NCBI RefSeq assembly: GCF_900537065.1
Contig: NZ_UNRC01000002.1
Location: 222,342-286,341 of the forward strand
Length of the DNA stretch: 64,000 nucleotides
Direction: 5' to 3'
From: Sphingorhabdus sp. Alg239-R122
Lineage (GTDB): Bacteria; Pseudomonadota; Alphaproteobacteria; Sphingomonadales; Sphingomonadaceae
Shown here: positions 1-64,000 of the stretch, piece by piece
Layout of the letters: each line of letters opens with the position of its first letter
Numbering within the stretch: the stretch's first letter is position 1
Notes under the pieces: model-generated
What the model was told of the DNA's origin: nothing
Database searches by the model: none
The model's input: only the letters and a program-made list of their open reading frames with translations
Program-made: the position numbers and the translations under genes

Positions 1-168
1 GGCCGCACGTCGCTGGCCATTCGCATCGATGTGATCGCTACAAGATCGCGCGGGGCAGAGGAAGTGCGGGTCACAAGCGGCCTGTTCACTTTCGTGGCGC
101 TGGATGAAAACCACCGGCCCAGAGTCATTGATAAGAGTAACTTGCCTGAGGGCCTGAAGGGCGTTTAG
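1..168 (+). CDS. Acyl-CoA thioesterase, C-terminal fragment
   Basis: The window opens inside this gene; 55 codons remain, ending in TAG. The visible tail contains TSLAIRIDVIATRSRG, then a strand ending VTSGLFTFVALDEN, which matches the end of the YciA-type hotdog thioesterases (the Gly-Arg-Thr-Ser and the FTFVA strand are typical). Such enzymes hydrolyse acyl-CoA to free acid and CoA in the cytoplasm. The catalytic Asp and start are outside the window, so the subfamily rests on the tail only. Its stop overlaps the stop of the convergent DUF4139 gene by four bases. Confidence 0.7.
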   Translation, partial: GRTSLAIRIDVIATRSRGAEEVRVTSGLFTFVALDENHRPRVIDKSNLPEGLKGV

Positions 169-1739
169 TCCTCTTTCACATCATAGCTGCGATAGCGCAA
201 TTTGCGCTCACCGTTTGCAGGGACAGTCGCGCGCCATATGATACGGCCATTCTTCCTGAATGTCCTGCCTTTGAACTTTTTGAGTGTTTCCTCGTCGTTC
301 GGGTCGAACCGGACTTCGAATGTCACCGGGAAGGCATTGGCATTTTTGACAGTAACGACGTGACTGTCCCAGTTTTTGCCTTCCTTGTCGCCATAATCAT
401 GGTCGATAGTGACATTGCTGGCCCCGCCCAGCATCAATTCGATTTCCTCGCCGACCGCTTTGTCATCCATTGATGCCTCACCGACCAGCTGGCGCAGGCC
501 TAACACGCGCTGGAAAAAAGTGAATTGTCCGGAAGGAAGGGGTTCGCCCAATCCGGATTTCTCTTCATTTTGTATGACGAAAAGTCGTTCGATATCGCCT
601 TCGTCACTGCTGTCTGAAAAAGTGGAGCGGTAGATAATCTCGCCCTCGACCTGTTTTTTCGACAGGAACGCGACCTGCTTCTGGCTTTTCGCAGCCACAG
701 TTACGGGGAAGGGGATGCGATAGAGCTTGAGGTCGCCCAGCTCCTCACGTTTAGCGACACGTGTGCCAGTCACTACAATGAATTCATCGGCTGCAGACTC
801 CATGCGCATGGCAATAGGGGCAGAGGCAGGGGGCGGTGGAGGAGGTGGCGGCGGTATCGCGCCATACCTGGCTCTGCCAAGGCCGCTAGTTGTGGTGCCA
901 TAGGGCCAGCAGTTAAAGCTGATATCCTGTCTTCCGGAGGGCGAGCTACCTGCTCCATTCCTATCATCGTCCACACGGTTGACTGTCCCCGCGATGGCAT
1001 TGGCGCTGGCATTCACAAAGCTGGTATCATCTGCGCTCGCCATGGTCATCCAGCCGAGCAGGTCTATCCGGTTGCCAGCACTGTTCAGTTCCGCCACATA
1101 ATTCGCCTGCCAGTCGAAATTGCTGGCGAGATAGGTAAGGGTGACCTGCATGCGCCCGCCCGGTTGATTACCCATGACCACCGAGAGTGTGGGTTTGGCG
1201 GTCAGGCCGCTTGGGACGGAGGGAAACAGTAGTGTCTGGTCCAGTCCGGTGCAGTAGAGCGATTCAAAACCCGCCTCTGTCTGCAATATTACGCGGTCGG
1301 GGTCGGAGCGGATTGTGCCGCTTTCCGTGGTGACCTCGCCCGTTGCGGGGTTGGTGCGGCGGATGGTCACCCGCTGCCCGGTAAAAGCGTCCAGCAGCCC
1401 GCGCTGTGACAAAAGCCGTGCATCGCGGTTTTTCTCTTCAATGCCGATGCCGCGTACCAGCGCGCTTTGCGGTAAGATGCCGCTGGCCACACCTTCAAAA
1501 CGGAGCGTGACGGGTCCTGCTGGCAGGTTGACTTCGCGTGTTTCGGTGACGAGTGCAAAGCCTTGCAAATAGTCCAGTTCAAGCGGACTTTCCGGATCGG
1601 CATTGGGGTTGCGATATATCGACACTTCCACGGCATCCGGGCCTGCGGATGTCACAACCGCATCATTTGCACCCTGCGCCAGGGCGGGTATGGCCATAAT
1701 GACTGGCAATATTGCCAATAAAGATAAGAAGATACGCAT
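165..1739 (-). CDS. Exported DUF4139 domain protein with poly-proline linker
   Basis: A 524-residue protein with a clear signal peptide (residues 1-21, ending ALA-Q), so it is exported. The body matches the mucoidy-inhibitor A-like/DUF4139 family: an N-terminal beta domain with RRTNPATGEV near 127-136, then a beta-rich domain with NFDWQANYVAEL at 207-218. The function of the family is unknown. Residues 296-304 are nine consecutive prolines, followed by an Ala/Met-rich stretch and IVVTGTR at 321-327, a motif better known from the start of TonB-dependent receptors. The paralogue directly upstream lacks this insert. It has cysteines at 163 and 277 that could pair. The two genes are 9 bases apart on the same strand and are probably cotranscribed. 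Confidence 0.75.
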   Translation of the reverse strand: MRIFLSLLAILPVIMAIPALAQGANDAVVTSAGPDAVEVSIYRNPNADPESPLELDYLQGFALVTETREVNLPAGPVTLRFEGVASGILPQSALVRGIGIEEKNRDARLLSQRGLLDAFTGQRVTIRRTNPATGEVTTESGTIRSDPDRVILQTEAGFESLYCTGLDQTLLFPSVPSGLTAKPTLSVVMGNQPGGRMQVTLTYLASNFDWQANYVAELNSAGNRIDLLGWMTMASADDTSFVNASANAIAGTVNRVDDDRNGAGSSPSGRQDISFNCWPYGTTTSGLGRARYGAIPPPPPPPPPASAPIAMRMESAADEFIVVTGTRVAKREELGDLKLYRIPFPVTVAAKSQKQVAFLSKKQVEGEIIYRSTFSDSSDEGDIERLFVIQNEEKSGLGEPLPSGQFTFFQRVLGLRQLVGEASMDDKAVGEEIELMLGGASNVTIDHDYGDKEGKNWDSHVVTVKNANAFPVTFEVRFDPNDEETLKKFKGRTFRKNGRIIWRATVPANGERKLRYRSYDVKED

Positions 1740-1748
1740 TGACCCGCC

Positions 1749-3263
1749 TTACCAGCGTGTATCGTATGTGACTTTCAATATGGTTTCGCCATTGGCGGGC
1801 ACGGGCACCTGCCACACACGGGTATCGGCGGTCCGTTGCTTGCCAGGAATGCTTTCGCTTGGGATGCGTGTGTCGTTCCAGGAATAATAACGCTTCAGCC
1901 CCATCTGCGCGACATCGACTGTGACCGGCTGCGATTTCGCATTGGTTACTTTATAGTGCATGACGGTGCGCCAGAAGTTTTTTTGTCGCTCCACCGTGAC
2001 CGTTTCACTGCCGCCGTCACTGCTGCTGATGCGGTAGCGTGCGGTGGTTTCCCATTCGCCGGGCGAGATTTTGTCGCGGCTGACCATGATGGGCTGCACT
2101 TTCACATCAAACGCTTCACCGGTTTTCAGCGCCAGATCGCTGCCGCCGGGCGTATGGGATATCCGGTTCTCACCGATAAACTGCGCCTGTCCGCGCTGGT
2201 CGCGCATATAGACGCGCACTGTGCCCGCAGGCAGCGCATCGCCGAGGCCACCTTCGCGTGAGGTTGAAAATTTGAGTACTGTATCGGCGCTCTGCGCCTG
2301 GTCACTACTGCCCATCCAGCGGTTGGTATATTGATACGCTTTGGCGGCGGCTGCATTTGCAACATCAAGAAAACTGACCTGTTTCTGCTGCGCATTGGCG
2401 ATAGTGGTGCGTTTGGCGAGCGGATAGATATAAAAATCGGCCAGCGCTTCGGCAGAACCGCTTTCAGTACCCGGACTGTTGCCCCGGGGCTGATTTCTGC
2501 GACGGTTATTATACCGGTTCTGCTGTGCCTGTGCGACTTCGCCGGCGACCAGCAATGTTTTTGCGTTATGGAATGTCGTGCCAGTATTGTTGCGCAGCGT
2601 GATCCAGCCCTGCACATCAATGCTGCCCTTCTGTTCATCAAACAGCGCGACATAATCGGCGTTCCAACCCAGCCCGCGGGAGAGGTAACTGAGCGTGAGC
2701 GGGCGTGTGCCAGCACGGCGCGAATCCACCGTGACCGACAAAGTCGGTTTGGCGCGCAGATTGGGCGGGATGCGGTCGAATATGACGCGCACGGGCAGGC
2801 CATCATCACGCAGGACCTCGATCCGGTTGCCGATCTGCATCACCACACCGCCATTGACGGCCAGTATTTTTGCACGTTCGCGGGTCTGTGCGCCCGTTGC
2901 GGGGTTGGTGCGCAGCAATGTCACCTGCTGCCCCACGGCTTTTTGCATCAATGATGCTGGCGACAGCAGGTCAAAATCGAAATTCTGTTCCATAATGTCA
3001 AAACCGGTACCGCCCAGCGTGACGGTCTCGGGCCGGATTTGTGCGGAAACATCAGGAAAGGGAATGCGGGTGACAGAGGCGGGCACATTCACCTGTCGCA
3101 CGTCTTGTACCAGCGCCAGATTGCCATTATAGATGGTGACGGAGACATCGCCCTGGGCGGTGCTGTCAGGGTCATTAGCGGGGACCTGTGCCGTAACAGG
3201 GCCAGCCAGTCCCCCAGCAACTCCGAACGCAACTATGGATAAGGATATACTATGGGCGCGCAT
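1749..3263 (-). CDS. Exported DUF4139 domain protein (paralogue)
   Basis: A 504-residue exported protein with a signal peptide ending near VTAQ (residue 26). It shares with its downstream neighbour the RTNPATGA motif, AKPTLSV, and the GLGWNADYVALFDEQ strand that marks DUF4139. In place of the neighbour's poly-proline insert it has a basic, Arg/Asn/Gly-rich segment (RYNNRRRNQPRGN) at about residues 252-264, then a low-complexity Ser/Gly piece. A GGGAG ribosome binding site lies about 10 bases before the ATG. The two genes look like a tandem duplication that diverged mainly in the linker. Function is unknown; a cell-envelope role is inferred from the signal peptide. Confidence 0.75.
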   Translation of the reverse strand: MRAHSISLSIVAFGVAGGLAGPVTAQVPANDPDSTAQGDVSVTIYNGNLALVQDVRQVNVPASVTRIPFPDVSAQIRPETVTLGGTGFDIMEQNFDFDLLSPASLMQKAVGQQVTLLRTNPATGAQTRERAKILAVNGGVVMQIGNRIEVLRDDGLPVRVIFDRIPPNLRAKPTLSVTVDSRRAGTRPLTLSYLSRGLGWNADYVALFDEQKGSIDVQGWITLRNNTGTTFHNAKTLLVAGEVAQAQQNRYNNRRRNQPRGNSPGTESGSAEALADFYIYPLAKRTTIANAQQKQVSFLDVANAAAAKAYQYTNRWMGSSDQAQSADTVLKFSTSREGGLGDALPAGTVRVYMRDQRGQAQFIGENRISHTPGGSDLALKTGEAFDVKVQPIMVSRDKISPGEWETTARYRISSSDGGSETVTVERQKNFWRTVMHYKVTNAKSQPVTVDVAQMGLKRYYSWNDTRIPSESIPGKQRTADTRVWQVPVPANGETILKVTYDTRW

Positions 3264-3373
3264 CGTTCATCTCCCTCTTTTGCAAGGGGATGATGCTGCA
3301 TTTTACCCGTTTTGAACAGGGAAATCTTGAAGGGAGAAGTTTTCAGGCGATCCTGGATAGGAGGCGCTGATAC

Positions 3374-4018
3374 CTATTCAGCAGCAACCGCCGGCTTGTC
3401 GTCATCCGCCTTGTCAGTTTTACGGGCACGGGTCCGTTTCGGTTTTTCCTGCGCATCATCGCTGCTGCCAATGGCGGGCGGAAGTGCCGCCATATCGACG
3501 GTGGCTTTCGCATCTTCTTTTGGCGCACCTTCTTTTGGCGCATCCTCTTTCGGCTTGCGGGTACGGCGCGGTTTGGGTTTCTCTGCGGCATCCGGCTTGT
3601 CCGCCTCCACATCTGGGCTGTCCGTATCAGCATGCGTCCGGCGCGGATTGCGGCGAGGCTGGCGGCGATCATTGTGCTCACTGCCATGGCTGTCGTCGTC
3701 ATCGCGGTTTTCATGGCGCGCGGCGCGCTCTGCTTCACGCTTGGCGCGTTCTTCTTCCTGACGCGCTTTACTGTCGGCCAGTACGCGGAAATAATGATCG
3801 GCAAACTGCAGATAATATTCGGAGTTGACGCCGTCGTCATTCATCGCGGCATCATTGGCCAGCTTCTTGTATTTATCCAGCATCTGGGCTGCGTTGCCGC
3901 GCGCCCTGTTGTCGATCCTGTTGGCTGTATCCATTCCACCACGATTATTCGGGCCGCGATTATTGTTGCGGCTGCGGCGGCGGTTATTCTGTCCGCGGTT
4001 ATTGCTCAATTTTGTCAT
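3374..4018 (-). CDS. DUF4167 family basic protein
   Basis: A 214-residue, highly charged protein. The N-terminus is Arg/Asn/Gly-rich (RRRSRNNNRGPNNRGG), which suggests nucleic-acid contact. Residues 33-75 (ARGNAAQMLDKYKKLANDA, then YYLQFADHYFRVL) are the conserved helical core of DUF4167. The rest is low-complexity Arg/Lys/Asp/Glu/Pro and probably disordered. The family commonly follows prfA-prmC in alphaproteobacteria, as here (207 bases downstream of prmC, same strand), so a role linked to translation is plausible but unproven. Confidence 0.8.
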   Translation of the reverse strand: MTKLSNNRGQNNRRRSRNNNRGPNNRGGMDTANRIDNRARGNAAQMLDKYKKLANDAAMNDDGVNSEYYLQFADHYFRVLADSKARQEEERAKREAERAARHENRDDDDSHGSEHNDRRQPRRNPRRTHADTDSPDVEADKPDAAEKPKPRRTRKPKEDAPKEGAPKEDAKATVDMAALPPAIGSSDDAQEKPKRTRARKTDKADDDKPAVAAE

Positions 4019-4225
4019 TCCTTACATGTCTGACATGAGTTTCGCCTGCTCTCAGTGGAGAAGCCTTGCGTTGCAGAGCGTGTCCAATTTTGGCAGGAAC
4101 AAGATCCAAAAGACGGGGATTTCGTGCATCCATCCTTGATCTTCTCTTTAAAGCCGTAGCGAGAGTTTACATGCTTGCCAAGCAAAAACTGGATATTGGT
4201 AGTGGATAACGAAGTAAATTACTGA

Positions 4226-5056
4226 TTAATCTATGATAACTGCGCGTGGGTGCCCTGCCAGATCATGCTTTATCGTGCTGCGGAAACCATTTTCCGAGGC
4301 GATTGCAGTGACCATTTCGGCCTGCGCTGCCCCGATTTCAAATATTACAGGGGCATTTTGGGCACGCAGTTTATCCAGAACAGGTATTAACAGGCGATAG
4401 TCATCCAGCCCGGTCTCACCTGCAAACAGCGCATCATGAGGCTCGTAATCTGCCACATTGGGCGCCAGTTCGGCATTGGTTTCAACATAAGGCGGGTTGC
4501 ATAGAATAAGGTCAAACGGGGTATCCAGCTTGTCGGTCCATCCCTCACAGCTCCAGTCAAGCCGATGGAATGTAGCGCGGTCAGTCAGATCCAAATGCCG
4601 GGCATTGTGCTTTGCCACCTCCAGCGCCGCCGCACTCTGGTCAATACCGGTCCCGTGCGCTTCATTCCATTGTGACAATGCGGCGAGCAGCAACGCCCCT
4701 GACCCTGTACCAAGGTCCAATATGCGCATGGGCGGAGCTTCTTTCAGTGCCTCAATTGCCGCTTCGACCAAGGTTTCACTGTCCGCGCGGGGGATCAGAA
4801 CATCGGGCGTGACGGCAAAATCCAGCCCCCAGAATTCCTGATGCCTGGTGATATAGGCAATGGGTTCATGCGCGATGCGGCGATCCAGCAAGGCCCGGAA
4901 TTCATGAGGCGGACCAGCCTGCATATGGTTCAGCAGCAATGCTGAGCGGCTGACATCCAGCGCGTGTGCCATCAGCAGCTCTGCGTCGAGACGGGGGGTA
5001 TCGCTGATGCCGTCCAACTGCTGTGCGGCGTTGCGAATGGCCTCTGCTACACTCAC
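4226..5056 (-). CDS. prmC: Release factor glutamine methyltransferase
   Basis: PrmC (HemK) methylates the glutamine of the GGQ motif of class I release factors using S-adenosylmethionine. The 276 residues show the family pattern: an N-terminal helical domain, IPRADSE at 88-95, the SAM-binding motif LDLGTGSG at 113-120, and the catalytic NPPY at 187-190. Its start overlaps the stop of prfA, its substrate gene, by four bases (ATGA), which indicates translational coupling. Confidence 0.96.
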
Positions 5057-6138
5057 GCCCCATCCATATTGGCAAGTTTGGCGGCCTGGTCTTCCGCCGT
5101 CAGTGCATCGACCAGTTCGCCCAGACCCGGGCCTTCGAGTATCTCCGCCAGCCGGTGTAGCGTCAGGTTGATACGGTGGTCCGTGACGCGGCCCTGCGGG
5201 AAATTATAGGTGCGGATGCGTTCGGACCGGTCGCCGCTGCCGACCATCGATTTGCGCGCATCGGCCTGTTCGCTTGCCGCCGCCTCGCGTTCCTGTTCAT
5301 ATAGCCGCGCGGCAAGCACTTTCATCGCCTGCGCCTTGTTCTTGTGTTGCGATTTGCCGTCCTGGCACTGCACCACAAGCCCGGTGGGCAAGTGCGTGAT
5401 ACGGATCGCGCTGTCCGTCTTGTTGACGTGCTGTCCGCCTGCACCGCTTGCACGGTAAGTATCGATACGCAGGTCTTCCTGATTGATCTGGACATCGACT
5501 TCATCGGGTTCGGGCAATACAGCCACGGTCGCCGCCGACGTATGGATGCGCCCGCCGCTTTCGGTTTCGGGAACGCGCTGCACGCGGTGTACACCGCTTT
5601 CCCATTTGAGCCGCCCGAATACATTGCTGCCGCGCACCGACATTACCACTTCCTTGAACCCGCCTACATCGGATGCATTGGCGGAGACCATTTCTGTGCT
5701 CCAGTCATTTTCCTCGGCAAAGCGTTGATACATGCGTGCCAGATCGCCCGCGAACAGCGCGGCTTCATCGCCCCCCGTACCAGCCCGTATTTCGAGCATG
5801 GCAGGGCGCGCATCGGCACTGTCCTTTGGAAGGAGCTGCAGCGCCAGTGCCTTTTCTGCCTCAGGCAAAGTGCTGCGGATATCGGCGGCCTCCTCTTCGG
5901 CCATTTCCTTGATTTCCGCGTCCTGCTCCTTCTCGTCAATCAGGCCCTGCAGCACTTCCAGCTCTGCACGCAAGCGGCGGACATGCGCGGCGGCCTTGGC
6001 CACGGGTTCGACTTCGGCATATTCTTTCGACACCGCCACAAACGCATCACTGTCCAGCTCCCCACTAGCCATTTTGGCTTGCAGTTCGTCAAAACGCGCT
6101 TCGATCTGCGCGATGCGTTCGGCGGAAATGCTGGTCAT
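5053..6138 (-). CDS. prfA: Peptide chain release factor 1
   Basis: RF1 recognises UAA and UAG and triggers peptide release. The 361 residues are a full-length RF1. The GGQ motif is at 234-236 within [17 protein letters not shown]. The stop-codon tripeptide position, PxT, reads PET at 190-192 (PAT in E. coli), which still fits RF1 rather than RF2 (SPF). The N-terminal coiled-coil domain covers about residues 1-100. Overlaps hisS upstream and prmC downstream, each by four bases. Confidence 0.97.
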
Positions 6139-7388
6139 TGTACGTGCGATACTTTCCGGGCAATTTCATCCAGCGGTACTTCAACTTGCGTACCGGTGCT
6201 CAGGTCCTTGACCGCCGCTTTGCCACTTGCGAGTTCGTCATCGCCGATAATGACCGCGAAGCGTGCACCCGCATCATTGGCTTTTTTCATGCGCTTTTTC
6301 ATATTGCCGCGATAGGCCATATCCGCCGTGATGCCATTCCTGCGTAGATCGGCAATAATGCCGCTTGCTGCCATTTCCGCTGCTTCGCCCAAAGGTATCA
6401 CAACGGCATCAACTACGGGCGCTTCCTTTTCACCGACCAGCATAGCCAGTCGTTCGATGCCTGCAGCCCAGCCGACAGATGGCGTATGCGGCCCGCCCAG
6501 TGCCTCGACCAGCCCGTCATAGCGGCCGCCGCCCAAAACGGTACCCTGTGCACCCAACCGGTCGGTGATGAATTCAAATGCCGTGTGGCGGTAATAATCG
6601 AAACCGCGTACCAGCCGCGCATTGCGGGTCCATGCTACACTAGCCGCGTCCAACCCGGCAGTGACTTTATCAAAGAAAGTGCGCGCCTCGTCCGTCAGGC
6701 TGTCATCAATAATTGGGGCCTCATCCACAATGGGCCGGTCGCGCGGGTCTTTGCTATCCAATATGCGCAGCGGATTTACATCCAACCGGGTCTGGCTGTC
6801 CTCGGACAGGTCGCCGCGATACTTCTCAAAATGCGTGACCAGCGCTTCGCGCCACGCCGCGCGGCTCTCCGGATCGCCCAGCGTGTTGAGGTGCAGCGTT
6901 ACACCGTCATCAATGCCCAGTTCTTTCAAAAGCTGGTCGGCCATCACCAGCAGCTCGACATCGGCGGCAGGTTCGCCTGCGCCCAGTATCTCGGCATCAA
7001 TCTGGTGAAACTGGCGGTAGCGCCCCTTTTGCGGGCGCTCATAGCGGAATAGCGGGCCGTGTGTGGCCAGTTTGAGCGGGGCGTGCTGCTGCCACCCGTT
7101 TGTAAGGTAAGCGCGCACGATACCGGCAGTGAATTCGGGGCGCAGGGTGAGCGAATCCCCGCTACGATCATCGAACGAATACATTTCTTTCGATACTACA
7201 TCAGTGGTTTCGCCCAGCGAGCGGGCAAAGACTGCCGTCGGTTCGAACACCGGCATTTCGGCGCGCTTGAAATTATACAGCCGCCGTACACGTTCGAATG
7301 TATCAATAACATGGCCGAACGCTTCTTGCTCCGGTCCGAAAATATCCTGTGTGCCGCGCACGGGTTTGGGCGTGTTTATCTTGCTCAT
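6135..7388 (-). CDS. hisS: Histidyl-tRNA synthetase
   Basis: A class II aminoacyl-tRNA synthetase of 417 residues that charges tRNA-His. Motif 1 lies in the first 70 residues. Motif 2 is seen as [19 protein letters not shown], and the histidine-specific signature as [15 protein letters not shown]. The C-terminal anticodon-binding domain starts near residue 325 ([16 protein letters not shown]). It is the first gene of the hisS-prfA-prmC run, and its promoter must lie in the 157-base gap shared with the divergent ppa. Confidence 0.97.
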
Positions 7389-7545
7389 AGGAGAGCGCCT
7401 TTAGCGCCTTTTTCGCAGAATCCAAATATGCATGATGAATTATTTATACGGCAGTCCGTGGCACTTCCCCCTTTCGCAGGTGCAGCATTTTGGCTATGTG
7501 GCACGAAAGATTCTCTCATTTGATTCACTGAAAGACACAATTTCC

Positions 7546-8079
7546 ATGAACATTAACGCAATCCCCATTGGTGATAATCCACCCGAAAGCCTGAACGTCA
7601 TTATCGAAGTGCCCGTTGGCGGCGAACCTGTGAAGTACGAGTTTGACAAGGAATCAGGTGCGCTTTTCGTGGACCGCATCCTGCACACGCCGATGCGTTA
7701 CCCTGCCAATTACGGATTTATCCCGCACACCTTGTCGCCCGATGGCGATCCGCTTGATGCGTTGGTGGTGGCCCGTTCACCGTTTATGCCGGGCTGCGTG
7801 GTGCGTTGCCGCCCGATTGCGGTGCTCAACCTGGAAGACGAACATGGCGGTGATGAAAAGCTGCTCTGCGTGCCGATTGACGCTACTTTCCCCTATTACC
7901 GCAAGATTGGTGAGGGCGGCGACCTGCCCGAAATCGTGATGCAGCAGATTGAGCATTTCTTCACGCACTATAAAGACCTGGAAAAAGAAAAATGGGTCCG
8001 TGTCGGCAAATGGGGTGATGCAGAAGAAGCCAAGCAGGTCGTGCTGGAAGCGATTGAGCTGGCGAAGCGGGGCAAATAA
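7546..8079 (+). CDS. ppa: Inorganic pyrophosphatase
   Basis: A family I soluble pyrophosphatase of 177 residues that hydrolyses PPi to two phosphates, pulling biosynthetic reactions forward. The signature DGDPLD is at 66-71, preceded by the YGFIPHT strand, and the metal-binding acidic residues follow. I chose the ATG at 7546 because the protein from here (MNINAIPIGD) begins where the family does; an in-frame ATG at 7432 would add 38 unrelated residues. Divergent from hisS. Confidence 0.96.
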   Translation: MNINAIPIGDNPPESLNVIIEVPVGGEPVKYEFDKESGALFVDRILHTPMRYPANYGFIPHTLSPDGDPLDALVVARSPFMPGCVVRCRPIAVLNLEDEHGGDEKLLCVPIDATFPYYRKIGEGGDLPEIVMQQIEHFFTHYKDLEKEKWVRVGKWGDAEEAKQVVLEAIELAKRGK

Positions 8080-8088
8080 GGCCTGGGC

Positions 8089-8400
8089 ATGAAAAACATC
8101 GCGGTCCTGATAGTTGTTTCGCTTTCGCTCACTGCCTGCGCCACGCCCGAAACGCGGGTGCGCTCAGCGCTGATGGATGCGGGGCTTTCCAGGCCTGTGG
8201 CTGCATGCATGGCCGAACGTATGGTGGACCGGCTATCACTGGTGCAACTTAACAAGTTTAACGGCCTCAAAAAACTGAAAGGCCGTGATGCAGGCGATAT
8301 CAGCATCAATGAATTTGTAAAACGCACCAGGGCTTTGCAGGACCCGGAAATCCTGGGCGTGGTCAGCTCTTCGGGTGTGATCTGCGCAGTGCGATCATAA
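8089..8400 (+). CDS. Small lipoprotein of unknown function
   Basis: A 103-residue protein with a lipoprotein signal (LSLTAC, cysteine at residue 17), so it should be lipid-anchored in the envelope. The rest is helical and basic, with two further cysteines (CMAERMVDRL and the VICAVRS tail). I do not recognise a named family, though similar short proteins occur in sphingomonads. It begins 10 bases after ppa and may share its transcript. Confidence 0.65.
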   Translation: MKNIAVLIVVSLSLTACATPETRVRSALMDAGLSRPVAACMAERMVDRLSLVQLNKFNGLKKLKGRDAGDISINEFVKRTRALQDPEILGVVSSSGVICAVRS

Positions 8401-8534
8401 AGCCTGTTGCATGGTCCGGGTCTGCGCTGCATTCCATGCATTTGGCCCCTTCCATTTATCCGCCGCCTATGCTTTAGCTTGGCACCAACAGATGGACTCG
8501 CATCAGGTTTTTTCAGAAAGGTGAATTCCCTCCC

Positions 8535-9734
8535 ATGAACATCCATGAATATCAGGCAAAAGAACTGCTCGCGAAATATGGCATTGGCATCCCGACCGGC
8601 CATGCTGCGATGAGTGTCGAAGAAGCTGTGGCGGCAGCGGAAAAGCTGCCCGGTCCGCTCTATGTCGTGAAATCGCAGATTCATGCAGGTGGCCGCGGCA
8701 AGGGCAAGTTCAAGGAACTGGATGCGGATGCAAAAGGCGGTGTGCGCCTTGCCAAATCGGCAGATGATGTGCGTCAGGATGCGACTGACATGCTTGGCAA
8801 CACATTGGTGACTATCCAGACCGGAGATGCGGGAAAGCAGGTCAATCGGCTGTACGTGACCGATGGCGTCGATATTGAAAGCGAATATTATCTCTCCATG
8901 CTGGTTGACCGTGCCACAGGCCGTGTGTCGATGATTATATCAACCGAAGGCGGCATGGATATTGAGGCAGTGGCACATGACACGCCCGAAAAAATTACCA
9001 CCATCACAATTGATCCCGCGCAGGGTTTCATGCCGCACCATGGCCGTGCCGCTGCTTTTGCGTTGAAACTGGACGGTGCGCTTAACAAGGCATGTCAGAA
9101 GCTGACGAAGCAGCTTTACACCGCGTTTATGGATCTTGACTGCGAGATGCTTGAAATCAATCCGCTGGTAGAAACCAAGGACGGGCAACTCTTGGTGCTT
9201 GATACCAAAATGAGCTTTGACGGTAACGCCATGTTCCGCCATCCCGATGTTGAGGCGCTGCGCGATGAAACCGAAGAAGATCCGGCAGAAGTCGAAGCCA
9301 GTAAACATGACCTCGCGTACATCAAACTTGATGGCAATATCGGTTGTATGGTGAACGGTGCGGGCCTTGCCATGGCAACAATGGATATTATCAAGCTGAA
9401 CGGCGCGTTCCCTGCCAATTTCCTCGACGTAGGCGGCGGCGCGACTACTGAAAAAGTAACTGCGGCGTTCAAGATCATTCTCGCTGATCCTGCTGTGGAG
9501 GGCATTCTCGTCAATATCTTTGGCGGGATTATGAAATGCGACATTATCGCGCAAGGCATTGTTGAAGCAGCGAAAGAAGTGAACCTGTCGGTACCGCTCG
9601 TTGTTCGTCTGGAAGGCACGAATGTACAAAAGGGCAAGGACATTTTGGACCAGTCTGGTTTGCCTATCGTCAGTGCGAGTGACCTTGGTGATGCAGCGCA
9701 GAAAATAGTGGCGCAGGTGAAAGAGGCGGCTTGA
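8535..9734 (+). CDS. sucC: Succinyl-CoA synthetase beta subunit (ADP-forming)
   Basis: The 399-residue beta subunit of the TCA-cycle enzyme that converts succinyl-CoA and ADP to succinate and ATP. It opens with [17 protein letters not shown] and the ATP-grasp glycine loop GGRGKGKFK. The C-terminal half has the CoA-ligase fold ([13 protein letters not shown], then [10 protein letters not shown]). The usual partner sucD does not follow; the next genes are etfB and etfA, so the alpha subunit must be encoded elsewhere. Confidence 0.96.
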
Positions 9735-9748
9735 TATTAATCTCCGCC

Positions 9749-9831
9749 ATTCCCGCGAAAGTGGGAATTTTCCTCACCCACCCCGCATAATATGTGCAGT
9801 TGTTATGAAATATAGCCCCAGCCAAGCTGGG
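9749..9831. repeat. Pair of short palindromes of extragenic-repeat type
   Basis: Two compact hairpins lie after sucC. The first, 9749-9768, has ATTCCC pairing with GGGAAT around a GCGAAAGT core. The second, 9817-9831, has CCCAGC pairing with GCTGGG across a 3-base loop and is followed by AATGACG. The pattern of ATTCCC...GGGAATGACG resembles repetitive extragenic palindromes scattered in alphaproteobacterial genomes. The assignment as a repeat is from memory of such sequences and needs a genome search. Confidence 0.45.
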
Positions 9832-9866
9832 AATGACGAACGAAGGATAGAATGATTGACCTATAG

Positions 9867-9895
9867 TTGACGTTAACGTGAACGTTAACTATAAG
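9867..9895 (+). promoter_or_regulatory. Putative etfBA promoter with palindromic operator
   Basis: TTGACG (9867-9872) and TATAAG (9890-9895) are separated by 17 bases, a good sigma-70 arrangement. The spacer holds the near-perfect palindrome GTTAACGTGAACGTTAAC, and the wider imperfect dyad runs from 9862 to 9893. A dyad placed between -35 and -10 is typical of MerR-family control. The ACGTTAACGT-like core resembles my memory of sites for LiuR, a MerR-type regulator of branched-chain amino-acid catabolism; electron-transfer flavoprotein genes belong to such regulons in several proteobacteria. The regulator is inferred. Confidence 0.5.
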
Positions 9896-9919
9896 CATCG
9901 CAGCATTTCGGGCTAATGC

Positions 9920-9959
9920 CCACCTCTGCTCAGGCTGAGCTTGTTGAAGCCAGAGTGGC
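9920..9959. repeat. Extragenic palindromic repeat in the etfB leader
   Basis: An imperfect hairpin whose outer arms are CCACCTCTG and CAGAGTGG and whose inner part is GCTCAGGCTGAGC followed by TTGTTGAAGCC. The CTCAGGCTGAGCTTGT-GAAGCC word is familiar from intergenic repeats in sphingomonads. It sits between the likely promoter and the etfB start, so it would be in the 5' untranslated RNA. Confidence 0.45.
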
Positions 9960-10023
9960 AAAACCCTTTAAAGGCTCATGAATGAGCAGGTGAGGGACGT
10001 ATGAACAACAGGAAGGAAAACAC

Positions 10024-10770
10024 ATGAAAATCCTGGTACCCGTAAAAAGGGTGATTGATTATAACGTCAAGCCGCGCGTCAAATCGGACGGTAGCGGCGT
10101 GGATCTCGCCAATGTCAAAATGTCGATGAACCCGTTTGACGAAATCGCAGTCGAGGAAGCCATCCGCCTGAAAGAAGCAGGCAAGGCTGAAGAAGTGGTC
10201 GCCGTTTCGATCGGCCCCGCAAAGGCGCAGGAAACGTTGCGCACCGCGCTCGCCATGGGCGCTGACCGTGCGATCCATATCCAGACGGACGATGAAGTCG
10301 AACCGCTAGGTGTGGCTAAACTTCTCGCCAAGGTTGCCGAAGAAGAAACGCCTGGCCTTGTGCTGCTGGGTAAGCAGGCGATTGACGATGATTCGAACCA
10401 GACGGGCCAGATGCTGGGCGCACTGCTTGGCTGGGGTCAGGCAACATTTGCCAACACCGTTGAAGTTGACGGTGACAGCGCCACTGTGAAGCGCGAAATT
10501 GATGGCGGCTTGCAGACAGTGAAGGTGAAAACGCCTGCGATCATCACCACCGACCTGCGCCTTAACGAGCCGCGCTATGCGTCGCTGCCGAACATCATGA
10601 AGGCAAAGAAAAAGCCGATGGACACGAAATCACCCGCCGATTACGGCGTGGACATTTCACCGCGGCTTACCACCACCAATGTTTCCGAACCGCCGGTGCG
10701 CAGCGCGGGTATCAAGGTGGAAGATGTGGACCAGCTGGTCGCCAAGCTTAAAGAAATGGGAGCAGCATGA
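10024..10770 (+). CDS. etfB: Electron transfer flavoprotein beta subunit
   Basis: The 248-residue small subunit of ETF, which takes electrons from acyl-CoA and other dehydrogenases and passes them to ETF-ubiquinone oxidoreductase. It begins [19 protein letters not shown] and carries the [10 protein letters not shown] and [18 protein letters not shown] segments typical of the family. A GGAAGGA ribosome binding site precedes the ATG. The stop overlaps the etfA start. Confidence 0.96.
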
Positions 10771-11699
10771 TGAAAACTCTTGTTTGGGTAGAACACGACA
10801 ATAGTGAAATGAAAGACGCCACACTGGCCGCGGTGACCGCTGCTGGCCAGCTGGGCGAAGTGCATGCCATCGTCGCTGGCTCCGGCTGTAGTGCGGTTGC
10901 TGACCAGGCGGCGAAAGTCGCAGGCGTTGCCACGGTGCATGTCGCCGATGACGCGGCCTACGCGCACGCGCTGGCTGAAAATGTCGCGCCGCTTATCGCG
11001 GACCTGATGGGCAGCCATGACGCGTTCGTTGCGCCTGCCACCACCACCGGCAAGAATATCGCGCCCCGCGTCGCAGCCTTGCTCGATGTGATGCAGATTT
11101 CCGATATCCTTTCGGTCGAAGGCGACAAGACTTTCACGCGGCCTATCTATGCCGGCAACGCGATTGCGACCGTGCAGTCGAGCGATGAAAAACTGGTCAT
11201 CACCGTGCGCGGCACCGCGTTTGACAAAGCCGCCACCGAAGGCGGCAGCGCCGCTGTCGAAGCTGTTTCTGGTCCAACCGATGCAGGTCTCTCCGAATTT
11301 GTCAGCGAGGAAATCGCGGAAAGCGAACGCCCCGAACTGACATCGGCAAAAGTTATTGTATCAGGCGGCCGTGCTCTTGGCAGCGCTGAGAAGTTCGAGG
11401 AAGTCATCACGCCTCTCGCCGACAAGCTGGGCGCGGGTATCGGTGCATCACGCGCCGCGGTCGATGCGGGCTATGTGCCGAACGATTATCAGGTCGGCCA
11501 GACCGGCAAGATTGTCGCTCCCGAAATCTATATCGCGATCGGCATTTCCGGCGCGATCCAGCACCTTGCGGGCATGAAGGACAGTAAAACCATCATCGCC
11601 ATCAACAAGGATGAAGACGCGCCGATTTTCCAGGTCGCGGATTTGGGACTGGTCGCGGACCTGTTCGATGCTGTGCCGGAGTTGACTTCGAAGCTCTAA
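10767..11699 (+). CDS. etfA: Electron transfer flavoprotein alpha subunit
   Basis: The FAD-binding large subunit of ETF, 310 residues. The C-terminal FAD domain is clear: [32 protein letters not shown], and [14 protein letters not shown], with the NKDEDAPIF segment near the end. Two adjacent ATG codons are possible starts (10767, overlapping etfB by four bases, or 10770). Followed by a hairpin and an intrinsic terminator, so etfBA appears to end here. Confidence 0.96.
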
Positions 11700-11706
11700 G
11701 ACGTGT

Positions 11707-11728
11707 CGTTCAAACTGTGCTTTGAACG
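11707..11728 (+). other. Stem-loop just after etfA
   Basis: CGTTCAAA pairs perfectly with TTTGAACG across a 6-base loop. There is no T-run, so it may act as a 3'-end stabiliser or processing site ahead of the terminator that follows 15 bases later. Confidence 0.5.
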
Positions 11729-11742
11729 AGGTTGAAATCAGG

Positions 11743-11777
11743 AAAGCCCCTGCATTGTATTGCGGGGGCTTTTTCTT
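11743..11777 (+). terminator. Intrinsic terminator of etfBA
   Basis: AAGCCCCTGCA pairs with TGCGGGGGCTT (one G-U pair) over a 6-base loop and is followed at once by TTTTCTTT. This is a classic rho-independent terminator. It also makes starts of the next gene upstream of 11780 unlikely. Confidence 0.85.
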
Positions 11778-11791
11778 TAGCGAGAATATCT

Positions 11792-12685
11792 ATGATCCTC
11801 CGCCGCCTCTTCCTTCTCGCCATCCTGCCCGGCCTTGCGCTGGTCGCTTTCATGTATCACATGGCCACGCGTGATCCGGTGGTGCGCGAGGCGGTGGTTG
11901 TTGCGCCTGCATGGCCCGAAGATGTGCTGGAGCAGCGGATTGTGCTGATATCCGATGTGCATGTTGCAGGGCCGGATATGCCGCCTGAAAGGCTGGCGCG
12001 GATTGTGGAGCAGGTCAATGCATTAAAGCCAGACCTGGTGCTGTTCGCGGGCGATTTTGTGAGTGACAAGGTTTTGTCCACTCATACCTATGAAGCAGAC
12101 GAAGCTTTGGTGCCGCTGACTGATCTGAAAGCGCGGCTCGGCGTGGCGGCGGTCATGGGCAATCACGACCATTGGCGCGAACGTGACAGGCCAGAGGATA
12201 TTGCAATTGCCGAGGCATTAAAGGCGGCGAATGTCCGCGTTTTGAGTAATGAGGCCGCGCGCTTCGGCCCATTCGTGGTAGGCGGAGTGGATGATGACTA
12301 TACTGGCCATTCCGATCTGCCCAAAACCTTGACCATGATGCAGGCGCTGGCGGGATCATCTGATCCGGGTGCACCGCCGCCCATGCAGATAGTGCTTAGC
12401 CATAGCCCTGATATTTTCCCTGATATGGCATCACCCGGCAATACGGCTGATGCCATGCTCATGCTCGCGGGACACACCCATTGCGGGCAGATTGCACCGC
12501 CATTTGTGGAGCCACTTGCCACCGCATCCAAATATGGCCGCCGCTATGTATGCGGCCGTGTGGATGAAGATGGCAAGACGCTGATCGTTGGTGCAGGGCT
12601 TGGCACATCAATACTCCCGCTGCGCCTGGGTGCTGTGCCCGATATGTGGCTGATTACAGTGGAGGGTGAAGAAGCGGCGCGTTAA
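11792..12685 (+). CDS. Metallophosphoesterase with N-terminal membrane anchor
   Basis: A 297-residue calcineurin-like phosphoesterase. One hydrophobic segment at residues 4-23 should anchor it to the inner membrane with the catalytic domain outside. The dimetal motifs are in order: SDVH (near 54), GDFVSD (near 87), GNHDHW (near 122), SHSPD and GHTHCGQ. This matches the YkuE/YaeI-like group, some of which hydrolyse lipid or sugar phosphates; the substrate is unknown. I start at 11792 because the earlier in-frame ATG (11732) lies inside the etfA terminator. Confidence 0.85.
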   Translation: MILRRLFLLAILPGLALVAFMYHMATRDPVVREAVVVAPAWPEDVLEQRIVLISDVHVAGPDMPPERLARIVEQVNALKPDLVLFAGDFVSDKVLSTHTYEADEALVPLTDLKARLGVAAVMGNHDHWRERDRPEDIAIAEALKAANVRVLSNEAARFGPFVVGGVDDDYTGHSDLPKTLTMMQALAGSSDPGAPPPMQIVLSHSPDIFPDMASPGNTADAMLMLAGHTHCGQIAPPFVEPLATASKYGRRYVCGRVDEDGKTLIVGAGLGTSILPLRLGAVPDMWLITVEGEEAAR

Positions 12686-12897
12686 GGCTTATTGAAACAA
12701 CGACCCGCCTCTCCTGTCCTACACCCGCGCCACCATGCTAGCCGCACTTTAGCCCTTTCATACAGTTGCGTCTTCCCGTCCCGCCAAATCCAACAATATC
12801 CAACAAAAAACAGCCGAAATGGCGGATTAAAAGGCTTCCTGGGTGCGAAGCTAAGGGAAGTTAAGCGGTATTTGGTGCGTTTGGGCACTGCGCCGGT

Positions 12898-13869
12898 TCA
12901 CCCGCAGCTCTGATCCTCGCATTCGGCCTCGCCCTGTTCAATCTCAACCGTGGCATGGCCGATATCGAACTTTTCGGCGAGGCGGATCTTGATCGCGCGG
13001 CAGGCGGCATGACTGTCCAGGCCATCGGCAATGCGTGCGTGCAGCGTGATGACAGGGCGCTCTTCGGTCAGTGACCAGCTGTGGATATGATGCACATCGG
13101 TTACGCCCGTCACATGGGATTTGAGGTCGGTGGCAATGAACTCCGGCTCCAGCCCGTCGGGTGCACCCTGCAACAATATATGCGCCGAAGAACGCGTTAC
13201 CGCCCACGCCCCGCGCAGGATGATAAGCGCAACCAGCACGGATAGCAGCGGATCGATCATGAACCAGCTGGTGGCCATGATGATGCCTGCCGCGGCAATG
13301 GCCGCGACCGAGCCGAGCAAATCGCCCATAACGTGCAGCATCGCCGCGCGGATATTAAGATTGTCGGGATCGGCGCTGCGCATGATCTGTAGCGCGACGA
13401 GGTTGACCAGCAGTCCGAGCACGGCAATGGCCAGCATCGGCCCTGCAAGCACAGGCTGCGGATCGGCGATGCGGTGTGCTGCCTCATAGATGATCCATGC
13501 AGCGATGAGGAACAGCGACAGCCCGTTGACAAACGCGGCCAGCACCGAAAACCGGTCAAAGCCATAGCTGCGTTTCCAGTCACTCGGCCGCTGGGCAATG
13601 CGGAAGGCAAGCCATGCAAGCGCCAGGGCGGCAAAATCGGTGAGCATATGCCCGGCATCGGCGATGAGAGCGAGCGAACCGGATATGACACCGCCCACAA
13701 CCTCGGCAATCATGAATGCGCCGGTGAGCAGCGCGGCGAGCCCCACGGCCCGCACGTTGCGCGCGCTCACTTTTGGTGCGTGATGGTGATGGCCGCCATG
13801 ATCATGACTATGGTCCGCACGGCCGTGATCCGTATGCGCGTGATCTGAATGGCTGTGCTGCGTCCCCAT
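12898..13869 (-). CDS. Cation diffusion facilitator (CzcD/ZitB-type) metal exporter
   Basis: A 323-residue inner-membrane H+/divalent-cation antiporter, probably for zinc or cobalt. The N-terminus is extremely His-rich (about 12 His in the first 30 residues, HDHGGHHHH), consistent with metal capture. Six membrane segments follow, with the transport-site pairs HMLTD in TM2 and HVMGD in TM5. The C-terminal cytoplasmic domain ends in a Cys/Glu-rich tail (CEDQSCG). I use the ATG at 13869: upstream in-frame codons give a sequence unlike the family and would run into the divergent EamA gene. Confidence 0.92.
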   Translation of the reverse strand: MGTQHSHSDHAHTDHGRADHSHDHGGHHHHAPKVSARNVRAVGLAALLTGAFMIAEVVGGVISGSLALIADAGHMLTDFAALALAWLAFRIAQRPSDWKRSYGFDRFSVLAAFVNGLSLFLIAAWIIYEAAHRIADPQPVLAGPMLAIAVLGLLVNLVALQIMRSADPDNLNIRAAMLHVMGDLLGSVAAIAAAGIIMATSWFMIDPLLSVLVALIILRGAWAVTRSSAHILLQGAPDGLEPEFIATDLKSHVTGVTDVHHIHSWSLTEERPVITLHARIADGLDSHAACRAIKIRLAEKFDIGHATVEIEQGEAECEDQSCG

Positions 13870-14011
13870 CGTGCACAGCTTATCGGGGCAAGGGTAAGGG
13901 GGCAAGTATTTCAATTCGCATATTTCGCCGCATAGTATCAGTTTGAACGCAAGAAACGGGACGCAGGAATACTGGACCGGAGTTAATGTGCCGACATAAG
14001 GAGGAAATAAT

Positions 14012-14914
14012 ATGATCAACCAGCAGATGTCTCGGTTTGACTGGGCAATGCTGGTCGCATTGTCGATTCTATGGGGCGGCTCCTTTTTCTTTGTGGAAGT
14101 GGCGATTGAAGTAATCCCGCCGCTCACACTGGTCTGGCTAAGGGTTACACTCGCTGCTTTGGCGCTATGGGCGTTCATGCTGTTGCGGGGTACGGCCATC
14201 GCCAAAAACTGGGAGCTATGGGCCGCATTTGCCATGATGGGCCTTCTTAACAACATGCTGCCATTCGTCCTGATCGCGTGGGGCCAGCAGACTGTATCAT
14301 CAGGCCTGGCTTCTATATTGAATGCTACAACTCCGCTATTTACCGTAATAGTCGCCGGGTTTTTCCTGAAAGACGAGCAGTTCACCAAGGCAAAATTGAT
14401 GGGTGTATTGTGCGGTCTTATGGGCATAGTCCTGCTGATTGGCATGGATGTGTTACACGGCATAGGAGCAAATATTATCGCTCAGCTGGCGGTGTTATGT
14501 GCTGCCATTTCTTATGCTTTTGCAGGTGTGTTCGGACGACGGTTCCAGGCGATGGGAGTAGAGCCGGTTATGGTCGCCTTGGGGCAGCTTGTCATGTCGG
14601 CACTATTCCTGCTGCCGATGGCGTTTTACTTTGACAACCCTCTGGTGCTTGTCACGCCGGACTACCCGGTATGGCTGTCCATCATCGCATTGGCGCTATT
14701 TTCAACCGCGCTTGCCTATATCCTGTATTTTCGCCTGCTTGCCACGGCGGGTGCGACAAATTTGTTGCTGGTCACTTTCCTGATTCCGGTTTCGGCTATT
14801 GCCCTTGGCACCATTTTTTTGGGCGAAACGCTGGGATTGACAGATTTTGCCGCCATGGCACTGATTGCGCTGGGCATGGCTATTATAGACGGGCGACTGT
14901 TCGAAAAGGAATAG
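14012..14914 (+). CDS. EamA/DMT family transporter
   Basis: A 300-residue inner-membrane protein with about ten hydrophobic helices in two EamA repeats (roughly 12-142 and 155-290). The GGSFFFVEVAIE and WLRVTLAALALW segments are typical of drug/metabolite exporters of the RhaT/PecM type. Substrate cannot be told. A strong AAGGAGGA ribosome binding site sits just upstream. The gene is less GC-biased than its neighbours. Confidence 0.9.
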   Translation: MINQQMSRFDWAMLVALSILWGGSFFFVEVAIEVIPPLTLVWLRVTLAALALWAFMLLRGTAIAKNWELWAAFAMMGLLNNMLPFVLIAWGQQTVSSGLASILNATTPLFTVIVAGFFLKDEQFTKAKLMGVLCGLMGIVLLIGMDVLHGIGANIIAQLAVLCAAISYAFAGVFGRRFQAMGVEPVMVALGQLVMSALFLLPMAFYFDNPLVLVTPDYPVWLSIIALALFSTALAYILYFRLLATAGATNLLLVTFLIPVSAIALGTIFLGETLGLTDFAAMALIALGMAIIDGRLFEKE

Positions 14915-14926
14915 TGCTATGACTGC

Positions 14927-15466
14927 TTATAGCGCCCCATATCTTGCTTTGAAGCCGTCAATATCGCCTTTGGCAAGATAGCCTGCCTGTTCGACCCAGC
15001 TGTCGCGTTCGATGCGGCCCTGGAACGTGCCCAGATACTGGTCGACCTCGGCGATTTCGGCCGGTCCCCACGCGGCGATCTGGTCATAGCGGGTGATGCC
15101 GAGTTCGGTGAGGCGCTTTGCGAGCTTGGGGCCAAGGCCTTTTATCTGGCGCAGGTCGTCAGGGTCGCCAGTTGCAGCGGGCACATTGGGCATACCATCT
15201 GTGCCGGTATCCGCTGTGGGTGCGGTGAATGTGGCGGGTTCAGGCCTTGCTACAGGCTCGGGTGTGGCTGATGCGGATACATCGTCGGGCAGCGGCGTTT
15301 CATCGGGCAACAGCTCACCATCGGCCGCTGGATCCTGTACTGCATTATCGTCTGGTACGCCTGTTTTCGCACTGTCCCGGCCCGCGCGCAGCCACCAGAT
15401 GACCAGAAGTATGACAAATAGGCCAATGGCGAGATAGAGCCAGTTCTGGGTGATGAATTCTTCCAT
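14927..15466 (-). CDS. Membrane-anchored helix-hairpin-helix protein
   Basis: A 179-residue protein: one N-terminal membrane helix (about 8-26), an acidic Pro/Ala-rich linker (about 30-100), then a helix-hairpin-helix fold (DLRQIKGLGPKLAKRLTELG, about 104-123) ending in a conserved WGPAEIAEVDQYLG and RDSWVEQAGYLA. The C-terminal domain resembles the HhH domain found fused to NADH-dehydrogenase E subunits or ribosomal L21 in alphaproteobacteria. It may bind DNA or protein at the membrane; function is unknown. Converges on the EamA gene. Confidence 0.75.
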   Translation of the reverse strand: MEEFITQNWLYLAIGLFVILLVIWWLRAGRDSAKTGVPDDNAVQDPAADGELLPDETPLPDDVSASATPEPVARPEPATFTAPTADTGTDGMPNVPAATGDPDDLRQIKGLGPKLAKRLTELGITRYDQIAAWGPAEIAEVDQYLGTFQGRIERDSWVEQAGYLAKGDIDGFKARYGAL

Positions 15467-15555
15467 GATATGTCCCTCGAATATTCAGCTGTTGAGGGTA
15501 GGATTAACGCTTGCGCCAATGATTGCCAATATAGAAGTGAAATCAAAAAGATTCC

Positions 15556-17343
15556 TCAATCCCCCGACTGGCTATCGGCAAGTTGCGCCAGCCGCAGGAA
15601 TTCCTGCCGCCAGTACACGTCCTGCCGTCCGGCAAGGTCGCGGATATCATCAAAACTGTAATCGCCCATATATTTGTCGCCGCGCAGCTTCTGTCCGAAA
15701 GCTGCGACTGACACGGCAAAGGCCATGTCACCGCGCGGTGCACCGGCTCCGCGCATGGCCGCGGCGGGGACAGTCCGGTCGATCAGACGGGAGCGATCCT
15801 GCCCAGGCAATTTATAGCGCAGCTTCACATGCGCCATTTCACGGTCCAGATCGCCGGAAAAATCACTCGTGACCCGAGCTTTGCCCTCAGTCTGGTTGGC
15901 AGGATAGCGCCGCCGCGGCAACCAGCCATTCGTGCCTGCAGGCATGATTTCATAAATCGCCGTAACCTGATGACCGGCTCCGATATCACCGGCATCAATC
16001 TTGTCATTGTCGAAATCTTCTTCGGCCAGCGCACGGTTTTCATAGCCAATCAGGCGGTATTCCTTGATGTGTTCGGGGTTGAATTCGACCTGGATTTTCA
16101 CATCCTTCGCGATGGTGAAAAGTGTGGAACTGAGCTCGTCGGACAGTACTTTCTGCGCTTCCATCGCGCTGTCGATATAGGCGTAGTTGCCATTACCCGC
16201 ATCGGCTATCTGTTCCATCAACTCCTCGCGGTAATTACCGGTGCCATAGCCGAGCGTGGTGAGTGTAACGCCCGATTCGCGGTTCTTTTCAACCATGTCC
16301 AGTATCTGCGGGGTGCCGGTCACGCCCAGGTTGAAATCACCATCAGTGGCCAGGATGATGCGGTTGATACCGCCTTTCATGAAAGAACTGCGCGCCGCTT
16401 TATAGGCTAGTGCCAGCGCTTCGCCGCCGCGTGTGCCACCGCCTGAATTCATACAGGCAACGGCTTCTTTCATATGTTTCTTATTATTTGTAGGTGACAG
16501 CAATGTGCCGACAGCGCCCGAGTATACCACAATTGACACGCGGTCATCTGCACGGAGCTGGTCGGCGACCATATTGAGCGTGGATTTGACCAGCGGCAGC
16601 TTATTCTGGCTCGACATTGAACCTGACACATCGACCAGAAAGACCAGGTTGGCAGGCGGACGTTCATCCTTTGCGACATCATAGCCGCGCAGCCCGACCC
16701 GCATCAGGCGGCTGTCTTCATTCCACGGCGTGGCGCTGACATTGGTGGTTACGCTAAACGGTACATCACGGCTTTCAGGACGCGGATAGTCATAGCGGAA
16801 ATAATTGATCATTTCTTCGGTCCGCACGGCGCTTGATGGTGGCACACGGCCTTCATTCAGGAAGCGGCGGACATTGGAATAGCTGCCGGTATCGACATCA
16901 ACACCGAATGTGGAAACCGGTGCAGAAGCAACCGATTGGATAGAGGCGACTTCATTGCCTTCATAACGCTCGCGGTCCTGTAGGCGGGGATAGGGGCGCG
17001 GCGGATAGATGCCCGGACGGGTAACGCGCTGACCAGAAACGACCATGGCTTCTGCCGCCGCTTCTGCCTGTGGTGCAGGCGCGGATGGAGCCGGAGGTGG
17101 GGGTGGTGGTGCCATGACTGGAGGTGGTGGAACCGCGCGGCCGGATTGCCGCTTGCCCGCCCGCATCACGACATCGTTATAATGACCGAACATTGAACAA
17201 TTTACAGGATTGTCGGCAGTAGGCGGAGCGATAGAGCGTGCCGCATGTGCGGATGACGTGTCTGTGCCTGAAATGGTCAGTACGGTAACCGCTGTGATAG
17301 CGACCATCGATACGCCTGCAGCGGTTTTATGCAAAAGACTCAT
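15556..17343 (-). CDS. Exported von Willebrand factor A (YfbK-like) protein
   Basis: A 595-residue protein. From 17343 it has a signal-peptide-like start (residues 1-35, ending AHA-A), then a poly-proline stretch at 72-84, Ala-rich spacer, and MVVSGQR at 100-106. Next come the VWA N-terminal domain (VDVDTGSYSNVRRFLNEG, about 194-211) and the VWA domain with the MIDAS motif DVSGSMS and ILATDGDFN. The C-terminal third matches the DUF3520 domain of YfbK-like proteins. I prefer this ATG to the upstream one at 17487 because GGGAGAGGG sits just before it. It probably binds a protein through a metal ion; the partner is unknown. Confidence 0.88.
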   Translation of the reverse strand: MSLLHKTAAGVSMVAITAVTVLTISGTDTSSAHAARSIAPPTADNPVNCSMFGHYNDVVMRAGKRQSGRAVPPPPVMAPPPPPPAPSAPAPQAEAAAEAMVVSGQRVTRPGIYPPRPYPRLQDRERYEGNEVASIQSVASAPVSTFGVDVDTGSYSNVRRFLNEGRVPPSSAVRTEEMINYFRYDYPRPESRDVPFSVTTNVSATPWNEDSRLMRVGLRGYDVAKDERPPANLVFLVDVSGSMSSQNKLPLVKSTLNMVADQLRADDRVSIVVYSGAVGTLLSPTNNKKHMKEAVACMNSGGGTRGGEALALAYKAARSSFMKGGINRIILATDGDFNLGVTGTPQILDMVEKNRESGVTLTTLGYGTGNYREELMEQIADAGNGNYAYIDSAMEAQKVLSDELSSTLFTIAKDVKIQVEFNPEHIKEYRLIGYENRALAEEDFDNDKIDAGDIGAGHQVTAIYEIMPAGTNGWLPRRRYPANQTEGKARVTSDFSGDLDREMAHVKLRYKLPGQDRSRLIDRTVPAAAMRGAGAPRGDMAFAVSVAAFGQKLRGDKYMGDYSFDDIRDLAGRQDVYWRQEFLRLAQLADSQSGD

Positions 17344-17619
17344 GTTCCCTCTCCCAATATATGTAATACTATAACATGAACATGTTGACTGAACGAAATG
17401 TGAATGTACGAGGATATGTATTGCTGCGGAGCATTGCCGAAGATAGGCGGACGCAATAGTGGCCGATTTGACCGTTTCGATTAACAAGCTTCATTTTTGG
17501 ACCAGTTTACTGGTAATATTATACAATCTCACTAGATACGTTCAGAAGAATAATTTCGAGCGAACGCCAACCCTGTTTGCAAATGGACTTGGCGGAGCAT
17601 TCTAAATTGGGGATTAAGC

Positions 17620-20508
17620 ATGACAGGTTTTCGCAAAGGTTTCGTGGCAGTTTTACTGGTAGGCGCTTCAACTCTATCGGCATGTGCTACATTGCCTGCC
17701 AATAGTCCTGCGGCAACAGCGCAGGCCGCGCAGGTTGAAACGAAAAAGACGGCAGCACACCCATGGGGTATTGAAAACGTTGACCTTACAGCGGATTCTG
17801 ACATCAGGTACGGTGTTCTTTCCAACGGTATGAAATATGCCATCAGTCATAATGAAACGCCCAAAGATGGCGCGTCGATGCGGATGCAGATTGATGTGGG
17901 CTCGATAGCGGAAGCGGAAAATGAACGCGGCCTTGCCCACTTTCTGGAGCATATGGCGTTTAATGGATCAAAAAATGTCCCTGAAGGCGAAATGACCAAA
18001 TTACTGGAGCGTCAGGGCCTTTCATTTGGTGCGGACACCAATGCCTCCACAGGTTTCGATGCGACGACATATAAACTTGATCTGCCAAATGTGGATCAGG
18101 ATACGCTTGACACTTCCTTTTTCCTGATGCGGGAGACTGCAAGTGAGTTGACAATCGCCGCTGGCGCGGTTGAGCGTGAGCGCGGGGTTGTGTTGTCCGA
18201 ACAACAGACACGCAACAGCTTTGGCCTGCGCCGGATCAAAAAACAGTTACAGACCCTGCTTCCCGATATGCCGTTTGGTAACCGGTTACCGATTGGCACG
18301 ACCGAAGTTTTAAAAAACGCACCTGCCGAACGAATCCAGAATTTCTATCGCCGGTATTATCGTCCCGAAAATGCAACATTCGTCGTCGTTGGTGATGTTG
18401 ACGTCGACGCGATGGAAGCGAAAATTAAAGAAACATTTTCTGGTTGGCAGGGCGTTGGCCCTGCTGGCGCACCTTTGGACCGCGGTACGGTGAGCGCGAG
18501 TGGGAAACCGATGATTGGCACATTTGCTGACCCCGCTACGCCGGTGCAAGTTGTTATCAGCCGGGCAGAACCATATGCGCAAGCGCTCAATAGCAAAGCC
18601 GCAGTACGTGACCAATTGCTGGATGTTCTTGCAGGGTTGATTGTGAACCGCCGGCTTACGAAACTCGCCACCAGCGAAAACGCGCCTATTGTGGGCGGCA
18701 GCATGTCGATAGGACCGCAGCTTTACGCTGTTGAACAGGCGTCCATGACGCTCCGCGGTAAGGAAGGCGAATGGGAAAACACACTTGCCACTGGTGAGCA
18801 GGAATTGCGCCGCGCGCTGCAGTACGGGTTTACCGAAGGGGAATTGAAAGAGCAGATGGCCAATCTGGAAACCTCATTTGCAGATGCAGCTCAGCAACAA
18901 GATAGCCGTCGCAATTCCCGCGTTGCCGATGAAATTATCCGTTCGGTTTATGATGGTGGGGTTGTTGTGAAGCCAGCACAGCAACTGGAGCTTTTCAAGG
19001 GCATAAAGTCCACCTTGACTGTTGACGCTGCAAACGATGCGCTTCGCAAGGCTTGGGGGCAAGGCCCGAACGGTGTTTTTGTGGCGACCAAGAAAGAAAT
19101 CGAAAATCCAGAGCAGACTGTTATGGCAGCAGTGGCAAAGAGCAGCCAGGTTGCTGTAGCGCCGCCGAGCGATGCGGAGGTCAAAGCTTTTGCATATGAC
19201 AATTTTGGAACACCCGGCAAAGTTGTATCCGACAAGAAGGTAGAAGACCTTGGAATCCGAGAAGTCCGTTTCGCTAACAATGTGATGCTCAACATCAAGA
19301 AAACTGACTTTGAAGCGGGTAAAATCCGCTATTCTGTACGTGTTGGGGATGGGAAGCTGGCTTTGCCGAAAGACAAACCGGGTCTTGATTTCTTTATGAG
19401 CAATATGTTCAATGTGGGTGGGCTGGAAGCACATGAATTTAATGAATTGCAGCAGATACTGGCAGGCCGTTCAGTGAGTGGCGGCTTGGCCGCTAACGAC
19501 GATGCTTTTGTTACGCAAGGTTCTACTACGCCACAAGATATTGAATTACAGCTTAAACTGACCGCAGCTACTGTAACTGCTCCCGGATACCGCGGTGCAG
19601 CTGATACACTATGGCAAAATGCGGTTCCCGGCTTTGCGGGCACTTTGGACGCCACGCCGCAGGCAGTTTCCGGCACACAGCTACCGACCATATTGGCGGG
19701 CGGTGATAAACGCTTTGGTGTTCCACCTGTATCTGACCTGCTGGCGCGTAATATGACTGAAGTGAAGGTGGCTGTTTCAGAGCAACTTAAGAACGGTCCC
19801 GTTGAAATAGCGCTTGTGGGGGATATTGATGAGCAGACAGCAATCGACCTGGTGGCGAAAACATTTGGGGCTTTGCCGCAGCGTGCGGCAAACTCCCCTG
19901 CATATATAGCGGAGCGCGCAGTATCCTTTGCGCCGAGCAGCAAGAATCTCAGCCTCTATCATAAGGGCGCAGAAGATCAGGCGATGGTATTTACCTATTG
20001 GCCAACCACTGACAATAAAGATTATAAGTCCGTTGTCGCACGCCGCATGCTGGCCGAAGTCATGGGATCGCTGTTGCTGGATGAAGTACGGGAAAAACTA
20101 GGTGCGACATACTCTCCGCGTGCAGGTTCAACAGCGTCGAGCGTCTATACTGGCTATGGTTATATCCAAACACAAATTGTGGTTGACCCGAGCAAGATTG
20201 ACCTCGTCTTTGCCACTGTGAGTGATATCGCCAAATCATTGCGCGAGACCGAAGTATCGGAAGATGTACTGCTTCGCGCGCGCAAACCATTGCTGGAAAA
20301 CTTTCAGCAACAAGAACGTGAAAATGGCGCCTGGTTGAGGCTGATCAATGACGCGCAAACTAACCCGTACTGGCTGGACCGTCGCCGTCAGCGCAAAGCG
20401 GCATATGAGGCTATCACTGTGACAGACATAAAGGCCGCAGCGCGTGAATATTTGACAGATGATACCATGGTAAAAGCGCGGATTGTGCACGAGAGCATGA
20501 AGAACTAG
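17620..20508 (+). CDS. M16 zinc metallopeptidase, lipoprotein, fused two-domain type
   Basis: A 962-residue pitrilysin-family peptidase. The N-terminus is a lipoprotein signal (TLSACATL, cysteine 22), so it should be anchored in the envelope, probably the periplasmic face. The inverted zinc motif HFLEH is at 107-111, with the third ligand likely in VERERGVVLSE about 75 residues on. The second M16 half (from about 540) lacks HxxEH, as usual in these proteins. Resembles PqqL-like proteases. Divergent from the VWA gene, with a 276-base AT-rich gap that must hold both promoters. Confidence 0.92.
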   Translation: MTGFRKGFVAVLLVGASTLSACATLPANSPAATAQAAQVETKKTAAHPWGIENVDLTADSDIRYGVLSNGMKYAISHNETPKDGASMRMQIDVGSIAEAENERGLAHFLEHMAFNGSKNVPEGEMTKLLERQGLSFGADTNASTGFDATTYKLDLPNVDQDTLDTSFFLMRETASELTIAAGAVERERGVVLSEQQTRNSFGLRRIKKQLQTLLPDMPFGNRLPIGTTEVLKNAPAERIQNFYRRYYRPENATFVVVGDVDVDAMEAKIKETFSGWQGVGPAGAPLDRGTVSASGKPMIGTFADPATPVQVVISRAEPYAQALNSKAAVRDQLLDVLAGLIVNRRLTKLATSENAPIVGGSMSIGPQLYAVEQASMTLRGKEGEWENTLATGEQELRRALQYGFTEGELKEQMANLETSFADAAQQQDSRRNSRVADEIIRSVYDGGVVVKPAQQLELFKGIKSTLTVDAANDALRKAWGQGPNGVFVATKKEIENPEQTVMAAVAKSSQVAVAPPSDAEVKAFAYDNFGTPGKVVSDKKVEDLGIREVRFANNVMLNIKKTDFEAGKIRYSVRVGDGKLALPKDKPGLDFFMSNMFNVGGLEAHEFNELQQILAGRSVSGGLAANDDAFVTQGSTTPQDIELQLKLTAATVTAPGYRGAADTLWQNAVPGFAGTLDATPQAVSGTQLPTILAGGDKRFGVPPVSDLLARNMTEVKVAVSEQLKNGPVEIALVGDIDEQTAIDLVAKTFGALPQRAANSPAYIAERAVSFAPSSKNLSLYHKGAEDQAMVFTYWPTTDNKDYKSVVARRMLAEVMGSLLLDEVREKLGATYSPRAGSTASSVYTGYGYIQTQIVVDPSKIDLVFATVSDIAKSLRETEVSEDVLLRARKPLLENFQQQERENGAWLRLINDAQTNPYWLDRRRQRKAAYEAITVTDIKAAAREYLTDDTMVKARIVHESMKN

Positions 20509-20520
20509 ACTAGCTCTTTT

Positions 20521-20548
20521 GACGCAGCCTCAGTTGCTGGGCTGCGTC
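20521..20548. other. Perfect stem-loop between convergent genes
   Basis: GACGCAGCC pairs perfectly with GGCTGCGTC across a 10-base loop, between the M16 peptidase stop and the purD stop, and overlaps the latter by two bases. It is preceded by CTCTTTT on the plus strand but has no T-run after it on either strand. It may protect both 3' ends or work as a weak bidirectional terminator. Confidence 0.55.
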
Positions 20549-21821
20549 AGCTTGCTTCGCGTTCCACTTCGCGCCAGCCGATGTCGCTGCGGGTGAAACC
20601 GGTTGGGAAGTTGATGGCATCCACGGCTTTATAGGCGGCAGCTTGCGCGGTGGTAACGTTGTGCGCCACCGCAGTTACATTTAGCACGCGGCCACCATTT
20701 GCGACAAGCCTGCCATCCTTGATCGTAGTTCCGGCATGAAATATTTTGATATCATCCGTTTCGGCGGCTTCGATATTGCCAATCACGCCGCCCTTTTCGG
20801 GCGTTGCTGGATAGCCCCTGGCGGCCATGACGACTGTCAGCGCGCTCTGATCCGCAAAAACCGGTGCATCAATATCGGCAAGCTTTCCCTCCGCCGTCGC
20901 CAGCATCAGTTCCACCAGATCAGAGCGCATCCGCATCATCAGCACCTGGCATTCCGGGTCACCAAAGCGCGCATTATACTCGATCAGCTTTGGACCTTGG
21001 TCCGTGAGGATAAGACCTGCATAGAGCACGCCGCTATAGGGCATGCCCTCAGCGCGCAGCGTATTCACTGTGGGGTACAGTATCTCATCCATCACACGGC
21101 GCTCCAGTTCGGGTGTGAGCACAGGAGCCGGGCTATATGCGCCCATGCCGCCGGTATTGGGGCCAACATCGCCGTCACCAACGCGCTTGTGGTCCTGCGC
21201 TGATGCAAGCGGAACAATGGAGATGCCATCGGTAACGGCGAAAAAACTCGCTTCCTCACCGGTCATGAATTCCTCAATGACCACCTCTGTACCCGCATTG
21301 CCAAAGCCGCCATCAAACATGTCCTTGACTGCAGCCTCTGCATCGGGGCGGCTTTCGGCAATGATGACGCCCTTGCCTGCTGCCAGGCCATCCGCCTTGA
21401 TCACGACTGGGATGGAAAATCCATCCAGCGCGGCCAGTGCATCGGGCACATTATCCGTCCGCACATAGGCAGCGGTGGGGATACTGGAACGCGCGCACAG
21501 ATCTTTGGTAAAACCTTTTGATCCTTCAAGCTGCGCAGCCTTTGCCGATGGCCCGAATACAGGCACGTTCGCCGCACACAGGCTGTCGGCCAGCCCGTCC
21601 ACCAGCGGCGCTTCGGGGCCAATCACGACCAGACCAATAGATTTGTCGTGGCAAAAAGCGGTGACTGCGGGGTGATCGGTACTGTTCAGTGATATGGCTT
21701 CCGCTTCGGTCATGCCGGGATTGCCAGGCGCGGCAAAGATTTTTGTCACAAGGGGGGATTGCGCGAGCTTCCAGCACAGGGCATGTTCGCGGCCACCCGA
21801 GCCGATTAGCAGGATATTCAT
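20547..21821 (-). CDS. purD: Phosphoribosylamine-glycine ligase (GAR synthetase)
   Basis: Step two of purine synthesis: joins phosphoribosylamine and glycine with ATP. The 424-residue protein starts [19 protein letters not shown], exactly the family start, so I use 21821 rather than an in-frame ATG 38 codons upstream. The ATP-grasp domain is seen in [15 protein letters not shown] and [14 protein letters not shown], with [15 protein letters not shown] near the end. A GGGGAG ribosome binding site lies inside xseA, whose start overlaps this one on the other strand. Confidence 0.96.
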
Positions 21822-23295
21822 GATGAGCTCCCCTTTTGACGATGACAATGGTTCTGGCCTGTTAGCGCAGCCAAAGGCTGGCGACAATGCGCAGCCCATG
21901 ACTATTTCGGAAATATCCACGGCATTGAAGCGCACTGTGGAGGATCGATTTGGCCGGGTCCGGTTGCGCGGGGAGATTTCGGGCTATAAGCGTGCGGCAT
22001 CGGGCCATGTCTATATGTCGCTGAAAGATGATAAAGCCGTGATTGACGGCGTGATCTGGCGCGGGAATGCAGGACGGTTGGCTTTTGCACCTGAAGACGG
22101 GGTCGAGGTGATCGCGACCGGCAAGCTTACCACCTATCCTGGACGGTCAAAATACCAGATCGTGATCGACACGATGGAGATCGCGGGCGAAGGCGCGCTG
22201 ATGCAGCTGTTTGAAAAGCTGAAAGCCAAACTCGGTGAAGAAGGCCTGTTTGCGCCGGAGCGCAAGAAAGAACTGCCCTATCTGCCGCGCACCATAGGTG
22301 TGGTGACGTCGCCCACAGGTTCGGTCATCCGCGATATACTGCACCGGCTCGCGGACCGCTGCCCCAGCCATGTTCTTGTATGGCCGGTGCTGGTGCAGGG
22401 GGAAGGCGCGGCAAAGCAGATTGCGGGTGCAATCCGTGGTTTTTCTGCACTAGATACTGATGATGCGGTGCCTAGGCCTGATCTGGTGATTGTCGCACGC
22501 GGTGGTGGCTCGATCGAGGACCTGTGGAGTTTCAATGAGGAAGAGGTGGTCCGGGCAATTGCGGACTGCACCATCCCGATCATTTCTGCCGTAGGGCATG
22601 AAACCGATACCACATTGGCTGATTATGCTGCGGACCGCCGTGCACCCACACCTACGGCTGCGGCGGAAATGGCGGTGCCGGTACGCGCGGATCTGCTGGC
22701 GTTTATTGATGAACTCAGGCTCCGGGCGCGGCGCGCGGGCCAGCGCGGTGTATCGCTTGCGAAAGAACGGCTGCAAAACCAGATCCGGTTGATGCCTAAG
22801 CTGGATGTGTTGCTTCAGCCGCAGCGGCAGAAGACAGACGATCTGGCATCCGCTCTGAAACGCGGCTTTGAATTGCGACTTGTCGGGGCGTCTGGCGCAC
22901 TCGCACAAAAATCAGGTGCGCTGCGTCCTGCTTTGCTGCGCCGCAAGCATGAAAATGCCGTCGCAGCACTGAAACGACTGACGCTGCGCCCGGCGGCATT
23001 GCAGAAACAGCTGCATGATGCGGGTGACCGGCTGGACCGGCTATGGCGGCTGGCCGAACAACTCCATCCTGACCGCCCGCTTGAACGCGGTTATGCCCGC
23101 GTAACTGATGCCGATGGGCAGACACTCACGTCACGCAAGGCCGCCACGGCACATGTAGCGCTTGGCCTGGTATTCCGTGATGGTGATATGTCTGTGTATA
23201 CGGATGCGAACAGCGCGCGAGCCAGGCGCGCGCCAAAGAAAAAGCGTGCAGTGCCAAAGACCGGTAAGGATGAAGACCAGCAGAGCCTTTTTTGA
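21820..23295 (+). CDS. xseA: Exodeoxyribonuclease VII large subunit
   Basis: The catalytic subunit of ExoVII, which degrades single-stranded DNA from both ends. The roughly 491-residue protein has the N-terminal OB fold ([20 protein letters not shown], about 46-65), a central nuclease domain with [16 protein letters not shown], and a helical, Arg-rich C-terminus. Possible starts are ATG at 21820 (overlapping the purD start codon on the other strand by two bases) or 21823. An in-frame ATG further upstream (21694) lies within purD and adds unrelated sequence. The small subunit xseB is not nearby. Confidence 0.95.
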
Positions 23296-23369
23296 GTTCA
23301 AATCAAATTGCCCTGCTGCGCAAACTTCTGTAAAGCATCCGTAAATAATGACGCGAGTATAAAACCCCT

Positions 23370-23570
23370 ATGTTGATGTCGAACAAGAGCAAGGCAGCCA
23401 AGCTGCATTATATGGCCAATAGTTTCCGTATGCTGTCCCCGGGCGATCATGTCGCCTGCGCGGTCACGGGCGAAAAAGTGGCGCTGGAGGATCTGCGCTA
23501 CTGGAGTGTGGCGCGGCAGGAGCCTTATGCCTCAGCGGAAATTTCCGTACAGCGGGAGCTGGCTGAATGA
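23370..23570 (+). CDS. DUF2093 family protein
   Basis: A 66-residue protein matching DUF2093: the core LHYMANSFRMLSPGDHV (12-28), then CAVTGEKVALEDLRYWSV and a final AQ/RQEPYAS segment. The family is restricted mostly to alphaproteobacteria and is usually found next to xseA, as here (74 bases downstream). Function unknown. The start could also be the ATG two codons later. Its stop overlaps the next gene by four bases. Confidence 0.88.
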   Translation: MLMSNKSKAAKLHYMANSFRMLSPGDHVACAVTGEKVALEDLRYWSVARQEPYASAEISVQRELAE

Positions 23571-24499
23571 TACGCATGCAATGGTTGGCCAAAGCCGGCC
23601 TTACCTTATCTGTCGCCGCACTCGCATTGGGTGGATGTGCGATTGTTCCTGAAGCGGAATCTGCACCTGCCGTGACGCAGCAGACTAAAGTGCAACCTGC
23701 GCCTGAGCCCGTCATGCCCGCGGCAAAATCGCAGAGGCCCGCACAGATTATCTTGAGCGGTGATGCCATACAGGGCGGTGTCATGCTCGGCACGGTTCCG
23801 GGTGGCACCACTTCGCTGCTTTTTGGCGGACAGGAAATCCCGTTCGATGATGAAGGCAATTTCATCATCGCCTTTAACCGCGATGCGCCATCCAGTGCCT
23901 ATGTTTCGGCGCTGCTGCGTGACGGGCGCAAGATTGACAGGCGAATCAATGTCGCGCCGCGCAAATGGAATATCGAGCGCGTCAATATCGCGCGCCGCCG
24001 TTCGGGCCCCAGCGCGGCATTTCAGAAAATCCGCGCCCCTGAAATCGCTCAGATCGTCGCGGCGCGTAAAATCCGTTCCGACAGTCAGGGCTGGCGGCAG
24101 AAATTCATCTGGCCGGCGAAGGGGCGGATTTCAGGTCGTTTTGGGTCACAGCGTATCTATCGCGGCGAACCGGGCAGCTATCATAGCGGCATGGATATCG
24201 CGACGGGCGAAAGCGGTACGCCATTTGTGGCCCCCGCGGATGGCGTGGTGATACTGGCGACCAAAAGACCGTTTTCGCTGGAAGGCAACCTGTTGATGAT
24301 TGACCATGGCATGGGGCTGAACAGTGCATTTCTGCACCTGTCCAAAATTGCGGTGCGCGAAGGTGATACCGTGCGGCAGGGTCAATATCTTGGCAATATC
24401 GGTTCGACAGGCCGCGCCACTGGCCCGCATCTGCACTGGGGCATGAAATGGAATGCCGCACGCATTGATCCGATTCTGCTTACCGGACCGATGCAATAG
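23567..24499 (+). CDS. M23 peptidase (LytM-type), lipoprotein
   Basis: A 310-residue protein with a lipoprotein signal (LALGGCAIV). An N-terminal beta domain (about 60-150) precedes the M23 domain. Zinc ligands are visible in SYHSGMDIATGE (HxxxD) and GPHLHWGMKW (HxH), so it is probably an active peptidoglycan endopeptidase or amidase cutting peptide cross-links in the periplasm. Alternative start at 23573. Coupled to DUF2093 by ATGA. Confidence 0.92.
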   Translation: MIRMQWLAKAGLTLSVAALALGGCAIVPEAESAPAVTQQTKVQPAPEPVMPAAKSQRPAQIILSGDAIQGGVMLGTVPGGTTSLLFGGQEIPFDDEGNFIIAFNRDAPSSAYVSALLRDGRKIDRRINVAPRKWNIERVNIARRRSGPSAAFQKIRAPEIAQIVAARKIRSDSQGWRQKFIWPAKGRISGRFGSQRIYRGEPGSYHSGMDIATGESGTPFVAPADGVVILATKRPFSLEGNLLMIDHGMGLNSAFLHLSKIAVREGDTVRQGQYLGNIGSTGRATGPHLHWGMKWNAARIDPILLTGPMQ

Positions 24500-24502
24500 G
24501 TT

Positions 24503-25036
24503 CTATCTTACACGTATCACTTTTATAGATGGCCTGTTTTCTACAACAGCCTTAAAACTACCTAACGCGCCACGTGATATCACGATGCTGTGTCCAGCTT
24601 TGGGAGAGCGTCCGATTCTTCCTTCCGTATGCTGCCATGCGGATCCGTCTTCAAGCACAAAAACCCGTTTGCCGCCCCGACCGCTGCTAAGGGATTTTAT
24701 TGTCGAGCGTATTTCGCTTAACTGCCCTCCATTCTGGCCTGTGAATAAAGGATTGTCCGCGGCTTTAAGGCCAAAGACATCTCGTCTTGCCTTGTCCACG
24801 ACTTCCTTCTCGGCCACCAGAAGCTCCCCACTGGTTTGCGCATCGTCAAAAACCGCAACTTTTTGATCATAGCATGCCAGCCTTGCCTGATCATCTTCTA
24901 TAGAACGACATGCCACCATGTCTTTTACCTTTGCGGGGGCTTCCTGCGCTGCCGCAGGTACGTTTGCGCCAGCGAGAATAATGGTGATAGCCAGAATAAC
25001 ATTACATTTTACATTTGCGTGCTTTGTGGGGGTCAT
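24503..25036 (-). CDS. Exported protein of unknown function
   Basis: A 177-residue protein when started at 25036, which gives a regular signal peptide ending VPAAAQ (residue 31); an in-frame ATG 17 codons earlier is less likely. The mature part starts with CRSIEDDQARLACYD (Cys 43 and Cys 55), a short motif found in many small exported proteobacterial proteins, where the cysteines probably form a disulfide. The rest is a beta-rich domain (KRVFVLEDGSAWQHTEG). It converges with the M23 gene, three bases apart. No named function. Confidence 0.7.
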   Translation of the reverse strand: MTPTKHANVKCNVILAITIILAGANVPAAAQEAPAKVKDMVACRSIEDDQARLACYDQKVAVFDDAQTSGELLVAEKEVVDKARRDVFGLKAADNPLFTGQNGGQLSEIRSTIKSLSSGRGGKRVFVLEDGSAWQHTEGRIGRSPKAGHSIVISRGALGSFKAVVENRPSIKVIRVR

Positions 25037-25236
25037 GGCAATTTTGTCCTTGCTGGATTTGACACTTGATATGGATGCATAGCACATTTTTTTCCCATTA
25101 TTTGCAGCTTATAAGCCATTTTGACAATACTCAACCGCGTGTTGCATATATGCCTCACCTTCTAGGAAATGCTGCATTTTAGTCATGTAACTATTTACAC
25201 TTCCGTTTCGAGGATGCACAGACTGCCGCAGTTTAT

Positions 25237-25254
25237 ATGCGTATAAATGCGTAT
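25237..25254 (+). promoter_or_regulatory. Direct repeat upstream of the TonB-dependent receptor
   Basis: ATGCGTAT occurs twice, 10 bases apart centre to centre, so both copies face the same side of the helix. It lies about 60 bases before the receptor start and could be an operator. No regulator gene is nearby, so this is a guess from spacing. Confidence 0.3.
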
Positions 25255-25279
25255 GACTCACTCAAATAACCAAGGAATG

Positions 25280-25293
25280 CCCCGTCTCCGGGG
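25280..25293 (+). other. Leader hairpin of the TonB-dependent receptor mRNA
   Basis: CCCCG pairs with CGGGG over a 4-base loop. The same CCCC could instead pair with the AAGGGG ribosome binding site at 25302-25308, so two exclusive folds are possible. Regulation by this switch is speculative. Confidence 0.35.
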
Positions 25294-25315
25294 TAATGAC
25301 AAAAGGGGATACCCA

Positions 25316-28300
25316 GTGAAGAAACAGATATTTGTAAACCAACTCAAGACCGGTGTAGCGCCGGCTATTTTGGGTTTGGCCATGCTTTCTGCACCTGCAT
25401 ATGCGCAGGATGCGGATGAAGCAGTTGAAGATGACGGCAATGTTATTGTCGTTACAGGTTCATTGATTTCCGATCCAAACCTCGAACGCTCCTCACCAGT
25501 GAACGTTACAGGTGAAGAAGAAGTCGAACTCAAACTTTCTACAAACGCTGAAGAGCTTATCCGTGACGTACCAGGTCTTGTTACGGGTATTGGTTCAAAC
25601 GCAAACAACGGTAACAACGGTACGGCAACAATTGACCTTCGTGCTCTTGGTTCAAACCGTAACATTGGTTTGCTTGACGGTACACGCGTTACACCAAACG
25701 ACCTTTCTGGCCAGTTTGACCTTAACAATGTGCCTCTCGCGCTTGTTGAGCGTGTTGAAGTTCTGACCGGTGGTGCTTCCACTACATATGGTGCTGACGC
25801 GATCGCAGGTGTTGTGAACTTCATCACCAAGCAGGACTTTGCCGGTTTCGAAGCAGAGCTTTCAAACCAGATCACTGAAGTGGGCGATGGTAACATCTTC
25901 CGCGCTGACGTTACTGTCGGTGCAAACTTTGATGATGGCCGTGGTAACGTTGTTTTGAGCCTGGGTTACCAGGAGCGTGACGCCGTATTCCAGGGCGACC
26001 GTGACATTTCACTGTTCGGCATCAACTCCTTCAACGGTAACCGCGGTGGTTCGACTACCTCTGTTCCTGGCCGTTTCTCGGTTCCAGGTAGCGGAAACCT
26101 TCAGATTGATCCTACCAGCAGCACGCTTGTTGCTGGTTACCTGCCGTTCAACTTCAACCCGTTCAATATTTACCAGACGCCATATGAGCGTTTTAACATC
26201 TATTCAGCGGGCCGGTATGAAATTACCGATGATATTGAAGTGTACGCTCGTGGCCTGTTCTCGAAAAACAACGTAAGCACGATCATCGCGCCATCGGGTT
26301 CTTTCGGTTCAAACCAGACGATCAACATCAACAACCCGTTCATTGCACCAGGAATGCGTGACATTTTCTGTGCCAATAACGACTTTGATCCAAACACGGC
26401 TGGTGTACAGACACTGGATCCAGCTACCTGTCTTGCGGCAGCCAGCGATCCAAATGGTCCTACGCTTGCTGATGGCAGCGTGAACCCGAACTACCAGACG
26501 TTCACAACCAACGTACGTCGTCGTACGGTTGAGGTTGGTCCTCGTCTTGGTGATTACGGCACAACCTTGTTTGACTATAAACTTGGTTTCCGTGGTGGCC
26601 TGACCGACACGATCGACTGGGACATCTATGGTGCATATGGTGAAAGTCAGCGTATTTTGACTCAGGATAACTATGTTCTGAACTCACGCTTGGGTGACAC
26701 ATTGCAGACTGTAGACGGTACAACGTGTGTGAACGCTTCTGCCGCAAACTGTGCGCCTGCCAATGTCTTCGGCCAAGCTGGTGACATTTCTGTAGCAGCC
26801 GCCAACTACCTGCGTGGTCGCAGCACGACCGAACGTCGCGCTTCACTGGCACAGTTCCGTGCTGTGTTGAACGGTGATGTAGGCTTTGCTTCTCCATGGG
26901 CAGCTGATGCAATCGGCTTCGCTGTGGGTGGTGAATATCGCAAGAACACTGGCTTCCAGCAGGCTGACGCTTTGGCAGAAACGCCAGGTGAACTTGGTGG
27001 TGCCGGTGGTGCTGCTGTTCCGATCCGCGGTGCTTATGATGTTTACGAAGCTTTCGGTGAATTGATTCTCCCGATTGTTCAGGACAAGCCGTTCTTCGAA
27101 GACCTCACACTTGAAGCTGGTATCCGTTATTCGGACTACACAATTGATGCTCCAAGCAATCCTGGTTATAGCACAACGACCTGGAAAGTCGGCGGTAGCT
27201 GGAGCCCAGGTGCTGGCGTCAAGTTCCGTGGTGGTTTCAATCGTGCGGTTCGTGCACCTAACATTTCTGAACTGTTCACGCCGGTCAGCACGCAGTTGAC
27301 CAACTTGAACAACGATCCTTGTGCGGGTGCGGCTCCGGCCAACGATGCCAACCTGCGGGCAGTATGTCTGGCCCAGGGTGCACAGGGTTTCCAGATCGGT
27401 GTTATTCCTCCACCAGTGTCTAACCAGGCAAACATCACAACAGGTGGTAATATCAACCTTCAGCCTGAAACAGCCGATACTTATACTGTCGGTTTCGTAT
27501 GGCAGCCGGACTTCGTTCCTGGCCTGAACTTCTCGGTTGACTATTACAACATCAAGATCACCGACGCGATTACGGTTGCGACACCTGGTGATATTGTGAG
27601 TGCCTGTTTTGATAACATCACTGCGGCATCAGCAACGGACCCTGCTTGTACCTCTTTCGGACGTAACCCGTCTGACGGTGGTCTCAGCGGTGACCCTGCT
27701 GTGACTCCAGGCCTGTTCGGTGCTTTGTCAAACCTTGGTCAACTTTCTACCGATGGTGTTGACTTCATCCTGAACTACAAAACAGATGTTGGCTTTGCTG
27801 ACCTGTCGTTCGGTCTGAGCGGTAACTGGACAAACTCAACCAAGTTCCAGGCAACTCCGACTTCGATCAACCGCGAATGTGTCGGTTTCTACAGTGTCAA
27901 CTGTAGTGCCTTCAGCGGCGCGATCCAGCCTGAGTGGTCGGCTTCGGCAAGAACGACGCTAAGCTTTGACACAGTCGATGTGTCACTTCTGTGGCGTTAC
28001 ATTGATTCGGTACAGTATGAGCCGCTTCAGTTTGCTGCTGACGTAACTGCTGCTGAACTGTCCAACGTTGACGCGAGCGGTGCGCTGCTTCCTGTAGCTG
28101 ATCAGGGTTGTCCTGACTTCCAGGGCGCTGATACGGGCGGTTGTTTGGTTGAACCTGCGTTCCGTAGCATTGATGCGGCTCACTATTTCGACCTGACCGC
28201 ACGCTGGCAGATTTTTGACAACCTGCAGCTGACGTTCATTGTTCAGAACCTGTTTGACAAGAGTCCACCACTTGTTGGTAACGATGTCGGTTCGACAACG

Positions 28301-28381
28301 TTCAACAGCGGTAACACCTACCCGTCAACATATGACGCTCTGGGTCGCCGTTATGGTGCATCAGTTAAACTTACCTTCTAA
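25316..28381 (+). CDS. TonB-dependent outer-membrane receptor
   Basis: A 1021-residue TonB-dependent receptor from a GTG start, preceded by AAAAGGGGAT; an ATG 23 codons upstream is the alternative. Signal peptide ends APAYAQ (about 31). The mature start is acidic, with IVVTGSL at 44-50. The plug follows (NIGLLDGTRV, ERVEVLTGGASTTYGADAIAGVVNFIT), then a 22-strand barrel with FNRAVRAPNISELF and terminal ASVKLTF. Codons are strongly skewed to GGT, CGT, AAC and GTT, unlike neighbouring genes, which suggests high expression. The substrate cannot be told: no transporter, FecR or hydrolase sits beside it. Confidence 0.94.
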   Translation: MKKQIFVNQLKTGVAPAILGLAMLSAPAYAQDADEAVEDDGNVIVVTGSLISDPNLERSSPVNVTGEEEVELKLSTNAEELIRDVPGLVTGIGSNANNGNNGTATIDLRALGSNRNIGLLDGTRVTPNDLSGQFDLNNVPLALVERVEVLTGGASTTYGADAIAGVVNFITKQDFAGFEAELSNQITEVGDGNIFRADVTVGANFDDGRGNVVLSLGYQERDAVFQGDRDISLFGINSFNGNRGGSTTSVPGRFSVPGSGNLQIDPTSSTLVAGYLPFNFNPFNIYQTPYERFNIYSAGRYEITDDIEVYARGLFSKNNVSTIIAPSGSFGSNQTININNPFIAPGMRDIFCANNDFDPNTAGVQTLDPATCLAAASDPNGPTLADGSVNPNYQTFTTNVRRRTVEVGPRLGDYGTTLFDYKLGFRGGLTDTIDWDIYGAYGESQRILTQDNYVLNSRLGDTLQTVDGTTCVNASAANCAPANVFGQAGDISVAAANYLRGRSTTERRASLAQFRAVLNGDVGFASPWAADAIGFAVGGEYRKNTGFQQADALAETPGELGGAGGAAVPIRGAYDVYEAFGELILPIVQDKPFFEDLTLEAGIRYSDYTIDAPSNPGYSTTTWKVGGSWSPGAGVKFRGGFNRAVRAPNISELFTPVSTQLTNLNNDPCAGAAPANDANLRAVCLAQGAQGFQIGVIPPPVSNQANITTGGNINLQPETADTYTVGFVWQPDFVPGLNFSVDYYNIKITDAITVATPGDIVSACFDNITAASATDPACTSFGRNPSDGGLSGDPAVTPGLFGALSNLGQLSTDGVDFILNYKTDVGFADLSFGLSGNWTNSTKFQATPTSINRECVGFYSVNCSAFSGAIQPEWSASARTTLSFDTVDVSLLWRYIDSVQYEPLQFAADVTAAELSNVDASGALLPVADQGCPDFQGADTGGCLVEPAFRSIDAAHYFDLTARWQIFDNLQLTFIVQNLFDKSPPLVGNDVGSTTFNSGNTYPSTYDALGRRYGASVKLTF

Positions 28382-28405
28382 TGTGAAGACATAAGTTAAA
28401 GAGAA

Positions 28406-28431
28406 GGCGGGTCCCCGGACCCGCCTTTTTT
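28406..28431 (+). terminator. Intrinsic terminator of the TonB-dependent receptor gene
   Basis: GGCGGGTC pairs with GACCCGCC around a tight CCCG loop, directly followed by TTTTTT. Strong rho-independent terminator, 25 bases after the stop. Confidence 0.92.
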
Positions 28432-28502
28432 ATTGTAGAAGGCGCAAAAGAATCCGGTGAGAACTCAACTGAGTCGGTAAGCTCAGACTAAAGCTAATGG
28501 AT

Positions 28503-29582
28503 TCAGATTAAGGCTGCATCAAGCTGCATGGGAATGCGCATTTTTTCACCCATAACCCTTGCCCACTCTGCGACTTTTTCAATCTCGTCTGCATGTAGTG
28601 AGGCAATGTCAGAATGTTCTTTTTTGCGCGTGCTTGCATCAAATTCGGTGTCCAGCTTTGAATGCTTTGTAAAGGCAGGCCCTGCCAGGACTTCATCAAG
28701 CTTGCCTTGATCCATTCCAAGCCGGAAAAGGCCAGACATCTGCTCCATTGATGCATGCCGGTTGGCAAGAAAATCTTCACTGTTCAGAGACCTGACTCTG
28801 TCACGGCCATATTTGGCTATAACTGCATTGAATAGACCATGCTGTGCCAGCCAGGTTACAGCGGCCACCTGCAGGTCTGATAGTTGCAGCAGATCCTCGT
28901 TCGTCATTCCAAATGGTGCGATCATCTGATCTGTTATCTGCCCCACCAGGAGCTTGCGGACCCATAAACGTCCCCAAAGATCTTTTTTGGCAATTGAACC
29001 AAGATATTTTTTCAAGGGAGCGTAAAGCAGCACAGCGTTGGCATCGGGCCGCATGGCCAATATGGCGATGATGAGGCAGTTTACGATATTTGACGGTTTT
29101 ACAATAATTGCTTCACCATCTGAAAAGGGTTTGGCTAGCCAGTTCATTGACTGGTCCAGAACTTCAGCGACTTTTGCGGGCTGCCCGCCACGTCTTTTCC
29201 AACCAACCATGTCATTTAATATTACAGGCTCTTTCAGGCCCATTGACACGCCTTCTATATCGAATGCCCGTGCCAGCATAGTTGAGCAACAATAGGCAGA
29301 ATGGAAAATGAAATGAATTGGCGCAGTTTGTGGCGGATGTGCTAAAGTTTCGTTGCGCCGCAGAACGGATTTTCCGATATCTGCAGGCAAATGCTCATCT
29401 GTCATAAAAGGACATTGCCTGTGCAATGCGCGCGGGGCTTCTATGAATTGATAATTATCATTCGTTTCATCGTATCGATGCAGCAGAAGGTCTGGGTTTT
29501 TCGAGATTTTCTGCAAATAATAATTTCTATCTTTCAACTCAAATCCTCTGATTTCGCCAGTTTCAATGGTGATAGGCTTCAC
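28503..29582 (-). CDS. Putative P-loop, sulfotransferase-like protein
   Basis: A 359-residue soluble protein. FIFHSAYCCSTMLARAFD at 91-108 follows a beta strand and resembles the 5'-phosphosulfate-binding loop of sulfotransferases (a Ser/Thr-rich turn before a helix); IVKPSNIVN at about 170 may be the second part of the site. Similar proteins occur near TonB-dependent receptors of caulobacters and sphingomonads. No full sulfotransferase signature is visible, so activity is uncertain. Converges on the receptor gene. Base composition is more AT-rich than the core genes here. Confidence 0.5.
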   Translation of the reverse strand: MKPITIETGEIRGFELKDRNYYLQKISKNPDLLLHRYDETNDNYQFIEAPRALHRQCPFMTDEHLPADIGKSVLRRNETLAHPPQTAPIHFIFHSAYCCSTMLARAFDIEGVSMGLKEPVILNDMVGWKRRGGQPAKVAEVLDQSMNWLAKPFSDGEAIIVKPSNIVNCLIIAILAMRPDANAVLLYAPLKKYLGSIAKKDLWGRLWVRKLLVGQITDQMIAPFGMTNEDLLQLSDLQVAAVTWLAQHGLFNAVIAKYGRDRVRSLNSEDFLANRHASMEQMSGLFRLGMDQGKLDEVLAGPAFTKHSKLDTEFDASTRKKEHSDIASLHADEIEKVAEWARVMGEKMRIPMQLDAALI

Positions 29583-29641
29583 CCGTTTGCAAACCTATCA
29601 TACTTGGGGTAGTACAGCGCAATCAAAAATAGGAGATCAAG

Positions 29642-29947
29642 ATGAAATCCCCCCTTATTGCAGTTTTCGCAGCAGCCCTTATTTGTGCGCCCGCATCGGC
29701 AGGTGAAAATAAGGCAGAAAGCACAGAAAATAAAGCTGCAGTTGCAACCGAGGCTAAAGCAAATGCCAAGGACAAGCCTGCCGATAGCAAAATCAAATGC
29801 CGCAAGCTTGAAGTGACCGGTTCATTGGTCAAGCGCAGAAAAATATGCCGGACCATTGCTGAATGGAGAGAAATCTCCCGGGCAGGAAATCGTGCTGCGC
29901 GAACAATGGTTGACCATGCAAATCAGGGCACCACAAACGGGCGCTAA
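29642..29947 (+). CDS. Small exported protein with TGS-RxxC motif
   Basis: A 101-residue protein with a signal peptide ending APASAG (residue 21), an Ala/Lys/Glu-rich spacer, then the conserved block IKCRKLEVTGSLVKRRKICR and TIAEWR. Two cysteines, about 16 residues apart around TGS, match a group of small exported proteins common in Sphingomonadales with a TGSRL...CxTxxEW pattern. Function unknown. Ribosome binding site AGGAG just upstream. Confidence 0.7.
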   Translation: MKSPLIAVFAAALICAPASAGENKAESTENKAAVATEAKANAKDKPADSKIKCRKLEVTGSLVKRRKICRTIAEWREISRAGNRAARTMVDHANQGTTNGR

Positions 29948-29998
29948 ACTGGGCGGGTAACAAATAGCGCACAAGCTATACGGACCAATCTTCCGTTG

Positions 29999-32581
<2,583 letters not shown>

Positions 32582-32602
32582 CTGTGTTGTTCTCCTATAC
32601 CA

Positions 32603-32633
32603 CCTAGATAATGTTGCGTATGTGCAACACAAG
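32603..32633 (-). promoter_or_regulatory. Possible heat-shock promoter of clpB
   Basis: On the minus strand CTTG (32633-32630) is followed 17 bases later by ATTATCTA, loosely fitting an alphaproteobacterial sigma-32 promoter. The spacer holds a perfect inverted repeat, TGTTGC-N6-GCAACA. The -10 match is weak, so confidence is low. Confidence 0.3.
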
Positions 32634-32707
32634 TGGTTCGCCGAAAATTATCATTACTGGCATTCATGTCAGTGGACCTGTGCGACATGCTGTGTAATGT
32701 GCGGGTT

Positions 32708-34897
32708 ATGGGAAAAACATTCAAGCGTCTCGCCATTGTCCTTATCGTACTATTGCTCATTATCGGCCTTTCGCTGCTCATATGGGAACCGCTGGCCGCT
32801 GATGATGCCGCGCCGCCGCCTGCACGCGAATATGATGTCGAAATTGTCCGTGATGAATTTGGCGTACCGCATATTTTTGGCAAGACCGATGCTGATGTGG
32901 CCTACGGTATTGCCTATGCCCATGCGGAGGATGATTTCCTGAATATCGAGGAAGTCGTGGCGATGACCCGTGCACGCTATGGTGCAATCAAGGGCACAGA
33001 AGGGGCCAAGATTGATTATATCGCGCATCTGCTGGATGTGCGCGGTACGGTGGACCGCAAATATGATGCGTTGCCCGCAGATGTGCATGCGTTGCTTGAT
33101 GGGTATGCGGCAGGGCTCAATCGCTATGTTGAAACGCATCCGGAAGAAGCGCAGTTATCGGGCCTCTTTCCTGTGAATGGGCGTGATATTGCGGCGGGCT
33201 TTGCACTACGATCGCCCTTCTTTTTTGGCCTGCAAAATGTGATTGGACCTTTGGCGGAAGGATCTCCATTGCGGCAGGAAGGCGGACCGGTTCTTAATGA
33301 AGGTGCCGCCCCGCTTGAACATGGCGATCTGCTGGACACATCCTATGCTGCGCCTACGGGCGAAGATGCCGATATGAATGGTTCCAATGCTTTTGCCGTG
33401 GCACCAGAACGTTCTGCCGACGGCAAGGTGCGGCTCATTTCCAATTCGCACCAGCCATGGCGCGGGGGAGTCGCCTGGTATGAACTGGTGGTGCATAGCG
33501 AAGAAGGCTGGGATTTTGCCGGCGCGACGTTTGCGGGCGCGCCTTATCCGTTTCTGGGCCATAACCGCAATCTCGGCTGGACTAACACAGTGAATCGTCC
33601 TGATTTGGTCGATGTTTATGAACTTGAAGTCAATGATGCGGGCGACCAGTATAAGCTGGATGGCAAGTGGGCGCCGCTCATGCAAAAACGCGTCTGGCTG
33701 GGCGTGAAAATGGGGCCATTCACCATTCCCTATCCGCAGACGGTGTATCGCAGCGCACACGGACCGGTGATCAAAAATGACAATGGCTATTTCGCCTTCC
33801 GCTATGCGGGCATGGACGACCTCAAAATGCTCACCCAATATTACCGGCTTAATAAAGCACAGGATTTTGAAGAGTGGAAAGCGGCAATGGCGATCCAGGG
33901 CGTGTCGGGCACCAATTTCATCTATGCGGACCGTGAGGGTAATATAGCGCTTGTGTACAATGCGCTGTTTCCGGATCGTAAGGAAGGCGCGGACTGGCGG
34001 ACTGTCCTGCCGGGGGATCGTAGCGAACTCATCTGGGAAAACCCGGTTGACTGGGCCGAATATCCCAAGCTGTTCAACCCTGCGAGCGGCTATATCATGA
34101 ATGCCAATAACACGCCCTATGTGGCGGCGGGGCCGGGCGATGAAATCGACAGGGATAGTATATCGCCGCTTTTGGGTGTTGAAGATGACATGACCAACCG
34201 CGCGCGCCGGGCGATTACTCTGCTGGAGCAGGTCCTGGCTGAGGGTGATGGCAAAATCAGCCGTGAAGAGCTAATGGAGATTAAATATGACACGAGCTAT
34301 GCGCGTGATGGCTATGCCGGATCATGGATGGCAAAGATTGCGGCGCTGGACCTTGCTGACTCGCCAGAGCTCAAAAAAGCGCAGGACCTGCTGACCCGCT
34401 GGGACTGGACAGCAGATGGTAAGGGTGAAGGCGACGCACTGGCGGTGATGGTGCTGCATGAGGCAATGCGGACTAGCTATGCGCGCCTGCCCGATCCCGA
34501 CCCGCGCGAAAAACTGCAAGAAGCGTCAGAGCATCTCGTAAAATATTTTGACACGCTGGACCCGCCGCTCGGCGATGTCATCCGCCTGCGGCAAGGGGAT
34601 GTCGATCTGCCCCTAGATGGCGGTAGCGACACGCTGCGTGCGTCGACCTTATGGGACATTGAAGATGATGGACGGCTATCGATCCGGCATGGCGATAGCT
34701 ATATCCTGTTCGTTGAATGGGACAGTGAGGGGCGGGTGAGCTCGCGCTCCATCCAGCCTTTTGGCGCGGCTATGACCCGGCCAGATAGCCCGCATTATAC
34801 GGATCAGGCCGAACTGTTCGCACGCTATGGCACAAAACCAGTGCGTTTCGACCCCAAGATTTTGGAGGGTCATGTTACACGCCGCTATCGCCCTTAA
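32708..34897 (+). CDS. Penicillin acylase family (S45, Ntn-hydrolase) protein
   Basis: A 729-residue protein from ATG 32708, with an N-terminal hydrophobic segment (7-26) acting as signal or anchor. It matches the S45 family: the small-subunit strand VEIVRDEFGVPHIFGKTDAD at 44-63 and the self-cleavage point G|SNAFAVAP, with the nucleophile Ser at 226. After cleavage the large subunit begins SNAF. Family members hydrolyse amides such as penicillins, cephalosporins or acyl-homoserine lactones; the real substrate cannot be told from sequence. Divergent from clpB. Confidence 0.88.
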   Translation: MGKTFKRLAIVLIVLLLIIGLSLLIWEPLAADDAAPPPAREYDVEIVRDEFGVPHIFGKTDADVAYGIAYAHAEDDFLNIEEVVAMTRARYGAIKGTEGAKIDYIAHLLDVRGTVDRKYDALPADVHALLDGYAAGLNRYVETHPEEAQLSGLFPVNGRDIAAGFALRSPFFFGLQNVIGPLAEGSPLRQEGGPVLNEGAAPLEHGDLLDTSYAAPTGEDADMNGSNAFAVAPERSADGKVRLISNSHQPWRGGVAWYELVVHSEEGWDFAGATFAGAPYPFLGHNRNLGWTNTVNRPDLVDVYELEVNDAGDQYKLDGKWAPLMQKRVWLGVKMGPFTIPYPQTVYRSAHGPVIKNDNGYFAFRYAGMDDLKMLTQYYRLNKAQDFEEWKAAMAIQGVSGTNFIYADREGNIALVYNALFPDRKEGADWRTVLPGDRSELIWENPVDWAEYPKLFNPASGYIMNANNTPYVAAGPGDEIDRDSISPLLGVEDDMTNRARRAITLLEQVLAEGDGKISREELMEIKYDTSYARDGYAGSWMAKIAALDLADSPELKKAQDLLTRWDWTADGKGEGDALAVMVLHEAMRTSYARLPDPDPREKLQEASEHLVKYFDTLDPPLGDVIRLRQGDVDLPLDGGSDTLRASTLWDIEDDGRLSIRHGDSYILFVEWDSEGRVSSRSIQPFGAAMTRPDSPHYTDQAELFARYGTKPVRFDPKILEGHVTRRYRP

Positions 34898-34915
34898 TCT
34901 ATATTATTTGAAACA

Positions 34916-34939
34916 CGGCATATTTGCTGTAATATGCCG
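34916..34939 (+). other. Perfect stem-loop between acylase and M16 genes
   Basis: CGGCATATT pairs perfectly with AATATGCCG over a 6-base loop. No T-run follows. It may mark the 3' end of the acylase mRNA. Confidence 0.5.
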
Positions 34940-35003
34940 CCAAACAATAAGAGAATTCCTTACAACCTAAAAAAATTCAATTTCTTTGAGAGGAAATGCC
35001 CCT

Positions 35004-37988
35004 ATGAATACCCGTTTTTCACATAAGATCCTGTCTGCTGTCATGGTTTCTGCCATCGCGCTGAGCGCGCCTGCAGTTTACGCGAGTGAACCGGCACCGG
35101 TATCCGAACTTGTCGCAGCAGTGGATATCCCGCATGAGGAATTCAAGCTGGATAATGGCCTTACAGTCATCGTTCATGAAGACCGCAAGGCGCCGGTTGT
35201 AGCGGTTTCCATATGGTATGATGTGGGCTCGAAACATGAACCCAAAGGCAAGACAGGTTATGCCCATTTGTTTGAACACATCATGTTCAACGGGTCGGAA
35301 AATGCGCCTGGCGACTATTTCAAATATACTAAGCAGATTGGCGCGACTGATCTGAACGGGACAACCTGGCTTGACCGCACCAATTATTTCCAGACAGTGC
35401 CAAAAGCGGCTCTGGAAGCAGCTTTGTTCCTGGAAAGTGATCGTATGGGGCATTTGCTGGATGCTATCGATCAGGAAAAGCTCGATAACCAGATCGGTGT
35501 TGTGCAAAATGAAAAACGGCAGGGTGATAGCCAGCCTTACGGGCTAGTCAGCTATCGCCAGCTCGAACTGGGGATGCCGAAAGGTCACCCCTATGCGCAT
35601 AGTACTATCGGTTCTCTGGAAGATCTTCAGGCGGCATCGCTGGAAGACATGAAAGACTGGTTCCGCGATCATTATGGCCCGAACAATGCCATTCTGGTGC
35701 TGGCGGGTGATATTGATACGGTGGAAGCCAAACCTCTCGTCGAAAAATGGTTTGGCGATATTCCTGCCGGCAAGAAGGTTCAGCCCGTAACGGCCAAAGT
35801 TCCGGTTCTGGAAAAACCCATTGTCGATGTGATGAAGGATAAGGTAGCGAATACGCGCATCTACCGCACATGGGCGGTGCCTGGCATGACTGATCCGGAA
35901 TTTACTGCACTTAATTCCGGCGCAAGCGTTCTGGGCGGACTTGCCAGCTCGCGGCTTGACAACATACTGGTCCGTGAAGAACAAAGCGCAGTTAGTGTGG
36001 CTGCATATGTACAACCTTTTGTCATTAACAGCTTCTTTGAAGTTCGTGTCGACGTGAAGCCGGGCGAAGATGTGGAAGCTGTTTCCAAGCGGCTGGATGA
36101 GATTATGGCGGACTTTATCGCCAATGGCCCGACACAGGATGAAGTAAACCGTGTGGCTACCAACACTGCGGCGGCACGTATTGCCGGACTGGAGCAGGTG
36201 GGCGGCTTTGGCGGGAAAGCCACTGCGCTGGCACAGGGCAAATTATTTGCCGGCGACAGCGATTATTACAAAAAGGAACTGGGACGGCTGGCCAGTGTGA
36301 CCCCGCAATCCATTTCCGCAGCAATGAAGAAATGGCTGTCCAACCCGGCGCTGGAAATCCGCGTCGTTCCCGGTGATCGTGAAGAATATAAAGAAGTTGG
36401 ATCCGGTGCCAGCGGTGATGTGACAGGTATATCCATGGCTGGCGCCCCGGCGCAGGTAACAGCCGATGGCGCGAAGCTGGGCATGCCCGAGCCTGAATAT
36501 TATTTTAAACCGGAAACGGCCGCTGCCGAACTAGCGCTGGCTGAAGCAGCTTCGTCAGCGGCTACACCTGTATTGGCCTCTGCCGCGGCGCAGGCAGGTA
36601 CTGTGGACCGCAGCAAGTTTCCTGAAGTTGGTGAAATCCAGAATGTCGACTTCCCTGATGTAGAAGAGACAGTGCTCTCCAACGGCGTAAAGGTTTATTT
36701 TGCCAAGCGCGATGAGATTCCCGTAGTGCGCGTAGCCGTCAAATTCGATATTGGCAGCGCGGCTGATCCGAAAGAGCGGCTGGGTACGCATGGCATGGTC
36801 GTGTCGATGATGGACGAGGGCACGACGTCGCTGAGTTCGACAGAGTTTGCAGAATCACAGGAGCGGCTTGGTGCCAATATTGGTATCGGTGGTGGTCTTG
36901 ACTCAACTACTGTAAGCGTACGGGCTGTTGAGCCCAATCTTGCGGCTTCGCTTGATTTGCTGGCTGATGTCATCAAGAATCCAGCGTTCGATTCCAAGGA
37001 ATTGGAGCGTGTTCGCCAGCAGCAGATGAATGCGATTGCAGCGGAAAGTACGCGACCTATCTCCATCGCGCTGCGCAACCTGCCGCCACTTATCTATGGC
37101 GAGACGCACCCATATGGCGCTTCGTTTACTGGTACGGGTGACCCGGAAGTGGTTGCCAGCCTGACACGCGACGAGCTTGTGAATTTCCACAGCCGTTGGA
37201 TGCGCCCTGAAAAAGCGAAAATCTTCGTTGTCGGAGATACCAGCCTGACTGACATCAAGCCAATGCTGGAAAAGCGTTTCGGCAAATGGATGCCATCTGG
37301 AGAGGCAGCACCTGCCAAGAATATTGATGCGGTTATTCCTGAACAGAAAGAGCGTATCATTGTCATCAACCAGCCCAACTCACCGCAGTCGCTGATCTTT
37401 GCGGGTCAGGTTCTGGACAAAAAGGGCACGGATGATATTTTCGACCTTCAGGCTGCAAATGAGATACTGGGCGGAGACTTCCTGTCACGTATCAATTTCA
37501 ATCTGCGTGAAACCAAGGGCTGGTCCTACGGTTCGCGAACGTTATTACAGCGCCCTGATGGCCAGATTCCGATGTTGATTTTTGCAGCAGTGCAGACAAA
37601 CCAGACCGGGCCATCTGTATCTGAAATCATCAAGGACATGACAGACTTCCTAGGTGAAAAAGGCGTCACGGGAGAAGAGCTGGAGCGTACAGTCAACGGC
37701 GGAATTCGCGAACTGCCAGGTAGTTATGAGCGTTCAGCCGCTGTGTTGGGTCAAATTCAGCGCGATGAAAATCTGGGCCGTGATTTTGGCTATGTCGAAA
37801 CGCTGGCTGACCGGTATCGCGGTCTTGAGGCCGAGGCGCTGAATGCAGCCATGAAGGAAGTGCTGGACGTGGATGCTTTCACTTGGGTCATTGTCGGTGA
37901 TGCGGCGAAAATTCAGGAGCAGATTGATGCGCTGAACATGCCAACCGAATATCGCGGCTATGATCCAAAAGCACAGGGCGGAGAATAA
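35004..37988 (+). CDS. M16 zinc metallopeptidase, periplasmic, fused two-domain type
   Basis: A 994-residue protein from ATG 35004, which follows GAGAGGA. The signal peptide ends VYA-S (residue 27), so unlike the other M16 protein in this window it is soluble and periplasmic. The zinc motif HLFEH is at 88-92, within KTGYAHLFEHIMFNGSENAP. The second half (from about 555) repeats the fold without HxxEH, reading GTHGMVVSMMDEGTT at that position. An Ala-rich linker joins the halves. Function in envelope peptide turnover is inferred. Confidence 0.93.
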   Translation: MNTRFSHKILSAVMVSAIALSAPAVYASEPAPVSELVAAVDIPHEEFKLDNGLTVIVHEDRKAPVVAVSIWYDVGSKHEPKGKTGYAHLFEHIMFNGSENAPGDYFKYTKQIGATDLNGTTWLDRTNYFQTVPKAALEAALFLESDRMGHLLDAIDQEKLDNQIGVVQNEKRQGDSQPYGLVSYRQLELGMPKGHPYAHSTIGSLEDLQAASLEDMKDWFRDHYGPNNAILVLAGDIDTVEAKPLVEKWFGDIPAGKKVQPVTAKVPVLEKPIVDVMKDKVANTRIYRTWAVPGMTDPEFTALNSGASVLGGLASSRLDNILVREEQSAVSVAAYVQPFVINSFFEVRVDVKPGEDVEAVSKRLDEIMADFIANGPTQDEVNRVATNTAAARIAGLEQVGGFGGKATALAQGKLFAGDSDYYKKELGRLASVTPQSISAAMKKWLSNPALEIRVVPGDREEYKEVGSGASGDVTGISMAGAPAQVTADGAKLGMPEPEYYFKPETAAAELALAEAASSAATPVLASAAAQAGTVDRSKFPEVGEIQNVDFPDVEETVLSNGVKVYFAKRDEIPVVRVAVKFDIGSAADPKERLGTHGMVVSMMDEGTTSLSSTEFAESQERLGANIGIGGGLDSTTVSVRAVEPNLAASLDLLADVIKNPAFDSKELERVRQQQMNAIAAESTRPISIALRNLPPLIYGETHPYGASFTGTGDPEVVASLTRDELVNFHSRWMRPEKAKIFVVGDTSLTDIKPMLEKRFGKWMPSGEAAPAKNIDAVIPEQKERIIVINQPNSPQSLIFAGQVLDKKGTDDIFDLQAANEILGGDFLSRINFNLRETKGWSYGSRTLLQRPDGQIPMLIFAAVQTNQTGPSVSEIIKDMTDFLGEKGVTGEELERTVNGGIRELPGSYERSAAVLGQIQRDENLGRDFGYVETLADRYRGLEAEALNAAMKEVLDVDAFTWVIVGDAAKIQEQIDALNMPTEYRGYDPKAQGGE

Positions 37989-38066
37989 TCCGCCCTGCAC
38001 TGGAAAGCGCAAAATAAATACCTAAATAAAACCTATCTTGAACAAGAATTCTAAAGGGAGAATATT

Positions 38067-38366
38067 ATGTCAGTAGAAGGTGCATATGATTGCGTCACAA
38101 AATCACCCATGGGCGACCAGCAGTCGGTCCTGACGGTGAATGTCGACGGTGATACATTTACCGGTACGAATGCAGGCGCAATGGGCGCATTGGACATTGA
38201 AGACGGCAAAGTGGATGGCAACAAGCTCACCTGGAAAATGCAGATGAAAGTACCGATGCCAATGGAACTGAACTGTGAAGCCACTGTGGATGGCGATACA
38301 GTTACCGGCACGATTAATGCCGGTGCATTCGGCTCCATGGCGATGTCAGGTACACGCCAAGCGTAA
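38067..38366 (+). CDS. Small beta-rich protein with internal repeat, unknown function
   Basis: A 99-residue protein without a signal peptide, preceded by a strong AAAGGGAGAA site. It contains two similar units, VDGDTFTGTNAGAMGALDI (26-44) and VDGDTVTGTINAGAFGSMAM (74-93), which points to a small repeated beta structure. Short proteins of this kind occur in other alphaproteobacteria, but I know no function. Followed by its own terminator. Confidence 0.7.
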   Translation: MSVEGAYDCVTKSPMGDQQSVLTVNVDGDTFTGTNAGAMGALDIEDGKVDGNKLTWKMQMKVPMPMELNCEATVDGDTVTGTINAGAFGSMAMSGTRQA

Positions 38367-38390
38367 ACTTTCGTCAGTTTAACTTATACG

Positions 38391-38425
38391 AAAGGCCGCG
38401 TTCCGGATTGGGATGCGGCCTTTGG
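38391..38425 (+). terminator. Intrinsic terminator
   Basis: AAAGGCCGC pairs with GCGGCCTTT, with a further TTCC/GGGA pairing inside. The tail TTTGGTTTG is T-rich but interrupted. It ends the small gene at 38067. Confidence 0.65.
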
Positions 38426-38484
38426 TTTGTTTCGCTCTCGTCTGGAGCGCTTATTTGGCCGATTCTCGTTCGCAAGCCTGTGCC

Positions 38485-38556
38485 GCCCCGCTCCCAGCTC
38501 TACCTCTCAATAATGTATCCCGTTAGTATATCGAAAGGGTAGGGCGGGGAGCGGGT
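38485..38556. other. Long imperfect hairpin in the intergenic region
   Basis: CCCCGCTCCCAGCTCTACC (38486-38504) is largely complementary to GGTAGGGCGGGGAGCGGG (38539-38556). The gap 38367-38669 has no gene; it holds this hairpin and the two terminators on either side. It could be a decayed repeat. Confidence 0.4.
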
Positions 38557-38606
38557 GGTATCGCACCGTGAGCGGACGTGAAAAAAAAGGATTCAAATCA
38601 AGAACG

Positions 38607-38639
38607 AAAAAAACAAGCCAGGCGTACAAGCCTGGCTTG
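38607..38639 (-). terminator. Intrinsic terminator of the tol-pal operon
   Basis: Read on the minus strand, CAAGCCAGGC pairs perfectly with GCCTGGCTTG over a 6-base loop and is followed by seven T. It sits 30 bases after the pal stop. Confidence 0.9.
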
Positions 38640-38669
38640 CTCCTTGATTATCACCGTGAAACGACCAAA

Positions 38670-39194
38670 TTAACGCACCGTAACGGTCACAGCACGCCGG
38701 TTCTGCGCCCATGCGGACTCATTTGATCCAAGCGCCTGCGGCCGTTCCTTGCCGTAGCTGACTGTACGGATGCGTGATGCAGCCACACCCAGCGTTATGA
38801 GGTGGTTTTTTGCACTGTTGGCGCGGCGCTCGCCAAGGGCAAGGTTATAATCCCGCGTGCCGCGTTCATCGGCATGCCCCTCTACAACAATGCTGACGTT
38901 TGGATATTGCGACAGCCACTGTGCCTGGCTCTGCAGGACACGCTGATCTTCGCCATCAACATTGAATTTATCGGTATCAAAAAAGATACGGTCTGACATG
39001 ACGGTGGCAACGAAATCTTCCTGCGATCCGGGAGTTGGACCTGTTTGCTGATTTGCAGTCGGGTCAACATCAGTGTCGCTTCCAGAGGTCGTATCAACCG
39101 GTTCTGGCGGGAGTGTTTCAGGTGGCTTTTTTGCGCAGCCGGCCATAGTGGCCGCCAAGGCAATGGCAATCAGGGGAGTGGATAATTTTTTCAT
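38670..39194 (-). CDS. pal: Peptidoglycan-associated lipoprotein Pal
   Basis: A 174-residue outer-membrane lipoprotein (lipobox TMAGC, Cys 20) with an OmpA-like domain that binds diaminopimelate in peptidoglycan: FDTDKFNVD, VVEGHADERGTRDYNLALGE, and ASRIRTVSYGKERP. It is the last gene of the tol-pal operon, which ties the outer membrane to the wall and helps it constrict at division. Start at 39194 gives MKKLSTPLIAIALAATMAGC; the earlier in-frame ATG adds a non-signal stretch. Confidence 0.96.
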   Translation of the reverse strand: MKKLSTPLIAIALAATMAGCAKKPPETLPPEPVDTTSGSDTDVDPTANQQTGPTPGSQEDFVATVMSDRIFFDTDKFNVDGEDQRVLQSQAQWLSQYPNVSIVVEGHADERGTRDYNLALGERRANSAKNHLITLGVAASRIRTVSYGKERPQALGSNESAWAQNRRAVTVTVR

Positions 39195-39262
39195 GCTCTG
39201 TCTCCTAAATGTCCAGGCCGCTTCAGTAACGGACATGGTAACGAATTATTGCCCCTTTGCAT

Positions 39263-39292
39263 ATTGCAGGCGAGTGAAGGCCCCGCTGCAAT
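39263..39292 (-). other. Stem-loop between tolB and pal
   Basis: ATTGCAG pairs with CTGCAAT, extended by a GCG/CGC-like inner part. No T-run follows. It may set the relative amounts of tolB and pal mRNA; pal is usually needed in excess. Confidence 0.4.
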
Positions 39293-39311
39293 AAAGTCTA
39301 TGGCCTCAAGA

Positions 39312-40667
39312 TCATGGTCGTACTGGCCCCCATGCAGGGTCGGAGCCATCAACCGGTGTCTTCAACCGCCTTTCCTCACCGCCTGCAACGTCAACCTGCC
39401 AGATGCTGGTCTTGCCGGAACCACGACGGGTGCGGAAAAACTGGATCACGCGGCCATTGGGGGCCCAAGTCGGTGCCTCATCCTGCCAGCTATTGGTAAG
39501 CACACGTTCACCGCCGCCATTCGGACGCATCACGGCAATGCGAAAATTTCCCGCGATTTTGGTGAAGGCGATCAGGTCACCGCGCGGACTCCATTCAGGT
39601 GTTGCCGCACGGCCTCCACCAAAGCTGATGCGGCGTTGGCCTGAACCATCGGCATTCATGACATAGATTTGCTGGCTGCCCGAGCGATCGCTTTCAAACA
39701 CAATTTTCGAACCGTCAGGGGAATAGCTGCCCCCCACATCAATGCCCGGACTGTTGGTCAGGCGCACTGTCCGTCCGCCATTTGCGGAAATGCGGTAGAT
39801 ATCGGTATTGCCCGCAATGGCCATGGAATAGAGGATATTGCGGCCATTGGGCGACCAGCGCGGCGCAAATGTTGCATTATTGGTGCGCGTCACCAACCGC
39901 TGTTTGCCGGTGCCTATCTCGTAAATATAAATGGCGGGGCTTCCGCCGGAATAACTCAGATACAGGATTGACTTGTAATCAGGTGAAAAGCGCGGCGTCA
40001 GCGCAGTGCCACCGCTGGTCAGGAAACGGTGGTTGGCACCGTCACTGTCCATTACGGCCAGACGCTTGGTGCGATTATCCTTCGGCCCGGTTTCGGCAAT
40101 ATAAGCGATGCGGCTATCGAAAAACGGCGATTCCCCGGTCAGGCGCGAATAGATGCTGTCGGCGCATTTATGTGCCGCGCGGCGCCAATCGGCCGGTTCT
40201 ACAATAAAACCATGCCGCGAAAGCTCACTGCCCAGCGCCACATCATAAACATAGCATCCAACAGTCAGCTTGCCATCGCCGTTGGAACGCACAAACCCTT
40301 GAATCAGCGATTCCACATTACGGCCCGACCAATAGGGGAAGGCGGGTGAGGTAACTTCGCTGTAACCGATCGCGCGCACCCGGTTACGGCCAACCGGGTC
40401 AAACAGCCCGCTCGAACGCAGGTCAGCGACAATAACATCGCTGATCTGTTTGCCCAGCTGTTCGGTTGTACCTGCCGCAGTCGGCAGCACCTGCGGCGTG
40501 GGTAGAGCGGGAACGGCAACTGCAATCTGGTTGCGGCCGCTATCGTCGGTCACCGTGCCTTCAAGCTGCGCCGCCGCTGGAGAGGGCAGGACGACCAGCG
40601 CAAACAGGGCAGTCAGAAATGCAGTGAGTGCAGGGAAACGCTGTGTCATGGGGAATGCCTTTTTCAT
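39312..40667 (-). CDS. tolB: Tol-Pal system protein TolB
   Basis: A 451-residue periplasmic beta-propeller that binds Pal and links it to TolA. The signal peptide ends PAAAQ. An N-terminal domain (about 35-170) precedes WD40-like repeats with the family words TPRFSPDYKSILYLSY, FAPRWSPNGRNILYSM, and IYVMNADGSGQRRISF. The start is uncertain: ATG at 40679, 40667 or 40650. I chose 40667, giving MKKAFPMTQRF before the hydrophobic core. Confidence 0.95.
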   Translation of the reverse strand: MKKAFPMTQRFPALTAFLTALFALVVLPSPAAAQLEGTVTDDSGRNQIAVAVPALPTPQVLPTAAGTTEQLGKQISDVIVADLRSSGLFDPVGRNRVRAIGYSEVTSPAFPYWSGRNVESLIQGFVRSNGDGKLTVGCYVYDVALGSELSRHGFIVEPADWRRAAHKCADSIYSRLTGESPFFDSRIAYIAETGPKDNRTKRLAVMDSDGANHRFLTSGGTALTPRFSPDYKSILYLSYSGGSPAIYIYEIGTGKQRLVTRTNNATFAPRWSPNGRNILYSMAIAGNTDIYRISANGGRTVRLTNSPGIDVGGSYSPDGSKIVFESDRSGSQQIYVMNADGSGQRRISFGGGRAATPEWSPRGDLIAFTKIAGNFRIAVMRPNGGGERVLTNSWQDEAPTWAPNGRVIQFFRTRRGSGKTSIWQVDVAGGEERRLKTPVDGSDPAWGPVRP

Positions 40668-40683
40668 CTCGCTGTTCATATCA

Positions 40684-41457
40684 TCACAATTTGCGGTCGA
40701 AACTGAATACCACGTCTTTCCACGCATCGTAAAATTTATCAGGAAGGCTGCTGAACGGCTGGGCGCGCATTATGGCCGCCTTGGCGCGTTCGCAGTGCCG
40801 GCCAACCTGCGGCCTGTTGCTGGGCGTCACCTTACCGACCTGACGGCAGCGCGGGCTGCCTTTCAGGCTGCCATTACTGTTCATGCTCCACGAGACTTTT
40901 GTCACGAGCAGTTCCGCGTCGGCACCAGTGGGGGCGGTCCAGTGCGGTTTGAGCTTGCGCGCTATTTCGCGTTCAAGCGCTGCCACCTCGGCAGGCCCAG
41001 CCTTGGCAGCGGGTGCATTGGTGTTTTTGGATTTTGATGCCTTGTCGGATTTACCATCCAGGAAATTTCCAGCCAGTCTGGATGTGCGCTTTTTTTTCGT
41101 GGGCGGTTTCTTCGTCGCTTTTTTTGTTTCCGGTTTTTTTGCTGCTCTGGTGCTATTTTTGGGTGCAGGTTTGGGGTCCGGCTCTGCCACTGGGCGCGCT
41201 TCTTCAGGCTCTTGTATATCAGGAACGGCTTCCATTTCACCCAGTTCCGGGGCGATCAGCGGAGCTGCATCCTGTGCCGGGTTCGGCGTGGTTGATTCCA
41301 GTCCGATTTCCTCACTCAGCTGCACAGTAATGGTGGGGGCAGGCGGGGTCACCGGCCCGTCTGTCCAGCCCACAGACAGCGACAGCGCGCCCAAAAGCGC
41401 GGCATGGCCAAGTGCGGCGATGGTCAGCCCGATGGTCTCGGATTTTTCCATACCCAT
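40684..41457 (-). CDS. tolA: TolA-like energy-transducing protein
   Basis: A 257-residue protein with one N-terminal membrane helix (about 9-29), a Pro/Lys/Ala-rich linker (about 35-150), and a C-terminal TolA/TonB-like domain (REIARKLKPHWTAPTGADAE, then SWSMNSNGSLKGSP). It transmits the proton-motive force from TolQR across the periplasm. It is shorter than E. coli TolA and its linker is Lys/Pro-rich rather than a long helix. Identified by position as well as domain. Confidence 0.9.
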   Translation of the reverse strand: MGMEKSETIGLTIAALGHAALLGALSLSVGWTDGPVTPPAPTITVQLSEEIGLESTTPNPAQDAAPLIAPELGEMEAVPDIQEPEEARPVAEPDPKPAPKNSTRAAKKPETKKATKKPPTKKKRTSRLAGNFLDGKSDKASKSKNTNAPAAKAGPAEVAALEREIARKLKPHWTAPTGADAELLVTKVSWSMNSNGSLKGSPRCRQVGKVTPSNRPQVGRHCERAKAAIMRAQPFSSLPDKFYDAWKDVVFSFDRKL

Positions 41458-41461
41458 CAGC

Positions 41462-41908
41462 TTATGGCGCTCCAGATGAACTTGTGGTGACTAATGAAAC
41501 TTTGCTTAAACCTGCGCGGTTTAACTCGCCCATCACCTGCATGACGCGGCCATAATCGAGGCCGCGGTCGGCGCGGAGCGTAACTTGTGGCTGGTTGTTG
41601 CCATTCCCGCGAATCTGCGCGAGCAGGGCTGGCAGGTCATTATCCGCCACCTGTTCGTCCTGCACAAAGACAAAGCCATCCGAATTGATGGAAATCTGCA
41701 CCGGGTCATTATCCTGCTCCAGCGGCCTGGCGTTGGTTTCGGGCAGCTCAACTGGCACACCGGATACCAGCAAAGGCGCGGTTACCATGAAAATGATGAG
41801 CAGCACCAGCATGACATCAACAAAGGGCGTGACGTTGATTTCCGACATGGGCGCCCGCGCGCCGCCCCGTCCGCGCCGCCCACCGGATGAGGGAAGCTGC
41901 ATCGCCAT
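41462..41908 (-). CDS. tolR: Biopolymer transport protein TolR (ExbD family)
   Basis: A 148-residue inner-membrane stator protein. The single membrane helix carries the conserved Asp in PFVDVMLVLLIIFMVTAPLL (about 27-46), preceded by the family signature MSEINVTP. A periplasmic domain follows. Its ATG shares one base with the tolQ stop. Confidence 0.95.
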   Translation of the reverse strand: MAMQLPSSGGRRGRGGARAPMSEINVTPFVDVMLVLLIIFMVTAPLLVSGVPVELPETNARPLEQDNDPVQISINSDGFVFVQDEQVADNDLPALLAQIRGNGNNQPQVTLRADRGLDYGRVMQVMGELNRAGLSKVSLVTTSSSGAP

Positions 41909-42603
41909 CAGGTGTTCTCCAGCTCACGGCTCAATGTACCGTGGAAACGGTCGGCAAAGCGGAACAGGTGCGATTCAAACTTGTTCAGCCGGTGTGAGAA
42001 CCGATTATAGGCAATCACTGCTGGAATCGCTGCAAACAGGCCGATAGCGGTGGCAAACAGCGCCTCCGCGATACCCGGCGCAACAACAGCCAGCGAGCTA
42101 TTCTGTTCCGCAGCAATAGCCGTGAAGCTGCGCATAATGCCCCAGACCGTGCCGAACAGGCCGACAAAAGGCGCAACTGACCCGACCGTGGCCAGGAAAT
42201 TGAGCCGGTCGGACAACTTGTCAATTTCATGGGTGACGGCGGCATTCATGGCAGTGGCAAGGCGCGCCCTTGTGCCTTCACGGTCCACCGCAGTGCCGCC
42301 GGTCGATTGCCGCCATTCATATACGCCCGATGCCAGCACGCGTGCAGAGGGCAGATCTTCCTTGCCGCGTGTCTTATGAAACGCGTCAATATCCTCTGTC
42401 CTCCAGAATTCATCTTCATAACGGTCAGAACGGCGCCTTATCTTACTGATCTTCATCGCAAAGCTGATAATGATGGCCCAGGTCCAGATGCTGGCGAGCG
42501 CGAGACCGATCATCACCAGCTTGACGATAATGTCGGCTTCCAAAAACAGCTTTACCGGCGATAGCGTGACGGCATCATTTGCAAGGCCAATATTTTCGAT
42601 CAT
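41908..42603 (-). CDS. tolQ: Proton channel protein TolQ (ExbB/MotA family)
   Basis: A 231-residue inner-membrane protein with three membrane helices, about 23-50, 138-160 and 172-198. The conserved segments GSVAPFVGLFGTVWGIMRSF and ATAIGLFAAIPAVIAYNRF are both present. With TolR it forms the proton-driven motor of the Tol system. Confidence 0.95.
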   Translation of the reverse strand: MIENIGLANDAVTLSPVKLFLEADIIVKLVMIGLALASIWTWAIIISFAMKISKIRRRSDRYEDEFWRTEDIDAFHKTRGKEDLPSARVLASGVYEWRQSTGGTAVDREGTRARLATAMNAAVTHEIDKLSDRLNFLATVGSVAPFVGLFGTVWGIMRSFTAIAAEQNSSLAVVAPGIAEALFATAIGLFAAIPAVIAYNRFSHRLNKFESHLFRFADRFHGTLSRELENT

Positions 42604-42613
42604 GTCTTTCCTG

Positions 42614-43063
42614 TCATTCTGGTTCGGTGAGGACGGATTGAAACGCCTCTACCCATGGTTTCGGTTGCCTGCGCGGGCGGCCTTCGGGGCTGATAAAGGC
42701 GGCCACCACATTGGCTGTGCAGACTATGTTATCACCGCGCATGGCTATTTGCTGAATATGGCATGCGGCGGCGCGGATTTTGTGGACTTGGCTCTTGATG
42801 ACCAGCGCGTCATCCAGCTTTGCCGGCTGTATGTAATCGATATGCATTTCCGATACGGCGTAAACGCCATCCCCCGCTTCATGCGCCGCGCGTTGGTCGA
42901 TGCCAATGGCACGCAGCATGTCCGAGCGTGCACGTTCAAAATAACGCAGGTAATTGGCGTGATAGACAATCCCTGAAAAATCCGTGTCCTCATAATAGAT
43001 CCGGCACGCAAAATAATGCGTGTCACCTTTAAAATAGCCGGAGAACGGGACGGGATCGGTCAT
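42614..43063 (-). CDS. ybgC: Acyl-CoA thioesterase YbgC
   Basis: A 149-residue hotdog thioesterase, the usual first gene of the tol-pal operon. The 4-hydroxybenzoyl-CoA thioesterase signature is intact: YYEDTDFSGIVYHANYLRYF, with the catalytic Asp in EDTD and the HANYLRY helix. Ends 10 bases before tolQ. The promoter should lie in the repeat-containing gap upstream. Confidence 0.93.
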   Translation of the reverse strand: MTDPVPFSGYFKGDTHYFACRIYYEDTDFSGIVYHANYLRYFERARSDMLRAIGIDQRAAHEAGDGVYAVSEMHIDYIQPAKLDDALVIKSQVHKIRAAACHIQQIAMRGDNIVCTANVVAAFISPEGRPRRQPKPWVEAFQSVLTEPE

Positions 43064-43165
43064 ATGTAAAATGGATTACGGTGTTTTGCGAGTTCTGGAA
43101 AGATGGGAAATGCAGCGATGGTTCAGACTGCCGCGTGAAAGACTCGGCTGGGCGCTATTTTGATT

Positions 43166-43239
43166 TCACGGCGAGATGCTTCGCATCCGCCTCCAAATGG
43201 GTTCGGCCCAATAAGGGCCGGCGCGCAGTCGCGCTTGCG
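43166..43239 (+). repeat. Three-hairpin element, copy 1
   Basis: A 74-nt element beginning TCACGGC and ending CTTGCG. It forms three stem-loops: GATGC-TTC-GCATC inside a GGC/GCC outer stem (43170-43191), GGCCC-AATAA-GGGCC (43205-43219), and GCGC-AGTC-GCGC (43223-43234). Copy 2 at 43346-43417 lies in the opposite orientation with the same loops but different, still paired, stems. The gap 43064-43431 has no convincing gene; this pair is its main content. Confidence 0.8.
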
Positions 43240-43259
43240 AACGGCAATTTAGCCGTTCG
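43238..43259. other. Perfect hairpin next to copy 1
   Basis: CGAACGGC pairs perfectly with GCCGTTCG over AATTTA. It overlaps the last two bases of copy 1, so it may be a fourth stem of that element or a separate small palindrome. Confidence 0.6.
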
Positions 43260-43345
43260 ATATTTTGCCATAAGTAACGTTTCGTTTTACTTAGACACAC
43301 TGATGATTATCGTTTCGCGCTGTCCGGTGTTGCGTCCAGCAGCGC

Positions 43346-43417
43346 CGCAAGGCCGACTGGCCGCCGGGCCTTATTGGCCCGCCCCACCGGAGGCATTCAC
43401 GAAGTGAATTGCCGTGA
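43346..43417 (-). repeat. Three-hairpin element, copy 2 (inverted)
   Basis: Read on the minus strand it runs from TCACGGC to CTTGCG. Stem-loops: TTCAC-TTC-GTGAA inside the same GGC/GCC outer stem, GGGCC-AATAA-GGCCC, and GGCC-AGTC-GGCC. Unpaired words (GCCTCC, the loops, CTTGCG) match copy 1. It starts 15 bases after the ruvB stop, on the ruvB transcript strand, so it would be in that mRNA's 3' end. Confidence 0.8.
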
Positions 43418-43431
43418 GGTCAAAAAGAATC

Positions 43432-44463
43432 CTATTTCCCTCCAAACAGCCCCGTCTGAGACCCTTCGGGTGGATTGAGACCCAGATGTTTCCAGCCGCG
43501 ATCGTTGAGCATGCGGCCGCGCGCGGTACGGGCGATCAGGCCGAGCTGGATCATATAGGGCTCGACCACTTCTTCGACGGTGTCACGCGGCTCGCTCAGG
43601 CCTGCGGCGATGGTTTCAATGCCCACAGGTCCGCCCTTATAGACATCGGCGACCATATGCAGATAGCGCCGGTCCATCGCGTCGAGGCCGAGCTTGTCGA
43701 CTTCGAGCCGTGATAACGCGCCATCGGCAATGTCTGCGTTAACCGTAGCTGCGCCCGCGACATCAGCAAAATCGCGCACCCGGCGTAGCAACCGCCCGGC
43801 AACACGCGGCGTTCCGCGTGCACGCTTGGCAATTTCATGTGCGCCATCTTCGGCAATGGCAAGGCTCAGCAGACCTGCAGCGCGGCGCACTACCTGTTCC
43901 AGCTCCGGGATAGAATAGAAATTGAGCCGCACCGGAATACCGAAACGGTCGCGCAGTGGCGTGGTCAGCAGACCCTGCCGCGTGGTCGCGCCGATCAGCG
44001 TAAAGGCGGGCAGGTCAATACGCACACTGCGCGCCGCCGGACCTTCACCGATAATCAGGTCAAGCGCGCGGTCCTCCATTGCAGGGTATAGCACTTCCTC
44101 GACCACCGGATTGAGCCGATGGATCTCGTCGATAAACAGCACATCGCCTTCTTCCAGATTGGTCAGCAGCGCGGCGAGGTCGCCTGATTTGGCGATCACC
44201 GGACCCGACGTAGCACGGAAACCCACGCCCATTTCACGCGCAATAATCTGCGCCAACGTGGTCTTGCCCAACCCCGGCGGCCCGAAAAACAGCACATGGT
44301 CAAGCGGCTCGGAGCGCGTCTTTGCCGCCTCGATAAACACCCGCAAATTTCCGCGCGCTGCTTCTTGCCCGATAAACTCATCAAGCGTTTTGGGACGCAG
44401 CGCGGCGTCGACATCGTCGATTTTGCGCTCGGGGGAAAGGATGCGGTCTTCAGGGTTGGTCAT
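43432..44463 (-). CDS. ruvB: Holliday junction helicase RuvB
   Basis: A 343-residue AAA+ motor that drives branch migration with RuvA. Walker A is GPPGLGKTT, Walker [12 protein letters not shown], the arginine finger lies in [13 protein letters not shown], and the winged-helix C-terminus ends [11 protein letters not shown]. Overlaps ruvA by four bases. Confidence 0.97.
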
Positions 44464-45068
44464 TTTGCCGCTTTCTTAAGTGCCAGCCTCACCAGCGCGC
44501 TCATTTCGGCGTCTTGGCCTAGTTCGTTGCTGGCCTGCGCCACGGCGGCGCTCGCGATGGCGGGTTTGAAGCCGAGGTTTTGTAGCGCAGATACAGCGTC
44601 TGCAGATGCGCCTGCGGGGTTTGTTACTGCGGCTAAACCGCCCGCAACGGCAGGGCCAAGGTCCATACCGCCGACTTTGTCTTTCAGCTCGTTGACAATG
44701 CGCTGTGCCAATTTCGGCCCGACGCCATTGGCGCGCGCGACCATGGCTTTGTCGCCTGTGGCGATTGCATGGCCGAGTTCGGATGGTTCGAGCGTGCCTA
44801 AGATAGCGAGTGCGACTTTGCCGCCCACGCCCTGCACGCTGGTGAGCAGCCGGAACCAGTCACGCTCCGCGCCGCTGGCAAAGCCCATCAGGCGCATGTC
44901 ATTTTCGCTGACTTGCATTTCGGTAAAGACTTCAGCAGCTTCGCCCACGGCGCCAATGCTGCCCAATGTGCGCGCGCTGGCATAGACGAGATAGCCTACG
45001 CCCTGCACATCGATAACCAGATGGTCGATGCCAAGTTCGTCGATAATGCCCTTGAGTTTCGCGATCAT
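44460..45068 (-). CDS. ruvA: Holliday junction helicase subunit RuvA
   Basis: A 202-residue junction-binding protein. The N-terminal OB domain starts [20 protein letters not shown]. Two helix-hairpin-helix units follow ([17 protein letters not shown] and [16 protein letters not shown]). The C-terminal domain (about 140-202) contacts RuvB. Gene order ruvC-ruvA-ruvB is usual. Confidence 0.96.
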
Positions 45069-45093
45069 GCAACCGTTCTAGCGCTTTTTGACC

Positions 45094-45579
45094 TCACGGC
45101 AATACGGTAGTTTTCCGATTATGCGCATGGGTGATCGCCACCGCGAGCGCATCGGCAGCATCATGCCCCGCAAGCCTCACGCCGGGCAGCAGCCGGGAGA
45201 TCATCATCTGCACCTGTTTCTTGTCCGCGCGGCCCACACCGACCACGGTCTTTTTGATAAGCAACGCCGAATATTCGCCCACTTCTATCCCGCCGCGCGA
45301 TGCCCCTAGCAGTACAACACCGCGCGCTTGACCCAGTTTGAGCGTGCTCTTCGGGTTGACGTTCAGGAACACTTCCTCGACCGCCGCAGCATCGGGGTTA
45401 AATTCTTTCATGATGTCGGCGATTTCCAGATCAAGCTTGAGCAGCCGGCTGGGCAAGGACATTTTGGGGTCGGTCTTTATCTGTCCATTGGCGATATGCG
45501 ACAATCGGCTACCCACAGATGAAATCACGCCCCACCCGGTGGTGCCCAGGCCAGGGTCAAAGCCGATAATGACGGTCAT
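45094..45579 (-). CDS. ruvC: Holliday junction resolvase RuvC
   Basis: A 161-residue endonuclease that cuts the junction symmetrically. The acidic active site is visible: first Asp in [14 protein letters not shown], Glu in AAVEEVFL, and the last pair in [14 protein letters not shown]. Lies 25 bases upstream of ruvA. Confidence 0.96.
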
Positions 45580-45594
45580 TATTCGGTTCCTGAC

Positions 45595-46344
45595 CTATTC
45601 CTGGCCCAGTTTCTCCATGATCTCATCGGAAATATCATAATTGCCCCATACGGTCTGGACGTCATCGTCATCATCGAGCGCATCGATCAGTTTGAAGAGC
45701 GTCCGCGCGGCGTCTTCATCGACTTCGACTTTAACTTGCGGACGCCATGCGAGCTTAACGCTTTCTGCTTCACCAAGCGATTTTTCAAGCGCGCTGGCAA
45801 CTTCGTGCAGGTCTTCCATGCCGGTCCATATTTCATGACCGTCTTCGCTCGTTTCGATATCTTCTGCGCCCGCTTCCATTGCGGCTTCCAGAACCTTGTC
45901 TTCATCACCAACAGTGGCGGGATAGGAAACCAGGCCGAGTCGGTCGAAACCATGGCTGACGGCTCCTGCGCCGCCCATATTGCCGCCATTGCGGGAGAAT
46001 GTGGTGCGCACGCTGGTTACGGTGCGGTTGCGGTTGTCGGTCAGCGTTTCGACGATCAGCGACACGCCGCCCGGACCAAAGCCTTCATAGCGGATTTCTT
46101 CATAATCATCGCCTTCACCGCCCGTTGCCTTGTCAATCGCGCGCTGGATATTGTCCTTGGGCATCGACTGTGCTTTGGCGGCGTTGACTGCCACGCGCAG
46201 GCGTGGATTCATATCCACATCGGGCATGCCCATTTTCGCGGCCACGGTAATCTCGCGGCTCAGCTTGGAAAATAGGTTGGATCGCTTTTTGTCCTGGGCA
46301 CCCTTGCGGTGCATGATGTTCTTGAATTTGGAATGGCCTGCCAT
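45595..46344 (-). CDS. yebC: YebC/PmpR family protein
   Basis: A 249-residue protein with the YebC start [18 protein letters not shown]. Family members act as transcription regulators or, as reported more recently, ease ribosome stalling at proline runs. The gene conventionally lies beside ruvC. The link to proline stalling is of interest because two proteins in this window have proline runs, but that is only a coincidence of content. Confidence 0.94.
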
Positions 46345-46427
46345 GACTGCCTTCAGCTAATTAATGATTTGATGGAATTGCCCTAATCAGATGCACGTAA
46401 AAGTGCAAGATTTCGCTCAAAATTTGC

Positions 46428-46769
46428 CTAGCGAACGGCTTGCACTGATTGTTTGAATTTCACTGCTGTGCCAGTGGCCGAAATCATCAGCATGGATCCG
46501 CCCTTGCCGACGACTTCATAGTCAAGGTCGACACCAATGACTGCGTCTGCCCCCATTTTGATGGCGGCATACTGCATTTCCTCAATCGCTTCCTCACGGC
46601 CGCGTTTCAGGACATTTTCATATTTTTTGGAGCGTCCGCCAACAATATCGGTGAAGCTGGCGAAAATATCGCGGACAAAATTGGCGCCCGCGATTACTTC
46701 ACCGGTGACGATGCCCAGATATTCGTCAACGTCGTGCCCTTCGAGAGTGTGGGTTGTACTAACAAGCAT
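46428..46769 (-). CDS. UPF0145 (YbjQ) family protein
   Basis: A 113-residue protein with the YbjQ pattern: [44 protein letters not shown], then a beta strand. These proteins form pentamers; a heavy-metal-binding role was proposed but is not settled. No cysteine is present. Confidence 0.88.
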
Positions 46770-46814
46770 ATCTGTCTCCGCTATTATCTGATGTCAGTCT
46801 GCCTTTACTGGATA

Positions 46815-47057
46815 CTATGCAATACCGAGCGCAGATTTATAGGTATCGAGTATGGCTTCCATTTCCTGACGGTCATGGGGTTCCATTTTGCGCAGGCGCA
46901 CGACTTGACGCATGATTTTGGGATCATAGCCGACCGCCTTGGCTTCGGCATAGACATCACGGATATCATCGGCAATGCCCTTTTTCTCTTCTTCAAGCCG
47001 TTCAATACGCTCGATAAAAAGCCGTAATTGTTCGGAAGTTACATTGGCGTCGCTCAT
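46815..47057 (-). CDS. gapR: GapR nucleoid-associated protein (DUF2312)
   Basis: An 80-residue coiled-coil protein ([20 protein letters not shown] at 9-28, then [20 protein letters not shown]). In Caulobacter GapR clamps overtwisted, AT-rich DNA ahead of replication and transcription and stimulates type II topoisomerases. Full length and well conserved. It lies with DUF1244 and pyk, an arrangement also seen in other alphaproteobacteria. Confidence 0.92.
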
Positions 47058-47135
47058 GGGAATATCTTTCTGTTCTGCGTGCAGGCGTCCATGTCAGGAC
47101 GTGCGAATCTATGGGTTAATCTGTCTGGGCCTGCC

Positions 47136-47456
47136 TTAATGGCCGGACGCATTTTTGGCTACGCTCTTTTTCATGTCGATCAGCTGCTGCTCGCTGGCCT
47201 CGCTCTGATAGCGTTTTTTCCATTCCGCATAGGGCATGCCGTATATCAGCTCACGTGCCGCTTCCTTGTCGATATCACCGTCCGCTTCGGCCACCCAGTC
47301 GGCGAGGCAATTGCGGCAAAACCCGGATAGCCCCATCAGATCGATATTCTGGGCATCATGGCGATGCCGTAAATGGTTGACGAGCCGCCGGAAAGCGGCA
47401 GCAGCCACTTCATCGGAGATATTCAGGTCGGTTGATGGGTCATTATCGGTTGGCAT
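47136..47456 (-). CDS. DUF1244 family protein
   Basis: A 106-residue protein. The conserved core reads AFRRLVNHLRHRHDAQNIDL and MGLSGFCRNCLADWVAEA; the CxxC could bind metal. Later YGMPYAEWKKRYQ is also typical. Function unknown. Ends 78 bases before gapR on the same strand; its start lies just upstream of the divergent pyk. Confidence 0.88.
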   Translation of the reverse strand: MPTDNDPSTDLNISDEVAAAAFRRLVNHLRHRHDAQNIDLMGLSGFCRNCLADWVAEADGDIDKEAARELIYGMPYAEWKKRYQSEASEQQLIDMKKSVAKNASGH

Positions 47457-47563
47457 ACGTATTTCCGGTTGTGATTGCGCGGTGTGACTCTATCATAGAG
47501 CGCAGATACGGGCGTTGGCCAGTGGGGGCCGGGCAAAAACCTGTGCAGAAGAGGGTGAAACGA

Positions 47564-49021
47564 GTGGCAAAAAATATCGGACCACGTAGCCGCAAGGTAA
47601 AAATACTGGCCACCGTTGGTCCGGCCAGCAGTTCACCGGAAATGCTCGAGAAACTCTACCGCGCAGGCGCAGATGCCTTTCGCGTCAATATGAGCCATGG
47701 CGAGCATGAAACGCACGCCAAGACTATTGATGCCATTCGCACACTGGAAAAGAAAATCCAGCGGCCGATCACGATATTGTGTGACTTACAGGGCCCCAAG
47801 CTGCGTGTCGGTAAATTCAAGGACGGTGCGGCTTTTATCAAGCATGGCGCGCATTTCACGTTCGACCGTGATCCGGCACCGGGTGATGACAGCCGTGTCT
47901 GCCTGCCGCATCCGGAAATTTTCGATGTGTTGAAAAAAGGCGACCGGCTTTTGCTCGATGACGGCAAGCTCAGGCTACGTGTCATACGTGCTGGTGCGGA
48001 TGAAATACTGACCAGCGCAGAGGTGGGCGGGCCATTGTCGGATCGCAAGGGACTGAACGTGCCAGACGCGGTTATCCCGCTGGCAGCACTTACGACAAAG
48101 GATCGGCGCGACCTTGTTTTTGCGCTCGACAAGGGTGCTGACTGGATTGCGCTCAGTTTCGTGCAGCGGCCCGAGGATGTGGCCGAGGCAAGAGGCCTGA
48201 TTGGCGGCAAGGCTGCACTGATTTCCAAGATTGAAAAACCCGCAGCCGTAAAGCGACTCGACGAGATACTGGAACTTTCCGACGCAGTGATGGTGGCGCG
48301 CGGGGACCTGGGCGTGGAACTGGCGCCTGAACAGGTGCCGCCTTTGCAGAAACAGATAGTCGAAAATGCCCGGCGGCGCGGCAAGCCCGTTGTGGTGGCG
48401 ACGCAGATGCTCGAATCGATGATAAAAGCGCCTGCGCCAACCCGCGCTGAGGTGTCCGACGTGGCGACCGCAGTCTATGATGGCGCCGATGCGGTAATGC
48501 TGTCGGCGGAAACCGCAGCGGGTGACTGGCCGGTCGAATCAGTGAGCATCATGGACCGGATAGCGATCAGCGTGGAAAGTGACCCGGCCTATGCTGACCG
48601 GGTACATTTTACCGAGACATTGCCCGATGAAACGACGGCAGATGCGTTCGCCGCCGCGAGCAGCAAAATTGCCGAGACGGTCGAGACGGCGGCTATTATA
48701 TGCTTCACCAATACAGGCTCCACCGCGCGGCGTGTGGCTCGTGAGCGGCCTTCGGTACCGCTTTTGGTGCTTACGCCCTCACGCAATACTGCCCGGCGTG
48801 TGGGAATTTTATGGGGAACCTATGCGGTTACGACGCAGGATATTGGCAGTTTTGAAGAAATGATCGCCAAGGGCAAGCGCATGGCGCTGCGCCATGGTTT
48901 TGGCACGGCGGGGACCAAGTTGATCGCGCTGGCCGGGGTACCGTTCGGCACGCCGGGTTCGACCAACGTGCTGCATGTCGTGACGCTGACGGGTGACGAG
49001 CTCAAGGGCTATGAGAGATAA
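47564..49021 (+). CDS. pyk: Pyruvate kinase
   Basis: The last step of glycolysis, phosphoenolpyruvate plus ADP to pyruvate plus ATP. About 485 residues from a GTG at 47564, preceded by GAGGGTGA; a GTG nine bases earlier is also possible, and the in-frame ATG at 47432 lies within DUF1244 and is rejected. Motifs: RKVKILATVGPAS, VMVARGDLGVEL, and VVVATQMLESM with the catalytic Thr/Glu region. The C-terminal regulatory domain is complete. Confidence 0.95.
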   Translation: MAKNIGPRSRKVKILATVGPASSSPEMLEKLYRAGADAFRVNMSHGEHETHAKTIDAIRTLEKKIQRPITILCDLQGPKLRVGKFKDGAAFIKHGAHFTFDRDPAPGDDSRVCLPHPEIFDVLKKGDRLLLDDGKLRLRVIRAGADEILTSAEVGGPLSDRKGLNVPDAVIPLAALTTKDRRDLVFALDKGADWIALSFVQRPEDVAEARGLIGGKAALISKIEKPAAVKRLDEILELSDAVMVARGDLGVELAPEQVPPLQKQIVENARRRGKPVVVATQMLESMIKAPAPTRAEVSDVATAVYDGADAVMLSAETAAGDWPVESVSIMDRIAISVESDPAYADRVHFTETLPDETTADAFAAASSKIAETVETAAIICFTNTGSTARRVARERPSVPLLVLTPSRNTARRVGILWGTYAVTTQDIGSFEEMIAKGKRMALRHGFGTAGTKLIALAGVPFGTPGSTNVLHVVTLTGDELKGYER

Positions 49022-49030
49022 AACTTTCTA

Positions 49031-49048
49031 CTCCTGTTTTCGCAGGAG
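49031..49048. other. Stem-loop between pyk and the convergent HAD gene
   Basis: CTCCTG pairs with CAGGAG over TTTTCG. There is no T-run. It sits in the 33-base gap and could serve either transcript. Confidence 0.4.
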
Positions 49049-49054
49049 CAGGAC

Positions 49055-49675
49055 CTATAACAGGTTTTCCGATACCAAGTTCGCCTGCAAAAGGTTCGCA
49101 TCCTGAAACAGATGCGTGTTCAGCCCGCATGCCCGCGCGCCTTCCACATTGTCCAGCCGATCATCGATAAACAGTGCGCATGCCGGATCGATACCGAATC
49201 GACGGATTGCAAGTTCGTAGATGGCGGCGTCGGGCTTCACCAGTTTTTCAGTGCCGGACACCAGTATATCCTGAAAATGACTGAATATATGCTGGCGATC
49301 TGCGGCAAACGGCCCCCAGAATTCATCGCTGAAATTAGTGATGGCATAGAGCGGCACATTTTTATGGGCGAGTTTAACCACCAATTCTTCCATGCCCGGC
49401 ACTGGCCCCGGCACAGTCTCGTTAAAACGCGGCCCGAACTGGGTGATTAAGTCTGCATATTCTGGATGTTGGGCACTCAATTCGCGCGATGTTTCGGCAA
49501 ATGGCCGCCCGGCGTCATGCTGAAAATGCCATTTGGTTGTAATGACATGCTCCAGGAACCATTCCAGTTCCTGCGCGTCGTCGATCAGCTTTTCATAGAG
49601 TGCACGAATCTCCCATCGGTAAAGTACATTACCGACGTCAAATATAACGGTGTCGATTGGGGTGGCGGAAGGCAT
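49055..49675 (-). CDS. HAD family hydrolase (YihX-like)
   Basis: A 206-residue phosphatase-type protein. HAD motifs: I, IFDVGNVLY (Asp nucleophile at 14); II, ITNFSDEFW; III, EKLVKPDAAIY; IV, FIDDRLDNVEGA. A helical cap domain lies between I and II. YihX-type enzymes act on hexose phosphates such as glucose-1-phosphate; the actual substrate is unknown. Confidence 0.9.
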   Translation of the reverse strand: MPSATPIDTVIFDVGNVLYRWEIRALYEKLIDDAQELEWFLEHVITTKWHFQHDAGRPFAETSRELSAQHPEYADLITQFGPRFNETVPGPVPGMEELVVKLAHKNVPLYAITNFSDEFWGPFAADRQHIFSHFQDILVSGTEKLVKPDAAIYELAIRRFGIDPACALFIDDRLDNVEGARACGLNTHLFQDANLLQANLVSENLL

Positions 49676-49695
49676 AGCCGACCCGCCCGTATCAA

Positions 49696-49821
49696 TTAGC
49701 CCTGACGCGCTTTAAAGCGGCGGTTGGTCTTGTTGATGACATAGGTGCGCCCACGACGACGAATCACACGGCAGTCGCGGTGACGGTTTTTGAGCGACTT
49801 TAATGAGTTGCGTACTTTCAT
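49696..49821 (-). CDS. rpmJ: 50S ribosomal protein L36, cysteine-poor form
   Basis: A 41-residue basic protein, [17 protein letters not shown] at the start and RRFKARQG at the end. This is the L36 form without the zinc ribbon: only one Cys remains of the usual CxxC...C...H set. It is too short for automatic length cutoffs. A GAATACCCTC-rich leader precedes it. The gene stands alone between a HAD hydrolase and galE. Confidence 0.95.
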
Positions 49822-49925
49822 GAGGGTATTCGCTTCCAAATATCTTTAAATTTTCTGAGTGAACGGGGCAATTAAGGGCGCGGCGGGGTAAAGTCAAGCC
49901 GTGAATCTGTCCCGTGAACCCTAAA

Positions 49926-50930
49926 TTACCCGCTTTTTTCAGATAATTTCCTTTCCCATGCCAGCGCATGGGCGACAATGATATCCAGATCATCATATCT
50001 TGGCTGCCAGGGTAACGTCTGTTTGATGAGGCGGTTGTCCGAAACCAGCGAATCGGGATCACCGACGCGGCGGCCCTGGATGACGCGGGGTATTTCCTGA
50101 TTCGTTACCCTGTCCACTGCGTCGAGCACGTCAATCACGGAAAAACCCCGACCATAACCGCAATTCATGATGTGGCTGGTGTCCGGGTCCTGAATCAGTT
50201 TTTCGAGTGCAAGCACATGCGCTGCAACCAGGTCGGAGACATGGACATAGTCACGTGTGCCGGTGCCGTCATGCGTGTCATAATCGGTGCCGAAAACCGC
50301 CACGCTGTCACGCTTGCCCAATGCGGCTTCCACAGCGACCTTGATTAGGTGCGTTGCGCCTTCGGTGGACTGCCCCGACCGGCCTTCAGGATCCGCACCC
50401 GCCACATTGAAATATCGCAGCGCGCAGAAATTGAAATCATGCGCGGCGGCGACGTCAGTCAGCATGGATTCGGTTATCAGCTTGGACATGCCATAGGGAT
50501 TGGTGGGGTGTTTCGCGGTATCTTCGGGTATCTGTACCAGGCCGGTGACGCCATATACCGTGGCGGTGGAAGAGAAGATGAAATGCTTCACGCCGTTTGT
50601 AACTGCGCTTTCGATCAATGTGCGGCTCTTCGCGCTGTTATTGTGATAATATTTGAGTGGATTTTCGACTGACTCAGGCACGATAATTGACCCTGCGAAA
50701 TGCATGATGGCGCCAATACCATGCTCTGCGATCAGGCGGGCGACGAGCGCGCTGTCTTCAATATCGCCTTCGGCAAAAATGGCATCATCCGGCACGGTCT
50801 GGCGAAAGCCCGTTGTCAGATTGTCGAGCACGACAACATCATAGCCGCTATCGAGCAGCGCCAGTACGGCATGGCTGCCAATATAGCCTGCACCGCCGGT
50901 GACCAGCACTGTAAAATCTTTTGTCGACAC
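49926..50930 (-). CDS. galE: UDP-glucose 4-epimerase
   Basis: A short-chain dehydrogenase-type epimerase of 334 residues that interconverts UDP-glucose and UDP-galactose for envelope sugars. NAD-binding TGGAGYIGS near residue 11; the catalytic Ser and Tyr are in SSTATVYG and NPYGMSK. I choose a GTG start at 50930 (VSTKDFTVLVTGG), with AAAAGG upstream; in-frame ATG starts further back give a lysine-rich extension overlapping the neighbouring gene's leader. Confidence 0.92.
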   Translation of the reverse strand: MSTKDFTVLVTGGAGYIGSHAVLALLDSGYDVVVLDNLTTGFRQTVPDDAIFAEGDIEDSALVARLIAEHGIGAIMHFAGSIIVPESVENPLKYYHNNSAKSRTLIESAVTNGVKHFIFSSTATVYGVTGLVQIPEDTAKHPTNPYGMSKLITESMLTDVAAAHDFNFCALRYFNVAGADPEGRSGQSTEGATHLIKVAVEAALGKRDSVAVFGTDYDTHDGTGTRDYVHVSDLVAAHVLALEKLIQDPDTSHIMNCGYGRGFSVIDVLDAVDRVTNQEIPRVIQGRRVGDPDSLVSDNRLIKQTLPWQPRYDDLDIIVAHALAWERKLSEKSG

Positions 50931-51032
50931 GCCTTTTGCCCCTTGCCGTTTTGCTAACTTTAGCCGTTTATGCGTGTTTATGGTATATATGAAGCTAACA
51001 AAACGGTTTTTCCGAACAAAGGATATTTGAAA

Positions 51033-51626
51033 ATGCGTAAATTCATACCTGTAATGGCCCTGGCACTTGGCCTCAGCGCATGTGTGACCCCTGTGGGGCC
51101 CGTTGAAGTGACCCGGTTCCATGCGGCTGATGCCGTGCAGGAACTGGGCAAAGGGACCATTGCCGTGATGCCAGGAGCGGACGAAAACGTGGAATCGCTT
51201 GAATATCGCACATACGCTGCGGCGGTAATGCGTGAACTGGAGGCGCAGGGTTATACGTCGCCTGTAGCCGGGGAAAGCTCAGAATATAATGCGCGGATCA
51301 GCCTGGATCGCTTTGCCCGCGATTCCCAAGGTCGCCGTTCTCCGGTCAGTGTCGGTGTAGGAGGTTCTACCGGCAGCTATGGTTCGGGCATAGGTGTCGG
51401 TATCGGCATTAACCTGGGCGGAGGCTCCAAACCGCTTATCATAAGTGAGCTTTTCGTTGCGATTACACGCGACGGTGAAACCGCAAACCTGTGGGAAGGC
51501 CGCGCTATTTCGGAAGCGCGCAAAGGTTCTCCTGCTGCGGAAACATCACTGTCCGCCGCCAAGCTGGCAACCAGCCTGTTTACAGGCTTCCCGGGTGAAA
51601 GCGGCGAAACGGTTGAAGTCGAGTAA
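51033..51626 (+). CDS. DUF4136-like lipoprotein
   Basis: A 197-residue lipoprotein (lipobox LGLSAC, Cys 17) preceded by AAAGGA. After the signal the sequence matches DUF4136-type proteins loosely: VTRFHAADAVQELGKGTIAV, MRELEAQGYT, then a Gly-rich stretch (VGVGGSTGSYGSG and IGVGIGINLGGGS, about 111-135) that may form a flexible or membrane-facing loop. The C-terminal segment ANLWEGRAISEAR is typical. Function unknown. An in-frame ATG at 50970 would hide the signal. Confidence 0.72.
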   Translation: MRKFIPVMALALGLSACVTPVGPVEVTRFHAADAVQELGKGTIAVMPGADENVESLEYRTYAAAVMRELEAQGYTSPVAGESSEYNARISLDRFARDSQGRRSPVSVGVGGSTGSYGSGIGVGIGINLGGGSKPLIISELFVAITRDGETANLWEGRAISEARKGSPAAETSLSAAKLATSLFTGFPGESGETVEVE

Positions 51627-51731
51627 TTTCAGGTTTATCGCAGACGCCTGATTCATGCGGCGTATCTGTGCTCTGCCATTGGGCTGTGTCATTGGAACGT
51701 CTATTCATAACCTGAAACTATCCGAGGCCCC

Positions 51732-52859
51732 ATGACCATCAAAATAAGTAGCGCATTCGATTCCGGCAATATCAAGATACATGAAATTGACGGGAACACC
51801 GCCCGGCTTTCGATCAACCAGGACCGTGAGAGCGAGTTCAAACAGTGGTTTCATTTCCGTGTATCGGAAACAGGCGGCGAAGAAGTCGTGCTGGTCATTC
51901 AGGATCTGAAAGATTCGGCTTATCCCGAAGGTTGGCCTGATTACAACGCGTGCGTCAGCGAAGACCGCGATTATTGGGCCCGCGCGGCGAGCAGCTATGA
52001 CAAAGCCAAAGGCGAGCTTACCATCACCTATCAGAGTGCGAGCGACATTTTCTGGTGCGCGTATTTTGCGCCCTATTCGATGGACCGCCATCATGACCTG
52101 GTAGCCGAAGCTGCCGCATCGGAAGGCGTAACCTATCGCCAGCTGGGCGAAACTCTTGAAGGTCAGCCAATGGATTGCCTGGAAATGGGTGAGGGCGACA
52201 AGCATGTATGGCTTTATGCACGCCAGCATCCCGGTGAAACGCAAGCCGAATGGTGGATGGAAGGCGCGCTGGAAATGCTCACCGATCCGGCCAATCCGCA
52301 TGGCCGCATGCTGCGCCAGAAATGCCGCCTGCACATCGTGCCCAACATGAATCCGGACGGATCGCGCATGGGCCATCTGCGCACCAATTATGCGGGCACC
52401 AACCTGAACCGTGAATGGGAAAACCCCACGGCGGAGAAAAGCCCCGAAGTATTGTGTGTCCGCAACTATATGGATGAAACCGGCGTCGATTTCGCGATGG
52501 ATGTACATGCTGACGAAGCAATCCCTGCGGTTTTTATCGCCGGATTTGAGGGCATCCCGTCATGGACCGACGAACTGGGCGACAAATATCACGCCTACCG
52601 CGACAATCTCGCGCGCCGCACGCCCGATTTCCAGACTGAGCTCGGCTATCCGATCAGCAAGCCCGGCACAGCGAACCCATCCATGTCGACCAATCAGGTT
52701 GCCGAACGGTTCGGCTGTGTCTCGATGACGTTGGAAATGCCGTACAAGGACAATCGCGACCTGCCCGACGCAGAGCAGGGCTGGAGCCCCGAACGCTGCA
52801 AATTGCTCGCACATGACTGCCTCGCTGTGCTGGCGGAAATGATCGACGAGATTGCTTAA
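51732..52859 (+). CDS. M14 zinc carboxypeptidase, cytosolic type
   Basis: A 375-residue protein without a signal peptide. An N-terminal beta-sandwich (1-125) precedes the M14 catalytic domain. Zinc ligands: [13 protein letters not shown] (HxxE) and MDVHADEA (His). The catalytic Glu lies in [10 protein letters not shown]. This is the arrangement of the cytosolic carboxypeptidase (deglutamylase-like) branch; the bacterial substrates are largely unknown. Stop overlaps the next gene by eight bases. Confidence 0.9.
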
Positions 52860-54654
52860 GTCATTCAACAAGACAGGCTTGTTTATCGTAGCGTTCCTTG
52901 TGCTGCCTATAGCCGCGTTTCTTGCGCTGCAAATGCTGTCTATGGCTGCCGCCAATGAGGCAGATAGTGCTGCAAAAAGCATCAAGGCCGACACAGAGTT
53001 CCAGTCAAGTTCTGGAATAGAATTATCGGAGCTGAACGACCGCCAGACAACGGACCTGGTATTGTTGGGCCAGATATGGGCTTTTTTGAAATATCATCAC
53101 CCCGAAGTGGCCGGTGGGGCATATCATTGGGATTATGAGCTCTTTCGTATCATGCCCAAAGTGCTGGCTGCGACTTCGCGTGAGGACAGGAACAAGAAGA
53201 TTGCGGCCTGGATAATGGGGTTGGGTGCAATAGAAAAGTGTGATCCTTGTACGCAGAAGCCGGAAAAGCCTATTTTCGCAGCTGAGCTGGCTTGGCTTTC
53301 GGACAGTGCAGTTTTGGGCGAAGAGCTATCCGTCCTTCTTATCCGGGTACATGAAAACCGATATGCCGGCAGGCAGCAGGCTTACGTCCGGTTAGCGCCC
53401 AATATTGGCAACCCCCAATTTCTGAATGAGCAACGTTATGCCGATATGTCCGACCTTGATGCAGGCTATCGGATTCTGGGCCTGCTGCGTTATTGGGGCA
53501 TGATCGAATACTGGTTCCCCTATCGCGATGTGATCGGGCGGGACTGGCAAGAGGTCCTGCCACAATATCTGCCACAGATTGCGCGCGCGAAAAATGATGC
53601 TGAATACCGGCAGGTCATGATGCGGGCTATCGCTGAAGTAAATGATTCGCACGCTTTTTGGTATCATGAAAAGGATAGCACTCCGCCGGCTGGAAAATGC
53701 CAGGGGCCATTTCATCTGCGCACGATTGGCGACAGTTTTGTAGTTAGCGGTTATCGCATCGCCAACGGAGCTGAAGACAGTGTGGTACAAAAAGGCGATG
53801 TCATTGCGGCCGTTGATGGACGGCCTGTGATGGAACTGGTCAAAGAACTTATGCCATTCTACGCCGCCTCAAACCGGGCCGGAAAGTTCAGGAATATCGC
53901 GGCCCGGCTACTTGCTGGCCCCTGCGGCCCGGCATCTTTGACAGTAGATCGTTCGGGCCGCCATCTTGATATGGTGTTCGAGCGTGTGGAGCTGAAAAAT
54001 CTTGCGTGGCAGCAGCGTACATTGCCGGGCGATGTGTTCCAGATGATAGGCGATGATATTGCCTATGTGACATTCAAACAGCACGGCGACAAGCAGCCAG
54101 CGTCTACTGATGCCAATGCCCAGGCTGCTTCCTTTATGGAAAAGGCTATGGACAGACAGGGCATTATCTTTGATCTGCGTACTTACCCTGGATTCCAGGT
54201 TGTCGACACCATTGCGAAATATCTCTCCCCCAAGCCTCGCCCGTTCGTGCAGTTTTCAAAGATAGACATTCAAAATCCCGGATATGCAGTGCCATTTGTC
54301 GCATTGAGTGTAGGCGGCGGACGGGATCATGCATATAAGGGGAAAGTTGTAATTCTTGTCGACGAAACGACACAAAGCGCAGCGGAATACCATGCCATGA
54401 AGCTTCAGGCTGTATCGGATGCGACCATTATGGGCGTGCCGACCGCCGGTGCAGATGGCAATATATCGCGGTTTGTCCTGCCGGGTGGTATAGTCACAGG
54501 GATTAGCGGCATTGGTGTCTATTATCCCGACTGGTCACCGACACAGAGGATTGGAATACAGCCGGATATCTTTATTGAACCGACGGTGCAGGGGATAGCG
54601 CAAGGCCGTGATGAAGTGCTGGAACGGGCAAAACAGTATATTCGAGAGCAGTGA
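52852..54654 (+). CDS. S41 family peptidase (C-terminal processing type)
   Basis: A 600-residue exported protein. The start is a TTG at 52852 that overlaps the M14 stop; it gives [20 protein letters not shown], a good signal anchor. A PDZ-like segment occurs about 295-355 ([20 protein letters not shown]). The S41 core is [20 protein letters not shown], with the likely catalytic Ser in QSAAE. The later [12 protein letters not shown] lacks the Lys seen in CtpA, so the active site may be of the tricorn-like type. GC content is lower than in neighbouring genes. Confidence 0.8.
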
Positions 54655-54694
54655 TTATGGGTGTTTTATGCATAACCAGCCAGAGAGCGCTGCA

Positions 54695-55165
54695 ATGAAA
54701 ATCATTCGTGATGACCTTACCGATCCGCAGGTTCTTGCCCTGCTGGAGGAGCATTTTTCGGGGATGCTTGAAAATTCACCGAAGGACCAGTGCCATTTTC
54801 TGGATATCGAAGGTCTGAAAAGTGACGGAGTCACTTTCTGGTCGATATGGGATGGCGATAGGCTGGCTGGAATCGGCGCGGTGCAGGAACTTGATGACCG
54901 GCATGGCGAGATCAAATCGATGCGGGTGTCGGAAGAATATCTTGGCCGTGGTGCAGGCCGCAAAATGCTGGATCACATCATTGCGGAAACCAAGGATCGA
55001 GGCTACAGCCGCTTGAGCCTGGAAACAGGTTCGGGCGAAGCATTTGCGCCTGCCATATCGCTATACAAAAGCGCGGGTTTCGATATATGCGAACCATTCG
55101 GCGATTATAAGGCCACTCAATTTAATCAATATATGTCATTGGAGTTACATACATGCCCCAGTTAA
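54695..55165 (+). CDS. GNAT family N-acetyltransferase
   Basis: A 156-residue protein. The acetyl-CoA pocket is clear: EIKSMRVSEEYLGRGAGRKM with the RGAGR pyrophosphate loop, then LSLETGSG and LYKSAGFDICEPF. It resembles small-molecule or protein N-acetyltransferases of the PhnO/YiaC kind; substrate unknown. Start ATG at 54695 is preferred, 54668 is possible. Its 3' end overlaps gpmA by 13 bases. Confidence 0.85.
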   Translation: MKIIRDDLTDPQVLALLEEHFSGMLENSPKDQCHFLDIEGLKSDGVTFWSIWDGDRLAGIGAVQELDDRHGEIKSMRVSEEYLGRGAGRKMLDHIIAETKDRGYSRLSLETGSGEAFAPAISLYKSAGFDICEPFGDYKATQFNQYMSLELHTCPS

Positions 55166-55839
55166 TCCTTCTCCGCCATGGCCAGTCGCAATGGAACCTG
55201 GAAAACCGTTTCACCGGGTGGTGGGATGTCGATGTTACTGAAAAAGGCGTGGCCGAAGCGCGTGAGGCGGGGCGGCTCATGAAGGAAAAGGGCATTGATG
55301 CCGATCTGTGCTTTACCTCACTGCAAACGCGGGCGGTCAAGACGCTTAATCTGGCGCTGGAGGAAATGGACCGCATGTGGTTGCCGGTCGAGAAGGATTA
55401 TCGGCTGAATGAACGCCATTATGGCGGGCTCACCGGCCTGAATAAACAGGAAACGCGCGACAAGCATGGCGATGAACAGGTGCATATCTGGCGCCGCAGT
55501 TTCGATACGCCGCCGCCGCCAATGGAGGCAGGCAGCGAATATGAAATGCAGGATGATCCGCGCTATGCGGGCATTACCGTGCCGAGAGCGGAAAGCCTGA
55601 AAGACACGATTGAACGTGTGCTGCCTTACTGGAACGCGCGCATCGCGCCCGAGCTTAAAAAAGGTACACGCGTGCTGATTTCCGCACATGGCAATTCACT
55701 GCGCGCGCTGGTCAAGCATCTGTCAAATATCCCTGATGATGAAATTACCAGCCTGGAAATCCCGACCGGACAGCCGATTATCTATAATCTGGACGATGAT
55801 CTAGGCGAGATAGAGCGTTATTACTTGAGCGAACGCTAA
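55153..55839 (+). CDS. gpmA: Phosphoglycerate mutase, 2,3-bisphosphoglycerate-dependent
   Basis: A 228-residue histidine phosphatase that interconverts 3- and 2-phosphoglycerate. The active-site His is in [18 protein letters not shown]; the second His in [32 protein letters not shown] is the family word. It overlaps the GNAT gene. Confidence 0.95.
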
Positions 55840-55882
55840 GAGCGTATTACAAGGCTGTGCTTCCGGTACAGATGGGGCCAAT

Positions 55883-56371
55883 ATGACCGAAGCGACATCC
55901 GATATTGCAATTATCATGGGCAGCCAGTCCGACTGGTCGACCATGTCGGCCGCGGCTAAGATACTCGATGAGCTGGATGCCAGCTATGATGTCAGGATCG
56001 TGTCAGCACATCGTACGCCGGACCGGCTGGTGGCCTTTGCCAAGGGTGCGGTGGATGCAGGATATCAATGCGTGATCGCGGGTGCCGGCGGCGCGGCGCA
56101 TCTGCCTGGCATGGTGGCGTCGATGACACGGCTCCCGGTATTTGGCGTTCCCGTGCAATCCAAGGCGCTGAGCGGCATGGACAGCCTGCTTTCCATTGTG
56201 CAGATGCCCAAGGGCGTGCCGGTGGGTACATTGGCCATTGGCGAGGCGGGTGCGGCCAATGCGGCGCTGCTAGCGGCGGCGGTGCTGGCAAATAATGATG
56301 CGGAGCTGGCTAGCCGGCTTGATGACTGGCGCGCCGCGCAGAGCGAGGCGGTAGGTGAAACACCGCAATGA
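55883..56371 (+). CDS. purE: N5-carboxyaminoimidazole ribonucleotide mutase
   Basis: A 162-residue purine-synthesis enzyme that converts N5-CAIR to CAIR. The family start [12 protein letters not shown] (13-22) and the SAHRTPDRL motif are present, with [14 protein letters not shown] in the centre. Overlaps purK by four bases; the two work in sequence. Confidence 0.96.
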
Positions 56372-57456
56372 GCGTTTCCGAAGTGAACAGGGCCCTGCCA
56401 CCCGGCTCCGTAATCGGTATATTGGGCGGCGGGCAATTGGGCCGGATGCTGGCCGTATCGGCAACGCAGCTCGGTTATAACTGTCATATCTATGCGCCAG
56501 AGGAAAATAGCGTTGCTGCCGGAGTGGCACAGCATTTCACCTGTGCGGCCTATGACGATACAGCGGCACTGGAGGCATTTGCCAGGGCCTGCGACGTTAT
56601 CACTTATGAATTTGAGAATGTGCCAGTGGAATGTGCGAAAATCGTGGCGCGCCATGTACCGCTGCGGCCCGGCTATAAAGCGCTGGAAGTTGCGCAGGAC
56701 CGGGCGGAGGAAAAAGAATTTGCCCGCGCGTCAGGCGGGGTAACGGCGGATTTTGCGCTGGTGGGAAGCGAAGATGAGCTGCGGGCCGCAGCGGCAGAGA
56801 TAGGTCTGCCTGCCATATTGAAAACCAACCGTTTCGGCTATGATGGCAAGGGGCAGGTGCGACTGAAATCGGCGGACGATATTGCGGCTGCATGGCATGC
56901 TGTGGCCGGACAGCCTTGCGTGCTGGAGGGCTTTGTTGATTTTGCGGCAGAATTCTCTGTCATATTGGCGCGTGCCCTGGATGGTACGATTGCCACATAC
57001 GATAGCGCGGAGAATGTGCATGAAAACGGCATATTGGCGCTCTCCACTGTACCTGCAAGCGATGCGGTACTGCGGCAGATTCCAGCGGCGCGCGATATTG
57101 CCGCAAAAATTGCGCAGCGGCTGGACTATGTGGGCGTGCTGACCTGCGAATTTTTTGTGGGCACGGGTGGCCCTGTGCTCAATGAAATAGCTCCGCGTGT
57201 ACATAATAGTGGGCACTGGAGCATGGAGGGTGCGGTCGCGAGCCAGTTTGAAAACCATATCCGCGGCGTGTGCGGGCTTCCATTGGGTTCCACCGCGCTG
57301 ACGGGCACGCGGGCGGAAATGCGCAATATCATCGGCGATGCGGCCAATGACTGGGCAAATTACCTGGCTGACCCGGATTGCCACCTGCACCTTTACGGCA
57401 AAGGGGAACCCCGGGAAGGCCGCAAAATGGGGCATGCGACATGGGTTGCAAAGTGA
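56368..57456 (+). CDS. purK: N5-carboxyaminoimidazole ribonucleotide synthase
   Basis: A 362-residue ATP-grasp enzyme that makes N5-CAIR from AIR, bicarbonate and ATP. N-terminal [21 protein letters not shown], then [16 protein letters not shown] (ATP-grasp) and [18 protein letters not shown]. Its stop overlaps the following folA. Confidence 0.96.
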
Positions 57457-57944
57457 ACGGGCAGACCGAAATATTCCTGATCCTTGCCCGCGCCGATAAC
57501 GGTGTGATTGGCCGGGACGGAGCCTTGCCATGGCATCTTCCCGCTGACCTCAAACATTTCAAGGCGCTCACCATGGGCAAGCCGATGGTGATGGGCCGCA
57601 GGACCTTTGAAAGCCTGCCTGGACTGCTGCCAGGGCGGCGGCATATCGTGCTGACGCGCGATTGCGGCTGGCAGGCGGAGGGCGCAGAGCCTGTGGCATC
57701 GTTGGAAGAGGCCATTAAATTGGCAGACGCACCGGAAATCGCAGTGATTGGTGGCGCGGAAATCTATCGCTTGTTTCTGCCTCATGCGGACCGGATCGAG
57801 CTCACCGAAGTGCATATCAACGCCGATGGTGATACGGTGATGGAGCTGTTTTGTGCGGATACATGGGAAGAAACAGCGCGTGAAACCCACGCAGCCAAGA
57901 CGGCATTTCCATCCTATAGCTTCGTGACATTGCGGCATAGGTAG
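57441..57944 (+). CDS. folA: Dihydrofolate reductase
   Basis: About 163-167 residues. NADPH-dependent reduction of dihydrofolate. NGVIGRDGALPWHLPADLKH holds the catalytic Asp; MVMGRRTFESLPG and VIGGAEIYRLFL are further signatures. The start may be ATG 57441 or GTG 57453, the latter overlapping the purK stop by four bases. Confidence 0.93.
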   Translation: MGCKVNGQTEIFLILARADNGVIGRDGALPWHLPADLKHFKALTMGKPMVMGRRTFESLPGLLPGRRHIVLTRDCGWQAEGAEPVASLEEAIKLADAPEIAVIGGAEIYRLFLPHADRIELTEVHINADGDTVMELFCADTWEETARETHAAKTAFPSYSFVTLRHR

Positions 57945-57976
57945 GACATCTAATCATAATAAAAGGGCCGCAAACA

Positions 57977-59161
57977 ATGTTCCGTAAAATCCTGATCGTT
58001 CTCGCCATCTTGCTGCTGCTCGGTATCGGTTATGTCACCCAGATCCTGCCCGGCAAGTTTGAGGCGGAAACCAACGTGGTGACGGGTGAAAAACTGCCCG
58101 AAATCAGCGCAGAGGCAAAGGCGCTGCATGACAGCCTGTTCATCGCAGACCTGCACGGGGACACGCTGCTATGGAAACGTTCGATGCTACAGGAAGCGGA
58201 TCGCGGCCATATCGACCTGCCGCGTATGCATACCGGTAATATGGCGCTGCAGGTTTTCTCTTCAGTCACGAAAACGCCCAAGGGGCAAAATTACGACAGC
58301 AACCCTTCGGATACCGACAATATCACGCTGCTCACTATGGCGCAGTTGCAGCCCATCCGTACCTGGACCTCGCTTGTGGAGCGTTCGCTATATCACGCTG
58401 AAAAACTGCAAGATGCAGTGAATGCTTCAAAAGGAGAAATGGTGTTTATCCGCACGCCTGCTGACCTTGAGGGCCTGATTGGCCGCCGTACCATCAAGGG
58501 CAAGGGCATTGGCGTGCTGTTTTCTGCTGAAGGGCTGCATAATCTGGAGGGCAGGTCAGAAAATCTGGACCGGCTTTATGATGCGGGCATGCGTATGGCC
58601 GGGATCACGCATTTTTTCGACAATGAACTGGGCGGGTCGATGCATGGCGAGGAAAAAGGCGCCCTGACACCATTTGGCCGCGAAATTATCCGCAAGATGG
58701 AGGCCAAGGGCATTATTGTCGATATCGCGCATTCGAGCCATGCCAGCGTGAAGGAAATACTGGCCATGGCGACACGGCCCGTGGTCTCCAGCCATGGCGG
58801 CGTGCAGGCGACCTGTGATGTGAACCGCAACCTGACCGATGAAGAAATCCGCGGCGTGGCGGCCACCGGGGGTGTGATCGGCATCGGTTATTGGGATGGC
58901 GCGATCTGCGACACAAGTCCCGCAGCCATTGCCGCGGCGATCAAGCATGTGCGTGACCTTGTCGGTATAGATCATGTTGCGCTGGGCAGCGATTTTGACG
59001 GCGCGGTCACCACGGGTTTCGATGTGTCGCAGGTGGCGCAGGTGACACAGGCGCTTCTTGGTGCAGGTTTTACCGCAGAGGAAATCCGCGCGGTGATGGG
59101 GGCAAATACCGTACGTGTGTTGATGCAGGGCATTGCGCCCTTGCCCTCAACGCATCTATAG
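57977..59161 (+). CDS. Membrane dipeptidase (M19 family)
   Basis: A 394-residue dipeptidase with an N-terminal membrane helix (about 5-22), so likely periplasmic and anchored. Zinc site: ADLHGDTLLW, FSAEGLHNLEG, DIAHSSHASV, and SSHGGVQATCDVNRNLTDE. The C-terminal VALGSDFDGAVTTGF is typical. It may hydrolyse dipeptides from wall or nutrient turnover. Confidence 0.93.
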   Translation: MFRKILIVLAILLLLGIGYVTQILPGKFEAETNVVTGEKLPEISAEAKALHDSLFIADLHGDTLLWKRSMLQEADRGHIDLPRMHTGNMALQVFSSVTKTPKGQNYDSNPSDTDNITLLTMAQLQPIRTWTSLVERSLYHAEKLQDAVNASKGEMVFIRTPADLEGLIGRRTIKGKGIGVLFSAEGLHNLEGRSENLDRLYDAGMRMAGITHFFDNELGGSMHGEEKGALTPFGREIIRKMEAKGIIVDIAHSSHASVKEILAMATRPVVSSHGGVQATCDVNRNLTDEEIRGVAATGGVIGIGYWDGAICDTSPAAIAAAIKHVRDLVGIDHVALGSDFDGAVTTGFDVSQVAQVTQALLGAGFTAEEIRAVMGANTVRVLMQGIAPLPSTHL

Positions 59162-59169
59162 CAGTTCGC

Positions 59170-60093
59170 ATGACACGTTTGGGTAGCGGCGCACGGATTT
59201 CCGATGCGCTTCGCGGGGGCATTATCGCCCTGGGCAATTTTGACGGATTCCATGCCGGGCACCAGCAGGTGGCGGCAGAGGCGATCCGCTGGGCGCGCTC
59301 CGAAGGACGCGTAGCGATTATTGCGACATTTGACCCGCATCCGGTGCGTTTTTTCAAACCTGACGTACCGCCGTTCCGGCTGACCACGCTCGATCAGCGC
59401 GAACGGCTCTTTACGGAAGCGGGCGCAGACGCGATGCTGGTCTTCGATTTCAATGCCGAACTGGCAGGAACCACAGCGGAAGATTTTATCGACACGTTGC
59501 TGATCGACCGTTTCGGCGCTGCGGGAGTGGTGACGGGTGAAGATTTCACCTTTGGCAAGGCGCGCGGCGGCAGCGTTGCCATGCTTGCCGATTATGGCAC
59601 GGCGCAGGGCCTGAAAAGCCGTGCGGTGGGCGCGGTTGCAGATAGCGGCGCGATTATTTCCTCCAGCCTGGTGCGTGATGCGCTGCGTGAGGGAGACTGC
59701 GCGGCTGTCACTAAATTGCTGACCCGCCCTTTCACGATCCAGGGGACGGTCCAGCATGGCGACAAGCGCGGCCGCACCATCGGCTATCCTACCGCGAATA
59801 TCGATATGGATGCCTATCTGCGCCCGCGTTACGGCATTTACGCGGTGACGGGGCATCTGCCCGATGGCCGCGTGCTGAAAGGCGCAGCCAATCTGGGTAT
59901 CCGCCCGACCTTCGATCCGCCCAAAGAGCTGCTTGAGCCGTACTTCTTCGATTTTGATGAAGACCTGTATGGCCAGGAAATCGAAGTGGCGCTGCACCAT
60001 TTCCTGCGGCCGGAGGCAAAGTTTGACGACATGGATGCGCTTGTCACGCAAATGAATGCGGATTGTGCCCGCGCAAAGGAATTGCTGACATGA
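59170..60093 (+). CDS. ribF: Bifunctional riboflavin kinase / FAD synthetase
   Basis: A 307-residue enzyme that makes FMN then FAD. The N-terminal nucleotidyltransferase domain shows IALGNFDGFHAGHQQV (18-33), and the C-terminal kinase domain GDKRGRTIGYPTANI. Overlaps the GDPD-like gene by four bases. FAD serves, among others, the ETF encoded upstream in this window. Confidence 0.95.
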   Translation: MTRLGSGARISDALRGGIIALGNFDGFHAGHQQVAAEAIRWARSEGRVAIIATFDPHPVRFFKPDVPPFRLTTLDQRERLFTEAGADAMLVFDFNAELAGTTAEDFIDTLLIDRFGAAGVVTGEDFTFGKARGGSVAMLADYGTAQGLKSRAVGAVADSGAIISSSLVRDALREGDCAAVTKLLTRPFTIQGTVQHGDKRGRTIGYPTANIDMDAYLRPRYGIYAVTGHLPDGRVLKGAANLGIRPTFDPPKELLEPYFFDFDEDLYGQEIEVALHHFLRPEAKFDDMDALVTQMNADCARAKELLT

Positions 60094-61058
60094 AATGGGT
60101 GAAAATTATCGGGCTGGTTCTGGGTCTGGCCCTGCTGGTGCTCAGCTTTATGAACGCCTCGTGGATGGCCTCGACCCCGCGCGGCAAGGCGACGGTGATT
60201 GCCGACCGCAATGTCTATCAAAGCTTCAGCCGCGAAGGATTGGGGCCGGATGACTGCACCGCCACGCGGATTGACACGCCGACCCATAAATATCTTGAAA
60301 ACACGGTGGCTTCCGCGACCAAGGCGGATCAGGCCGATGCCGATATGCTGGGTTTCCATGTGGCATTGACCAAGGACGGCGAAGTCGTGCTATTCCATGA
60401 CTGGACGCTTGATTGCCGCACTGATGGCAGCGGGCCGATCCGCGACAAGACGCTGGCTGAGCTGAAAGAGCTGGATATTGGCTATGGCTATAGTGCCGAT
60501 GGCGGCAAGACATTCCCGTTTCGCGGGAAACATGTGGGCGCGATGCCGACCATAGAGGAAATCGCCTATCCGTTCCGGCACCGCAAGATGCTGTTCCGTC
60601 TGAAATCAAAAGATCCCAAAGAAGCCGATGCACTGATCGCTGCGCTCAAAAAAGCGGGCATTACCGATATGAAGCGCATGGCATTCATGGCACCGGCGCC
60701 GGTGGCGGCACGCCTGCGTGAATTGACACCGGAAAGCTGGGTGATTGACCCGGTGGCGGCAAAGCGGTGCACAAAGGATTATGCGCTGCAGGGCTGGTTC
60801 ACCATGACACCCGAAAGCTGCCGCGGCGAAACGCTGATCGTGCCGCTTAATTACCAGTGGCTGGTCGCCGGCTGGCCGAAACGGACAATCGAGCGCATGG
60901 AGGCGGTGGACGCGAAAATCCTGCTCACTGGCCCCTATATTGATGGCAATGCGATGCAAGGGTTGACCACGCGCGAGCAGATCCGCGATGTCCCGTTCGA
61001 CTTTAACGGTTACGTGATGGTGGACAATATTCAGGATATTGGCCCTGCAATGCCCTGA
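60090..61058 (+). CDS. Glycerophosphodiester phosphodiesterase-like protein, active site degenerate
   Basis: A 322-residue protein with an N-terminal membrane helix (about 4-22). The GDPD fold is evident in LTKDGEVVLFHDWTLDCRTDGSGP and LKELDIGYGY. But the catalytic HRG is replaced by ADRNVYQ, and the metal-binding ExD of GADAIELDV by a GFH-type stretch (DMLGFHVAL). The second His (FHDWTL) remains. It may therefore be inactive or have a different activity. Coupled to ribF by ATGA. Confidence 0.75.
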   Translation: MKWVKIIGLVLGLALLVLSFMNASWMASTPRGKATVIADRNVYQSFSREGLGPDDCTATRIDTPTHKYLENTVASATKADQADADMLGFHVALTKDGEVVLFHDWTLDCRTDGSGPIRDKTLAELKELDIGYGYSADGGKTFPFRGKHVGAMPTIEEIAYPFRHRKMLFRLKSKDPKEADALIAALKKAGITDMKRMAFMAPAPVAARLRELTPESWVIDPVAAKRCTKDYALQGWFTMTPESCRGETLIVPLNYQWLVAGWPKRTIERMEAVDAKILLTGPYIDGNAMQGLTTREQIRDVPFDFNGYVMVDNIQDIGPAMP

Positions 61059-61095
61059 ATCGATAAGTTGAATCGATAAATTATGGGTAATTTAT

Positions 61096-61136
61096 GCTGC
61101 GCCGCGCAAATACGGGTCTTGCGGGCGGCGCGTAGC
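61096..61136 (+). other. Stem-loop in the ileS leader
   Basis: GCTGCGCCGC pairs with GCGGCGCGTAGC (one bulge) over a 15-base loop, 20 bases before the ileS start. No T-run follows. It could terminate the upstream operon weakly or modulate ileS. Confidence 0.4.
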
Positions 61137-61156
61137 TGTCCTAACGCTCCCAAGCT

Positions 61157-64000
61157 ATGACTGATACGCCTAAACCTGACGCTGATAAAAGCGCCTCCGA
61201 TTACAAGGACACGGTATTCCTGCCGAAAACGTCCTTTCCGATGAAAGCTGGCCTTGCAAACAAGGAACCAGGCATATTGGCGCGTTGGGAAGAAATTGGC
61301 CTGTACGAACGGCTGCGTGAGGAGCGCAAGGGCAAGGAACAGTTTATCCTGCATGATGGGCCTCCATACGCCAATGGCAATATCCATATCGGCCACAGCC
61401 TGAACAAGATCCTGAAAGACCTGGTCGTGCGCTCGCAGAGCCTGCTTGGCAAGGACGCGCCTTATGTGCCCGGCTGGGACTGTCACGGGCTTCCGATCGA
61501 ATGGAAGATCGAGGAAGCGTACCGCAAGAAAAAGCGCGACAAGGACGAAGTGCCCGCGAAGGAATTTCGCGCCGAATGCCGCGAATATGCCGATAAATGG
61601 GTGGGCGTGCAGCGCGAGGAGTTCAAGCGGCTCGGCATTATGGGGGAATGGGACAAGCCCTATCTCACCATGGATTATGACGCCGAGGCGACGATTGTGG
61701 GCGAGCTGCTGAAATTCGCCGAAGCAGGGCAACTATATCGCGGCGCGAAGCCGATCATGTGGTCGCCGGTGGAGAAGACTGCACTGGCCGAGGCCGAAGT
61801 TGAATATGAAGATATCACGAGCACGCAGATCGATGTGGCGTTTAAGATTGATAAGTGTCCGAATACCCCTGAGTTAGAAGGTGCACATGCGGTAATCTGG
61901 ACGACGACGCCGTGGACGATTCCGGTGAATCAGGCGCTCGCCTATGGGGCAGATGTTGAGTATCGGCTAGTTTGGGCTAACCCAGATACATTGCCAGATG
62001 ATCCTGAACTTCGGGGGTGTTTCGACGGGAAACGGTTTTTAATAGCGAGCCAGTTGGTTGGACAGTTTGGTGATCGTTTGGAAAAACTCTACGGCATCAA
62101 TATTGTAATGGGCTCATCTGAAGATGTCGTCTTAGGCTCCCAACTTGCTGGAGCAATAGCCAAACATCCTATGGCGGACCGTTTCTCCAACAGTGAATTC
62201 TACACCAAACCTCGCCCGTTCCTTGACGGCTCCGACTTCGTCACGACCGAAGCGGGTACTGGCCTTGTGCATATGGCGCCCGACCATGGCGAGGACGATT
62301 TTGACCTGTGCAAGGCGAACGGCATCAATCCTGTGTTCGCTGTCGAGGGCGATGGCCAGTACCGTGAAGATTGGTCCTGGTTGCCGCGCTCTGGCTCGGT
62401 CATCAACAAGAAATTTGTTGCTCCTGATGGACCCATTTGTAGTGACCTTAAAGAAGCCGGTGCTTTGTTGTCTGCAAAGAATGATGAAAGCACCCTTCAC
62501 AGCTATCCGCATAGCTGGCGCTCCAAGGCAAAGGTTATCTACCGCTGCACCCCGCAATGGTTTGTGCCGCTCGATACGCCGCTGACTGCGTCATCTGATG
62601 TTCCGCCGGTCGAGGATGCGGAAGGCGAGATGGTGCAGGGCCACGCAGAGGGCATTGCCGCGACATTGCGCGAAACCGCGCTGTCCGAAATCGACAAAAC
62701 CCGTTTCGTGCCAGAGCGCGGCAAACGCCGGTTGCAGTCGATGGTAGAGGGCCGTCCCGACTGGGTATTGTCGCGTCAGCGCGCATGGGGCGTGCCGATC
62801 GCGCTTTATGTCGACCGTAAATCGGGCGAATATCTGAACGATCCGGCGGTGAACGCGCGTATTATCGAAGCGTTCAGGGCAGGGGGCGCGGATGCATGGT
62901 TCGATGCGGATCATGCCGCGCTGCTCGGTTCCGATTACAGCCTTGATGACTATGAAGTCATTACCGATATTCTTGATGTCTGGTTTGACAGCGGTTCGAC
63001 GCACAGCTTTGTTCTGGAAAGTGGCAAATGGCCGAACCTGCGTTCGCCCGCCGACCTTTATCTGGAAGGCAGCGACCAGCATCGCGGCTGGTTCCAGTCA
63101 TCCCTGCTCGAAAGCTGCGGTACGCGCGGAGTTGCGCCGTATAAGGCGCTGCTAACGCACGGCATGACGCTGGACAAGACGGGCAAGAAAATGTCGAAAT
63201 CGCTTGGCAATACTCTTGATCCGCAGAAAATCATCAATGTGAATGGGGCGGATATCCTGCGCCTATGGGCGGCGAGCGTTGACTTTACCGAAGACCACCG
63301 CATCGGCGATGAAATCATTCGCGGTGTAAGCGATACGTACCGCAAGCTGCGCAATACATTCCGCTATATGATTGGCGGGTTGAATGATTTTGATGATAGC
63401 GAACGTGTCGCGGTTGCCGATATGCCTGAGCTGGAGCGTTATATCCTGCACCGGCTGGCCGAAGTGGATGCCGAGCTGAAGCAAAATGTGAATGATTTCG
63501 CATTCGGCCCGTATATGCGGACACTCACCGCCTTTATGCAGGAAGAACTGTCGGCATTTTTCTTCGATATCCGCAAGGACTGCCTCTATTGTGATGACCC
63601 GGCAGACATGAAACGTCGCGCGTATCGCACCGTAATGGATGTGCTGTTCCACGCGCTCACCCGCTATATCGCGCCGGTGCTGTGCTTTACTGCCGAAGAA
63701 GTGTGGCAGGCACGGTTTGAGGATGCGAACGATTCAATCCACCTGAAAGTGTGGCCTCAGGTTGATGCGGGCTGGATTGATGCGAACCTTGCCGGCAAAT
63801 GGCAGACCATCCGCGAGGCACGCGAAAAGGTGACCGAGGCGATTGAGCCGCTACGGCAGGAAAAGACGATCCGCTCCAGCCTGGAGGCCGAAGTCACCTA
63901 TCCATTAGCCGATTTGCCGGTTGATGCCGTTCAGTTTGCTGAAATCTGCATTGTTGCAGATGTCACGGATGGCGAATCCGTTTCCGTTACCAAAACCGCG
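61157..64000 (+). CDS. ileS: Isoleucyl-tRNA synthetase, N-terminal 948 codons
   Basis: Open from ATG 61157 to the window end with no stop, so the C-terminus is missing. A class I synthetase: the HIGH motif in NGNIHIGHSLNKILK (about residue 74), the CP1 editing domain (about 200-400; WTTTPWTIPVN and GTGLVHMAPDHGEDDF), and KMSKS in GKKMSKSLGN (about 680). About 61850-62220 has AT-richer, less biased codons (TTA, CTA, GTA, ATA) than either flank, all within the editing domain. It lies in the conserved order ribF, GDPD-like, ileS. Confidence 0.95.
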   Translation, partial: MTDTPKPDADKSASDYKDTVFLPKTSFPMKAGLANKEPGILARWEEIGLYERLREERKGKEQFILHDGPPYANGNIHIGHSLNKILKDLVVRSQSLLGKDAPYVPGWDCHGLPIEWKIEEAYRKKKRDKDEVPAKEFRAECREYADKWVGVQREEFKRLGIMGEWDKPYLTMDYDAEATIVGELLKFAEAGQLYRGAKPIMWSPVEKTALAEAEVEYEDITSTQIDVAFKIDKCPNTPELEGAHAVIWTTTPWTIPVNQALAYGADVEYRLVWANPDTLPDDPELRGCFDGKRFLIASQLVGQFGDRLEKLYGINIVMGSSEDVVLGSQLAGAIAKHPMADRFSNSEFYTKPRPFLDGSDFVTTEAGTGLVHMAPDHGEDDFDLCKANGINPVFAVEGDGQYREDWSWLPRSGSVINKKFVAPDGPICSDLKEAGALLSAKNDESTLHSYPHSWRSKAKVIYRCTPQWFVPLDTPLTASSDVPPVEDAEGEMVQGHAEGIAATLRETALSEIDKTRFVPERGKRRLQSMVEGRPDWVLSRQRAWGVPIALYVDRKSGEYLNDPAVNARIIEAFRAGGADAWFDADHAALLGSDYSLDDYEVITDILDVWFDSGSTHSFVLESGKWPNLRSPADLYLEGSDQHRGWFQSSLLESCGTRGVAPYKALLTHGMTLDKTGKKMSKSLGNTLDPQKIINVNGADILRLWAASVDFTEDHRIGDEIIRGVSDTYRKLRNTFRYMIGGLNDFDDSERVAVADMPELERYILHRLAEVDAELKQNVNDFAFGPYMRTLTAFMQEELSAFFFDIRKDCLYCDDPADMKRRAYRTVMDVLFHALTRYIAPVLCFTAEEVWQARFEDANDSIHLKVWPQVDAGWIDANLAGKWQTIREAREKVTEAIEPLRQEKTIRSSLEAEVTYPLADLPVDAVQFAEICIVADVTDGESVSVTKTA

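Follow-up and report, generated by a model that had tools for sequence, protein, structure and literature searches.

The DNA analysed here, a 64,000-nucleotide stretch of the Sphingorhabdus sp. Alg239-R122 genome (the window), carries a 268 bp intergenic element at positions 43158-43425, between ruvB and ybgC (gene names from an earlier sequence-only reading), which belongs to an unnamed repeat family where selection on a folded strand shows with unusual clarity. Judging from sequence searches, this family is large and is scattered between genes in alphaproteobacteria. Its stems change in pairs and its loops stay fixed, which suggests that the folded shape is what is kept. The explanation to which slightly better than even chances are given is that of a non-autonomous interspersed mobile repeat, apparently non-coding, that would be recognised as folded single-stranded DNA by an enzyme supplied in trans. 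In what follows, G000 is the genome of the window, G001 and G002 are two other genomes of the genus, G431 is a genome of another family, and L numbers denote individual stretches.

The element consists of two inverted arms with four hairpins each. The original prediction had described two inverted copies of a three-hairpin element at 43166-43239 and 43346-43417; all stems, loops and unpaired words quoted there are present in the sequence, with loops TTC, AATAA and AGTC common to both copies, but the limits were too narrow and the fourth hairpin (H4) was missed. The left arm (43158-43265, plus strand; type 1, inner type A; DNA fold z -5.33) is matched by model R1 with 110 bits and an E-value of 3e-27, and the right arm (43320-43425, minus strand; type 1, inner type B) with 113.3 bits and 3.9e-28, E-values of this model being rough. 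Within 43158-43265 the order is T-run, GATTTCACGGC, H1, GCCTCCAAATGGGTT, H2, H3, TTGC, H4. The left H1 (43170-43191) has the loop TTC, GAA on the outward strand, above a stem GATGC/GCATC with further outer pairs; H2 (43204-43220) is CGGCCC-AATAA-GGGCCG, H3 (43221-43234) is GCGC-AGTC-GCGC with a second register possible, and H4 (43238-43259) is CGAACGGC-AATTTA-GCCGTTCG, all placed by sequence, fold and pair counts. The right arm has on the minus strand H1 (43392-43413; ATTCAC-TTC-GTGAAT with outer GGC/GCC), H2 (43365-43381; read inward, CGGGCC-AATAA-GGCCCG) and H3 (43351-43362; GGCC/GGCC), placed by the same three lines of evidence, with the plus-strand fold used for H3, and H4 (43326-43346; GGTGTTGC-GTCCA-GCAGCGCC as plus strand), placed by sequence and fold. 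As originally noted, stem 1 differs between the arms in four of five pairs (GATGC/GCATC versus TTCAC/GTGAA), stem 2 by one flipped pair and stem 3 by two. The centre (43260-43325) is variable in the alignment of paired elements from three genomes, and by eye the inner sides of the arms resemble diverged inverted copies. Folded alone as DNA and compared with dinucleotide shuffles, the left arm gave z-scores of -5.3 and -5.9 on its two strands and the right arm -3.3 and -2.5; at minimum energy, the minus strand of the right arm gives up H3 and H4 for another pairing.

The view that selection acts on structure rather than on stem sequence gains support from the paired stems with double changes and the fixed loops of the wider set of arms. 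In an alignment of 29 arms, 96.3% of 695 stem cells pair, versus 28-43% when partners are slid by 1-3 columns. Double changes were found in 16 of 24 pairs, covering 156 cells, a cell count reached in none of 500 shuffles; the 16 double-changed pairs as such were matched by 77 of the 500. These 29 arms were taken from 63 retained in a seed list that omitted 10 of 73 arms for long linkers or nesting, and the model built from them recovered 71 arms in the stretches examined from three genus genomes. In the 71-arm alignment, which was fitted to the model and so leans towards it, 95.2% of 1636 stem cells pair (31-44% when slid) and 19 of 24 pairs are double-changed, in 368 cells; shuffles gave 133 such cells, and sliding no more than 54.

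Variation is concentrated in the middle pairs, most of the outermost and loop-closing ones being near-invariant. The pair closing the H1 loop is C-G in all 71 arms, and the loop itself reads TNC inward, that is GNA outward, in 62 of them, its middle base being free and its flanking bases fixed. An outward GNA loop was also found in 53 of 64 distinct rows matched by the type-1 model in other genera, at least four of which are type-2 arms (L107, L156 and two from L157); identical rows were counted once, reducing 71 to 64 here and 55 to 51 for type 2. The H2 loop is AATAA in 50 of 71 arms, in 56 of the 71 H3 has a C-G pair closing AGTC or GGTC, and the word CTCC after H1 (outward, GGAG before H1) is invariant in the 29 aligned arms. 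A folded nucleic acid as the thing recognised agrees with inverted arms that pair with themselves, in which loops and closing pairs are fixed and the middle of the stems is free. In DNA, GNA and GNAB loops have exceptional stability when a C-G pair closes them, and the fixation of GNA may come in part from shared descent. Extraordinarily stable DNA mini-hairpins have been described in a paper in which the string GCGAAGC occurs once (PMC10527192).

A blastn search found 21 pieces of the element in its own genome, eight of them spanning 214-266 of the 266 query bases, and 28 matches each in G001 and G002; the design recurs in both of these, the other genus genomes examined. Pairing up the arms found by profile gave 31 elements of 251-294 bp in the stretches of the three genomes, eight of them from the genome of the window, plus unpaired arms, and one additional pairing of 332 bp is an outer fragment surrounding one of the 31. 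The original reading would have failed if there were no further copies or if their stems were unpaired; many further copies were found, with paired stems. Compared with crude gene calls, 10 genus elements share more than 45 bases with a called gene; the other 26 do not. The sites, whose genes were identified from translations or from sequence read directly, are unrelated: the flanks of rpsB/tsf, ruvA/ruvC, upstream of prs, next to aroC, and after tRNAs. With copy number and location checked, this is a short, many-copy, mostly intergenic repeat, and the window element behaves like a MITE, target duplications being known from type-2 relatives alone. Some copies share a recurring linker between H3 and H4, CCTTGATTAGGATTTTGGGC and variants (L075, 5503-5379 and 7191-7307; L077, 4940-5058).

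The stems are drawn from a limited set of discrete alleles common to several genomes. An inner arm of type A faces one of type B in 26 of 32 arm pairs, and equal alleles in both arms of the 32 pairs are rarer than expected after re-pairing for H3 (1 versus 11.2), H4 (1 versus 5.9) and H1 (1 versus 4.0), with no deficit for H2 (4 versus 3.6). That the arms avoid equal stem alleles was considered and rejected, since types A and B explain the deficit and nothing significant was found within the 26 A/B pairs. Of the seven compensatory changes originally counted, the matched differences stand, but not as seven fresh mutations: because arms mostly belong to types A and B, the difference between the arms of one element mostly reflects old alleles and module exchange.

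Exchange is also seen at sites kept between genomes, where comparisons drew on the 31 elements in the sampled stretches. In 14 of 15 comparisons of orthologous occupied sites (nine sites), one or both flanks are more alike than the element, five flank values of 0.60-0.64 being at the level taken for unrelated sequence. The window site is the exception, with 0.97 for the element versus 0.91 and 0.88 for the flanks. In 9 of the 15, the copy in the other genome that matches best lies at a different site, and in 6 of the 15 the element aligned better when inverted relative to its flanks, an orientation that low identities make uncertain. Kept sites thus show mosaic replacement, and the resident content at shared sites appears often to have been replaced or inverted. 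At ruvA/ruvC, a whole element is present in G002, and the window holds a 15-base remnant terminus, TTTTGACCTCACGGC (45086-45100, plus strand), which overlaps the ruvC stop; at two more sites the element is present in one genome and absent from the other.

Beyond the genus, the type-1 model has matches at E <= 0.001, either arm type counted, in 143 of 397 genomes of the family and 45 of 96 genera; nine candidates were scored per genome under strict filters, so that absence is no proof. The models of the two types cross-match, and that of type 2 scores higher in 8 of 20 loci taken as type-1 matches. A pattern scan of named genomes gave 17 stretches, from Allopontixanthobacter, Altererythrobacter, Erythrobacter, Porphyrobacter, Parapontixanthobacter, group members and one Marinicaulis MAG; the type-1 arm in the latter (L129) would be due to transfer, contamination or mislabelling. 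In several genera a type-1 arm stands opposite a type-2 arm, built as CCTCAARCGCCGGGCG-H1'-CTTGGCTT-H2'-H3'. A class scan with the type-2 model (13 candidates scored per genome, strict filters) found type-2 arms in 30 of 337 genomes sampled across the class (20 families), and the genome of the window had no match to this model. Type 2 covaries in the same manner, with 9 of 14 pairs double-changed and 97.2% of 178 cells paired, and among 51 distinct rows its H1' loop, read outward, has the form GNAB 36 times and GNA 4 times.

Other arrangements of arms were also noted. Single arms lie head to tail in tandem, about 85-115 bases apart, in L228 (2460-2774) and L174 (1501-1675), and further such tandems occur in L115 (1501-1672) and L124 (2997-3289). 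In L149, L150 and L167, from other genomes, half-elements of both types start a few bases past tRNA 3' ends. A plasmid- or phage-borne origin was considered and rejected: the window element had no match among plasmids, and a composite relative, L140, had none among phages and matched one plasmid record (Niveispirillum), over its type-2 side. On a Niveispirillum plasmid, a type-2 arm lies between two tryptophan halogenase genes (L160).

Target duplications were observed for type 2. In G431, end sequences define 15 complete units of 146 bp, single ends often lying near contig ends, and eight stretches compared are 95-100% alike over 134-162 bases. Direct 3-bp repeats TNA (TAA, TCA or TTA) flank 10 of 12 units scored with both flanks among 18 stretches taken; in L270, TAA is present on both sides by eye and was missed by the script. 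Among 71 other type-2 cores, which include L172, likewise from G431, 5 have the frame TNA-TACC...GGTA-TNA or TNA-TATC; with reversed flanks as a control, 0 of the 71 have it. Four of the five framed cores start with TACC, and L206 starts with TATC. Both ends of these four and of the G431 unit are perfect hairpins of 6-16 bp with stems that differ between genomes; the perfect-stem script found no end hairpins in L206. Shuffled left ends gave stems of 3.5-4.0 on average and 9 at most, a range that includes the 6-bp right stem of L161. The unit ends share 11-15 of 20 bases at six loci compared, making them imperfect inverted repeats, and could also be recognised by plain sequence. At G431 C2:2868-2909, the end sequence is present as two facing copies at a distance of 42 bases, which form a solo end hairpin of a type-2 unit. 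No target duplication was recognised by eye in type-1 elements, including the window copy; the type-1 subfamily of the window probably moves, or moved, as type 2 does. Truncated outer units, judged by eye, that end GCT before GAGTC suggest that elements are nested in one another's H1 loop.

The search by end sequence found no autonomous partner in G431 (genome 77% complete), where the end occurs mainly as 146-bp units, and an autonomous copy between two arms was rejected for L079 and L158, in which the intervening genes look ordinary from their translations. The Y1 transposase (PF01797) had no match in G001, G002 or G431 and is absent from 27 of 30 strong carriers and from 12 of 17 type-2 carriers, G431 included; the other 5 of the 17 have it. 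RAYT/IS200 was therefore rejected as present mobiliser in most carriers. Within the genus, a RAYT-like Y1 transposase occurs only in the genome of the window (G000 C16:18804-19127, L089), and blastn found no piece of the element on that contig, contig 16.

The proposed mechanism takes each arm to be a chain of hairpins with fixed words between them, which as folded single-stranded DNA read outward would run 5'-H4-H3-H2-GGAGGC-H1-GCCGTGAAATC-3'. Stem sequence would be free provided that both sides change, and loops, loop-closing pairs and linkers would be fixed; the folded arm is probably what is recognised, by an enzyme that would read the hairpins. Copies would spread by transposition with this enzyme acting in trans, and the content of occupied sites might later be replaced, inverted or nested. 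The element itself presumably codes for nothing. The original idea of a mobile short repeat is supported, and the repeat plausibly acts as single-stranded DNA. That the folded molecule is DNA rather than RNA is suggested by the GNA and GNAB loops on one strand, the absence of orientation bias in single arms and the type-2 target duplications.

The main alternative, which seems unlikely, is that the element acts at the RNA level, as arrays of hairpins transcribed within untranslated regions that would protect, cut or end transcripts. Such a role has been suggested for BIME, ERIC, Correia and BOX repeats. At minimum energy, the whole element forms a single long hairpin in which arm pairs with arm, both as DNA (z -8.5) and as RNA (z -10.1); such predictions do not by themselves favour self-folded arms, and the strong RNA fold, as convincing as that of DNA, agrees with an RNA role. 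So does gene context, in that elements with type-1 arms are rarer in divergent gaps and most thus lie where they could be transcribed: 3 of 26 classified genus elements are in such gaps, versus 46 of 155 element-free gaps as background, and 4 of 31 in other genera, versus 28 of 76. Of the elements in other genera that carry type-2 arms and no type-1 arm, 9 of 39 lie in divergent gaps, which counts against RNA, as does the orientation of single-arm elements between tandem genes, 12 in the same and 12 in the opposite direction (type 1, 5 and 5; type 2, 7 and 7). Genes for these counts were called by a crude GC-position script; genus elements without a neighbour were dropped, and 17 of the 87 elements from other genera were unclassified (15 overlapping a called gene, 2 without neighbour). 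Given the many unrelated sites and the lack of orientation bias, the original suggestion of an RNA 3'-end element for ruvB and ybgC finds no support.

Wobble intermediates, which an RNA would be expected to show, are few, G-T accounting for only 21 of the 1636 cells in the arms (8 one way round and 13 the other). Wobble asymmetry was discarded as a test of the strand, since inward versus outward G-T counts in three alignments (21 versus 40, 7 versus 6 and 30 versus 17, with 19 of the 40 and 11 of the 30 each in one pair) do not decide it. A known RNA family was rejected as well: Rfam gave no match above gathering score on an element, the only matches above it being adjacent tRNAs, which again speaks against an RNA role. 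Below that score, P33 matched at 43136-43302 with 17.3 of 45 bits, and L167 (1505-1591) matched the Twister-sister ribozyme with 29.4 bits against a gathering score of 34, probably by chance. The literature search found no account of these repeats, six sequence words of the family matching no paper searched, and the initial impression that the family is unnamed holds for both Rfam and the papers searched.

It is improbable that the element is, like CIR or BIME, a DNA site maintained by host selection because it serves methylation in the cell cycle or the organisation of the chromosome (CcrM/GcrA, gyrase, IHF), its repetition being incidental. Occupation of the same sites across genus genomes fits such a site, as does the word GANTC, the CcrM site, which 43 of 73 arms carry within a 16-base stretch around their outer end, compared with 2.0% of background stretches of that length. 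However, in 39 of these 43 the word is GAGTC, and a control, AGNCT, whose sequence overlaps GAGTCT, is found in 39 of 73 arms; with one word dominating and the control equally frequent, the excess is explained by shared descent. GANTC was found in none of the listed hairpin loops, unlike in CIR, and at some of the sites a sister genome has no element or just a scar. Less probable still, by a shade, is a purely mutational origin of the stem changes through template switching or correction in quasi-palindromes, a process established for bacterial palindromes that copies one stem side to the other and would account for near-perfect stems with few one-sided intermediates, but that predicts neither near-invariant closing and outermost pairs with variable middles, nor fixed loops and linkers beside wholly different stems; the limited, discrete set of stem alleles common to genomes also counts against it.

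Among named families, those closest to the element are CIR, REP/BIME with RAYT, MITEs and BOX, each of which differs from it in some respects. CIR, the Caulobacter CcrM-associated intergenic repeats, were reportedly first described by Chen and Shapiro in 2003. They are likewise alphaproteobacterial and intergenic, with two hairpin arms and a linker, GANTC sites and a mechanism of mobility given as not known, but are about 110 bp long, versus 268 here, and have GANTC at the terminal loop rather than at the outer ends (PMC2229807, PMC10969869). Four hairpins per arm and allele exchange, both found here, are not mentioned for CIR in the parts seen of these papers. The different place of GANTC excludes CIR by definition. 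The sequence GGAG, besides GT(A/G)G, is a REP head that stands before the palindrome. REP/BIME with RAYT are similar as intergenic palindromes in inverted pairs, GGAG preceding H1 outward here, but a REP is one short palindrome, compared with an arm of about 108 bases and four hairpins (PMC2817692). Since the Y1 transposase is absent from most carriers, the family is not REP/RAYT by definition. MITEs share short length, target duplications and stable folds with the type-2 relatives; in these, the ends have TACC first in five of the six shown and the hairpin stems vary by genome, and the present elements are GC-rich versus AT-rich MITEs (PMC10969869). The pneumococcal BOX is also a modular interspersed repeat with hairpin modules and varying content, likened here by description, but has a direct A-B-C order and was studied as RNA (PMC3049150).

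Covariation this strong is normally taken to indicate a functional RNA; in the present family it occurs in a mobile DNA repeat without orientation bias, which makes the family a clear-cut case in which to test selection on folded DNA and its stem alleles a natural variant set for finding a hairpin-reading protein. A wider reading, rather doubtful at present, is that of a class-wide alphaproteobacterial system in which an enzyme other than Y1/RAYT would read single-stranded DNA hairpins, with whole or modular exchange of content at kept sites. The elements account for some of the differences between the intergenic regions of these genomes. Two further palindromic repeats, TTCCAGCGAAGGCTGGAA and CCCCTCTCCTTTAGGGGAGGGG, replace or adjoin the element at about 6300-6850 in L077 and about 18250-18300 in L076.
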